Shown here: piece after piece, positions 1 through 39,566 of the stretch
Layout of the letters: the number at the start of each line of letters is the position of its first letter
Numbering within the stretch: the first letter of the stretch is position 1
NCBI GenBank assembly: GCA_030532025.1
Contig: JAUNLY010000003.1
Coordinates: 1-39,566 of the forward strand
Origin: Eubacteriales bacterium
GTDB lineage: Bacteria; Bacillota; Clostridia; Christensenellales; Aristaeellaceae
Reading direction: 5' to 3'
DNA: 39,566 nucleotides
Translations under genes and position numbers: made by a program
The notes under the pieces: generated by a model
Told to the model about the DNA's origin: nothing
The model's input: only the letters and a program-made list of their open reading frames with translations
Databases searched by the model: none

Positions 1-2
1 AT

Positions 3-110
3 GAAGGACATGCCTATGGCTTACAGCCCATAAAGAAAAAGAGAAACTTTTTCTCCAAATTCTATAAGCGCGGCAGGAGCCGTCGCAAGCGTTATAGAGA
101 CGCAGTATAA
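3..110 (+). CDS. C-terminal end of an unknown protein (5' truncated by window edge)
   Basis: An open frame enters from the left edge and reads 35 codons to TAA at 108-110. The tail is very basic: the last 18 residues are SKFYKRGRSRRKRYRDAV, with 9 Lys/Arg. Nothing upstream is visible, so the product cannot be named. A basic tail of this kind can be a cytoplasmic membrane-protein tail or a nucleic-acid contact, but that is only inference. The frame could also be open by chance, because it is short. The stop is followed directly by a palindromic repeat element, as also happens after ppdK and btuD, which supports this being a real gene end. Confidence 0.45.
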   Translation, partial: EGHAYGLQPIKKKRNFFSKFYKRGRSRRKRYRDAV

Positions 111-116
111 TCGCTA

Positions 117-232
117 TGCTAATTTAACCCCTTAATGCTTTGATAAAATTGTCTTTTTCCGTTTTTTCGTTTCTTTATTCTACTTTGCAAAAAACGGCGT
201 AAATCTTTTAATTAATGTTGCGATTAGTATTA
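117..232. repeat. Intergenic palindromic element, copy A (long, interrupted)
   Basis: The left part (132-156) matches 23 of 25 positions of the ppdK-downstream copy (4497-4521). The shared words are TTAATGCTT, GATAAA and TTGTCTTT. The right end (212-232, containing GATTAGTATTAA) is the inverted partner of the left end (CTAATTTAA at 119-127). Between them lies about 55 nt of T-rich sequence not found in the other copies. It looks like an older or expanded copy of the same element. Confidence 0.6.
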
Positions 233-250
233 AATGGGTTTCTAAATTAT

Positions 251-273
251 AAGCCCGAGAACCCCTCGGGCTT
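251..273. other. Hairpin upstream of the MATE gene
   Basis: A 9-bp perfect stem AAGCCCGAG / CTCGGGCTT with loop AACCC. It is not followed by a T-tract on the plus strand, so it is either a weak terminator for the upstream gene or a leader hairpin of the MATE transcript. No convincing promoter for the MATE gene could be read between 110 and 333. Confidence 0.4.
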
Positions 274-333
274 AAAGTATGTAAAGATATTATATTTTTC
301 AAGGTATATATATATATTTAAAGGAGTCAATTA

Positions 334-1731
334 ATGCAGTTTTCCGATAGAGTGAAAGTTAAGCTAATAGGCGACAGAGCCTTTTATAAAAAGGTTTTTC
401 GCATTTTCTTGCCGGCAGTTGTGCATGTAAGCGTTACCAACTTCGTTAACTTTTTGGATAACCTTATGATAGGCAAGTTAGGCACAGCGCAGATGAGCGG
501 TGTTGGTGTTTCCAACCAGCTTCTGCTCGTGTTTAACATGATTATATTTGGGGTTTTGAGCGCTGCCGGTATTTTCTCCGTCCAGTTTTTCGGGAGCCAA
601 GATTTTAGCGGGGTAAGAAAAGTATTCCGTGCAAAAATTTATATGGGTGTTGTAACTACTGTTTTGGGTATAGCACTTTTCTTGACGGCGGACGAAGCTT
701 TGCTTTCGCTTTTCTTGCAAGGAGAAGGCTCTAAGGAATTAGCGGAAAGCATTTTAGCAAACGCTAAAACATATTTGCATATAATGTTATTTGGGCTTCC
801 TGCCTTTGTGCTGTCGCAGAGCATAAGCACCACCATGCGAGAATCAGGGGAGATGAAAGTCCCCATGCAGGCGGGTGTTGCAGCGCTTTTAACAAACCTT
901 ACGGGCAACTATCTGCTTATTTTCGGTAATTTAGGTTTTCCTAAGTTAGGCCTTATAGGTGCTGCCATTGCGACGGCGCTTTCAAGGTATGTGGAGCTTG
1001 GCATTATAAGTTATGCGGCTAAGTATAACGATAAATTCCGGTTTTTTAAAGGCGTATTCCGCAGTTTTTCCGTACCTGCGAGCCTCTGGAAGGATATTTT
1101 TATAAAAGGCGCACCGCTTATGCTAAACGAAATACTCTGGTCTTTGAGCATGTCCGCGGTAAACCAGATTTATTCAAGGCGAGCCTTAAAGGTGTTGGCC
1201 GCTATAAATATTTCATCGTCCGTTGTCGGCATGTTTACAGTGGTGCTAATAGCATCAGGCACGGCGGTGGCCGTAATTATAGGGCATCTTTTGGGTGCGG
1301 GGAAAACAGAACAAGCCAAAAAAGAAGCATGGCAGCTTATGTCGTTTAGCTTCTTTGCCTGCGCTTTGCTGGGGGCTTTGTTGTATTTTTTAGCACCTCT
1401 ATTTCCTAAAATGTTCAACACACAGGACGAAATACGTCAAACAGCGGTGAGCTTTATGCGTACATTTTCCATAGTGCTTCCGGTTAAGGCTGCTACAAAC
1501 TGTAGCTATTACACTCTGCGTGCCGGCGGCAAAACCGTAATAACCTTCCTGTTTGACTCTGCATTTAACTGGGTGGTGCTTATACCCCTTGCATATGCCT
1601 TAGTGGAGTATACAAGTTTACCTATAGAAGAACTGTATTTTTGGGTACAGGCCGCTACCTTGCTTAAACTCTTATTAGGGTTGGTTTTGGTACAAAGGGG
1701 CACTTGGGTACATAATTTAGTCAAAGCATAA
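334..1731 (+). CDS. MATE family multidrug/cation efflux transporter
   Basis: 465 residues with about 12 hydrophobic segments, the normal size for a MATE exporter (Na+ or H+ driven antiport of organic cations or drugs across the inner membrane). Typical features are the early VNFLDNLMIGKLG motif in the first membrane segments, the LQGEG/YLHIMLFGLP stretch, and a repeat of the same half-fold in the second half (RAGGKT late in the protein). AAGGAG at 321-326 lies 7 nt before the ATG. It stands alone between a repeat element and the ppdK promoter, so it may be monocistronic. The substrate cannot be told from sequence. Family assignment is firm. Confidence 0.9.
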   Translation: MQFSDRVKVKLIGDRAFYKKVFRIFLPAVVHVSVTNFVNFLDNLMIGKLGTAQMSGVGVSNQLLLVFNMIIFGVLSAAGIFSVQFFGSQDFSGVRKVFRAKIYMGVVTTVLGIALFLTADEALLSLFLQGEGSKELAESILANAKTYLHIMLFGLPAFVLSQSISTTMRESGEMKVPMQAGVAALLTNLTGNYLLIFGNLGFPKLGLIGAAIATALSRYVELGIISYAAKYNDKFRFFKGVFRSFSVPASLWKDIFIKGAPLMLNEILWSLSMSAVNQIYSRRALKVLAAINISSSVVGMFTVVLIASGTAVAVIIGHLLGAGKTEQAKKEAWQLMSFSFFACALLGALLYFLAPLFPKMFNTQDEIRQTAVSFMRTFSIVLPVKAATNCSYYTLRAGGKTVITFLFDSAFNWVVLIPLAYALVEYTSLPIEELYFWVQAATLLKLLLGLVLVQRGTWVHNLVKA

Positions 1732-1744
1732 AAAGTTTTTTATG

Positions 1745-1773
1745 TTGTAAAAGATATAGATTTCGTGTATAAT
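1745..1773 (+). promoter_or_regulatory. SigA-type promoter of ppdK
   Basis: -35 TTGTAA (1745-1750), a 17-nt spacer and a perfect -10 TATAAT (1768-1773). The roughly 60-nt leader contains a small hairpin, CACGGA (1785-1790) with TCCGTG (1801-1806), just before the AAGGAGG ribosome site at 1827-1833. Confidence 0.8.
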
Positions 1774-1840
1774 CGTTTTGCACCCACGGATGCTTATTTT
1801 TCCGTGCGATGATGTTTGACAACAATAAGGAGGAAAATGC

Positions 1841-4477
1841 ATGTCAAAATATGTGTATCTGTTTAAAGAGGGCGATGCGTCCATGCGCAACCTGTTGGGG
1901 GGCAAAGGTGCCAACCTTGCAGAAATGACCAACATAGGTCTTCCCGTGCCTTACGGCTTTACGGTAACGACCGAAGCTTGCACACGCTACTATGAAGATG
2001 GGAAAACAATAGCTCCCGAAATCGAAGAAGAAATATACAAGGCTCTTCAGGTAGCGGAAGAACAGGCAGGCAAAAAGTTTGGCGATCCCGAAAACCCCTT
2101 CTTGGTATCAGTTCGTTCAGGCGCGCGTGCTTCCATGCCCGGCATGATGGATACTATTTTAAACTTAGGTCTTAACGATGTTTCAGTAGAAGGCATGGCA
2201 AAGCTTACCGACAACCCCAGATTTGCTTATGACAGCTACCGTCGTTTCATACAGATGTTCTCAGATGTTGTTATGGAAATAGATAAAGACCTTTTCCACA
2301 ACGCATTAGAAGCTGCCAAAGCTAAAAAAGGCACCACGCAGGATACAGACCTCACCGCAGAAGACTTAAAAGAACTCGTTGTAGTATTTAAAAATATCTA
2401 CAAAGAAGCCATCGGTAAGGATTTCCCGCAGGACCCCAAGGTACAGCTTATGGAAGCCATAAAGGCAGTTTTCCGCTCCTGGGATAACCCGCGCGCAATA
2501 TACTACCGCCGCATGAACGACATACCCTCAAGCTGGGGCACAGCCGTTAACGTGCAGAGCATGGTATTTGGCAACATGGGCAACGATTGCGGCACAGGCG
2601 TTGCATTTACCCGTAACCCTGCAACCGGCGAAAACAAGATTTACGGCGAATACCTTATGAACGCACAGGGCGAGGACGTTGTTGCCGGTATCCGCACACC
2701 CCACCCGCTGAGCGATATGCAGGAATCCATGCCGGAAATCCACAAACAGTTTACCGAAATTGCAGACAGGCTTGAAAAACATTACCGCGACATGCAGGAC
2801 CTCGAATTTACAATAGAACGTGGCAAACTGTTTATTCTTCAGACCAGGAACGGCAAACGTACCGCACAGGCTGCTGTAAAAATAGCTGTTGACCTTGTGG
2901 ACGAAGGCATGCTTTCTGAAGAAGAAGCCGTATTAAAGGTAGAGCCCAAACAGCTCGACAGCTTGCTTCACCCCACATTTGACGCAACAGCCCTTAAAAA
3001 TGCAGAACACATTGCAACAGGCCTTCCCGCATCTCCCGGTGCAGGTGCAGGTAAACTCTATTTCACCGCTTCAGAAGCTGCAGACGCAGGTCGCCGTGGC
3101 GAAAAGGTAATACTTCTCCGCGACGAAACCACCCCCGAAGACATCGAGGGCATGGACTTTGCACAGGCAATACTTACAGCACGTGGCGGCATGACAAGCC
3201 ATGCAGCTGTTGTTGCACGTGGTATGGGCAGAGCGGCTGTTGTAGGCTGCCCGGCAGTACACTTAAACGAAGCCAAAAAAGAAGTGCGCATTGGCGACAA
3301 GCTATATAAGCAGGGCGACACCATTAGCGTAGACGGTAGCACAGGCAAGGTTTACGACGGTGTTATCCCCACAGTTGAAGCAAGCGTTTCGGGTGACTTC
3401 GCTCGTCTTATGGGCTGGGCAGATGCCGCAAGGCGCCTGCAGGTTCGCACAAACGCCGACACTCCCAGAGACACCAAACAGGCAGTGCACTTTGGCGCAG
3501 AGGGCATAGGCCTTTGCCGTACAGAGCATATGTTCTTCGAAGCGGACCGCGTAAAAGCCATGCGCGAGATGATACTCTCCGACTCCGCCGAACAGCGCAG
3601 TGCAGCACTTGACAAAATACTTCCCTTCCAGCAGAAAGACTTTGAAGAAATGTTCGAAGCCTTGGAAGGCCGTCCGATGACCGTGCGCTACTTAGACCCG
3701 CCGTTGCACGAATTCCTGCCCGTTAAGAGCATGACGGCAGAAATCGAAGCGATCGCAAAAGAACTTGGCACAACGGTAGAAGCCATCAACGAAAAGATTG
3801 ACGAACTGCACGAATTCAACCCCATGATGGGTCATCGTGGTTGCCGTCTCTCCGTAACCTATCCCGAAATAGCCAAAATGCAGACCCGTGCGGTGCTTCA
3901 GGCAGCGCTCAACGTCCGCAAGGAAAAAGGCTACGATATCGTTCCTGAAATCATGATACCGCTGGTAGGCACAAAGGCAGAGCTTAAGTTCGTAAAGAAC
4001 GCCGTTGTTGAAACCGCCGAGAAAGTATTCGAAGAATACGGCGAAAAAATCGACTACCATGTCGGCACCATGATTGAGATACCGCGTGCCACCGTCACCG
4101 CAGACGAAATTGCAGAAGAAGCGGACTTCTTCTCCTTCGGCACCAACGACCTCACCCAGATGACATTCGGCTTCAGCCGTGACGACGCCGGCAAATTCCT
4201 CAATTCCTACTACGACAACCGTATTTTGGAATTCGACCCCTTTGCAAGGCTCGACTTTGACGGCGTAGGCAAATTGGTCAAGATGGCAGCCAAACTCGGC
4301 AGAACAACCAAGCCCGAATTAAAGCTCGGTATCTGCGGTGAGCATGGTGGCGACCCTGCAACCATAGAATTCTGCCATAACATAGGTCTTAACTACGTAT
4401 CCTGCTCTCCCTTCCGTGTACCGGTTGCACGCCTTGCAGCAGCACATGCCGCAATCAAGGAAAAACAGGCAAAGTAA
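1841..4477 (+). CDS. ppdK: Pyruvate, phosphate dikinase
   Basis: 878 residues, the usual PPDK length. It reversibly converts PEP, AMP and PPi to pyruvate, ATP and Pi; in anaerobes it often runs as a glycolytic, PPi-saving enzyme. The N-terminal nucleotide-binding domain opens with LLGGKGANLAEM. The central phosphohistidine domain has GGMTSHAAVVARGMG with the swivelling catalytic His454. The C-terminal TIM barrel contains GTMIEIPRA, FGTNDLTQM and the proton-donor Cys832 in GICGEHGG. ATG 1841 is preceded by AAGGAGG 8 nt away. It has its own promoter and strong terminator, so it is monocistronic. No PPDK regulatory protein is seen nearby. High confidence. Confidence 0.98.
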   Translation: MSKYVYLFKEGDASMRNLLGGKGANLAEMTNIGLPVPYGFTVTTEACTRYYEDGKTIAPEIEEEIYKALQVAEEQAGKKFGDPENPFLVSVRSGARASMPGMMDTILNLGLNDVSVEGMAKLTDNPRFAYDSYRRFIQMFSDVVMEIDKDLFHNALEAAKAKKGTTQDTDLTAEDLKELVVVFKNIYKEAIGKDFPQDPKVQLMEAIKAVFRSWDNPRAIYYRRMNDIPSSWGTAVNVQSMVFGNMGNDCGTGVAFTRNPATGENKIYGEYLMNAQGEDVVAGIRTPHPLSDMQESMPEIHKQFTEIADRLEKHYRDMQDLEFTIERGKLFILQTRNGKRTAQAAVKIAVDLVDEGMLSEEEAVLKVEPKQLDSLLHPTFDATALKNAEHIATGLPASPGAGAGKLYFTASEAADAGRRGEKVILLRDETTPEDIEGMDFAQAILTARGGMTSHAAVVARGMGRAAVVGCPAVHLNEAKKEVRIGDKLYKQGDTISVDGSTGKVYDGVIPTVEASVSGDFARLMGWADAARRLQVRTNADTPRDTKQAVHFGAEGIGLCRTEHMFFEADRVKAMREMILSDSAEQRSAALDKILPFQQKDFEEMFEALEGRPMTVRYLDPPLHEFLPVKSMTAEIEAIAKELGTTVEAINEKIDELHEFNPMMGHRGCRLSVTYPEIAKMQTRAVLQAALNVRKEKGYDIVPEIMIPLVGTKAELKFVKNAVVETAEKVFEEYGEKIDYHVGTMIEIPRATVTADEIAEEADFFSFGTNDLTQMTFGFSRDDAGKFLNSYYDNRILEFDPFARLDFDGVGKLVKMAAKLGRTTKPELKLGICGEHGGDPATIEFCHNIGLNYVSCSPFRVPVARLAAAHAAIKEKQAK

Positions 4478-4546
4478 TTAATACTAATCTCAAACATTAA
4501 TGCTTCGATAAACTTGTCTTTGCATTAACGATTTGGATTAGTATAA
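4478..4546. repeat. Intergenic palindromic element, copy B (most complete)
   Basis: It starts directly after the ppdK stop. The left arm (4479-4503, containing TACTAATCTCAAACATTAAT) is inverted in the right arm (4521-4545, TTAACGATTTGGATTAGTAT), with about 18 nt between (TCGATAAACTTGTCTT). The ends are TACTAATC/GATTAGTA. It can fold into a long imperfect hairpin. Copies or parts occur at 117-232, 24579-24601 and 33945-33980. Confidence 0.75.
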
Positions 4547-4573
4547 ACAGACGATCAAAGTACAATAAGTATT

Positions 4574-4618
4574 AAACAACAAGGCACCTGCAAGGGTGCC
4601 TTGTTGTTTGCTTTTTTC
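4574..4618 (+). terminator. Rho-independent terminator of ppdK
   Basis: A 15-bp perfect stem AAACAACAAGGCACC (4574-4588) with its complement at 4595-4609, a 6-nt loop, then GCTTTTTT. It sits between convergent ppdK and gtrA and may also stop the opposing transcript, although the T-tract favours the plus strand. Confidence 0.92.
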
Positions 4619-4660
4619 GGAGAATTCAATACTGTATTTAACTAAATATAATATAAATTT

Positions 4661-5155
4661 TTAATGCTTTTTCTTTCTAAATACCACAAAGCGACTGGCG
4701 AAGTAGTTGAATATTACTACAAGCACATTCATAAGTATTTTTACTATGCCGTGGGGTATGTTGAATACATATATGCAAAAATTATATAGCGCTAAGTCAA
4801 ACAGCAAAAAGCTCAAGACCCTTGCGGATACAAACAGTATAAACTCAAGCCGTTGGCTTTTTGTGTCTGTGGAAGTAGCTTTAAATACATAGCGGCGGTT
4901 TGTGAAAAAGGCGAACAACACGCTTAAAATCCAGCCAAGGGAGTTTGATATGTTTAGTATTGCCGCATGCTCAAAGCTGCCTTTTAAATAGTTTTCGGGC
5001 TTAAGCAGAAATGTGAGCGAAAAGTAGACAAACCAGTTTACAAGGGTTGTAAGCACGCCAAATACAACGTATATAATTACCTGTCGCAGGTTTTCGTTTT
5101 GAAGAAGCTTTTGTATTTTTTCGCTTTCAATAAATTTCTTTATTTTTTGTTTCAT
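4661..5155 (-). CDS. GtrA family membrane protein
   Basis: 164 residues, four predicted membrane helices (about 25-48, 66-88, 104-122, 132-157) and a charged N-terminus and C-terminus (FRKKKH). This is the size and pattern of GtrA proteins, which are proposed to flip polyprenyl-phosphate-linked sugars or to help transfer them. Motifs include FGVLTTLVNWFVYF and FFTNRRYVFKA, both typical of the family. The ATG overlaps the upstream stop (ATGA), with AAGGAG before it, so it is the last gene of the envelope operon. Its partner is likely the GT-C-like protein two genes upstream. The sugar is unknown. Confidence 0.9.
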   Translation of the reverse strand: MKQKIKKFIESEKIQKLLQNENLRQVIIYVVFGVLTTLVNWFVYFSLTFLLKPENYLKGSFEHAAILNISNSLGWILSVLFAFFTNRRYVFKATSTDTKSQRLEFILFVSARVLSFLLFDLALYNFCIYVFNIPHGIVKILMNVLVVIFNYFASRFVVFRKKKH

Positions 5156-5394
5156 TGGTTCTCCTTGTTAAACAGCTCAAGCTCTCCGCTGTCGCCACGG
5201 GAATAACCTAAGCTTAGTAGTTGCTGTTTTTGTATTGTAGCAGGCGTTTTTAGTTTTGCTGTGCTGTAAAATATAGTATCACCCTGTATTTCTTTTACGG
5301 TGATATTGGCCTGCTTTATCTCGTCGTTTTCAAGCCATATGGCTTTTATTTTTTTGCCATAGCGCAGTGAATAATTTAAAAAACGCTCAATCAT
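5152..5394 (-). CDS. Small conserved-looking hypothetical protein (80 aa)
   Basis: 80 residues, soluble, with no signal peptide or membrane segment. It starts MIERFLNYSLRYGKKIKAIW, followed by short alternating beta-like stretches (ANITVKEIQGDTIFYSTA) and a tail YSRGDSGELELF. The pattern suggests a small mostly-beta, WYL- or SH3-like fold, but this is inference and no family was recognised with confidence. It overlaps the upstream glycosyltransferase-like gene by 8 nt and the downstream gtrA by 4 nt, which argues strongly that it is translated and functionally tied to them. A regulatory or adaptor role in the operon is possible. Confidence 0.75.
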   Translation of the reverse strand: MIERFLNYSLRYGKKIKAIWLENDEIKQANITVKEIQGDTIFYSTAKLKTPATIQKQQLLSLGYSRGDSGELELFNKENQ

Positions 5395-7333
5395 AATTTG
5401 CTTTAAACACAGCTATTGCGTTGTCATTATAAACTACAGGGTATATAGCTGCAAGTTCCTGCATGTCTGCACCGTATTTGGCAAGCTCATGAGGTGTAAA
5501 TAGTATATAGTCCACGCCGTATTTATTTAAAATATCTTTACTGTCTTCAGGCGAAGAATAGAAAAGCCGTATGTCGCTTTCGCGCTCGCCTATATTAAAG
5601 CCGTGGTAATAAAGCCACATAGCGGGGCCGCACACTATGCTTCTGCCTGCTAAAGACGATACGGGGTTTATATGCTGTGTACCGGTTAAGAACAAGGCGT
5701 TATCTTCAGTGTTTTCTTCAACCCACTTTGCAAGTCTTACATCTTCCTGTGAAAACATCTCATAATCGCTTTTTATTTCTCTTGTTATAGAAAGCGTGCC
5801 AGTCAAGAAAAACACTATGCAGGATAGTATGGCGATAGCTTTGCGGGATTTTAGGCCTTTTAATCTATCCAAAAGAGAAAAAGCATATTCTGAAACAGCT
5901 ATGGTGCAAAGCGCATACCACACGTAAAAAAGCTTGTTGTTATCGTAAATATTCGGCTGGAAACGTATGAACTCCGCTGGTATAAATATCATAAACGCGC
6001 CGAGATATATAAAGCGGTGCTTTTTATTGTTTTCAAAAAGTGAAAATATAATGAGCAAAAATGGCAAGCCTATGTTTTTTACATAAAACCAAATATAGGG
6101 GTCTTTTAAGCCGCTTCCGCTGTTGTTTACCCAGTTGAAGTGCAGGCTTAAAAAATGCTCGCTTGCAGAGGACTGCTTAAATGTAAACATAAACAACTGT
6201 GGCAAGGACAGTGCTCCTGCAACTGCAATATAGATAAGCCAAGGCTTTATGTTTTTATGTTTTATAATATCCCATAAAAACCAAGCGAAACTTAAAAGCA
6301 CGAGCGCCAAAAAACTGTGCGTATGTATAAGCGGTAGGCTTCCGCCGATAGTGCCAAGAAGTACAATTTGTTTGGTGTCGTAAGTTTTTTCTTTGATAAA
6401 ATCGTACATTAAATATATGCAGGGGAATATAAACACCCAGCCCGCAAGGAATGTGCGTTGCGGCACGAGCATATCCACTATTATATTGCTCCAGCGCAGG
6501 TTGTATGTGTCAAACTCCGCGTGGTTTGCGGGCGTCTGGTACCAGCCGTTTAAAATTGTGTTAAATCGCTCAAACCAAGTGCCGAGCTTAAGCTCGTTGC
6601 TGCCGGGGCTTCCAAGGTTAATTCCCGCCATATCCAAAGAATATAAAAATCCAAGGCCGCCGTTTATAAAAAGCAAAAGTGCTGCAAGCACAGCAACACG
6701 TTTTTGCCCGCTTATTCTAAGCGCTAAAAGCATAAAGCCCGCAAATACAAGCAGCATCATAATAGCTGCGGGGAATATCATGCTAAAGCGTAGGCTTGTG
6801 CCAAAAAGCATAAAGCTTGTTGAAAGGCTGTCTGCTAAAAAAGGATAGGATAATCTCTCTTGAGGAAATATGCTGTAAATTGGCGGGAACGGTTTGTTTT
6901 TAAGCGAGGTGGCAATGGATAAATGCAGAGGCAAATCCCCATAGGTGGATTGGCCGACGTGCAAACTGCCGTCAACGGGACGCAGAATATGCGTGTGCAA
7001 AAGATAAATCCCTATAAATGTAAGCGGTACTGCGACAAGAGTCACGATTTTTAGATCGCTCTTATCCTTATTCGTAAATTGCCAAGAGGGTTTATATTTA
7101 CCTAAAACTGTTGCAATTACTGCTGTAACGCATGCAAGCCCTAAGGCGATAAGGTTTGATAATATAGAAAACGGCATAAAAAACGAAGCTAAAGCCGGTA
7201 ACCACATCATAAGCAGTAGCCCCAAAACAAGGCCTATCCAAAGCCTGTATAAGATAGTCTTTTTAGGGATTACTTGGTTTATAATAGCTATACCGCACAG
7301 TTCAAACGATAGGAATACGAAAACTGCCGTCAT
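5387..7333 (-). CDS. Multi-pass membrane protein, GT-C glycosyltransferase-like
   Basis: 648 residues, with about 12 or more hydrophobic segments through residue 530 and then a soluble C-terminal part. After the fourth helix comes a loop with YGDLPLHL (Asp133, His137), resembling the acidic motif that GT-C enzymes use to bind polyprenyl-phosphate sugars. The C-terminal region (DNALFLTGTQH, then RSIVCGPAMWLYYHG, then YGVDYILFTPHE) resembles the soluble tail of YfhO/GT-39-like membrane proteins. The likely role is sugar transfer on the outer face of the membrane from a lipid-linked donor. The start overlaps the acyltransferase stop by 4 nt. Neither donor nor acceptor can be named. GT-C assignment is moderate; membrane topology is clear. 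Confidence 0.7.
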   Translation of the reverse strand: MTAVFVFLSFELCGIAIINQVIPKKTILYRLWIGLVLGLLLMMWLPALASFFMPFSILSNLIALGLACVTAVIATVLGKYKPSWQFTNKDKSDLKIVTLVAVPLTFIGIYLLHTHILRPVDGSLHVGQSTYGDLPLHLSIATSLKNKPFPPIYSIFPQERLSYPFLADSLSTSFMLFGTSLRFSMIFPAAIMMLLVFAGFMLLALRISGQKRVAVLAALLLFINGGLGFLYSLDMAGINLGSPGSNELKLGTWFERFNTILNGWYQTPANHAEFDTYNLRWSNIIVDMLVPQRTFLAGWVFIFPCIYLMYDFIKEKTYDTKQIVLLGTIGGSLPLIHTHSFLALVLLSFAWFLWDIIKHKNIKPWLIYIAVAGALSLPQLFMFTFKQSSASEHFLSLHFNWVNNSGSGLKDPYIWFYVKNIGLPFLLIIFSLFENNKKHRFIYLGAFMIFIPAEFIRFQPNIYDNNKLFYVWYALCTIAVSEYAFSLLDRLKGLKSRKAIAILSCIVFFLTGTLSITREIKSDYEMFSQEDVRLAKWVEENTEDNALFLTGTQHINPVSSLAGRSIVCGPAMWLYYHGFNIGERESDIRLFYSSPEDSKDILNKYGVDYILFTPHELAKYGADMQELAAIYPVVYNDNAIAVFKANYD

Positions 7334-9354
7334 TTGCTGTCACCCCCGGCTAAATCAAGTATCCTCTGCCGCAGCTCTTTACATATGCGCTCGGTTTCAT
7401 CGCGGGAATCGTTATCGGGGTTATATTCCACATAGTCTCCAAAGCTTAGGCGGCGGCGCTGTTTATCCGCATAAACGGGTATAAAACGACAACGCTTGCC
7501 GGTTTTTTGGTAGTAGATAGGGGCGACGAGCGTAAAGCCTGTAAAAAACTCACCTATTCCGCTGCGCAAATACAGGTTGTTGCGGCTTTCGTCCGCAGGG
7601 TTTTCGGGGAATATTAAAATATCGTCACCCGCCTGCATACATATAGCTGTTTCACGGAATGTTTTAATCAAAAGTTTGGGATTATCTCGGTACACGGGTA
7701 TGCCGTAGGCGGAGTGCATAGCCCAGTTTACTATGGGTGCGGTAAATTTAGCTAAAGGTAGCTGCCATGATTTTGGCATCCATTTTTGGCGCATAAATGT
7801 GCCTTCGTAGATATGCTGTAGGGTAAGGCTTTTATCCATCATTCTGTCTGCAATCCAAGGGCGGAAGGGGAAAGGCATATATATATAGCAACACATGGGG
7901 CCGTAAAGCTCACCGTGGTTGCATATAAATACGTTGCTTATTCCGTCGTTGGTTGGGACTTTTTCTTCTCCCACAATTTGAACGCGCATAAATATGCTTA
8001 CAAACTTGCTTAAAATATTTAGCCCGTAGCGTTTTCTGCTTACTTTTACTATAACGTTTTCAAGCTGTTTTTGCAGGGGGGCATTGGTTTCGCCGTTTTT
8101 TGTAAGCAGCATATAGTCGTGAAGCTTTTTAAGATGATTTTTTGTAAGCGGGAAGCGCAGTGCTGCAAGCCCTGTGGCTATAGCCAACACAAGTGCCGGC
8201 AGTATAAGTGCCGGTTGCAATACGCTTGAAGTGCTTAAAGAAGCATCGTATTCAAAAAAGCTTAAAAGCGCAAGGCCTATTAATGCGAGCATCTGCCCGA
8301 ACATGGAGGCATAGGCTATTACTATGGGTTTAGTCTGTTTTATTTGCTGCAATGTTTCTTTGTCTATTGCAAAAAGAAGCACTTCCTGCATATTCTTTTC
8401 AAGGCGCGAAAGTGCTGCCATGCTTAATAGTATTCCTGCACTGCAGGAAGCCAAGGACAGATAGCGCAATGCTTGGCTCTGGTCCTTAAGCTCTTGCCAG
8501 AAAACTATAAGGCTGAATATCCATAGTGCAAGCCCGAGCAACAATGTGTTGTTTGTGTCGCTTTCTTTAACCTGTGCTATAAAGAAGTTAACAAGCTGTA
8601 CTATAACAAAGCTTGCGAGTATAGCCACAAGGAACGCAAAAAACACCGTATCAGCTGTGGTCGCTATAAATGAGAATATAAGTATCTGAGTTATTTGCAG
8701 TGCTGCAACAGAAAGAACAAGCAGGCGTATAAAGGCCTTATAGGCATTTATGGTGTTTGCCTTTTGCACAGCATCGGCGTTTACGGCTGTTTTTTCGTAG
8801 TAAAAGCCGCGGGATTTTGACAGTATAACGGCTTCAGCTAATGTGTTTATAAAGTATGCACCTGTTAAATACCATGCGGTTTGGTTGTTCTGCGTGGAAA
8901 ACAAAACTATTGCGACTATAATTAAAAACACTGTGGACAGCTCCGCTGTGCGTATACCCCTTTGAACGCCCGACATTTTATAGGTGATGGGGGAGTTTAT
9001 AAGTCTGTTTAGCGTAACGGAGCGCAGCCAAGTAGCAAGCACTATTGCAAATAGCACCCACGCACTCGGCAAAGCGCTTTGTTTTGGGTAAAACAAAATT
9101 AAAGCTATACTAAAAAGAAAGCATATGACTGTAAGCGTATATATTATGATGCGCTCTTTTTTGCCTAAAATTTCGCGGCGGCTCCTGTCAAATATGTATT
9201 TGCTCGCAAGCCCTGCAACCTGTGCTGCAATAAAAAGCGCACCGCCGAAAATAGGCCTTTGCGTTAAAGCGTTTGAAGCTAAAATACAGAATATAAAGTT
9301 ATAAAGCGTAATAAGCGAAGGCATCAGCAAGGAAACGCCTGCCGGAAAAACCAT
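7330..9354 (-). CDS. Membrane-domain / PlsC-like acyltransferase fusion
   Basis: 674 residues. Residues 1 to about 400 hold 10-12 hydrophobic helices in an MFS-like arrangement. Residues about 440-670 form a cytoplasmic glycerolipid-acyltransferase-like domain. Motif I reads CNHGELYG: His480 is present, but the Asp expected at H+5 (HX4D) is Gly485. Motif II is GIPVYRDN, motif III is FPEN (582-585) and motif IV is FIPVY. The layout recalls transporter-acyltransferase fusions such as LplT/Aas, which move and re-acylate lysophospholipids. Here it may acylate a lipid or glycolipid intermediate. AAGGAGG precedes ATG 9354; the next gene overlaps by 4 nt. Loss of the Asp could mean altered chemistry or a divergent subfamily. 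Confidence 0.8.
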   Translation of the reverse strand: MVFPAGVSLLMPSLITLYNFIFCILASNALTQRPIFGGALFIAAQVAGLASKYIFDRSRREILGKKERIIIYTLTVICFLFSIALILFYPKQSALPSAWVLFAIVLATWLRSVTLNRLINSPITYKMSGVQRGIRTAELSTVFLIIVAIVLFSTQNNQTAWYLTGAYFINTLAEAVILSKSRGFYYEKTAVNADAVQKANTINAYKAFIRLLVLSVAALQITQILIFSFIATTADTVFFAFLVAILASFVIVQLVNFFIAQVKESDTNNTLLLGLALWIFSLIVFWQELKDQSQALRYLSLASCSAGILLSMAALSRLEKNMQEVLLFAIDKETLQQIKQTKPIVIAYASMFGQMLALIGLALLSFFEYDASLSTSSVLQPALILPALVLAIATGLAALRFPLTKNHLKKLHDYMLLTKNGETNAPLQKQLENVIVKVSRKRYGLNILSKFVSIFMRVQIVGEEKVPTNDGISNVFICNHGELYGPMCCYIYMPFPFRPWIADRMMDKSLTLQHIYEGTFMRQKWMPKSWQLPLAKFTAPIVNWAMHSAYGIPVYRDNPKLLIKTFRETAICMQAGDDILIFPENPADESRNNLYLRSGIGEFFTGFTLVAPIYYQKTGKRCRFIPVYADKQRRRLSFGDYVEYNPDNDSRDETERICKELRQRILDLAGGDSK

Positions 9355-9377
9355 TGATTACCTCCTTAAAATTGCTG

Positions 9378-9917
9378 CTATATCGCGGGCGATTTTTTGT
9401 CGTCCGCAGTCTTAAAGAAACGCTCTCGCCTGTTTTTTGGCAGGTAGCGCAGAAGCTGTTTGCACACATTGCCTGTTATAAAGCCCATGACTATTCCGGC
9501 AAGCATAAGTATTGCCATGTAATATAGTAGCTTTCCTGTTCTAAGCTGCCACATGGCAACGCCTATCTGCCCTACATTGTGAAGTACAGCCCCTGTTATA
9601 GCGGCACCTAAAGGGCTTACACCTTTTATTAAATATACAACAAGAATCATACCGAGCATAGATAACACGCCCCCCGCCAAGCTATAAAGCATGGCGTTTG
9701 GGTTTGCGAACAAATAGCCACTTAAAAATACCTTTGAAAGCATAAGTGTAAACGAAAAAGGCACGCCCAACCAATAGAGCGAAAGCAAAAGGACGCTGTT
9801 TGCAAGCCCTAATTTTATACCGGGTACGCCAAGCGGTATGAGGGATTCTATATAACCCAGCACCAGCATTACCGCCAAAAACATGGCGCCTAAGGCTATG
9901 CGGTTTGATTTGTTCAT
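9378..9917 (-). CDS. Gx transporter / heptaprenyl diphosphate synthase component I family membrane protein
   Basis: 179 residues with 5-6 membrane helices. The hallmark GVPGIKLGLANSV, then a second half with HNVGQIGVAMW and a basic tail PKNRRERFFK, identify the Hpre_diP_synt_I (Gx transporter) family. Some members were named as a component of heptaprenyl diphosphate synthase. Others look like S-components of ECF-type transporters and often lie beside NusG-domain-II, ApbE or Rnf genes, none of which are here. AAGGAGG precedes ATG 9917. First gene of the minus-strand envelope operon. The real function of the family is uncertain; a link to isoprenoid lipids would fit the downstream GtrA and GT-C-like genes. 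Confidence 0.85.
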   Translation of the reverse strand: MNKSNRIALGAMFLAVMLVLGYIESLIPLGVPGIKLGLANSVLLLSLYWLGVPFSFTLMLSKVFLSGYLFANPNAMLYSLAGGVLSMLGMILVVYLIKGVSPLGAAITGAVLHNVGQIGVAMWQLRTGKLLYYMAILMLAGIVMGFITGNVCKQLLRYLPKNRRERFFKTADDKKSPAI

Positions 9918-9980
9918 TAAATCCTCCTTGAGGTAGTTTAAGATAAGCTATCATATAGCTCTTTGCTGCAACTTAACTAT

Positions 9981-10010
9981 ATTATCGTATATGTTAATAG
10001 CGATTGTCAA
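9981..10010 (-). promoter_or_regulatory. Promoter of the envelope operon
   Basis: Read on the minus strand: a perfect -35 TTGACA (10010-10005), an 18-nt spacer and -10 GATAAT (986-981 in 9981-9986). This gives a leader of about 55 nt before the Gx-family gene. No other promoter is visible in the five overlapping genes, so it probably drives all of them. Confidence 0.75.
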
Positions 10011-10392
10011 TGCAGAGCTATATGCAAGACGTTGAAAGTATATAATTTTACAAGCTGTTTTAAGGTAATACACGATCAATTTATCGGACTTTTTTGTATA
10101 TAGCTACATTACCTTTAAATAGCGCACACACATTTTAACATAGCTTTGAATATCATTAAAGCATAAAAGCCCGTGTGAAGTGAGACGAAAACGTAAGAAA
10201 TGCGTAATATGGAATGAATTAAACCGTAAACAACAGAGAGGTTTGCGCTTACAAAAGCAGTTTAAATTCTACATGACACAAAAAATTGAAACAATAAAAA
10301 CACAATATGCAAAAAAGCTATAAAAACAAACGGAAATCCAAGCTTTTTTTGCATATGAATGCATATTCTTTAAAAAAAATTCCTTTTTTCGC
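10011..10392. other. AT-rich gene-free gap with two inverted repeats
   Basis: No credible gene is seen between the divergent envelope and DUF3798 operons. Two structures stand out. (1) An inverted repeat pairs TTTTAAGGTAAT (10058-10069) with ATTACCTTTAAA (10108-10119); extended to 17 nt it matches 14 of 17, with 38 nt between the arms. (2) ATATGCAAAAAAGCT (10305-10319) pairs with AGCTTTTTTTGCATAT (10341-10356), a 15-bp stem with one bulge and a 21-nt loop. The second is terminator-like, but no gene precedes it. A small RNA or regulatory DNA sites are possible. Confidence 0.5.
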
Positions 10393-10422
10393 TTGCATAG
10401 AGGATTCATTATATGGTATACT
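10393..10422 (+). promoter_or_regulatory. Promoter of the DUF3798 importer operon
   Basis: -35 TTGCAT (10393-10398), an 18-nt spacer and -10 TATACT (10417-10422). The start point would fall near 10429, just before the palindromic operator candidate at 10438-10455. Confidence 0.7.
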
Positions 10423-10437
10423 CCTATCACCTTATAT

Positions 10438-10455
10438 TTTGTGTAGTTACACAAA
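10438..10455. promoter_or_regulatory. Palindromic operator candidate
   Basis: A perfect 8-bp inverted repeat TTTGTGTA-GT-TACACAAA, 18 bp in all. It lies 15 nt downstream of the -10 box, where a bound repressor would block the promoter. The GTGTA/TACAC core resembles sites of some GntR-family regulators. No regulator gene is next to it. Confidence 0.6.
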
Positions 10456-10480
10456 TTAAAAACCAACAGGAGGTAGACAC

Positions 10481-11617
10481 ATGAAAAAATTACTCGGTAT
10501 CCTTCTTAGCGTAACCTTGCTTCTGTCAATGGCAAGTTTTGCTGTAGCGGAAGAAAACTGGAAAGTCGCCATCATGACCGGTACGGTTTCTCAGGGTGAA
10601 GAAGAATTCCGCGCCGCGGAAAAATTATTAGAAAAATACGGCGCAGAACACATTGTAACGGCCACCTATCCGGACAACTTCATGTCCGAAATGGAAACAA
10701 CCGTTTCACAGCTTGTAGCCTTCGGCTCCGACCCCGAAGTAAAAGCCATAGTAATGTGCCAGGCAGTTCCGGGCGCCAAAGCGGGCTTTGAAAAAATCCG
10801 CGAAATGGGCAGAGACGATATTCTTCTCATAGCCGGTACCGCACAGGAAGACCCGATGGACATAGCCGGTGCATCCGACATAGTCCTTTACGCAGACGAA
10901 GCGATACAGGGCGACCTTATCATGCAGAAGCTCGTCGACTGGGGCGTAGACGTATTTATACACTATTCATTCCCGCGCCATATGGCAATGGAACTTATCG
11001 TTGCAAGGCATAACCTGCTCACAGCGAACGCCGAAGCTTTAGGCATCGACATGGTAGACGTAACCGCTCCCGACCCCACGGCGGAAGCAGGCCTCTCCGC
11101 TTCACAGCAGTTCATTCTTGAAGACGTGCCGCAGCAGATGGCAAAATACGAAGGCAAGAAAGTAGCTTTCTTCACAACCAACTGCGGTATGCAGCCCTCG
11201 CTCCAGACAGCAGTTCTTAAAGAGCCCAATGCATACTATCCGCAGCCTTGCTGCCCCAGCCCCTACCACGCATTCCCCGCAACCTTAGGCCTTGAGCTTG
11301 AACCCGGTGCCGATAACGAAGATGCCCTCAAGCAGATCGCCAAGAAGCTGGACGAAAGCGATGCGGTCGGCAGGTTCTCAACATGGGCAGAACCCGTAAA
11401 TATGACCATCATCGACGTAGGCGTTGACTATGCAATTAAGTTCATCAAGGGCGAAGTCGCAGAGAGAAACAACTCTGAAGTTCTTAACGCCATACTTGCT
11501 GAAAAAGCCAATGGTGCGAAATTCAACAAATTCGTCAACTCCGAAGGCGTAGAGCTTGATAACTACTATCTCATAGCGCTTCCTCCGGTAAACTTCGCAG
11601 ATTACCTCGAGAAGTAA
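10481..11617 (+). CDS. DUF3798-type ABC transporter substrate-binding protein
   Basis: 378 residues. Signal peptide (MKKLLGILLS, then LLLSMASFAVA, cleavage before EENW) with no lipobox Cys, so a freely exported or periplasmic protein is predicted. The mature part has a periplasmic-binding-protein I-like alternation: WKVAIMTGTVSQGEEEF, KAIVMCQAVPGA, and KVAFFTTNCGMQPSLQ followed by PQPCCPSPYHAFP. These stretches match my knowledge of the DUF3798 family. It starts an operon with a two-NBD ATPase and two permeases, so it should deliver the substrate to that importer. CAGGAGGT sits about 7 nt before the ATG. The ligand is unknown; by analogy to the related nucleoside/sugar BMP-type systems it may be a nucleoside- or sugar-like molecule. 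Confidence 0.85.
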   Translation: MKKLLGILLSVTLLLSMASFAVAEENWKVAIMTGTVSQGEEEFRAAEKLLEKYGAEHIVTATYPDNFMSEMETTVSQLVAFGSDPEVKAIVMCQAVPGAKAGFEKIREMGRDDILLIAGTAQEDPMDIAGASDIVLYADEAIQGDLIMQKLVDWGVDVFIHYSFPRHMAMELIVARHNLLTANAEALGIDMVDVTAPDPTAEAGLSASQQFILEDVPQQMAKYEGKKVAFFTTNCGMQPSLQTAVLKEPNAYYPQPCCPSPYHAFPATLGLELEPGADNEDALKQIAKKLDESDAVGRFSTWAEPVNMTIIDVGVDYAIKFIKGEVAERNNSEVLNAILAEKANGAKFNKFVNSEGVELDNYYLIALPPVNFADYLEK

Positions 11618-11637
11618 TGTTTTAACTACTGTTAACC

Positions 11638-11670
11638 AATACAGCCCGCCCGATGTGGGCGGGCTGTATT
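11638..11670 (+). terminator. Intra-operon hairpin after the binding-protein gene
   Basis: A 14-bp perfect, GC-rich stem AATACAGCCCGCCC with its complement, and loop GATGT. It is followed by TATTTA rather than a long T-run, so it is probably a partial terminator or a 3' RNA-stabilising hairpin that keeps the binding protein more abundant than ATPase and permeases. The ATPase ribosome site AAGGAGG begins 5 nt after it. Confidence 0.8.
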
Positions 11671-11688
11671 TATTTAAGGAGGCCTGTT

Positions 11689-13299
11689 TTGAAAACAGAA
11701 TATATACTTAACATGCAGGGGATAACCAAGCGTTACGGCGAAAACACCGTGCTTGAAAATGTCAACCTGTCTGTAAGACCGGGGGAAATTCATGCCTTGC
11801 TCGGTGAAAACGGCGCAGGTAAATCCACTCTGATGAACGTGCTCTTCGGTATGCCTGTTATACACAACACCGGCGGTTTTGAAGGGCAGGTTCTTTTAGA
11901 CGGTGAGAATGCCAACATAACTTCCCCGCACGATGCCATGAAAAAGGGCATAGGCATGGTGCACCAAGAGTTCATGTTGCTCCCGGAATTTACTATATCC
12001 GAAAACATAAAACTCAACCGCGAAATAACAAACTCAAACCTCGTCAGCCGTATACTTAATAAAAACCTTGAAACCTTAGACATGCCTAAAATGGCTAAGG
12101 ACGCAAGGAAAGCCTTGGATGATGTTGGTATGGGTATTGATGAATATGTTCAGGTTGCGGGTTTACCTATAGGCTATATGCAGTTTATTGAAATAGCCAG
12201 GGAAATAGATAAGACGGGCGTAAAACTGCTCGTTTTTGACGAGCCTACGGCTGTGCTTACGGAGTCCGAAGCTGATCAGCTTATATCCGTAATGAAAAAA
12301 ATTGCCGCAAGTGGTATCTCCATTATATTTATAACCCACAGGCTCGATGAGGTTATAGCTGCCTCTGATGTCGTCACTATACTGCGCGACGGCAAAACGG
12401 TAGCAAACCTTAAAACCAAGGACGCCACGGTGCTTACTCTTGCGGAACTTATGGTAGGCCGTCAAGGCGAAGGCATGGTGTCTACGGAAAAACGTGCAAT
12501 TCCAAAAGACGCCAAAGTAGCTATGTCTGTGCGCAACCTTTATGTTGATATGCCCGGCGAAGAAGTAAAAGGCGTAGACTTTGACGTCTACGAGGGCGAG
12601 ATTTTTGGCATAGGCGGCCTTGCGGGGCAGGGCAAGATAGGTATTCCAAACGGCATAATGGGGCTTTATGAGGCTTCTGGCGAAGTAAAGCTCTTTGGTG
12701 AACCGCTTCAGATAGGCGACCCTAAAAAGGCGCTTTCTGCAGGCATATCCATGGTATCAGAAGACAGGAAAGGCGTAGGCCTTATGCTTGACCAGTCCAT
12801 TAAAAACAATATCGTATTTAACGCTATGGAGATTAAAGGCGAATACCTGCGCAAAATACTTTTCTTTACGCAAAAAAACGAAGCCGAAATCGACAAACAG
12901 GCGCAAGATATGATAAAAGAGCTTGATATACGCTGCTTTGGCCCGCAACAGGCGGTAGGGACTCTTTCGGGCGGCAACCAACAAAAGGTATGTATAGCAA
13001 GGGCGCTTACCATGAAGCCTAAGTTTTTATTCGTTTCAGAGCCGACCCGTGGAATAGACATAGGTGCCAAACGCTTAGTACTTGAGACGCTTTTAAAACT
13101 CAGCCGAGAGGAAGGTATAACCATCGTCATGGTATCCTCAGAACTTCAGGAGTTGCGCTCTATTTCCGACAGGATTGCTATAGTATCGGAGGGGAAAATA
13201 GTAGACATACTCCCGCCTGATGCTTCAAGTGCGGCTTTCGGCCTTGCCATGAGCGGCATAAAACCGGATGAGCATACCGATGAGGAGGCCAAAGCATGA
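11689..13299 (+). CDS. ABC importer ATPase with two nucleotide-binding domains (RbsA/NupO type)
   Basis: 536 residues. TTG at 11689 is chosen as the start because AAGGAGG (11676-11682) lies 6 nt before it; the upstream in-frame ATG at 11653 is inside the hairpin. NBD1 has an intact Walker A (GENGAGKST) and Walker B (LLVFDEPTA) but a degenerate signature (LPIGYMQ). NBD2 has a degenerate Walker A (GLAGQGKIGI, no Ser/Thr after Lys) and Walker B (LFVSEPTRG, Ser in place of Asp) but an intact signature (LSGGNQQK). The two halves therefore build one canonical and one degenerate ATP site, as in other sugar/nucleoside (CUT2/BMP) importers. The stop overlaps the permease start (ATGA). It powers uptake of the DUF3798 ligand. 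Confidence 0.93.
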   Translation: MKTEYILNMQGITKRYGENTVLENVNLSVRPGEIHALLGENGAGKSTLMNVLFGMPVIHNTGGFEGQVLLDGENANITSPHDAMKKGIGMVHQEFMLLPEFTISENIKLNREITNSNLVSRILNKNLETLDMPKMAKDARKALDDVGMGIDEYVQVAGLPIGYMQFIEIAREIDKTGVKLLVFDEPTAVLTESEADQLISVMKKIAASGISIIFITHRLDEVIAASDVVTILRDGKTVANLKTKDATVLTLAELMVGRQGEGMVSTEKRAIPKDAKVAMSVRNLYVDMPGEEVKGVDFDVYEGEIFGIGGLAGQGKIGIPNGIMGLYEASGEVKLFGEPLQIGDPKKALSAGISMVSEDRKGVGLMLDQSIKNNIVFNAMEIKGEYLRKILFFTQKNEAEIDKQAQDMIKELDIRCFGPQQAVGTLSGGNQQKVCIARALTMKPKFLFVSEPTRGIDIGAKRLVLETLLKLSREEGITIVMVSSELQELRSISDRIAIVSEGKIVDILPPDASSAAFGLAMSGIKPDEHTDEEAKA

Positions 13300-15161
13300 A
13301 AAACTGGAAAAGAATAGTTGCGGCTTTGTTGCTTGTTGTAGGCATAGTTTTAATTGTTATGAGCGTAGTGAATATGCCTAAAAGGAACAGCGAAACAGGC
13401 ACTGCCATAATAGAAAAATTAAGGGTGCGCTCGCTTCTTTCCGCGGTAGGTGACGGCGTTGTGGAATCCTATGTGGATATCGCAAAGAAAAATGCCACGG
13501 AAGAAGTAAAAGCTGCCGGCGGCTCCCTTAGCGACCTTCGCAAGGCGATAAAAGAAGCCGAAGAAAAAGTACGCTCCGAATTTACGGGAGACACAACAGA
13601 CTATACCGGCAAAGATATGACGGGCGTTTACGCTTCTCTTGCCGAGTATGACGCTTCTCTTGCAAGCTACGCCGACGAAAAAGCGCTTGCCGAGAAAAAA
13701 TATTACGACGCGCATTTGGCGGAGGCGGAAGCCTTAGCAGAGCAAAAGCGAGAGGAAGCCATAGCTAAAGGCGAAGATGTACCCGCAGAAGAAACCGTAT
13801 TTGTGGATATGTCAGGCTTTACCCCAACCGAAAAAATGCTTTCTCTTCGCGCAACCGCAGACGAAAAATATAAGCTCCTCGGTGCGGAACTCATGAAGGT
13901 TGAGCCCCAGCTTACCGAAAACGCTTTGGAAACACTGCAAAAAACAGTCGATAGTGTACTCTACCAAGAGCAGCGGGATTTTGCCTCTCTGTATGATGCC
14001 TACGCTTCATACGCAGGCACCGATGTATTGGACGACCAGCGTCAGGCTTTTATAATTCGCTACGCGGACGACTTTATCACATTTGGCGTAGGGTTTATAA
14101 TTTTAGCGTTTGCAATATATTTCTACGATGCCATAGTAAAGGCTTTGGGCGTACCGCGGTTTATAATAGGCTTGTTCTTTATACTGCTGTGCCTGTCGGC
14201 CTTGGTGTTGGATCTAAACCTGTCTGCCCTTCTAAGCAACACTGTTGTTCGTATGGGTATGAACTCCGTCATGGTTTTGGCTATGGTTCCCGGTATACAG
14301 TGCGGTATAAGCCTAAACTTAGGTCTACCAATAGGCCTTGTTGCAGGGCTCTTGGGCGGCCTTATGGCAATAGAATATGAAATACCAGGCATTGCAGGCT
14401 TCCTGTTTGCTTTAGCTTCAGGTATGATTATAGCGGCCATAGCGGGTTACCTTTACGCCATGCTGTTGAACCGCTTAAAAGGCTCCGAAATGTCCGTTAC
14501 CACATATGTTGGTTTCTCGGTCGTTTCTCTTATGAGCATAGCTTGGCTTATGTTGCCCTTTAAATCGCTTAAACTCCGTTGGCCATTGGGTACGGGTCTT
14601 CGTAATACTATAGGTCTTGATAAATCAAACTTCTGGCGCATACTGGATCGCTTCCTCGCTTTTAAAATAGGCGACTTTATGGTGCCGACGGGATTGCTTC
14701 TGTTTATGGCGTTTGCCTGCTTAATGGTATGGCTTTTCAGCCGTTCAAAAACCGGTGTTGCCATGCAAGCGGTAGGTAACAACAGGCGTTTTGCTCAGGC
14801 TACCGGTATAAATGTAAACAAAATGCGCACCATAGGTACGGTTCTTTCGACCGTTTTGGGTGCGGTTGGCATACTTGTCTACTCTCAAAGCTATGGCTTT
14901 ATGCAGCTTTACACAGCTCCTAGGCAGATGGGCTTTGTTGCAGCTTCCGCAATACTAATAGGCGGTGCGAGCACTTCAAGGACCAAAATAAGCCATGTCA
15001 TAATAGGTACATTCCTTTTCCAAGGCGTTTTGACGCTCGGTATGCCCGTTGCTAACGAACTGGTACCCGGTTCTACAATTTCCGAAACCATGAGAATACT
15101 TATTTCAAACGGTATAATTCTGTATGCACTTACCAAGTCGGGAGGGGACACGCGTGGATAA
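13296..15161 (+). CDS. ABC importer permease with large extracytoplasmic insertion
   Basis: 621 residues, about twice the usual length of this permease family. TM1 is at 7-26. Residues 28 to about 249 form a soluble Ala/Glu/Lys-rich, probably helical or coiled-coil stretch (for example LAEAEALAEQKREEAIAKGE). A standard BPD_transp_2-type core follows (residues 251-610), with about 8-9 helices and the ATPase-contact loop around GINVNKMRTIG. The basic N-terminus MKNWKR should stay inside, placing the insertion outside the membrane. It could dock the DUF3798 binding protein or sense ligand; that is inference. ATG overlaps the ATPase stop, with AGGAGG just upstream. The next permease overlaps by 8 nt. 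Confidence 0.9.
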   Translation: MKNWKRIVAALLLVVGIVLIVMSVVNMPKRNSETGTAIIEKLRVRSLLSAVGDGVVESYVDIAKKNATEEVKAAGGSLSDLRKAIKEAEEKVRSEFTGDTTDYTGKDMTGVYASLAEYDASLASYADEKALAEKKYYDAHLAEAEALAEQKREEAIAKGEDVPAEETVFVDMSGFTPTEKMLSLRATADEKYKLLGAELMKVEPQLTENALETLQKTVDSVLYQEQRDFASLYDAYASYAGTDVLDDQRQAFIIRYADDFITFGVGFIILAFAIYFYDAIVKALGVPRFIIGLFFILLCLSALVLDLNLSALLSNTVVRMGMNSVMVLAMVPGIQCGISLNLGLPIGLVAGLLGGLMAIEYEIPGIAGFLFALASGMIIAAIAGYLYAMLLNRLKGSEMSVTTYVGFSVVSLMSIAWLMLPFKSLKLRWPLGTGLRNTIGLDKSNFWRILDRFLAFKIGDFMVPTGLLLFMAFACLMVWLFSRSKTGVAMQAVGNNRRFAQATGINVNKMRTIGTVLSTVLGAVGILVYSQSYGFMQLYTAPRQMGFVAASAILIGGASTSRTKISHVIIGTFLFQGVLTLGMPVANELVPGSTISETMRILISNGIILYALTKSGGDTRG

Positions 15162-16419
15162 ATCAAAAGATATTCGTACAATAATGCGGGATAATGCCGT
15201 GACGATTATGTTCGTCATACTGTGCATTATAGGCCTGGTGTTTTCGGGTCAGTCCGTATCCTTCGTAATGTATGAGCTGGTCGGCCGCATAAGCCGTAAC
15301 GCTTTCTTGGTGCTTGCACTCATTATACCTATAATAGCCGGCATGGGCATAAACTTTGCGGTAACCATAGGTGCTATGGCGGCGCAGATATCGGCCCTTT
15401 GGATAACCGAATGGCAGATACCGGGCCTTACAGGCTTTATGGCGGCAATCGCCATGACGCTACCTATAGCCCTTGTATTTGGTTTTCTTATAGGTAAACT
15501 TCTTAACAAAATGAAGGGGCAGGAGATGATAGGTGGCCTTATACTCGGCTACTTCGCAAACGGTCTTTACCAACTGCTCTTCCTGTTCATATTTGGAAAC
15601 ATTATTCCGCTTAACACAAAAGGGCTTGTAATACAAGGCTCAACAGGCGTTGCAAATACGATTAACCTTACGGGCGACAAAGGCATAAAATATGCGCTTG
15701 ATGGCATTATGCGTTTGCCCATGCACGAAACTGTGTTTTGGGCATGCGGAATAGCCGCCCTTGTAGCGATAGCCCTTATGGCGCTTAAAAAGATCGAAGC
15801 TAAAAAAGCTATAAAAATTATAGTAATTTTGGCTGTTTTGGTAGGGCTGTTCTTTATACCCGCGGTGCGCGATCTGTTTGTGCTTACGAATGTGCCTATC
15901 GTTACACTGCTTGTTATATTCCTGCTGTGTCTTTTCAACAATGCCCTGCTTAAAACAAGGCTGGGTCAGCAATTCCGTGCAGTAGGTCAAAACAGGGTTG
16001 TTGCTAACGCCGCAGGCATAAGCGTTGACACCATACGCGTTATAGCGATCATGATTTCAACCGTACTTGCCGGCTGGGGGCAGCTTATATTCGTGCAGAA
16101 TATGGGTTCTTTCCAAACATACGGCGCACACGAACAGGTAGGTCTTTATGCGGGTGCTGCAATACTGGTTGGTGGTGCTTCAATAAAGCGCGCCACAAAC
16201 GGCCAAGCGATACTTGGCACCATACTGTTCCACTTGCTGTTTATAGTCGCACCATCTGCCGGTAAAAACATATTCGGCGATGCCGCGGTCGGCGAATACT
16301 TCAGGGTGTTCATATCCTACGGCGTTATAGCTATGGCGCTGGTAATGCACACATGGCGTGGTGCTGTCAAAAAGAAAAAGCCAGGCGAACAGGATATGTC
16401 CGCAGTAGAAAAAGGCTGA
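15154..16419 (+). CDS. ABC importer permease (second BPD_transp_2 subunit)
   Basis: 421 residues from GTG 15154, chosen because GGAGGGG (15141-15147) sits 7 nt upstream; an in-frame ATG at 15124 lies deeper inside the previous gene and lacks a ribosome site. About 10 membrane helices with the typical GMGINFAVTIGAMAAQIS stretch in the first half and NAAGISVDTIRVIAI followed by GAAILVGGASIKRA in the second half. These are motifs of the ribose/nucleoside-type inner-membrane permeases. It pairs with the preceding extended permease to make a heterodimeric channel. A terminator follows at once, so this is the last gene of the importer operon. Confidence 0.92.
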   Translation: MDKSKDIRTIMRDNAVTIMFVILCIIGLVFSGQSVSFVMYELVGRISRNAFLVLALIIPIIAGMGINFAVTIGAMAAQISALWITEWQIPGLTGFMAAIAMTLPIALVFGFLIGKLLNKMKGQEMIGGLILGYFANGLYQLLFLFIFGNIIPLNTKGLVIQGSTGVANTINLTGDKGIKYALDGIMRLPMHETVFWACGIAALVAIALMALKKIEAKKAIKIIVILAVLVGLFFIPAVRDLFVLTNVPIVTLLVIFLLCLFNNALLKTRLGQQFRAVGQNRVVANAAGISVDTIRVIAIMISTVLAGWGQLIFVQNMGSFQTYGAHEQVGLYAGAAILVGGASIKRATNGQAILGTILFHLLFIVAPSAGKNIFGDAAVGEYFRVFISYGVIAMALVMHTWRGAVKKKKPGEQDMSAVEKG

Positions 16420-16439
16420 TAATTCATTCAAATACCAAC

Positions 16440-16471
16440 AAAGTACACCTTTTCGGAGGTGTACTTTTTTT
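16440..16471 (+). terminator. Terminator of the DUF3798 importer operon
   Basis: An 11-bp stem AAAGTACACCT / AGGTGTACTTT with loop TTTCGG, running into seven T residues. A strong Rho-independent terminator. Confidence 0.92.
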
Positions 16472-16481
16472 GGAATTCGTG

Positions 16482-16487
16482 TATAAT
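16482..16487 (+). promoter_or_regulatory. Probable -10 box for the AAA ATPase operon
   Basis: A perfect TATAAT in the context TTCGTGTATAAT, the same 12 bases as at the ppdK -10 region (1762-1773). The -35 position overlaps the preceding terminator arm (GTGTAC) and is poor, so the promoter call rests on the -10 alone. Confidence 0.45.
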
Positions 16488-16508
16488 AAATCCCGAAGGG
16501 AGAAGGCC

Positions 16509-17570
16509 ATGGACGATAAAAATGATATACGAAGGCTTAAGATTATTGAGCTACAAAACGATATAATACGCCAAATGACGGAGCGAAATTTAAAGGACGT
16601 GGGGGAAGATTTATGGGGACATAAGCTTACCCCGCCGGAAGGCTACCCAAAAGTTCCGGAAGTTTTTTCGCCCGAAGAAAAAACTTCAGAAAAAAAAGAG
16701 AAAGCAGATAATAAAGGCGCCTTAGAAAAACCGCTCCCCAAGGAAAATATAGAAGACCTTAAAAAAGAGCTCATGGAATATATAGGGCTTGATTCTGTCA
16801 AAAAAGAAGTAAACAGCCTTATAAACCTTGTTAGCATATATAAGCTTAGGAAAGAACACTCCCTTCCCACAGAAGAACTTTCTTTACACATGGTGTTTAC
16901 AGGGAACCCCGGCACCGGCAAAACCATGGTTGCACGCCTAATGAGCCGCCTATACCATTCTTTGGGTATATTAGAAAAAGGCCACCTTGTGGAAGTGGAT
17001 AGGAGCGGCCTTGTGGCGGGCTATGTAGGCCAAACCGCCATCAAAACGCAGGAGGCAATAACAAAGGCCTTGGGCGGTGTGCTTTTTATAGACGAAGCTT
17101 ACGCTTTAACTACCCGCGGCCCGCAGGACTATGGACAGGAAGCTGTGGAAACCCTTCTTAAAGCGATGGAAGACAACAGGGACAAGCTTGTAGTAATAGT
17201 TGCAGGCTATACCGAGCTTATGGACGATTTTATACACTCAAACCCAGGGTTGGAATCACGCTTTAACCGCTTTATACATTTTCCTGACTACACAGTCGAT
17301 GAAATGATGGGTATATTCTCCCTTCGCATGAAAAAAGCGGGTTACGAACTTGATAAGGAAGCGGAAGACACACTAAGACAAATCCTTTTAAAGGAAAGCG
17401 AGGACGTATCGGGCTTTGGCAACGCAAGGGGCGTTCGCAACCTGTTTGAAAAAGCCGTTTCCAATCAAGCGGATAGGCTGGCCGCAAAAGAAAACATAAC
17501 AAGAGAAGAGCTTATGTTGCTCACAAAGGAGGATATTTCTCCGCCTAATGCGGAAGAAACTAAACAATAA
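16509..17570 (+). CDS. AAA+ ATPase of the SpoVK/CbbX family
   Basis: 353 residues from ATG 16509, preceded by GAAGGGAGAAGG; a longer in-frame start would run back into the permease gene and is not needed. An N-terminal charged region (1 to about 85) leads to an AAA+ core: Walker A GNPGTGKT (132-139), the family's pore motif region SGLVAGYVGQTA, Walker B GVLFIDEAYAL, and an arginine finger in NPGLESRFNRF. The C-terminal lid is NARGVRNLFEKA. Relatives include stage V sporulation protein K and the Rubisco activase CbbX. Its target here is unknown. It precedes prmA, perhaps in one operon, and could be sporulation related if the organism sporulates. Confidence 0.88.
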   Translation: MDDKNDIRRLKIIELQNDIIRQMTERNLKDVGEDLWGHKLTPPEGYPKVPEVFSPEEKTSEKKEKADNKGALEKPLPKENIEDLKKELMEYIGLDSVKKEVNSLINLVSIYKLRKEHSLPTEELSLHMVFTGNPGTGKTMVARLMSRLYHSLGILEKGHLVEVDRSGLVAGYVGQTAIKTQEAITKALGGVLFIDEAYALTTRGPQDYGQEAVETLLKAMEDNRDKLVVIVAGYTELMDDFIHSNPGLESRFNRFIHFPDYTVDEMMGIFSLRMKKAGYELDKEAEDTLRQILLKESEDVSGFGNARGVRNLFEKAVSNQADRLAAKENITREELMLLTKEDISPPNAEETKQ

Positions 17571-17571
17571 T

Positions 17572-18510
17572 ATGAAATGGATAGAAGTAACGGTTGAAAG
17601 CAATGCACAGGGTGCAGATATAATAACAGAGCAGTTTCATATATTGGGCGTACAGGGCGCACAGGTTATAGACGGCAAGGATATACCAACACAAAAAGAA
17701 GCCTTGGAAGACTTTGAACTGCTTGATGAAAACATAAAGCGTCCACCGGAGGGCGTAGTGCTTATACGTGCATGGTTGCATGACGAACAGCAGCTTGAAA
17801 CTATAAAGAACACTCTTTCTAAGCTTCCTAAAATAACAGGTATAGATTTGGGTACATTGGAAGTTAAACTTAAGGTCGTTGTTGATGACGACTGGAAAGA
17901 TAAATGGAAAGAAGATTTTAAAACACTGCATATAGGCAAGCGCTTTGTTATAAAACCGAGCTGGGAAAATTATACTGCGCAGAATGACGAAATAGTCATA
18001 GAGATAGACCCGGGGCTTGCGTTTGGAACAGGTCTTCACGAAACTACTGCTATGTGTTTAACTCTAATCGAAGAAAAACTTAAGGGCGGCAGCCTGCTTG
18101 ACATAGGCACCGGCAGTGGCATATTGTCTATAGCTGCGGCAAAGCTTGGTGCGACAAATGTGCTCGGTATAGACAGGGACAATTTAGCGGTAGAAGCCGC
18201 AGAGAATAACATAAAAATAAACAATGTGGAAGACAAAGTTAAAATCAGCATGGGGGATTTGGCAAAAGGCATAAACACCCGCTTTGACCTTGTTGTTTCT
18301 AATATATTGGCAGAAGCTATAGTGCAGTTAATCCCGTCGCTTTCGGGGCTGTTAAATAAAAACGGTTTCTTTATAGCTTCCGGCATAGTTAGGGATAAAG
18401 AAGGAATCGTAATAGAATCCTTAGAGCAACACGGCTTTATGGTAGAAAAGATAATGCACAAGGCGGATTGGACTGCGATTGTAGCATATAAAGAGGACGA
18501 ACTTGCATAG
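17572..18510 (+). CDS. prmA: Ribosomal protein L11 methyltransferase
   Basis: 312 residues, matching Gram-positive PrmA. It methylates amino groups of ribosomal protein L11 using SAM. The MKWIEV start is typical of the family. ATG 17572 lies 1 nt after the AAA ATPase stop, so translation is probably coupled; an in-frame ATG 24 nt earlier exists but gives an atypical N-terminus. Landmarks: DPGLAFGTGLHETTAMCL, the SAM motif LLDIGTGSGILSIAAAKLG, and VVSNILAEAI in the place of the usual catalytic-motif strand. First of the widespread prmA-rsmE-mtaB trio of translation-related modification enzymes. Confidence 0.95.
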   Translation: MKWIEVTVESNAQGADIITEQFHILGVQGAQVIDGKDIPTQKEALEDFELLDENIKRPPEGVVLIRAWLHDEQQLETIKNTLSKLPKITGIDLGTLEVKLKVVVDDDWKDKWKEDFKTLHIGKRFVIKPSWENYTAQNDEIVIEIDPGLAFGTGLHETTAMCLTLIEEKLKGGSLLDIGTGSGILSIAAAKLGATNVLGIDRDNLAVEAAENNIKINNVEDKVKISMGDLAKGINTRFDLVVSNILAEAIVQLIPSLSGLLNKNGFFIASGIVRDKEGIVIESLEQHGFMVEKIMHKADWTAIVAYKEDELA

Positions 18511-19192
18511 TTTTTATATAGATATTATACATAATAAAAAAGCAATTTTAAATAAAGAGGACGCTCATCACGCAAGGCGTGTTTTAAGGTTAAAAGATGG
18601 CGAGGAAATAGCGGTCGTATCAAACGGTATACGTTACAGTGCAAAATATTCCACCGAGGATTCCGCGGTATACATAACAGGCAAGCTCCCATCAAACGAA
18701 CCGCAGGTTAAAATAACGCTGTATCAAGGCTTTGCTAAGGGCGACAGGATGGACTATATAGTGCAAAAATGTACGGAGATAGGTGTAAATGCCATAGTGC
18801 CCGTTTATTTTTCGCGTTGCGTGGTGCAAGATGCGGACAAAAAAATACCCCGCCTAAACAGGATAGCAAGGGAAGCTGCAAGCCAGTCGCAAAGGAATGT
18901 TATCCCCACGGTGCATAACGCCATAAGCGTGGAAATGCTCGCAGAAGCATTGGCAGAGCACGAGCAGGCTATAATCCCTTGGGAGGAAGCTAAAGGGAAA
19001 GGTCTAAGGCAAATATATAAAGGCGCTAAAGACGTAGCCATTATTATAGGCCCAGAGGGTGGCATAGCACCGGAAGAAATAAACATGTTGCAGGCTGAGC
19101 CTATAACGCTTGGCCAAAGAATACTGCGCACCGAAACAGCGGGGCTTGTAGCTGCCGCAGGAATATTTTTGCTGTCAGGGGATTTGGAATGA
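18503..19192 (+). CDS. rsmE: 16S rRNA (uracil(1498)-N3)-methyltransferase
   Basis: 229 residues of the SPOUT superfamily, methylating U1498 of 16S rRNA in the decoding region. It starts with TTG at 18503 (MHSFYID), 5 nt after an AGAGGA ribosome site, and overlaps the prmA stop by 8 nt. Motifs are HHARRVLRLKDGE near the N-terminus, QGFAKGDRMDYIVQKCTEIGV, and the SAM-binding trefoil knot IIGPEGGIAPEEI followed by LGQRILRTETAGL. Length is normal for the family. Confidence 0.95.
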   Translation: MHSFYIDIIHNKKAILNKEDAHHARRVLRLKDGEEIAVVSNGIRYSAKYSTEDSAVYITGKLPSNEPQVKITLYQGFAKGDRMDYIVQKCTEIGVNAIVPVYFSRCVVQDADKKIPRLNRIAREAASQSQRNVIPTVHNAISVEMLAEALAEHEQAIIPWEEAKGKGLRQIYKGAKDVAIIIGPEGGIAPEEINMLQAEPITLGQRILRTETAGLVAAAGIFLLSGDLE

Positions 19193-20466
19193 AAACGGTC
19201 GCTTTTTATACGCTTGGCTGTAAGGTAAACCAGTACGACAGCGAAGCAATGTTAGACGAATTTATAAAGGAAGGCTTTACAGAGCTTGAAGCTGATAAAA
19301 AAGCCGATGTCTATGTAATAAACACCTGTGTTGTTACAAACACGGGGGAGAGAAAAAGCCTTCAAATGGTGCGGCGTTGCCGCAAAATAAACCCGGAAGC
19401 CTTTATAATAATAGCGGGCTGCCTTGCTCAAAGGGAGGCGGATAATCTTTTAAATAAAGGTGCGGACCTTGTTATAGGCAACAGCCGCAGGAAAGATATA
19501 GTAAAGCTATATAAAAAAGCGCTAATGCAAAAACAGGGACTTTCCGCTGTGGAAAGCATCAAAAAGGCGGATTTTGAGCCGCTCAGCGTTGAAAACTACA
19601 GCCACAAAACACGCGCCATATTAAAAATACAGGAAGGCTGCGACCGCTTTTGCACTTACTGCATAATCCCCTATGTAAGGGGCGGCATAAGAAGCCGAAA
19701 GCTTCAGAGTATAATAAAAGAAAGTTCTAATTTTATTGCACAGGGCTATAAAGAAATAGTTTTAACCGGCATACATTTAAGCAGCTACGGCAAGGATTTA
19801 AAAGATTTAAGCCTTATAGATGCAATAAGGGCTGCGGCGCAAGATGGGCTATATAGACTTAGGCTTGGTTCTCTTGAACCTGTGGCTATTACAGAAGAAT
19901 TTGTTAAGAGCTTAAGCCAAATACCCTCTATTTGTCCGCAGTTTCATCTGTCGCTTCAATCCGGGTCAGACAGCGTATTAAAGCGCATGGGCAGGCGTTA
20001 CAGCACGGAAGAATTTAAAAATGCCGTTGCACTTCTGCGTAAATACTTTAAAGACCCAGCAATAACAACGGATATAATATGCGGTTTCCCAGGAGAAACC
20101 GAAGAAGAGCACATGCAAAGCCTTGAGTTTGTAAAAGAAATACAGTTTGCCAAAGTGCACGTGTTTCCATACAGCAGGCGATCGGGTACCAAGGCCGCCG
20201 CTATGCCGGAGCAAATAAAAAAAGAGATAAAAAATTCTCGTGCGCACGATATGATTAAAATAGGCGAATATTCGCAGCAGAAATATGCCGAAAGCTTTTT
20301 AAATAAAACCATGCCCGTACTCTATGAAGAAGAATATAAAGACGGCGCTGCGGGCTATACCGATAATTATTTAAGGGTTGAAACAATAGGGGCTAAGCCA
20401 AACAGCATTTTAAATACAAGGCTTGTTTCGTATAACAACGGCGTTTTTATAGGACGCTTAGAATAA
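19189..20466 (+). CDS. mtaB: tRNA t6A37 C2-methylthiotransferase
   Basis: 425 residues. Radical-SAM enzyme converting t6A37 to ms2t6A37 in tRNAs. The N-terminal UPF0004 domain supplies cysteines in FYTLGCKVNQ, INTCVVTN and AGCLAQR for the auxiliary cluster. The radical-SAM motif is CDRFCTYC (CX3CX2C), followed by IPYVRGGIRSR. The end (YTDNYLRV to FIGRLE) is a TRAM-like RNA-binding domain. It overlaps rsmE by ATGA with AGGGGA upstream. Conserved neighbour of prmA and rsmE in Firmicutes. Confidence 0.95.
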   Translation: MKTVAFYTLGCKVNQYDSEAMLDEFIKEGFTELEADKKADVYVINTCVVTNTGERKSLQMVRRCRKINPEAFIIIAGCLAQREADNLLNKGADLVIGNSRRKDIVKLYKKALMQKQGLSAVESIKKADFEPLSVENYSHKTRAILKIQEGCDRFCTYCIIPYVRGGIRSRKLQSIIKESSNFIAQGYKEIVLTGIHLSSYGKDLKDLSLIDAIRAAAQDGLYRLRLGSLEPVAITEEFVKSLSQIPSICPQFHLSLQSGSDSVLKRMGRRYSTEEFKNAVALLRKYFKDPAITTDIICGFPGETEEEHMQSLEFVKEIQFAKVHVFPYSRRSGTKAAAMPEQIKKEIKNSRAHDMIKIGEYSQQKYAESFLNKTMPVLYEEEYKDGAAGYTDNYLRVETIGAKPNSILNTRLVSYNNGVFIGRLE

Positions 20467-20486
20467 AATAAATAGGAGGGAAAGAA

Positions 20487-20828
20487 ATGAAAGACTGTAT
20501 TTTTTGCAAAATAGTATCAGGAGAGATACCTTCCAAAAAGTACTATGAAGACGATTACTGCTTTGCCTTTGCGGATTTAAACCCGCAGATGCCTTTCCAT
20601 GCGCTTATAGTGCCCAAAGAGCATGCCGCGTCCTTAGCGGAGCTTGATAATTTAAGCGATGCCGCTTTGGCGGCTTGCCTCAGGGCGGCGCAAAAAATCG
20701 CAGAACAAAACAATATTACCGATGGCTACAGGTTTATATCCAACTGTGGAAAACATGCCAGCCAGTCAGTGCAACACCTGCATTTCCATATGTTAGCAGG
20801 AAGACAATTGAGCGAAAAGATTGTTTAA
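20487..20828 (+). CDS. HIT family hydrolase (HinT-like)
   Basis: 113 residues, full-length for the HinT branch of the histidine-triad superfamily, which hydrolyses purine nucleoside phosphoramidates and AMP-lysine-like adducts. It opens with CIFCKIVSGEIPSKKYYEDD, with FADLNPQMPFHALIVPKEH in the middle. The catalytic HLHFHML triad lies near the end (preceded by the SQSV helix). TAGGAGGG lies about 8 nt before the ATG. Last gene before a bidirectional terminator; HIT genes commonly follow mtaB in clostridia. Confidence 0.95.
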   Translation: MKDCIFCKIVSGEIPSKKYYEDDYCFAFADLNPQMPFHALIVPKEHAASLAELDNLSDAALAACLRAAQKIAEQNNITDGYRFISNCGKHASQSVQHLHFHMLAGRQLSEKIV

Positions 20829-20900
20829 GCTTAGCCTTAAGGTTTTTAATTAGTGTAATTTATAAACAAATAAATCAACAAGCTTAGATTGCTATAAACA

Positions 20901-20929
20901 TTAAAACCGTGCTTTGCGCACGGTTTTAA
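20901..20929. terminator. Bidirectional terminator between HIT gene and cobalamin adenosyltransferase
   Basis: A 12-bp stem TTAAAACCGTGC / GCACGGTTTTAA with loop TTTGC. The A- and T-rich outer ends give a T-run on either strand. It separates convergent genes. Confidence 0.85.
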
Positions 20930-20950
20930 CAATATTTACGGGCTACTGCC

Positions 20951-21472
20951 TTACCATTCAATTCCTTCCCTTGCAGGCATGCCTTCGTTAAAGGGATGTT
21001 TTACGGCTTTTATTTCGCTTACATAGTCGGCTTTTTCTAAGAAAGAGGCGGGCGCATAGCGTCCCGTTACTATGCATTCTCCGTGGATAAGTGCGGTGTC
21101 TATAAGTTTAAGCGCCTGTTTTTCATCTATAAGCTTAAGGCCTGTAGCGACGCATAGCTCGTCAAAAACTGTTAAGGCGGGTTTAAAATCGTTTATGGCT
21201 TCTATCATGCTGTCGACGGCGTTTTTCATGTCCTCGCTCGCCTGTTTTAGTTCGTCTTCGTTCATCTGATATGTAAATTTGTTAAACTGCGGGGCGGGGT
21301 ATATGTTTACTCCCATTTCTTTTAAAGGCAAAAGCTCGCCCGAGTTATCCATCTTCATAAACTGCACCAAAAACACCTTGCCTTTGTGGCCTATCATGCG
21401 CAGCGCTGCCCCCATAGAAGCCGTAGTCTTACCCTTGCCGTCCCCTGTGTAAACCTGTAAAAGATGCTCCAT
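20951..21472 (-). CDS. cobO: Cob(I)yrinic acid a,c-diamide adenosyltransferase (CobA/CobO/BtuR type)
   Basis: 173 residues. It transfers the 5'-deoxyadenosyl group of ATP to cob(I)alamin or cobinamide to make the coenzyme form. The ATP loop is TGDGKGKTTASMG near the N-terminus. FDELCVATGLKL and the ending KHPFNEGMPAREGIEW are family hallmarks. Size is normal. It is divergent from the riboswitch-controlled btuFCD operon, with promoters only 7 bp apart, so salvage and activation of cobalamin are encoded together. No other corrin biosynthesis genes are in the window. The ribosome site is GGAGGT before the ATG at 21472. Confidence 0.95.
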   Translation of the reverse strand: MEHLLQVYTGDGKGKTTASMGAALRMIGHKGKVFLVQFMKMDNSGELLPLKEMGVNIYPAPQFNKFTYQMNEDELKQASEDMKNAVDSMIEAINDFKPALTVFDELCVATGLKLIDEKQALKLIDTALIHGECIVTGRYAPASFLEKADYVSEIKAVKHPFNEGMPAREGIEW

Positions 21473-21510
21473 ATTTACCTCCGTTTAACGCACTTATTTT
21501 GTGGCTTTTA

Positions 21511-21539
21511 TATATAATAGCACTACCGGCTCTTTGCAA
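21511..21539 (-). promoter_or_regulatory. Promoter of cobO
   Basis: Minus strand: -35 TTGCAA (21539-21534), a 17-nt spacer and -10 TATATA (21516-21511). The leader is about 30 nt and contains no riboswitch. Confidence 0.65.
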
Positions 21540-21545
21540 CAAGCC

Positions 21546-21574
21546 TTGACGGGAGTCATAACATTATATATAAT
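21546..21574 (+). promoter_or_regulatory. Promoter of the riboswitch-btuFCD transcript
   Basis: -35 TTGACG (21546-21551), exactly 17 nt, then a perfect -10 TATAAT (21569-21574). The start point near 21581 lies just upstream of the cobalamin aptamer. Back-to-back with the cobO promoter. Confidence 0.88.
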
Positions 21575-21597
21575 TTTTATAAATGAATATGGTTTTG

Positions 21598-21750
21598 CAG
21601 CTTTGCGCATTGCGCCGGCCATGCCGAGGGAACACGAATGAAATTTTCGGACTATCCCAGTAACCGTGACGCTGACGAACGGACACTATGCCACTGCTAA
21701 AGCGGGAAGGCGTCCGCAAGGAAGAAGCTAAGTCGGGAAACCTGTTGCTG
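21598..21750 (+). promoter_or_regulatory. Cobalamin riboswitch
   Basis: Conserved cobalamin aptamer blocks appear in order: GGGAACACGAATGAAAT (from 21628), CTATCCCAGTAACCGTGA (21652-21669), GCCACTG (21690-21696), GGGAAGG (21704-21710) and AGTCGGGAAACCTG (21731-21744). This matches the classic B12 element that binds adenosylcobalamin and lowers expression of uptake genes. Downstream, GCCTC (21775-21779) can pair with GAGGC in the btuF ribosome site (21845-21849), so control of translation initiation is plausible. Termination is less so, because the following hairpin has only a short T-run. Outer limits of the aptamer are approximate. Confidence 0.93.
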
Positions 21751-21787
21751 CACTGTTCCCTGGGTTTGGAAGAAGCCTCTTTTTGCA

Positions 21788-21813
21788 GCCGCTCCTTCTT
21801 CAATCGGGGCGGC
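21788..21813 (+). other. Hairpin in the riboswitch expression platform
   Basis: GCCGCTCC pairs with GGGGCGGC (8 bp with one G-U pair) around a 10-nt loop, followed by TTTAT only. It may be a weak terminator or a structural spacer that brings GCCTC close to the btuF ribosome site. Confidence 0.55.
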
Positions 21814-21854
21814 TTTATGCCGAAACCTATTCAAAAAATATTAGGAGGCATATC

Positions 21855-22766
21855 ATGCAAAAAAAGACGGCAATTCTTCTCACACTTGTTATGGCTTTAG
21901 CGATGTTTACAGCCATAGCTGACGGTCTTACAGTAAAGGATTTTGAAGGCAGAGAAATCAAACTCTCAAAGCCTGCGGAGCGCATAGTGGTTCTTATGCC
22001 CGCAGACTGCGAAATACTCTACGCCATAGGTGCCGGCGACAAAATAGTAGGCCGCGGCGAATACTGCAATTACCCTGCGGAAGTGCTCGAAATTGAGACT
22101 GTGAAATCCGGTCAAGAGATGAACCTTGAACAGGTGCTTGCATTAAAGCCGGATCTTGTAATAGCTACCAAGATGGCGCACAGCAAAGAGAACATAGAAG
22201 CACTTGAAAAAGCGGGCGTTCCGAGCCTTGTGGTTGATGCACAGAACATAGAGGATGTGTACAAGGTTATAGAGCTCATAGGTAAAGTTGTAGGCATGGA
22301 AAATAATGCGCAAGAGCTTATAGCTGAAATGCAAAAAGGCTTTGAAGAAGTCATAACAAAGGTAGACGGCAAAAAATTAGGAAAAGTATATTACGAAGTG
22401 TCCCCGCTGCAATGGGGTCTTTGGGCTGCGGGCGGCGGTACCTTTATGGACGAGATAGGCAATATGTTAGGTCTTGAAAACATATTCGCAAAAGAAGCCG
22501 CATGGGCGCAGGTTTCAGAAGAGCAGGTTATAAAATTAAATCCGGACTATATTGTAACCACAACCATGTACTTTGGCGAAGGCCCAAAGCCTGCGGAAGA
22601 AATACTCTCCCGCAAAGGTTGGGAAGGAATAACGGCTGTTAAAAACGAAGATGTTTACAACGCCGATAACGATATGATTACAAGGCCCGGCCCAAGGCTT
22701 GTAGACGCCGTGAGAGATTTTTACGAATTCCTTTACGAAAACGAAGCGGCAGACAAGGCTGCCTGA
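21855..22766 (+). CDS. btuF: Cobalamin ABC transporter substrate-binding protein (BtuF-like)
   Basis: 303 residues from ATG 21855, with AGGAGG 6 nt upstream; earlier in-frame starts lie in the riboswitch region and lack a ribosome site. Signal peptide MQKKTAILLTLVMALAMFT with cleavage after AIA, and no lipobox Cys, which is unusual for a monoderm binding protein. The mature part is a class III (helical-backbone) binding protein: TVKDFEGREIKLSKPAERIV, LKPDLVIATKM, and a YEVSPLQWGLWAAGGGTFMDEIG block. The family also binds siderophores and haem; the riboswitch makes cobalamin the best ligand. A hairpin separates it from btuC. Confidence 0.9.
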   Translation: MQKKTAILLTLVMALAMFTAIADGLTVKDFEGREIKLSKPAERIVVLMPADCEILYAIGAGDKIVGRGEYCNYPAEVLEIETVKSGQEMNLEQVLALKPDLVIATKMAHSKENIEALEKAGVPSLVVDAQNIEDVYKVIELIGKVVGMENNAQELIAEMQKGFEEVITKVDGKKLGKVYYEVSPLQWGLWAAGGGTFMDEIGNMLGLENIFAKEAAWAQVSEEQVIKLNPDYIVTTTMYFGEGPKPAEEILSRKGWEGITAVKNEDVYNADNDMITRPGPRLVDAVRDFYEFLYENEAADKAA

Positions 22767-22775
22767 GGTTATTTT

Positions 22776-22799
22776 CCGGCTGCACATATGTGCAGCCGG
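22776..22799. other. Perfect 24-bp palindrome between btuF and btuC
   Basis: CCGGCTGCACAT is followed directly by its exact complement, giving an RNA hairpin with a 10-bp GC-rich stem and loop AUAU. There is no T-run. It lies 9 nt after the btuF stop and 8 nt before the btuC ATG, and probably stabilises btuF mRNA or restricts btuC translation. Confidence 0.8.
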
Positions 22800-22807
22800 C
22801 TTGGTTT

Positions 22808-23824
22808 ATGGAAAAGCTTAGTTTAAAACAGCATATATTATTTTTTTCCTTGCTTACGGCATGCTTTTTTGTGTGCCTATGCATAGGTTCGGTACCCATA
22901 GCTTTAAGCGAAAGCGTAGATATTTTATATAAGGCCTTGATGGGGGTAGAGCAGAGCAGCACAAGTGCAAGCATACTCATATTTGTGCGCCTGCCACGCG
23001 TTACAAGCACAGGGCTTGTTGGGGCTTCACTCGCTATAAGCGGTGCTGCGATGCAGGGGCTTTTGCAAAACCCCTTGGCAGATGGCGGCACGCTTGGCAC
23101 AAGTGCGGGCGCGGCTTTAGGCGCTGTGCTTTCTATTGCATTTGATATAACGCTACCAAGCTTTGCCTTAGCAGGTACTGCCATAATGGCAATATTATTT
23201 AGTTTTATATCTCTTATAATAGTTATGTCTATCGCTTACGCCGTGGATAAAAATTTCACCAACAATACCATAATACTTATGGGCGTTATATTTTCAATGT
23301 TTGCGGGAAGCCTTATAAGCCTTGTTATGGCGTTTTCCGGGGAGAAGCTCCGCTCTATAACATTTTGGACCATGGGTTCTCTTGCGGGGGCGGATTTTTC
23401 TAACATAGTCTTGCTGCTCTTATCGCTTATTCCTTCAAGCCTTGTGCTTATGCTTAACGCAAGGGAAATCAATGCGTTTTCCCTTGGGGAAAACGAAGCG
23501 TTGCACATAGGCGTTAATGTAAAAAAGGTTAAAATAGCACTGTTAATTGCAGTAAGCTGTCTTATAGGCACTGCTGTGTCCGTGGGTGGAAGCATAGGCT
23601 TTGTGGGTCTTATAGTTCCGCATGCGCTTAGAATAAAATTCTCCGGCAATTATAAAAAGCTTTTGCCGCTGTGCCTTTATGCAGGAGCTATATTTTTAAT
23701 GCTTACGGACCTCTTGGCTCGCACAATATTAAGCCCTGTTGAATTGCCTATAGGCGTTGTTACTTCCTTTGTAGGTGCTATTGTATTTGTGGTTATATAT
23801 GCGGGAAGGAAAAGAAATGCTTAA
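22808..23824 (+). CDS. btuC: Cobalamin ABC transporter permease (FecCD/BtuC family)
   Basis: 338 residues from ATG 22808 (MEKLSLKQ). A GTG at 22790 is in frame but lies inside the palindrome. Neither has a good Shine-Dalgarno, so translation may be coupled to btuF or weak. About 10 helices with the FecCD landmarks RLPRVTSTGLVGASLAISG, MQGLLQNPLADGGTLGTSAG, and the ATPase-coupling region ALHIGVNVKKVK, then GGSIGFVGLIVPHALR. Usual length for BtuC. Forms the uptake channel with BtuF and BtuD. Confidence 0.93.
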   Translation: MEKLSLKQHILFFSLLTACFFVCLCIGSVPIALSESVDILYKALMGVEQSSTSASILIFVRLPRVTSTGLVGASLAISGAAMQGLLQNPLADGGTLGTSAGAALGAVLSIAFDITLPSFALAGTAIMAILFSFISLIIVMSIAYAVDKNFTNNTIILMGVIFSMFAGSLISLVMAFSGEKLRSITFWTMGSLAGADFSNIVLLLLSLIPSSLVLMLNAREINAFSLGENEALHIGVNVKKVKIALLIAVSCLIGTAVSVGGSIGFVGLIVPHALRIKFSGNYKKLLPLCLYAGAIFLMLTDLLARTILSPVELPIGVVTSFVGAIVFVVIYAGRKRNA

Positions 23825-24569
23825 GGTAAATAATGTCGCCGTATTTTATGAAGATAAAAAGGCGCTTGATAATATATCCTTTTCGGTAGGTAAGGGCGAA
23901 TGGCTTATGTTGCTTGGGGCCAACGGCGCGGGCAAAACAAGCCTTATTAAAACGCTGTGCAGGGAATTAAGCTACAAAGGCGAAATAACTTTACTAAATA
24001 AAGATATACGCAAATATAAAAATAAAGCCTACGCTCGAAGCCTTGGTGTATTAAGCCAGCTTCATAACAACAACACGGCTTTAAATGTAAAAGAAGTAGT
24101 AAGCCTTGGCAGGTACAGCTACACGGGTGTTTTTGCACCTTTTAGCGATCAAGATACATATTACATAGATCAAGCGATAGAAACCGTAGGCTTAAAGGGA
24201 TATGAGAATAGGCCTATGTACACTTTGTCGGGCGGTGAGCAACAGAGGGCATATCTTGCACAGGTTTTTGCGCAAAACCCTAAGGTGCTGCTTCTTGACG
24301 AGCCTGTAAACTCGCTTGACCTATATTATACCGTAAGCTTGCTTAATGCGGTCAAGACTTGGCTTAAACAAGGGGAGCGCTGCGTAATATCCGCCATGCA
24401 CGACGTAGGCCTTGCTGCAAAGTACGGCGAAAAATGCCTGCTTTTAAAAGAAGGACAGGTAAGTTTGTACGGAGATTGTCAAGAAGTGCTCTTCAGCAAG
24501 GAGATAAACGAAGCCTACAAACTTGACGTTCGCAAAACCATGCGCGAGCAAGCGGAGTTTTGGTTGTAA
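23817..24569 (+). CDS. btuD: Cobalamin ABC transporter ATPase
   Basis: 250 residues from ATG 23817 (MLKVNNVAV), overlapping the btuC stop by 8 nt, with AAGGA at 23805-23809. Complete ABC motifs: Walker A GANGAGKTS, Q-loop region LGVLSQLH, signature LSGGEQQRAYLAQ, Walker B VLLLDEPVN and H-loop SAMHDVG. Size and sequence fit the FepC/BtuD group of iron-siderophore/B12 importers. Last gene of the riboswitch operon; the stop is followed by a partial palindromic repeat and a strong terminator. Confidence 0.94.
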   Translation: MLKVNNVAVFYEDKKALDNISFSVGKGEWLMLLGANGAGKTSLIKTLCRELSYKGEITLLNKDIRKYKNKAYARSLGVLSQLHNNNTALNVKEVVSLGRYSYTGVFAPFSDQDTYYIDQAIETVGLKGYENRPMYTLSGGEQQRAYLAQVFAQNPKVLLLDEPVNSLDLYYTVSLLNAVKTWLKQGERCVISAMHDVGLAAKYGEKCLLLKEGQVSLYGDCQEVLFSKEINEAYKLDVRKTMREQAEFWL

Positions 24570-24571
24570 AT

Positions 24572-24625
24572 TAAAGGCATTAATGTTTGAGATTAGTATA
24601 ATACTCTCCACGTGCTAAAGGCATT
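24572..24625. repeat. Intergenic palindromic element, copy C (single arm) with flanking direct repeats
   Basis: ATTAATGTTTGAGATTAGTA (24579-24598) is the exact inverted copy of the left arm of element B. The second arm is missing. The 10-mer TAAAGGCATT occurs on both sides (24572-24581 and 24616-24625), partly overlapping the arm. This may be a remnant left by loss of the rest of the element, or coincidence. Confidence 0.65.
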
Positions 24626-24631
24626 TAACTA

Positions 24632-24672
24632 AAAAATCAGGCATTCATCGTTTAGATGAATGCCTGATTTTT
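24632..24672. terminator. Bidirectional terminator between btuD and the flavin reductase
   Basis: An 18-bp perfect stem, AAAAATCAGGCATTCATC and its complement, with loop GTTTA. The A/T ends give a U-tract in both directions. It closes two convergent transcripts. Confidence 0.93.
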
Positions 24673-24690
24673 ATAAGGAGAGATGAGGAA

Positions 24691-26556
24691 TTACTTGTCT
24701 AAGCTCTTTGCTGCTTGAGTACCGGCTATCCTGCCAAATACCACTATATCCGCAACGGCGTTGCCGCCGAGACGGTTTGCGCCATGTATACCGCCGGTTA
24801 TTTCGCCAGCTGCGAAAAGCCCTGGTATGGCTTCGCCGTTTTCGTTTAGCACTCGTGTGTTCTCGTCTATAACAAGACCGCCCATAGTATGGTGTATGCC
24901 TGCTGTTACCTTTACGGCGTAGTAGGGTGCCTTGTCAAGGGGGTTAGCGAAGTTTGTTCTGCCGAATTCTTTGTCTTCCTTGGCTTTGACGCTCTCGTTC
25001 CAAGTATCAAGTGTATTCTGAAGGGTTGCAGCGTCCATATTTAAGTTTTCTGCAAGTGCTGCTAAGCTTTCGCCTTCTATGGTGAAGCCTTTTTTGATGT
25101 AGCCGGCTATTACACCGGAGGCTTCTGCCATGTTGCTGTCCACTATAAGGTAGCTAAAGCTGCCGGGTTGTGCGATTTCGGCTGCGGATACCACGTCGCG
25201 CGTGCCTACTTCGTCTATAAAGCGTTTGCCTTCTGCGTTTATAAGTATTGCACCATCGCCACGCAGTCCTTCTGTTATAAGGGCGGAAGTGTCAAACTGC
25301 ACCGTCGGGTGAATTTGTATTTCCTTCATGTCTACAACGGCTGCACCGACTTCCTGCGCCATTTTGATACCACTACCTTGTGCGCCTGCTGCGTTTGTTG
25401 TCATAAAGCCTTTAAGCTCCGGTTTGTAGTGCTCTACCATTTCAAGGTTTGCGCCAAAACCGCCTGTGGTAAGTATTACAGCGCCTGCATTTATTGTAAC
25501 ATCGTCGCTTAATTCGCCTTTTGCTTTAACGCCCGCGACCTTGCCGTCCTTTTCTATAAGGCTTACGGCTTCAAGGTTAAGGAGCAACTCTATGTTCCTG
25601 TTTTTAAGGTTTTCTTCAAGACGGGGTACCAGGAAACTACCTACGGATATGGTTTTGCCGTCTTCGCCAACGGGCCTGTGCGCACGCCTTACGGAAGCGC
25701 CGCCAAGGCTTGAAACGCTGGTAAGTCCGGCGTTGTTTTTGCTAAGCCATTCTATTGCAGAAGCTCCGTTTTCTGCGAATACCTGTACTAATTTGGGGTT
25801 GTTTTTGCCTTTGCCGCCTATAAGCGTATCAAGCTGCATAAGCTCTGAGGAATCAAAATAACCTTCGGGATTTGCCTTGTAGTTGTCAAACTGTTCCTGA
25901 ACTATCTTTGCAAGCTCCTGTATGCGGGCGTTGTCTTCAAAACCCTTGGCTTTTTCGAGCGTTTTTTCAACACCGGCAGCTTCTTTAAACTCGTTGCTGT
26001 CCTGTACGGGTGTTTTGCCTGCGTTCATACCGCCGGTTGCACGTACGGTGTTACCGCCAACCATAGCTTGGCTTTCGATAAGTATTACTTTTTTGCCTTC
26101 GTCGGATGCATTTATAGCTGCTGTCATGCCTGCGCCACCTGCACCTACTACGACTATGTCGCAGTCAAGTACAACCGGCTCTTTTTTCTCTTGCGTATCT
26201 GCACCTGTCAAATAGTCGTCCGGGTTAAGGCCGGCTTCTGTAAGTGCGTTTTTTGCAGCTTCCAAAAGAGCCTCTGAAGTTATCGTAGCACCGCTTATGC
26301 TTTCAACGCCTATGCTGCCTGTTTCGCTTATTTTTCCGGGCAGTATTTCAAGTGCGTTTGAGCCAATACCGGCGGTTTCATCATCGCCGGTTGCTGTAAC
26401 GCTGACGATTTTGTCGTTTTCTATTGTAAGTTTAATGCTTACTTCGCCGCCGAAGCCGTCAGCTGTGCCGGTAAATTCACCGTTTACTGAGGCGAAAGCG
26501 GGAGTGAGCGAGAGCAAAAGCGCAATGCTCATAATAATTGCAGATAGTTTTTTCAT
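24691..26556 (-). CDS. Secreted FMN/FAD-dependent fumarate/urocanate-type reductase
   Basis: 621 residues. Signal peptide (MKKLSAIIMS to FAS), with no lipobox Cys. An FMN-binding domain (about 27-105) has SGATITS; Thr91 is the likely site of covalent FMN attachment by ApbE. The FAD_binding_2 reductase domain starts at VVGAGGAGMTAAI (about 137). Active-site residues known from flavocytochrome c fumarate reductase are present: His416 (IQIHPT), Thr428/Glu429 (LITEGLRG), Arg453 (GTRDVVS, proton donor), His556 (HHTMGG) and Arg595 (GANRLGG). Leu426 replaces the substrate-side Met of fumarate reductase, so the acceptor may be fumarate or another enoate. No haem motifs. ApbE and an electron donor are not in the window. 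Confidence 0.92.
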   Translation of the reverse strand: MKKLSAIIMSIALLLSLTPAFASVNGEFTGTADGFGGEVSIKLTIENDKIVSVTATGDDETAGIGSNALEILPGKISETGSIGVESISGATITSEALLEAAKNALTEAGLNPDDYLTGADTQEKKEPVVLDCDIVVVGAGGAGMTAAINASDEGKKVILIESQAMVGGNTVRATGGMNAGKTPVQDSNEFKEAAGVEKTLEKAKGFEDNARIQELAKIVQEQFDNYKANPEGYFDSSELMQLDTLIGGKGKNNPKLVQVFAENGASAIEWLSKNNAGLTSVSSLGGASVRRAHRPVGEDGKTISVGSFLVPRLEENLKNRNIELLLNLEAVSLIEKDGKVAGVKAKGELSDDVTINAGAVILTTGGFGANLEMVEHYKPELKGFMTTNAAGAQGSGIKMAQEVGAAVVDMKEIQIHPTVQFDTSALITEGLRGDGAILINAEGKRFIDEVGTRDVVSAAEIAQPGSFSYLIVDSNMAEASGVIAGYIKKGFTIEGESLAALAENLNMDAATLQNTLDTWNESVKAKEDKEFGRTNFANPLDKAPYYAVKVTAGIHHTMGGLVIDENTRVLNENGEAIPGLFAAGEITGGIHGANRLGGNAVADIVVFGRIAGTQAAKSLDK

Positions 26557-26597
26557 GTTTACCTCCTATTAGTTTACTGGGGAAACCCCATGCAATA

Positions 26598-26606
26598 ATT
26601 ATATCA
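26598..26606 (-). promoter_or_regulatory. Extended -10 promoter of the flavin reductase
   Basis: Minus strand TGATATAAT, a perfect extended -10 (TGnTATAAT). No good -35 lies at 17-18 nt, which is typical of extended -10 promoters. The ribosome site AGGAGGT precedes the ATG at 26556. Confidence 0.55.
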
Positions 26607-26696
26607 TAAGAGTTGTGGCGCATATATATGGAGCGGGACACTTTCTGCCCTATATTTGCCGAATACGCAAACCCCACAAGGAGAAAAAAATTTCGC

Positions 26697-26725
26697 TTGA
26701 AATCGGCAAGCATTATATATACAAT
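26697..26725 (+). promoter_or_regulatory. Promoter of the serine hydrolase gene
   Basis: -35 TTGAAA (26697-26702), a 17-nt spacer and -10 TACAAT (26720-26725). Identical in both boxes and spacing to the promoter at 35303-35331, which also drives a secreted protein. Confidence 0.8.
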
Positions 26726-26755
26726 AGGGGATACAGTTTTTAAGGAGGCTCCGGC

Positions 26756-27931
26756 ATGAAAAAACTTTTCGCAATACTGCTGTGCATGGCACTCGTTATG
26801 CCTTTGTTTTTCAATGTCGCGGCAGAAGAAAATTGGGACGAGCGTTTTAAACAGGTTTTGCGTAAACACAGTACAGTCGGTGGTGCCGTTGCCATAGTAA
26901 AAGAGGGAAAGGTAGTATACGAATACTACTACGGCAGACAGGGCAAAAAGGACGTACCGGTTAACGCCAACACAAAATTCCATACGGCATCAGTTGCAAA
27001 AATGGTTACCGCAATAGGTGTTATGCAACTCGTGGAACAAGGTTTAATAGATTTAGATAAAGATTTAAGCACATATTTTAATTTCCCTGTGGGAAATCCT
27101 CGCTACAAATCCACTCCTGTTACATTAAGGCAGGTTATGAGCCATACTTCGTCTATAAATGGAGACAGTAGTTTCGGATCCAAAAAACATGATTTAGAGT
27201 GGCTGCTTACGCCTAACAGAAGCACCAACAAGCAGTGGAATAACTATGCTCCGGGAACACAATACCAATATGCCAATTTAAATGGCGGGCTTCTTGGCTC
27301 GATAATAGAGTGCCTTACTAATATAAGTGCCGACCAATATATGAAAAAACACGTTTTTGAACCCTTGGAAATAGAAGCTGCTTACAATGTTTCTTTAATT
27401 AAAGATATAAATACAGTAAGCTGGCTTTTTAAAAGCAACGGTGATATTATAGAATCCGCAGAGCGTACCTATAAAAAATCCGGATATTACAAGGACACGA
27501 GCGATTATAAAAACCACTACTATAAAACCGTGGGCGGGCTTTATATATCCGCAAGGGACTTGGCGCGTATTACATACATATTGTGCAATGACGGAACTAT
27601 GGACGGAGTAAGAATTTTAAATAAGGAAACGGTGGAACTAATGCGTATAAATCAAGGTGCGGTTCCAAATTCTTCCGTTACTACGGATAAAAGCAGCTAC
27701 GGGCTAAATGTGGATATATCTGTAAACGATATGACGCCCGTAAAGTGGTATGGACACCAAGGCGTGAAAGAGAAATTTATATGCAACGCTTATTTCTGTC
27801 CGGAGCTTGACGCTTCTGTAGTTCTGCTTACAAACGGCTGCTCAAAGAAAAAAACAAACCACGTAGGCAATATAAGCCGTGCGGTTATTAATACAGCTTA
27901 TGAATTTTTAACAAGCCAACCGGCTTTATAA
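26756..27931 (+). CDS. Secreted serine hydrolase, beta-lactamase/penicillin-binding (class C-like) family
   Basis: 391 residues with a signal peptide (MKKLFAILLC to NVAA) and no lipobox. Catalytic SXXK is Ser79-Val-Ala-Lys82. The second motif is Tyr172-Ala-Asn174, and the third is probably HQG (in KWYGHQGVKEK) in place of KTG. LRQVMSHTSSI is typical of the family. Such enzymes can be beta-lactamases, D-Ala-D-Ala or D-amino acid peptidases, or esterases; HXG in place of KTG favours a peptidase or esterase over a true resistance enzyme, but this is inference. TAAGGAGG precedes the ATG. It has its own promoter and is followed closely by nrdR. Confidence 0.88.
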   Translation: MKKLFAILLCMALVMPLFFNVAAEENWDERFKQVLRKHSTVGGAVAIVKEGKVVYEYYYGRQGKKDVPVNANTKFHTASVAKMVTAIGVMQLVEQGLIDLDKDLSTYFNFPVGNPRYKSTPVTLRQVMSHTSSINGDSSFGSKKHDLEWLLTPNRSTNKQWNNYAPGTQYQYANLNGGLLGSIIECLTNISADQYMKKHVFEPLEIEAAYNVSLIKDINTVSWLFKSNGDIIESAERTYKKSGYYKDTSDYKNHYYKTVGGLYISARDLARITYILCNDGTMDGVRILNKETVELMRINQGAVPNSSVTTDKSSYGLNVDISVNDMTPVKWYGHQGVKEKFICNAYFCPELDASVVLLTNGCSKKKTNHVGNISRAVINTAYEFLTSQPAL

Positions 27932-27953
27932 ATATATAAAAAGGGGGAATACT

Positions 27954-28412
27954 ATGAAGTGTCCGTTTTGTGGCGGAGAGGACAGCCGTGTGGTGGATTC
28001 GCGCCCCACGGAAGACAAAACAAGCATAAGGCGCAGAAGGGAATGTGAGAACTGCAGCAAGCGTTTTACCACATACGAAAAATTAGAGCATGTGCAGTTG
28101 CTTGTAATAAAAAAGGATCAGACAAGGGAACTTTTCTTGCCGGATAAAATACGCGCGGGCATTATACACGCCTGCCATAAAAGGCCGGTAACCGCAAAGC
28201 AAATAGACGATATTGTATCCAAGGTAGAGCAGATGGCGTACAACAGCCTAAAGCAAGAGGTAACCACTAAGCAAATAGGGGAGATGGTTATGGACGAGCT
28301 AAGGGAGCTTGACGAGGTCGCCTATGTTCGCTTTGCGTCCGTATACAGGCAGTTTACGGATATACCGAGCTTTATGCAGGAACTTCGCAACATGATGAAG
28401 GAAAGAAACTGA
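27954..28412 (+). CDS. nrdR: Transcriptional repressor NrdR
   Basis: 152 residues, the standard size. NrdR represses ribonucleotide reductase operons in response to dATP/ATP. The zinc ribbon has cysteines in KCPFCGG and CENCSKRFTTYE, with the conserved SIRRRREC between. The ATP-cone covers VIKKDQTRELFLPDKIRAGI onward. AAAGGGGG lies before the ATG, 22 nt after the hydrolase stop, so it may share that promoter. Its target NrdR boxes and any nrd genes are not seen here. The neighbour across the terminator, YfbR, acts on dNMPs. Confidence 0.97.
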   Translation: MKCPFCGGEDSRVVDSRPTEDKTSIRRRRECENCSKRFTTYEKLEHVQLLVIKKDQTRELFLPDKIRAGIIHACHKRPVTAKQIDDIVSKVEQMAYNSLKQEVTTKQIGEMVMDELRELDEVAYVRFASVYRQFTDIPSFMQELRNMMKERN

Positions 28413-28420
28413 GAAAGTAT

Positions 28421-28463
28421 CAAACAAAAACGCACCCATATTAAAACGGTGCGTTTTTGTTTG
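28421..28463. terminator. Bidirectional terminator between nrdR and yfbR
   Basis: A 16-bp stem CAAACAAAAACGCACC and its complement with an 11-nt loop. The A5/T5 runs within the arms give U-rich ends in both directions. Confidence 0.9.
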
Positions 28464-28478
28464 GGTTTTGCTAAAGTA

Positions 28479-29060
28479 TTATCTGGATATTTGGTCAAGC
28501 GTCATAGCAAAGCCCGGTACAAATTCGTCCATAAAATCCTTTACCTCGGGAAGGTCTATTGCATGTATGGAGCTTAATATGCCGCGCTCGGCTTCCTCAA
28601 ACTCTCTGTTGCCTACCTTGCTTTCTTCAAGGCATTTAACGTATGCACATATGCGGTCGGCGGCCTTTACAATGCGCCATTCTATGGTGTCGGTATCGGC
28701 GGATATAAGCGGCTTATAGTGTTTTACAAGGTCTTGCGGTAGCATGGACAAAAGCCTCTGTATAGCTACCTCTTCTATCTTGTTGTATTCTTTTTTAATG
28801 GAAGAATTATTATGTTTAACCGGCGTAGGTAAATCCCCCGTTATAACTTCGCTTGCGTCGTGGTAAAGCGCTAAGGTCATAATATGCTCGGCGTTGTAAT
28901 TTCTGTTGTGGCGTTCATTGCCTATTATAGCTATTGCGTGGGCAAACATAGCTGCCTGCATGGAATGTTCCATGTCGTTTTCAGGCAGCGTGTTTCTCAT
29001 AAGCCCCCAACGCATTATAAATTTCATTCTTGATAGATATGCAAAAAAATGGTGTGCCAT
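28479..29060 (-). CDS. yfbR: HD-domain 5'-deoxynucleotidase, YfbR-like
   Basis: 193 residues from ATG 29060, chosen because MAHHFFAYLSRMKFIMRWG aligns with the known start of E. coli YfbR and lies 1 nt after the rarA stop; a longer frame runs back into rarA. HD-type metal ligands are in EHSMQAAMFAHA and YHDASEVITGDLPTP. The end DFMDEFVPGFAMTLDQIS also matches. It dephosphorylates dNMPs, trimming deoxynucleotide pools. Third gene of the nitroreductase-rarA-yfbR operon. AAGGA in the rarA tail serves as ribosome site. Confidence 0.95.
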   Translation of the reverse strand: MAHHFFAYLSRMKFIMRWGLMRNTLPENDMEHSMQAAMFAHAIAIIGNERHNRNYNAEHIMTLALYHDASEVITGDLPTPVKHNNSSIKKEYNKIEEVAIQRLLSMLPQDLVKHYKPLISADTDTIEWRIVKAADRICAYVKCLEESKVGNREFEEAERGILSSIHAIDLPEVKDFMDEFVPGFAMTLDQISR

Positions 29061-29061
29061 A

Positions 29062-30357
29062 TTATCTGTCCTTCTGTTTTTTGATATTTTTTTCAAAGCC
29101 GAGTTTACCGGGCTTGTAGTATACGGTATCTTCAAAGCCTTCGGGCATATAGTTTTGTTCTATATAGTGCCCCTCGTAATCGTGCGGGTAAAGGTAGCCC
29201 TGTCCTGCGCCCGTTTTTTCTGCGCCTTTGTAGTGTGTGTCGCGAAGGTGCATGGGAACAGCGCCAAGGTCGCCTTTTTGGGCGTCTGCCATGGATTTTT
29301 CCATGGCAATTACAACGCTGTTTGACTTAGGGCTTTCGCACACGGCTATAATGGCCTGTGTAAGGCTTAGCCTTGCTTCCGGCATGCCGACAAGCTTAAG
29401 TGCCTGTGCAGCGCTTACCGCCTGCACCATAGCTTCGGGGTTTGCAAGCCCAACATCTTCGCTGGCGTGTGCTATTATGCGCCTTGCTAAAAGCATAGGG
29501 TCGCAGCCGGAATATAAAAGGCGTGAAAACCAAAGCAAGGCGGCGTCGCTGTCTGAACCTCTTAAGGATTTGCAGAAAGCCGAAAGCATATCGTAATACA
29601 AATTATCGTCCATACGCAATACGGGCTTTTGTATGCTCTCCTGCGCTATATCAAGCGTTATTGTAATTGTGCCATTTACGGTGGGCGTTGTAAGTGCCGC
29701 AAGCTCAAGAGCGTTAAGCGCCATTCTTGCGTCCCCGTTTGATACAAATACAAGATGCTTAAGCGCATCGTTATCTATTGTAATGTTTAATTTGCCAAGC
29801 CCTCTTTCGGTATCCTTTAGAGCGAAAAGCAATATATTTTCTATGTCTTTTTGGTTAAGAGGTTTAAACTCAAACAACCTGCATCGGGAAACTATTGCGG
29901 GCGTCATGGATACCATGGGGTTTTCCGTGGTGGAGCCTATAAATTTTATAATGCCCTTTTCTATTGCCGGCAATATGCTGTCTGACTGTGCCTTGCTCCA
30001 GCGGTGGCATTCGTCAAGCAGAAGATAGGTGGATTTGCCATACATCTTTTGCCTGTCCTGCGCTTGCTTTAGCACCTCACGCACATCCGCAACGCCGCTT
30101 GTAACGGCGTTCATTCGTTCAAAGGCGGATTTTGTAACTTGTGCAATAACGTTTGCAAGAGTCGTTTTACCGGTGCCGGGTGGGCCCCAGAATATGCTGC
30201 TTGTAAGCCTGTCTATTTCTATTGCTCGGCGCAGCAAACGCCCCTTGCCTACTATATGCTCTTGCCCAAAAAATTCGTCTAAACTGCGTGGGCGCATGCG
30301 GTCTGCAAGCGGGCGGTTTTTACTGTCGTCCCTTTGTGCAAAGTCAAATAATGTCAT
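29062..30357 (-). CDS. rarA: Replication-associated recombination protein A (MgsA/RarA family AAA ATPase)
   Basis: 431 residues, a normal length. It acts at stalled replication forks with SSB and is related to clamp-loader ATPases. N-terminal PLADRMRPRSLDEFFGQEHI is a signature of the family. Walker A is GPPGTGKTT, Walker B LLLDECHRWSKAQSD (the usual DEIHRFNK is changed to DECHRWSK, a mild variation), sensor-1 IGSTTENP, and C-terminal MPEARLSLTQAII. The ATG overlaps the nitroreductase stop by 4 nt. Confidence 0.96.
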   Translation of the reverse strand: MTLFDFAQRDDSKNRPLADRMRPRSLDEFFGQEHIVGKGRLLRRAIEIDRLTSSIFWGPPGTGKTTLANVIAQVTKSAFERMNAVTSGVADVREVLKQAQDRQKMYGKSTYLLLDECHRWSKAQSDSILPAIEKGIIKFIGSTTENPMVSMTPAIVSRCRLFEFKPLNQKDIENILLFALKDTERGLGKLNITIDNDALKHLVFVSNGDARMALNALELAALTTPTVNGTITITLDIAQESIQKPVLRMDDNLYYDMLSAFCKSLRGSDSDAALLWFSRLLYSGCDPMLLARRIIAHASEDVGLANPEAMVQAVSAAQALKLVGMPEARLSLTQAIIAVCESPKSNSVVIAMEKSMADAQKGDLGAVPMHLRDTHYKGAEKTGAGQGYLYPHDYEGHYIEQNYMPEGFEDTVYYKPGKLGFEKNIKKQKDR

Positions 30358-31109
30358 GCCTTGTCCTCAACAAAAATATCGCAGGAATTTAAATTTATAT
30401 CTATGCTTAAGCGGTAAGGCACATCTTGCAAAGCGCAAAGTGCGTGCAGCATCGCTATGCCGGCATCAAGGCTGTTTATCTTTTTAAATGTAATACGCAA
30501 TGTGTTACCGGTAAAGTCAAAACGCCAAGGCTGGCGGTTTAAAGCAGAAGGTGCGAGCCGTACGGCTTCTGCAGTATTGTAAGCCCAAAGTGGCCATGTG
30601 CTGGGGTTGTCTCTGCAAAGTGCGTTAAGCGTTTTTCTTTCTTTGCCCTTGTTGTTGCCAAGGGGTAAACCAAAGGGTATTATGGCGGCTATTTTTTCGG
30701 GTTCGTTTAGTTTTGTGTTTACAGCGCTTCTTTTAAAATTGCCGCTTACCCAGCAAGCGTTAAGGCCAAGCTTGGTAATTTCAAGCGCTAAAGCTTCTCC
30801 CATCAAGCCTGCGTAAAAAGAGCTTAATGGCATGGTGGCGTCTATAATAACTGCGATATAATAGTATACATTTTCAAAGGAAGGGAATAGCGGTATAGGT
30901 ATTATTACATCATGCCTGCCATCGTTTTTTGCTATATTTAAACGCACGCCGGGAAGCCTTAAGCGTGCAAGCTTGTATTCAAGGGCGCTTATAACTTCAA
31001 GCGGTGTGTTTTTCTTAAAACGCCTTAAGCTTATGCGCCTTGGTATGTGCTTGAGCCACAGCCCCAAATCCTTTTTATCAAAAATGTCTTTAAGCCCTGT
31101 CTTTGCCAT
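30354..31109 (-). CDS. Nitroreductase-like flavoprotein (TM1586 type)
   Basis: 251 residues from ATG 31109 (MAKTGLKDIF), chosen for GGGAGGG 5 nt upstream; a longer in-frame start exists but has no ribosome site. The pattern is two nitroreductase-like halves: IPRRISLRRFKK early, YAGLMGEALALEITKLGLNACWVSG in the middle (a helix/strand pair typical of FMN-binding nitroreductases, shown here as two pieces, YAGLMGEALALE and ITKLGLNACWVSG), and RLAPSALNRQPWRFD late. The NRQPW word is a common FMN contact. The reaction is probably NAD(P)H-dependent reduction of an unknown acceptor. First gene in the operon with rarA and yfbR; that link is not understood. Confidence 0.82.
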   Translation of the reverse strand: MAKTGLKDIFDKKDLGLWLKHIPRRISLRRFKKNTPLEVISALEYKLARLRLPGVRLNIAKNDGRHDVIIPIPLFPSFENVYYYIAVIIDATMPLSSFYAGLMGEALALEITKLGLNACWVSGNFKRSAVNTKLNEPEKIAAIIPFGLPLGNNKGKERKTLNALCRDNPSTWPLWAYNTAEAVRLAPSALNRQPWRFDFTGNTLRITFKKINSLDAGIAMLHALCALQDVPYRLSIDINLNSCDIFVEDKA

Positions 31110-31144
31110 ATACCCTCCCTCTATAGCTTTTAAGACTTTTACAG

Positions 31145-31173
31145 AGTTTATCACAACAAGGTTGGGCTTTCAA
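31145..31173 (-). promoter_or_regulatory. Promoter of the nitroreductase-rarA-yfbR operon
   Basis: Minus strand: -35 TTGAAA (31173-31168), a 17-nt spacer and -10 TAAACT (31150-31145). About 35 nt upstream of the chosen start. Confidence 0.65.
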
Positions 31174-31229
31174 GCGAGTAATATTGTAATGCGCTTCACC
31201 CGTATTTAAGCATAGACAATGCTGTGTGG

Positions 31230-31258
31230 TTTACAAAGAACGGAAATCGTGGTATATT
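31230..31258 (+). promoter_or_regulatory. Promoter of rpsO-pnp
   Basis: -35 TTTACA (31230-31235), a 17-nt spacer and -10 TATATT (31253-31258). The start point near 31265 is right at the first base of the structured leader. Confidence 0.8.
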
Positions 31259-31263
31259 ATTCA

Positions 31264-31354
31264 GGCGGTTTAGAACCGGAACGCCGGACTGCGATTCTCC
31301 AACGCATTCGGCAGTTCTTGGAGATAATAGGGTTGCCGCCCCAAAATTAGGAGG
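31264..31354 (+). promoter_or_regulatory. Structured rpsO leader, candidate S15 autoregulatory RNA
   Basis: The leader can close with GGCGG (31264-31268) to CCGCC (31336-31340), extended by AACC/GGTT (31274-31277 with 31331-31334). Inside are ACTGC/GCAGT (31288-31292 with 31311-31315), or alternatively CTCCAA/TTGGAG (31297-31302 with 31318-31323). The same CTCC can pair with GGAG of the rpsO ribosome site (AGGAGG 31349-31354). Competing folds that expose or hide the ribosome site are what an S15 feedback leader needs. S15 leaders are known in several bacterial groups; which class this is cannot be decided by eye. Confidence 0.6.
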
Positions 31355-31359
31355 ATATT

Positions 31360-31623
31360 ATGAACAAAGAAATCAAAGCACAGGTTATCAAGGAATACGG
31401 CCGTCACGAGGGCGATACGGGTTCACCCGATGTACAGATTGCATTGCTGACACAGCGTATCAACCACCTTAACGAACACTTAAAGGAAAACAAAAAGGAT
31501 CATCACTCAAGGCGCGGACTTTTGCTTATGGTCGGTCAACGCCGCGGTCTGCTTGACTACCTTATGCGTACTGATATCGAACGCTACCGTGAGCTTATAG
31601 CAAGACTCGGGTTGCGCAAATAA
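31360..31623 (+). CDS. rpsO: 30S ribosomal protein S15
   Basis: 87 residues, about the universal length. Binds 16S rRNA early in small-subunit assembly. Landmarks: [40 protein letters not shown] (both highly conserved rRNA contacts), and a short RLGLRK tail. AGGAGG sits 5 nt before the ATG. Expressed from its own promoter with a structured leader, followed by pnp after a hairpin, the widespread rpsO-pnp arrangement. Confidence 0.98.
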
Positions 31624-31632
31624 CACGAACAC

Positions 31633-31666
31633 GAACCGGGGAACACCTTGTTATCCGGTTCTCTTT
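31633..31666 (+). terminator. Hairpin/partial terminator between rpsO and pnp
   Basis: GAACCGG (31633-31639) pairs with CCGGTTC (31655-31661), and an inner AACA pairs with TGTT. CTCTTTTTAT follows. Its position matches the attenuating terminator or RNase-processing hairpin common between rpsO and pnp. Confidence 0.75.
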
Positions 31667-31713
31667 TTATAAGGTGTATAGGCGTGCTTGTATGTGCGCC
31701 GGAGAGGAAGAGA

Positions 31714-33888
31714 ATGGAACATAAAAAGTATACTATGGAATTTGCCGGCAGGGAAATGACCCTTGAGTTTGGCAAATACGCACAGCAAGCAAACGGCACG
31801 GTACTCGTGCACTACGGTGATACGGTTATAATGGTAAACGTAACCGCTTCGGAAGAACCACGCGAGGGGACGGACTTTTTCCCGCTCACGGTGGATTTTG
31901 AAGAAAAACTCTACTCCGTAGGCAAAATACCGGGCGGATTTATACGCCGCGAGGGCAGACCAAGCGAAAAAGGCATACTTACATGCCGTCTTATAGATAG
32001 ACCATTGCGCCCGCTTTTCCCAAAGGGCATGCGCAACGATGTACAGGTTATAGCCACCGCACTGTCTGTCGACCAAGATGTGCCGCCGGATATACCCGCC
32101 ATGGTTGGTTCTTCCGCGGCGATAGCCGTAAGCGATATACCTTGGAACGGCCCTATAGGTGCGGTTGAGGTAGGCTTGGTAGACGGTCAGCTCGTCCTAA
32201 ACCCTGACGAAGCAGCGCGCCAGAAGAGCATTATGCACTTAACGGTAGCCGGTACCGAAGACGCCATTATGATGGTTGAAGGCGGTGCCGACGAAGTATC
32301 CGAAGACACATTGTTGGAAGCCATATTGCTGGCACACGAAAGCATAAAGCAAATATGCGCTTTCCAAAAACAAATAGTCGAAGAAATCGGCAAACAGAAA
32401 AAGAATTTCCCGCTCGCATTGACCGGAGAAGACATAAAGTCAGCCGTGCGCGAATTTGCTCTTTCCAAGGTACAATGGGCTTTTGAAACGTTTGACCGTC
32501 AGGAAAGACAGGCGAGAGAAAAGCAGATTACCCAAGAGGTAAAAGAACATTTTGCAGAAATGTTTGAGGGTCGCGAGCAGGAAGTTTCTGACGCCCTTTA
32601 CAACTTAAACAAAGAAGTAATGCGCCGCAAAATAGTGGACGAAGGCATACGCCCAGACGGCAGAACCACAACAGAAGTACGCCCCATATGGTGCGAAACC
32701 GGTATATTGCCAAGAACACACGGCAGTGCTGTGTTTACCCGCGGGCAAACACAGGCCTTAACCGTTACTACACTCGGTTCCTTAAGGGAAGCGCAGATGC
32801 TCGACGGCCTTTCAACCGAAGACACAAAGCGCTATATACACCACTACAATTTCCCGCCATATAGCACGGGCGAAACGGGCAGGCTTAAATCCCCCGGCAG
32901 GCGTGAGATAGGCCACGGCGCTTTGGCGGAAAGGGCATTGCTCCCCGTAATTCCAAGCGAAGAAGAATTTCCTTATGCAATCCGCCTTGTAAGCGAGATT
33001 TTATCGAGCAACGGTTCGTCCTCAATGGCTTCCGTCTGCGGTAGCACATTGTCCCTTATGGACGCAGGCGTGCAGATTAAAGCCCCTGTTGCCGGCGTTG
33101 CCATGGGACTTATAAAGGACGAAGAAACCGGCAAGGTCGTGGTTCTTACGGACATACAGGGTCTTGAAGACTTCCTTGGCGATATGGACTTTAAGGTTGC
33201 CGGCACGCAAAACGGCATAACCGCTGTGCAGATGGATATAAAAATCTCCGGTATCGACAAGACCATATTAAAAACAGCGCTTGAACAGGCACTTGCGGGT
33301 AGGCTGCATATACTAAAGATAATGCTCGAAGCCAAGCCGGAGCCAAGCCAACACCTGAGCAAATACGCACCTAAGATTATTACATTTACCATCAACCCCG
33401 ATAAAATAAGGGAAGTAATAGGTTCCGGTGGTAAGGTAATAAACAAAATAATAGACGAAACAGGCGTCAAGATAGACATAGAGGACGACGGTCGCGTTGC
33501 AATTGCAACGAACGACGAAGAGGCGGGCCTTCGCGCAAAGAGCATAATAGAGGGTATAGCAAAAGACGTCGAAGTCGGCGAAGTATACATGGGTCGAGTT
33601 GTAAGGATACTAAGCACCATGGGCGCCTTTATAGAGCTCTTGCCCGGTAAAGACGGTCTGCTGCATATAAGCAAGCTTTCAAACGAGCATGTAGAAAAAG
33701 TAGAGGATGTTTTAAACATCGGCGACACCGTGGAAGTAAAGGTCTCGGAGATTGATTCCCAAGGCAGAATAAACCTGTTGCGCAACGACATGGAGTATAA
33801 ACCTCGCCGCCCGCGCAGCAATGCAGGCGGAGAACGCCGCCGTCCGCCGCGCAGAGACGGCCAGAGCCGCGACAGAAACGACGACTAA
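31714..33888 (+). CDS. pnp: Polyribonucleotide nucleotidyltransferase (PNPase)
   Basis: 724 residues from ATG 31714 (MEHKKYTMEF), with GGAGAGGAAGAG upstream; longer in-frame starts fall in the hairpin. A phosphorolytic 3'-5' exoribonuclease of mRNA decay. Two RNase PH domains (VHYGDTVIMVNVTASEEPR in the first, FPPYSTGETGRLKSPGRREI and NGSSSMASVCGSTLSLMDAG in the second) are joined by a helical region. Then come a KH domain (VIGSGGKVINKI) and an S1 domain (VYMGRVVRILSTMGAFIEL, DGLLHISKLS). The tail is Arg/Pro-rich. Complete and ordinary. Confidence 0.98.
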   Translation: MEHKKYTMEFAGREMTLEFGKYAQQANGTVLVHYGDTVIMVNVTASEEPREGTDFFPLTVDFEEKLYSVGKIPGGFIRREGRPSEKGILTCRLIDRPLRPLFPKGMRNDVQVIATALSVDQDVPPDIPAMVGSSAAIAVSDIPWNGPIGAVEVGLVDGQLVLNPDEAARQKSIMHLTVAGTEDAIMMVEGGADEVSEDTLLEAILLAHESIKQICAFQKQIVEEIGKQKKNFPLALTGEDIKSAVREFALSKVQWAFETFDRQERQAREKQITQEVKEHFAEMFEGREQEVSDALYNLNKEVMRRKIVDEGIRPDGRTTTEVRPIWCETGILPRTHGSAVFTRGQTQALTVTTLGSLREAQMLDGLSTEDTKRYIHHYNFPPYSTGETGRLKSPGRREIGHGALAERALLPVIPSEEEFPYAIRLVSEILSSNGSSSMASVCGSTLSLMDAGVQIKAPVAGVAMGLIKDEETGKVVVLTDIQGLEDFLGDMDFKVAGTQNGITAVQMDIKISGIDKTILKTALEQALAGRLHILKIMLEAKPEPSQHLSKYAPKIITFTINPDKIREVIGSGGKVINKIIDETGVKIDIEDDGRVAIATNDEEAGLRAKSIIEGIAKDVEVGEVYMGRVVRILSTMGAFIELLPGKDGLLHISKLSNEHVEKVEDVLNIGDTVEVKVSEIDSQGRINLLRNDMEYKPRRPRSNAGGERRRPPRRDGQSRDRNDD

Positions 33889-33901
33889 GTAAGACTAACC
33901 A

Positions 33902-33941
33902 TATAAACACAATGCCTGCGGTTTCCGCAGGTGTTGTTTAT
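33902..33941 (+). terminator. Terminator of rpsO-pnp
   Basis: A core stem CCTGCGG / CCGCAGG with loop TTT, extended outward by ATAAACA with TGTTTAT around a small bulge. The 3' side TGTTGTTTATT is T-rich. Confidence 0.8.
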
Positions 33942-33944
33942 TGG

Positions 33945-33980
33945 TACTAATTTCAAATATTAACGATTTGGATTAGTATA
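33945..33980. repeat. Intergenic palindromic element, copy D (compact)
   Basis: The two arms TACTAATTTCAAATATTAA and TTAACGATTTGGATTAGTA share a central TTAA, making one imperfect palindrome with no internal loop sequence. Its right half is identical to that of copy B (TTAACGATTTGGATTAGTAT). It lies between the pnp terminator and the M16 peptidase gene and ends 13 nt before the ATG, so it overlaps the region where that gene's promoter or leader would be. Confidence 0.75.
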
Positions 33981-33992
33981 AGAAAGGTGTAA

Positions 33993-35213
33993 ATGATAAA
34001 ACGCTATAGTTTGCCAAACGGTCTTGGCGTAATATTGGAAACAGATAAACAGAGCTACTCCGCCGCAGTAAGTGTGTGGGTTAAAGCCGGCTCCGTGCTC
34101 GAAAGTAAAGCGGAAAACGGCCTTTCCCATTTTATGGAGCATATGGCATTTAAGGGCACCACTACACGGGACGCAAAACAGCTTGCAAAGCAAATGGATG
34201 CACTGGGCGGGCAGGTAAATGCCGCAACAAGCCGTACAAGTACAGTGTATTACGCAAGGGTTTTGCCGGACGAACTAAAACCTTGCATAGAGCTTCTATC
34301 GGACATAGTGTTAAACCCGGCATTAGATAACGAATCTTTCCAAAAGGAAAAGCAGGTAATAGCCGAGGAAATCGCCATGGTGGAAGATTCCCCCGAAGAA
34401 AGTGTGTTTGACCTTATAAACAAAGCACTGTACAAGGGTAGCCTTTCTGAAACCATATTGGGAGAAAAAGATGCACTGCTCAACTATAAAAGAAAAGCAC
34501 TTGTGGACTTTAGAGACAAATACTATGTCGCAAACAACGCCCTCGTAGTAGTTGCCGGAAATTTTGATGAAGAAGAAATAATAAAGCAAATAGAAGGCTA
34601 TTTTTCCTCGTGGAAGTCGGGTAAAGAAGCTCTTTATCCTAAAAACGCATATTTACTGGAGCCTAAAAAGCTATACGTAAAAAAGGATACGGAGCAAACA
34701 CATCTGTGCTTGGGCTTTAAAGGCGTTGCAGAGGGTGACGAAAGGATATACGCTGTGTCCTTGCTGTCTACCATATTAGGCGGCGGCCTTTCGTCAAGGC
34801 TTTTCCAAAGTATAAGAGAAGAGCATGCGCTCGCCTATCAAGTGTACTCAAGCTATACAAGTTACCCTTATATAGGAGATTTTATAGTATATGCCGCCTG
34901 TAAGCCGGAAAACCTACATAAAGTAGAGGCGGAAATACATAAGCAAATTAAAAACCTAAAGGCAAAAGGCATAACGCAGGAAGAGCTTGATTACGCCAAA
35001 ATACAGGTTAAAACGGCTCTTGTTATAGCAAACGAAAGCCTTATGCACCGTATGCACGATTTGGGTGAGCAGGAGATGAGCCTTAAAAAGCACGTAGGTC
35101 TTCCGGAAATGCTCAAAAAAACAGATGCCCTTACAAAAGAAGATATACAAGCGGCGGCGGAGCTTTTGTATATGCCCTGCGCCAAGGCTATAATAGGGCC
35201 GACAGAAGAATAG
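33993..35213 (+). CDS. M16 family zinc metallopeptidase (processing-peptidase-like)
   Basis: 406 residues. The inverted zinc motif HXXEH is His46-Phe-Met-Glu49-His50, with the further Glu ligand in AEEIAMVED (about residue 125-126). The conserved RSRLFQ-like motif is present as GGLSSRLFQSIREEHALAY. It is a single-chain, two-half M16B-type peptidase, like B. subtilis MlpA/YmxG, and such genes commonly follow pnp in Firmicutes. The substrate is unknown. AAAGGTG precedes the ATG. No signal peptide, so cytoplasmic. Confidence 0.94.
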   Translation: MIKRYSLPNGLGVILETDKQSYSAAVSVWVKAGSVLESKAENGLSHFMEHMAFKGTTTRDAKQLAKQMDALGGQVNAATSRTSTVYYARVLPDELKPCIELLSDIVLNPALDNESFQKEKQVIAEEIAMVEDSPEESVFDLINKALYKGSLSETILGEKDALLNYKRKALVDFRDKYYVANNALVVVAGNFDEEEIIKQIEGYFSSWKSGKEALYPKNAYLLEPKKLYVKKDTEQTHLCLGFKGVAEGDERIYAVSLLSTILGGGLSSRLFQSIREEHALAYQVYSSYTSYPYIGDFIVYAACKPENLHKVEAEIHKQIKNLKAKGITQEELDYAKIQVKTALVIANESLMHRMHDLGEQEMSLKKHVGLPEMLKKTDALTKEDIQAAAELLYMPCAKAIIGPTEE

Positions 35214-35281
35214 ATTTAGATAAAGCGGTAATAAAATAATATTCGATATATAATTTTTTCTTCTTTAAATATGTAATAATA

Positions 35282-35298
35282 GATAAATATTATTTATC
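35282..35298. promoter_or_regulatory. Palindrome next to a -35 box
   Basis: GATAAATA-T-TATTTATC, a perfect 17-bp palindrome, ends 4 nt before the TTGAAA -35 box at 35303. Its position fits an activator or repressor site, though AT-rich palindromes also arise by chance. Confidence 0.45.
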
Positions 35299-35302
35299 AA
35301 AC

Positions 35303-35331
35303 TTGAAACAATTTGCGGTTTAAGCTACAAT
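35303..35331 (+). promoter_or_regulatory. Promoter of the secreted unknown protein (and perhaps ftsK)
   Basis: -35 TTGAAA (35303-35308), a 17-nt spacer and -10 TACAAT (35326-35331). The start would be close to the ribosome site (GGGAGGG at 35338-35344), giving a very short leader. Confidence 0.75.
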
Positions 35332-35350
35332 ATTTATGGGAGGGTTTGCT

Positions 35351-36532
35351 ATGAAAACATTAAAACGCCTAAATATAATATTGTTAGCCTTGCTTATGCC
35401 GCTGTCGGCTTTTGCGCAGAATGTTCAAAGCGTTTTGCCGGACAGCACCGCTTTGCCAGTTTTACATGAAGATAAACCAGCATTTATAGAATATATCGAA
35501 GAAGAATCGGGAAACGTAAAATTAAGCTATGTGCAGATAAAAGGGCTTAAAGACCCAACTGCCGAGCAAAAAATAAATTTGGCAATACAGCAGTCTATAA
35601 ATATAGAAAGCTATCTTGCCATGGGAAAACTTGAACAGGGTAGCGGAACTATAATTAAAAGCCGTGCCTACATATTAAACTCCGATGGAACGCCGGCTGT
35701 TATAAGCGTGCTTGTTTCAATAGAAGGCAGGTTGATGTCCGGAAGAATAGGGCATGAATATATACCGCTTATGTTTTCGGCTTTTACGGGAGAAATTGTA
35801 AACGCAGCAAATCTTTTTAATTCTTCTGCACAGGAAAAAATAGACACATGGCTTGAAGAAGAGCTTATAAATATGTCCTATTACGACATTTCACAGGCGC
35901 TGCCCGTACCTTTAAATAGAGCGTTGCTTAGTGAAACAGGCCTTATAATAAGCTATCCGCAGGACAGCTTTAAGTTTTTGTCGGATAGGTCTGCGGCGTT
36001 TTCGTTTTATTATTACGAATTAAAAGACGTTTTAAACTTAAATGGGGAAAGCCTTATAGCAAAGCTTGATGTCATTACTCATGATAATGCAGAGAAAGAC
36101 TTAAAGCAGCTGCACTTGGGTTTGCTGCCCAATGTGCCGGACATATTGGGAAAACCCATACAAGAAGTTTTAGATAATTATAAAGAACTTACAGACTCGG
36201 AGCGCTATATTGCCGCCGATCGCTATGTGCTTGAAGCGCCGGAGTTTAGAAGCATTTACCCAATAGTAAACGACGGGCAGGAGAATGTAAGCGGAATACT
36301 TGCAAAGCGTATGGCAATAGCCGGCTGCAAAACGGGTGTTTCAAGTAAAGAAGATATTATAAAAATATTCGGTGAACCATTGGCTATACTCCCACTCGAC
36401 GGCTTTGTGTCGGAACAGTACTTTGTGCCGGAGGGGGAGGGGCTTATGTATGCTTTTGACGGCTTTAGCCTTATGATAACAATGGACAAACAAAACACAT
36501 TCACAGCATTGTTGCTGCAGAAAGAGGAATAG
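35351..36532 (+). CDS. Secreted protein of unknown function, possibly DUF3298/RsiV-like
   Basis: 393 residues from ATG 35351, 6 nt after GGGAGGG; an ATG 15 nt earlier overlaps that ribosome site. Signal peptide MKTLKRLNIILLALLMPLSA with cleavage after AFA, and no lipobox. Residues about 45-230 have paired beta-like stretches (VKLSYVQIKGL, TPAVISVLVSIEGR), then MFSAFTGEIVNAANLFNSSA and a LLSETGLIISYPQDSFKF stretch. The order recalls the extracellular DUF3298 domain (ligand-binding part of RsiV and PdaC), but the match is distant. The C-terminal part (residues 255-393) has no recognised domain. Together with ftsK (1-nt gap) it may form an operon. Confidence 0.7.
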   Translation: MKTLKRLNIILLALLMPLSAFAQNVQSVLPDSTALPVLHEDKPAFIEYIEEESGNVKLSYVQIKGLKDPTAEQKINLAIQQSINIESYLAMGKLEQGSGTIIKSRAYILNSDGTPAVISVLVSIEGRLMSGRIGHEYIPLMFSAFTGEIVNAANLFNSSAQEKIDTWLEEELINMSYYDISQALPVPLNRALLSETGLIISYPQDSFKFLSDRSAAFSFYYYELKDVLNLNGESLIAKLDVITHDNAEKDLKQLHLGLLPNVPDILGKPIQEVLDNYKELTDSERYIAADRYVLEAPEFRSIYPIVNDGQENVSGILAKRMAIAGCKTGVSSKEDIIKIFGEPLAILPLDGFVSEQYFVPEGEGLMYAFDGFSLMITMDKQNTFTALLLQKEE

Positions 36533-36533
36533 A

Positions 36534-39407
36534 TTGAGTACAAGGAGCAAGGCACAACAGAATATTCGTTCTACGGACAGGGCAGGGGTGTTTATGCTTA
36601 GCCTTGCCGTTATCCTAATAACGGTAGGCGTATGCTTTATGTTAGGTATATCGGCCCCTACAACTACGCGCTCGCTTTCTTTTTTTAAGAGCGTGGTAAT
36701 AGGCCTTGCGGGCAATTTGTATTTGCCCCTGCCTTTCTTGCTTATAGCCATGGGTGTGGTATTTGCGGTGTCTTCAAAAAGACGTGTGTCTTTAAAAGCC
36801 ATTTTTACTGCATTTTCTTTATATATCTGTATTTTGGCTTTTATTACACTTATAAGCACAGTCACCGGTTACGGTACTCTAATGGACTATACTCTTAATT
36901 TAAATATTCATTATATAAAGCATACAAACCCTACAAGCTATGGTGCATATTTAAGTGCGGCGTTTGCGCAGTTTGGCGGTCGTGCAACGCCTCTGCCAGG
37001 TGGCGGTTGGATAGGTATGCTGCTTGCCTTCCCGCTGTGGAAATTGCTTGGCCGTGCGGGCGGAATAACGCTTATGGTGCTTGCCGTGGCGGTGCTGTTT
37101 TTTGCGCTTATAGGTTTTAACCCTATCATATTTATGCAGAACATGAGCGACAAAAGACGCTTGCAGGATATGCAGAGCATAAAGCAAAACACTGCTATGC
37201 AAGAAGCACAAGCAAAAGATACTGCGGGAACACATCAGGCGACTTTTACGCAAACTAAAGACGGCAACGACTACCAGCAGCAGCCCATGTGGGAAGCTCC
37301 ACCGGTGCAAGAATCGCTGTTTAAGGCGCCCGTTATGGACCCTAATGCCTTTTACCAAGAAGAAACCACAGAGCAGATGGGCTTTAAACCCGTGCAGGAT
37401 AATATGGATAATTTTTACAATATGACGGGTGAACAAACCCGCCGTTCCGAAAGAACGACAGAAAAACCTGTAAGGCAAGAGACTAAGCCCATAGATATTA
37501 AACCGGAACCCGTTAAATATGAGCCGACTTATAAGAAGCCCTTAACGCAAAATACAGAGCCACAAAATACTAAACAAACGCCAAAGCGAGAGCCTGTGCA
37601 TCAAGATTTTGAAGATATTTCAGCAGAGCGAAACGAAGATCCGGTAAATATCACCCAAACAATTGAGCAACCGGTATCTTTTGTACAAGAACCCATGCAA
37701 GAAAGGGTGATAGAGACTAAACCTTTAGAGAAAAATATATATAATAAACCCTTAAATAGCGACTTGCAGCAGGAAAAAACACCGCCTAAAAAGGGCGTGG
37801 AAACACCAAAAGAAACTTTTGCTGTAAAGCAGGACGTCAATGCGGAAATTATACCGCCAAAGCCTTTAGTACAAATTCAAAAGCCGCAAGCTTCGAATAC
37901 CAAAAAAGACAACGAACAACTTTCATTTGTGCCAGAGTTTTACGATAAACCGCCGGAGAGACTTTTGTCTTCTCCCCCGGTAGGAGATAAGGAAGAAACC
38001 GGCGAGGAAGACCTTAAGCGTGCCGAAAAGCTTGAGCAAACGCTGGATTCTTTCAATATACCTGCAACCGTACAGCAGATTGTGCATGGCCCTGCAATAA
38101 CCCGCTTTGCCATACGCTTGGGCGAAGGTGTCAACGTAAACAAAATAAGGAACGTTTTAGACAACCTTTCTCTGGAATTGCTTGCAAAAGCGCCCGTACG
38201 TGCAGAGATACCCATACCGGGTACGCCGCTTGTCGGTATAGAGGTAGCTAATGATAAGGCGGAAACCGTATACCTGAAAGAAGTTCTGTTTTCTCAAAAG
38301 CTTTTAAATAACAATTCTCCTACTACGGTGGCTCTCGGAAAGGACATAACAGGCACGCCTATTTTGTGTGACCTTAGCAATATGCCTCACCTGCTTATAG
38401 CGGGCGCTACGGGCTCCGGTAAATCCGTGTGTATTAACTCTATAATCACAAGCCTTTTATACCGTGCAAGGCCGGACGAAGTAAGGCTTATACTGGTTGA
38501 TCCCAAATTTGTGGAACTGCAGCCATACAACGCTTGCCCGCACCTCTTATTACCCGTCATTACAGATGTGGACGATGCTTCCGCCGCTCTTGAATGGCTT
38601 TGTGACGAGATGGACGACCGCTATCTGCGTATGCAAAAAAGCGGCGCACGCAACATAATTGGCTACAATAAGCGCCTTGAAGCCGGCGAAGAAAAAATGC
38701 CGTATATAGTAGTTATAATAGACGAAATGGCAGACCTTATTTTAACCAGCGGCAAAGAGGTTGAGGAGTACATAAAGCGCATAACGGCAAAGGCCAGAGC
38801 CGCGGGTATATGCTTGATACTTGCTACCCAGCGTCCGTCCGTCAACGTAATAACGGGCGTTATTAAGGCCAACATTCCAAGCCGCATAGCCTTTCAAGTG
38901 TCATCACAGGTTGACAGCAGAACAATTTTGGACTCCGTAGGAGCCGAAAAACTATTGGGCTATGGCGATATGCTCTATATGCCGCGCACATCTCCCGCTC
39001 CTTCCCGTGTGCAGGGCTGCTTTATATCCGACAGGGACGTAGAAGCCGTCACCGAATACGTAAAGAGCCGCAACCAAACCGAATACAATGTAGACCTTAT
39101 GGAACACATAGAGGACGCAAAAAAACAGGAAAACAAAGGCCCCGATTACTACAATTCCGAGAACCCCGAAAACTTTGACGAGCTCCTGCCAGACGCCATA
39201 GAAATGGCGGTGGAATCCGGCCAAACATCAATAAGCATGTTACAGCGCGTTTTGCGCGTGGGCTACGGCAGGGCCGGCAGACTTGTAGACGAAATGGAAC
39301 GCCGCGGCATAATAGGCCCAAGCGAAGGCACCAAACCCCGTGTAACGCTTATGACAAGGGAAGAATTCAACCGCCTTGTAGAAGCGGGGGACGATAGGGT
39401 AAGGTAA
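36534..39407 (+). CDS. ftsK: DNA translocase FtsK/SpoIIIE
   Basis: 957 residues. Start TTG 36534 is chosen from the GAGGA site 5 nt upstream; the first helix begins soon after and no ATG fits better. The N-terminus has 4-5 membrane helices (about 18-40, 53-80, 86-112, 158-176, 177-200). A long Gln/Pro/Lys/Glu-rich linker spans roughly 205-480. The motor follows, with PGTPLVGIEVANDKAETVYL, Walker A GATGSGKS (624-631), Walker B VVIIDEMADL and LILATQRPSVNVITG. The C-terminal gamma winged-helix (SISMLQRVLRVGYGRAGRLV) reads KOPS/SRS-like DNA. It pumps chromosomal DNA during division or sporulation. Confidence 0.96.
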   Translation: MSTRSKAQQNIRSTDRAGVFMLSLAVILITVGVCFMLGISAPTTTRSLSFFKSVVIGLAGNLYLPLPFLLIAMGVVFAVSSKRRVSLKAIFTAFSLYICILAFITLISTVTGYGTLMDYTLNLNIHYIKHTNPTSYGAYLSAAFAQFGGRATPLPGGGWIGMLLAFPLWKLLGRAGGITLMVLAVAVLFFALIGFNPIIFMQNMSDKRRLQDMQSIKQNTAMQEAQAKDTAGTHQATFTQTKDGNDYQQQPMWEAPPVQESLFKAPVMDPNAFYQEETTEQMGFKPVQDNMDNFYNMTGEQTRRSERTTEKPVRQETKPIDIKPEPVKYEPTYKKPLTQNTEPQNTKQTPKREPVHQDFEDISAERNEDPVNITQTIEQPVSFVQEPMQERVIETKPLEKNIYNKPLNSDLQQEKTPPKKGVETPKETFAVKQDVNAEIIPPKPLVQIQKPQASNTKKDNEQLSFVPEFYDKPPERLLSSPPVGDKEETGEEDLKRAEKLEQTLDSFNIPATVQQIVHGPAITRFAIRLGEGVNVNKIRNVLDNLSLELLAKAPVRAEIPIPGTPLVGIEVANDKAETVYLKEVLFSQKLLNNNSPTTVALGKDITGTPILCDLSNMPHLLIAGATGSGKSVCINSIITSLLYRARPDEVRLILVDPKFVELQPYNACPHLLLPVITDVDDASAALEWLCDEMDDRYLRMQKSGARNIIGYNKRLEAGEEKMPYIVVIIDEMADLILTSGKEVEEYIKRITAKARAAGICLILATQRPSVNVITGVIKANIPSRIAFQVSSQVDSRTILDSVGAEKLLGYGDMLYMPRTSPAPSRVQGCFISDRDVEAVTEYVKSRNQTEYNVDLMEHIEDAKKQENKGPDYYNSENPENFDELLPDAIEMAVESGQTSISMLQRVLRVGYGRAGRLVDEMERRGIIGPSEGTKPRVTLMTREEFNRLVEAGDDRVR

Positions 39408-39566
39408 GCGGATTTCTTATCTTTAAATTTTAATATATTCAATAATCTGTAGAAAACCTCGTTTAAAATTTATAATTAAAATATACAAAAACAAAACGCA
39501 TATATGTTATATGATAAAACATATGTTACAGATTCCTAAGAAAAAAGAGAGATACTTTGATACAAT
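39408..39566. other. AT-rich sequence after ftsK, no gene seen
   Basis: No terminator with a GC-rich stem is visible after ftsK. Weak AT inverted repeats (for example ACATAT/ATATGT) are present. The last bases TTGATACAAT could begin a promoter, but the window ends there. Confidence 0.3.

Follow-up and report, generated by a model that had tools for sequence, protein, structure and literature searches.

Multi-component (three-component) transmembrane glycosylation is known from the CsbB–GtcA–YfhO and GtlA–GtcA–GtlB systems of Bacillus and Listeria and from CsdA–CflA–CsdB of Lactococcus (PMC8035078), while Streptococcus mutans possesses a Pgf system made up of PgfS, PgfM1, PgfE and PgfM2 (PMC5856776). 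Also known are fusions of LplT and Aas, a lysophospholipid flipping and acylation system (PMC11416262). Here, we describe a five-gene locus, A to E, in the window (the whole stretch of DNA analysed, 39,566 nucleotides from a Eubacteriales bacterium). Three hallmarks of a multi-component system are seen here: a multispanning protein with a predicted GT-C fold (C), a GtrA-type protein and predicted flippase (E) and, elsewhere in the genome, a GT-A-type GtrB. As GT-C, GtrA and a GtrB-type synthase make up a known three-component glycosylation system (PMC8035078), C and E belong to a named kind of pathway, although an earlier note on this DNA had known of no name for the set. We regard it as likely that C, E and the unlinked GtrB form a transmembrane glycosylation module in which D assists C.

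According to the ORF listing, the five reading frames run along the minus strand from 9917 to 4661, in the order A–B–C–D–E (Table 1). All five count as real genes, their proteins having homologues in other genomes. The last four overlap, as the earlier note had described – by 4 nt (B/C), 8 nt (C/D) and 4 nt (D/E) – and the gap of 23 nt between A and B contains a AAGGAGGT-type ribosome site. The promoter-like site upstream of A has 11 of 12 consensus matches and is the region's best, albeit with a count of such sites not above that in shuffles. The hairpin beyond E (-24.5 kcal/mol, z -5.9; no shuffle was equally stable) is terminator-like in both directions, its minus-strand T-run being the weaker. 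Together, the promoter-like site and the strong hairpin make a single A–E transcript plausible from the nucleotide sequence; an Rfam search of the region found no RNA.

Table 1. Position and predicted nature of the features at the five-gene locus.
Feature	Coordinates	Strand	Length	Description
A	9378..9917	-	179 aa	Gx/'heptaprenyl diphosphate synthase component I'-type membrane protein
B	7330..9354	-	674 aa	Polytopic, weakly MFS-like membrane half joined to an atypical acyltransferase
C	5387..7333	-	648 aa	Predicted GT-C-fold membrane glycosyltransferase with C-terminal extracytoplasmic dome; module core
D	5152..5394	-	80 aa	Soluble; N-terminal helix and five-strand small beta-barrel (Sm/SH3-like), predicted
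E	4661..5155	-	164 aa	GtrA-family, proposed flippase for polyprenyl-phosphate sugar
Promoter-like site TTGACA-18-GATAAT	9981..10010	-		Upstream of A
Hairpin	4574..4609	-		Between E and the convergent pyruvate phosphate dikinase gene

The neighbourhood of these genes was surveyed in relatives at 81 loci, with denominators that differ per gene (79, 78, 76 and 68). D is the next gene after C in 68 of 79 loci, and E follows C–D in 30 of 76, never without D. B is found immediately upstream of C in 12 of 78 loci, at close or overlapping spacing, and A upstream of B in 3 of 68; each arrangement is confined to one clade, and the complete ABCDE set is kept in only three species. The locus is a nested, clade-specific accretion and not a single conserved five-gene pathway: C–D and C–D–E are its wider conserved cores, B and A lineage-specific neighbours. 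Of the original idea that the five genes constitute one pathway, the linkage of C–D and C–D–E has therefore stood, while the inclusion of A (three species) and B (one clade) has not; what reads as an operon for one pathway was built up in layers, and the genes at its outer edge are late arrivals. In G001, a genome of the same genus that is 97% complete, B, C, D and the stand-alone GtrA protein (E) are all missing, whereas A and GtrB (61% identity) are retained; this joint loss provides a supporting natural experiment for the module.

Could all five proteins nevertheless serve one acylated-glycolipid pathway, with B acylating or flipping the lipid of C and A helping to supply the polyprenyl carrier? 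The apparent single transcription unit with its overlaps of 4–8 nt, the tight spacing of B and C where they adjoin and the joint absence of B, C, D and E from G001 are all consistent with this reading. We nonetheless consider it quite unlikely, given the confinement of B and A to one clade each, the many C-bearing genomes in which full-length B is unlinked to C, and the usual partners of A, which are NusG_II and FMN_bind genes (adjoining A in L175, L178 and L180). A itself matches Hpre_diP_synt_I (PF07456, E 2.6e-30), and homologues of it, mostly encoded away from the C locus, were found in 103 of the 120 related genomes. As A is usually unlinked and keeps these redox-type neighbours, its proposed role as polyprenyl-carrier supplier was set aside; A is probably a recent neighbour unrelated to the glycosylation pathway.

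The window's B protein falls just short of the acyltransferase model PF01553 (E 1.1e-4, 22.5 against a cut-off of 23), which is matched by 12/12 aligned members of its family (best 3.2e-9); MFS_1 is matched by 1/12. Its motif CNHGELYGP (478–486) lacks the Asp of the catalytic HX4D motif – His480 is followed by G-E-L-Y-G485, and all members that span the Asp position have Gly there – and Glu482 is nearly invariant. A comparison of B with E. coli LplT gave no match (hhalign probability 0.8), and similarity to Aas is very weak (4.2). Since the linkage of A and B is clade-limited and B is often unlinked to C, the acyltransferase is no argument for a lipid acceptor of C, as had been assumed earlier, and the acylated glycolipid once suggested as the product is not supported.

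The core of the proposed module is C, whose AlphaFold model (pLDDT 92, pTM 0.93) was compared with the PDB by Foldseek. The best 24 matches are all GT-C proteins or complexes containing them – among them DPY19, the oligosaccharyltransferases AglB/PglB/STT3 and arabinosyltransferases – with strong E-values and moderate TM-scores (0.36–0.53). This model-based comparison bears out the earlier view of the 648-aa protein as GT-C-like. PDB sequence matches of C, mainly calcium-channel gamma subunits, were treated as membrane-helix noise. Nine loop residues (D133, H137, R280, D287, R293, D411, K419, D464 and K467) are identical in 78/78 members, and the invariant charged residues are concentrated in predicted outer loops. 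In multi-component systems an outer loop of the GT-C protein has a DxD or modified DxD motif; the first outer loop of C lacks a strict DxD, having instead a lone D133 within YGDLxLH (invariant in 78/78) with H137 at +4; D121 is present in 45/78.

C is carried by 78 of 120 related genomes and absent from 42, and a sample of 299 other genomes of the phylum contained none; it thus represents an order-restricted GT-C family, new here. These homologues were detected in genome contigs by an alignment-based search, a single-sequence search of the contigs having returned none. Among 38 members of the family, none matched YfhO or PMT_2 in Pfam at E 0.1, and the family has been overlooked by Pfam models save for a partial match to Dpy19. 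The C-bearing relatives come mainly from ruminant guts and digesters.

The Dpy19 match invites the reading of C as a bacterial protein glycosyltransferase of the DPY19/oligosaccharyltransferase type, placing a single sugar on secreted proteins, possibly on tryptophan. The nearest solved structures are indeed DPY19 (7zlh, E 8.6e-10) and AglB/PglB/STT3, and the Pfam model scores above its cut-off on C (E 3.1e-7, 29.4 bits against 27.2) and matches 14/38 family members, while in none of 14 control genomes was this cut-off exceeded. However, the match covers only residues 467–613, the last membrane helices and the dome, whose core is common to oligosaccharyltransferases and arabinosyltransferases (PMC10154233), and PDB sequence searches with C gave no DPY19 match. 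The ExE motif that follows the first helix in DPY19 is absent from outer loop 116–170, even if the invariant Asp133 there could replace the catalytic Glu71 of DPY19, a position at which Asp is tolerated (PMC10154233). The inferred topology has 14 helices, as opposed to 13, and C-mannosylation has been described from metazoa and alveolata only (PMC6801728). All in all, we think this activity unlikely.

E matches GtrA (PF04138) with an E-value of 1.1e-15. The earlier note had held that GtrA and GT-C proteins both point to polyprenyl-phosphate sugars, and that the synthase had to lie elsewhere in the genome; both points have stood, and a genome search has found such a synthase. Contig C31 of the same genome, unlinked to the operon, encodes a GtrB-type enzyme of 313 aa, residues 6–309 of which match the solved GtrB sll0501 (E 2e-87), with NCBIfam matches to PgfS (4.6e-79) and ArnC (2.2e-44) that are both under the equivalog cut-offs. 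Among C-bearing genomes, 76/78 have a GtrB-type match – the exceptions, G017 and G096, showing none at 1e-20 – and 78/78 a GtrA domain. In L124 and in the two genomes of genus g15 (G019 and G062), one contig carries both C and, close by, GtrB. As GtrB is unlinked to C in the window genome and also occurs in C-lacking genomes, its product may be used by other enzymes.

The genome also encodes, on contig C143, a GT2–GtrA fusion of 389 aa that could act as a donor maker. It figures in a further reading, in which C is a polymer-building GT-C enzyme, like mycobacterial AftA or AftD, acting on a lineage-specific arabinan- or mannan-like lipoglycan with a donor from, for instance, this fusion. AftA (E 1.0e-5, TM 0.49–0.53) and AftD are among the Foldseek matches of C. 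Yet a conserved wall-polymer gene set was not recognised next to C in relatives, and the simple polyprenyl-phosphate sugar that E would flip is at least as compatible with single-sugar decoration, so that we hold this reading to be very unlikely.

The 80-aa protein D, which matches no family and had been taken for an orphan, turns out to be a conserved partner of C, new here. It is found only in C-bearing genomes (36/78 versus 0/42, co-occurrence statistics being confounded by ancestry), and at almost every locus its start is -8 to +12 nt away from the stop of C. Its AlphaFold model (pLDDT 88) consists of an N-terminal helix and a bent small beta-barrel of five strands, a predicted Sm/SH3-like fold. 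Nearly all top Foldseek matches are Hfq-like, the best having an E-value of 6.7e-3 (above 0.001) and a TMq of 0.57, and CapW and GerQ score similarly; a profile comparison with an approximate E. coli Hfq sequence found no similarity. To our knowledge, no transmembrane glycosylation system has such a small cytoplasmic Sm/SH3-like component.

In the proposed pathway, the GtrB-type enzyme of C31 would put one sugar on polyprenyl phosphate at the cytoplasmic face, and E would flip the sugar-bearing lipid across the membrane. On the outside, C would receive the sugar between its outer loops and its C-terminal dome, which together make up the site, and hand it on to an extracytoplasmic acceptor – a wall polymer, a lipoglycan or a protein – on which the literature on Christensenella envelope glycans offered nothing usable. 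D, a predicted cytoplasmic barrel from a translationally coupled gene, may aid the assembly, stability or regulation of C. Computation shows that C has a GT-C fold, that E and the C31 enzyme belong to the GtrA and GtrB families, that D, and at some loci E, is linked to C, and that G001 lacks these genes together; we infer the direction of flow, the feeding of E and C by the C31 GtrB, and the role of D. Weighing against the pathway are the unlinked GtrB of the window genome, the position of E after C in only 30/76 loci, the missing strict DxD and the moderate TM-scores. A more far-reaching proposal, that C is the founder of a GT-C family of its own, limited to the order, and needs D as a dedicated partner for its activity, is tentative and rather doubtful; in its strongest form, with C as the first bacterial DPY19-type enzyme transferring a single sugar onto secreted proteins, it is much less likely. 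For one glycosylation at the outer surface, in relatives whose envelope chemistry is little studied, the module would leave a short, testable list of four genes (C, D, E and the unlinked GtrB), and in it a former orphan now has a predicted fold and a conserved partnership with C.

How does this locus relate to known systems? B resembles LplT–Aas in joining a transporter-like membrane half to an acyltransferase, but it has no detectable LplT similarity and lacks both the HX4D Asp and the AMP-binding domain. D is like Hfq and other Sm-like proteins in its predicted helix and bent five-strand barrel, but differs from Hfq in its conserved YARGDDG tail, not known from Hfq, and in the absent profile-level similarity. 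DPY19 and STT3/PglB/AglB, the best structural matches, share with C a GT-C fold carrying a C-terminal extracytoplasmic dome; compared with DPY19, C is bacterial and order-restricted, has a predicted three extra N-terminal helices and no ExE, and its sequence similarity is restricted to the last helices and the dome. The Pgf system supplies the best NCBIfam match of the C31 GtrB, PgfS, yet its PgfM1 is of the PMT_2 type, its operon is without GtrA and its acceptor is a protein. The multi-component systems have in common with the window genome a GtrB-type synthase, a GtrA-family flippase and a GT-C enzyme in one genome. The parts may be scattered there too, as GtcA often is. C differs in belonging to neither the YfhO nor the PMT_2 family by Pfam, in being order-limited and in its small barrel partner, D, and the GT-C and flippase genes are here together with the synthase apart.

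Gene C, the third gene of the run, encodes what is, on its predicted structure, a GT-C glycosyltransferase. A Foldseek comparison of its AlphaFold model (pLDDT 92, pTM 0.93), built from an alignment of 78 such C-type proteins, with the PDB gave as its best 24 matches exclusively GT-C enzymes or GT-C-containing complexes – among them DPY19 (E-value 8.6e-10), AglB, STT3, PglB, AftA and AftD – so the outcome that the earlier note had named as refuting its idea, a predicted structure of the 648-aa protein that is not a GT-C fold, did not arise. Its sole Pfam match over the cut-off is Dpy19 (residues 467–613), a model whose cut-off was exceeded in none of 14 well-known genomes. Identical in all 78 proteins are D133/H137, D234, R256, R280, D287 and R293, as well as N400, N403, D411, K419, E454, D464, N465 and K467. 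Read together, the model helices and the Lys/Arg positions predict an outside N-terminus and 14 membrane helices, a topology that would place these invariant residues in outer loops and the 524–648 dome outside the cell.

Homologues of C occur in 78 of 120 related genomes, and a search of the genome contigs (genome_contigs) returned at least 577 stretches encoding relatives, the nearest being from Christensenellaceae and Clostridia metagenome-assembled genomes. As the gene turns up in more than one family of the order to which it belongs, and a phylum-wide sample of 299 other genomes gave no match, C is, judged from sequence, a lineage-restricted GT-C family.

Re-derivation of the minus-strand reading frames confirmed the earlier coordinates and overlaps of A to E (see table), and one promoter-like site upstream of A and a strong hairpin 3′ of E make their co-transcription plausible. 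Conservation of this neighbourhood, which the earlier note had proposed as a check, was followed in 81 C loci – chosen by closeness to the C of the window (80 nearest), so that the counts lean towards close relatives, each gene being scored where the flank sufficed – and held for C and D but not for the whole set: D lies 3′ of C on the same strand in 68/79 loci, gene E lies 3′ in 30/76 (always with D), B lies 5′ of C in 12/78, and A precedes in 3/68. In a 91-row FastTree phylogeny of C, with outgroups added, the fewest changes needed are one for A, two for B, three for D and five for E, and linkage is nested, from C alone on the outer branches through C-D, C-D-E and B-C-D-E to A-B-C-D-E. A conserved protein is encoded ahead of C-D-E in genera g14 and g15.

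Features and their coordinates in the window and in related loci
Feature	Size	Position	Strand	Remark
A, PF07456/Hpre_diP_synt_I-type	179 aa		minus	first of five genes, 9917-4661 run
B, membrane-acyltransferase fusion	674 aa	7330-9354	minus	23 nt from A, good ribosome site between
C, GT-C protein	648 aa		minus	overlaps B by 4 nt
D, small conserved protein	80 aa		minus	overlaps C by 8 nt
E, GtrA	164 aa		minus	overlaps D by 4 nt
DUF3798 (PF12683) protein		10481-11617		divergent from A
ATPase-like ORF		11653-13299		in apparent ABC-transporter gene set, to about 20466
Displaced D		L157 7481-7753; L158 7424-7678		behind PF00144 gene
Protein starting MSEFLAPL	424 aa	L182 5329-6603; L186 9241-10515		before C-D-E in g14/g15
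GT2-GtrA fusion	389 aa	C143 6856-8025 (L154 1381-2550; also L167)		

The start of D falls about −8 to +12 nt from the C stop in nearly all loci that have it, and D is found only in C-bearing genomes (36/78 versus 0/42 of those lacking C; Fisher 8e-9, ancestry ignored), with weak matches near E-value 1e-4 in two C-lacking genomes. Its AlphaFold model (pLDDT 88), a helix followed by five strands, resembles a small Sm/SH3-like barrel, the best Foldseek matches being almost all Hfq (E-value 6.7e-3, probability 1.00, TM 0.57); since a profile comparison with E. coli Hfq gave no match, only a resemblance of fold is claimed. The tail YARGDDG is conserved. In one genus (G011, G058), D stands away from C, overlapping by 11 nt a beta-lactamase-family gene, which suggests that it can work for, or be coupled with, a different envelope gene.

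A natural deletion is offered by G001, a 97% complete genome of the same genus, from which B, C, D and E are jointly absent while A (on another contig) and GtrB (61% identity) are retained; its sole GtrA domain lies in a 376-aa, fusion-sized frame. This joint absence and linkage in one clade are all that tie B to C's acceptor, and the earlier argument from the acyltransferase to a lipid acceptor is not retained. The acyltransferase domain is present in each of the 12 aligned B proteins, whereas MFS-like character in the membrane half is confined to one of them, and that half does not resemble LplT. A lipid acyltransferase joined to a transport half is quite a likely identity for B. In place of HX4D stands NHGE(L/V/I)(Y/W)GP, with Gly at the Asp position and, almost without exception, Glu at +2. 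The window's protein has NHGExxGP (478–486) and FPENP (582–586) instead of HX4D, and such acyltransferases may form an atypical group; stand-alone relatives of about 230–300 aa are common across the order, and B genes of full length are frequent in the family, mostly without linkage.

A is a recent arrival 5′ of B and probably a chance neighbour. PF07456-type proteins occur in 103/120 relatives, beside NusG_II genes in three checked cases (one also with an FMN_bind gene), and for Enterococcus a paper on the cAD1 locus (PMC7074142) reports the family close to ApbE and redox genes. The DUF3798/ABC-transporter-like set is kept beside A in the two nearest species.

The polyprenyl-phosphate sugar synthase, predicted to lie elsewhere in the genome, does so: among three GT2 proteins, a 313-aa one on contig C31, unlinked to the window genes, is a GtrB-type enzyme, matching the solved GtrB sll0501 over its full length (E-value 2e-87), with PgfS (4.6e-79) and then ArnC (2.2e-44) as best NCBIfam matches, both below equivalog cut-offs. 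In g15 (G019, G062), C and a GtrB-type gene are some 2 kb apart, and in locus L124 such a gene lies 2.2 kb upstream of C. The C31 gene has the same neighbours (L166/L165) as its counterpart on contig C10 of G001: by eye, it is preceded by an NYN/LabA-like gene and followed by a ferritin-like gene, a potABC-like transporter and a murG-like gene. A second GT2, on contig C143, joins synthase-like and flippase-like parts in a single chain; many relatives have GtrA domains within frames of comparable size (about 340–400 aa).

To the fold, families and linkage established by computation, we add an inferred flow, pairing of parts and role for D, most likely as follows: GtrB would load a sugar on polyprenyl phosphate inside the cell, E would flip the loaded lipid, and C would transfer the sugar to an acceptor outside, assisted by D from the cytoplasm. 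A limited literature search found no description of the C family, its restriction to the order or its small conserved partner. The kind of system is already known, where the earlier note knew of no named pathway with the five-gene set: a synthase, a GtrA flippase and a GT-C transferase make up a multi-component transmembrane glycosylation system (PMC8035078).
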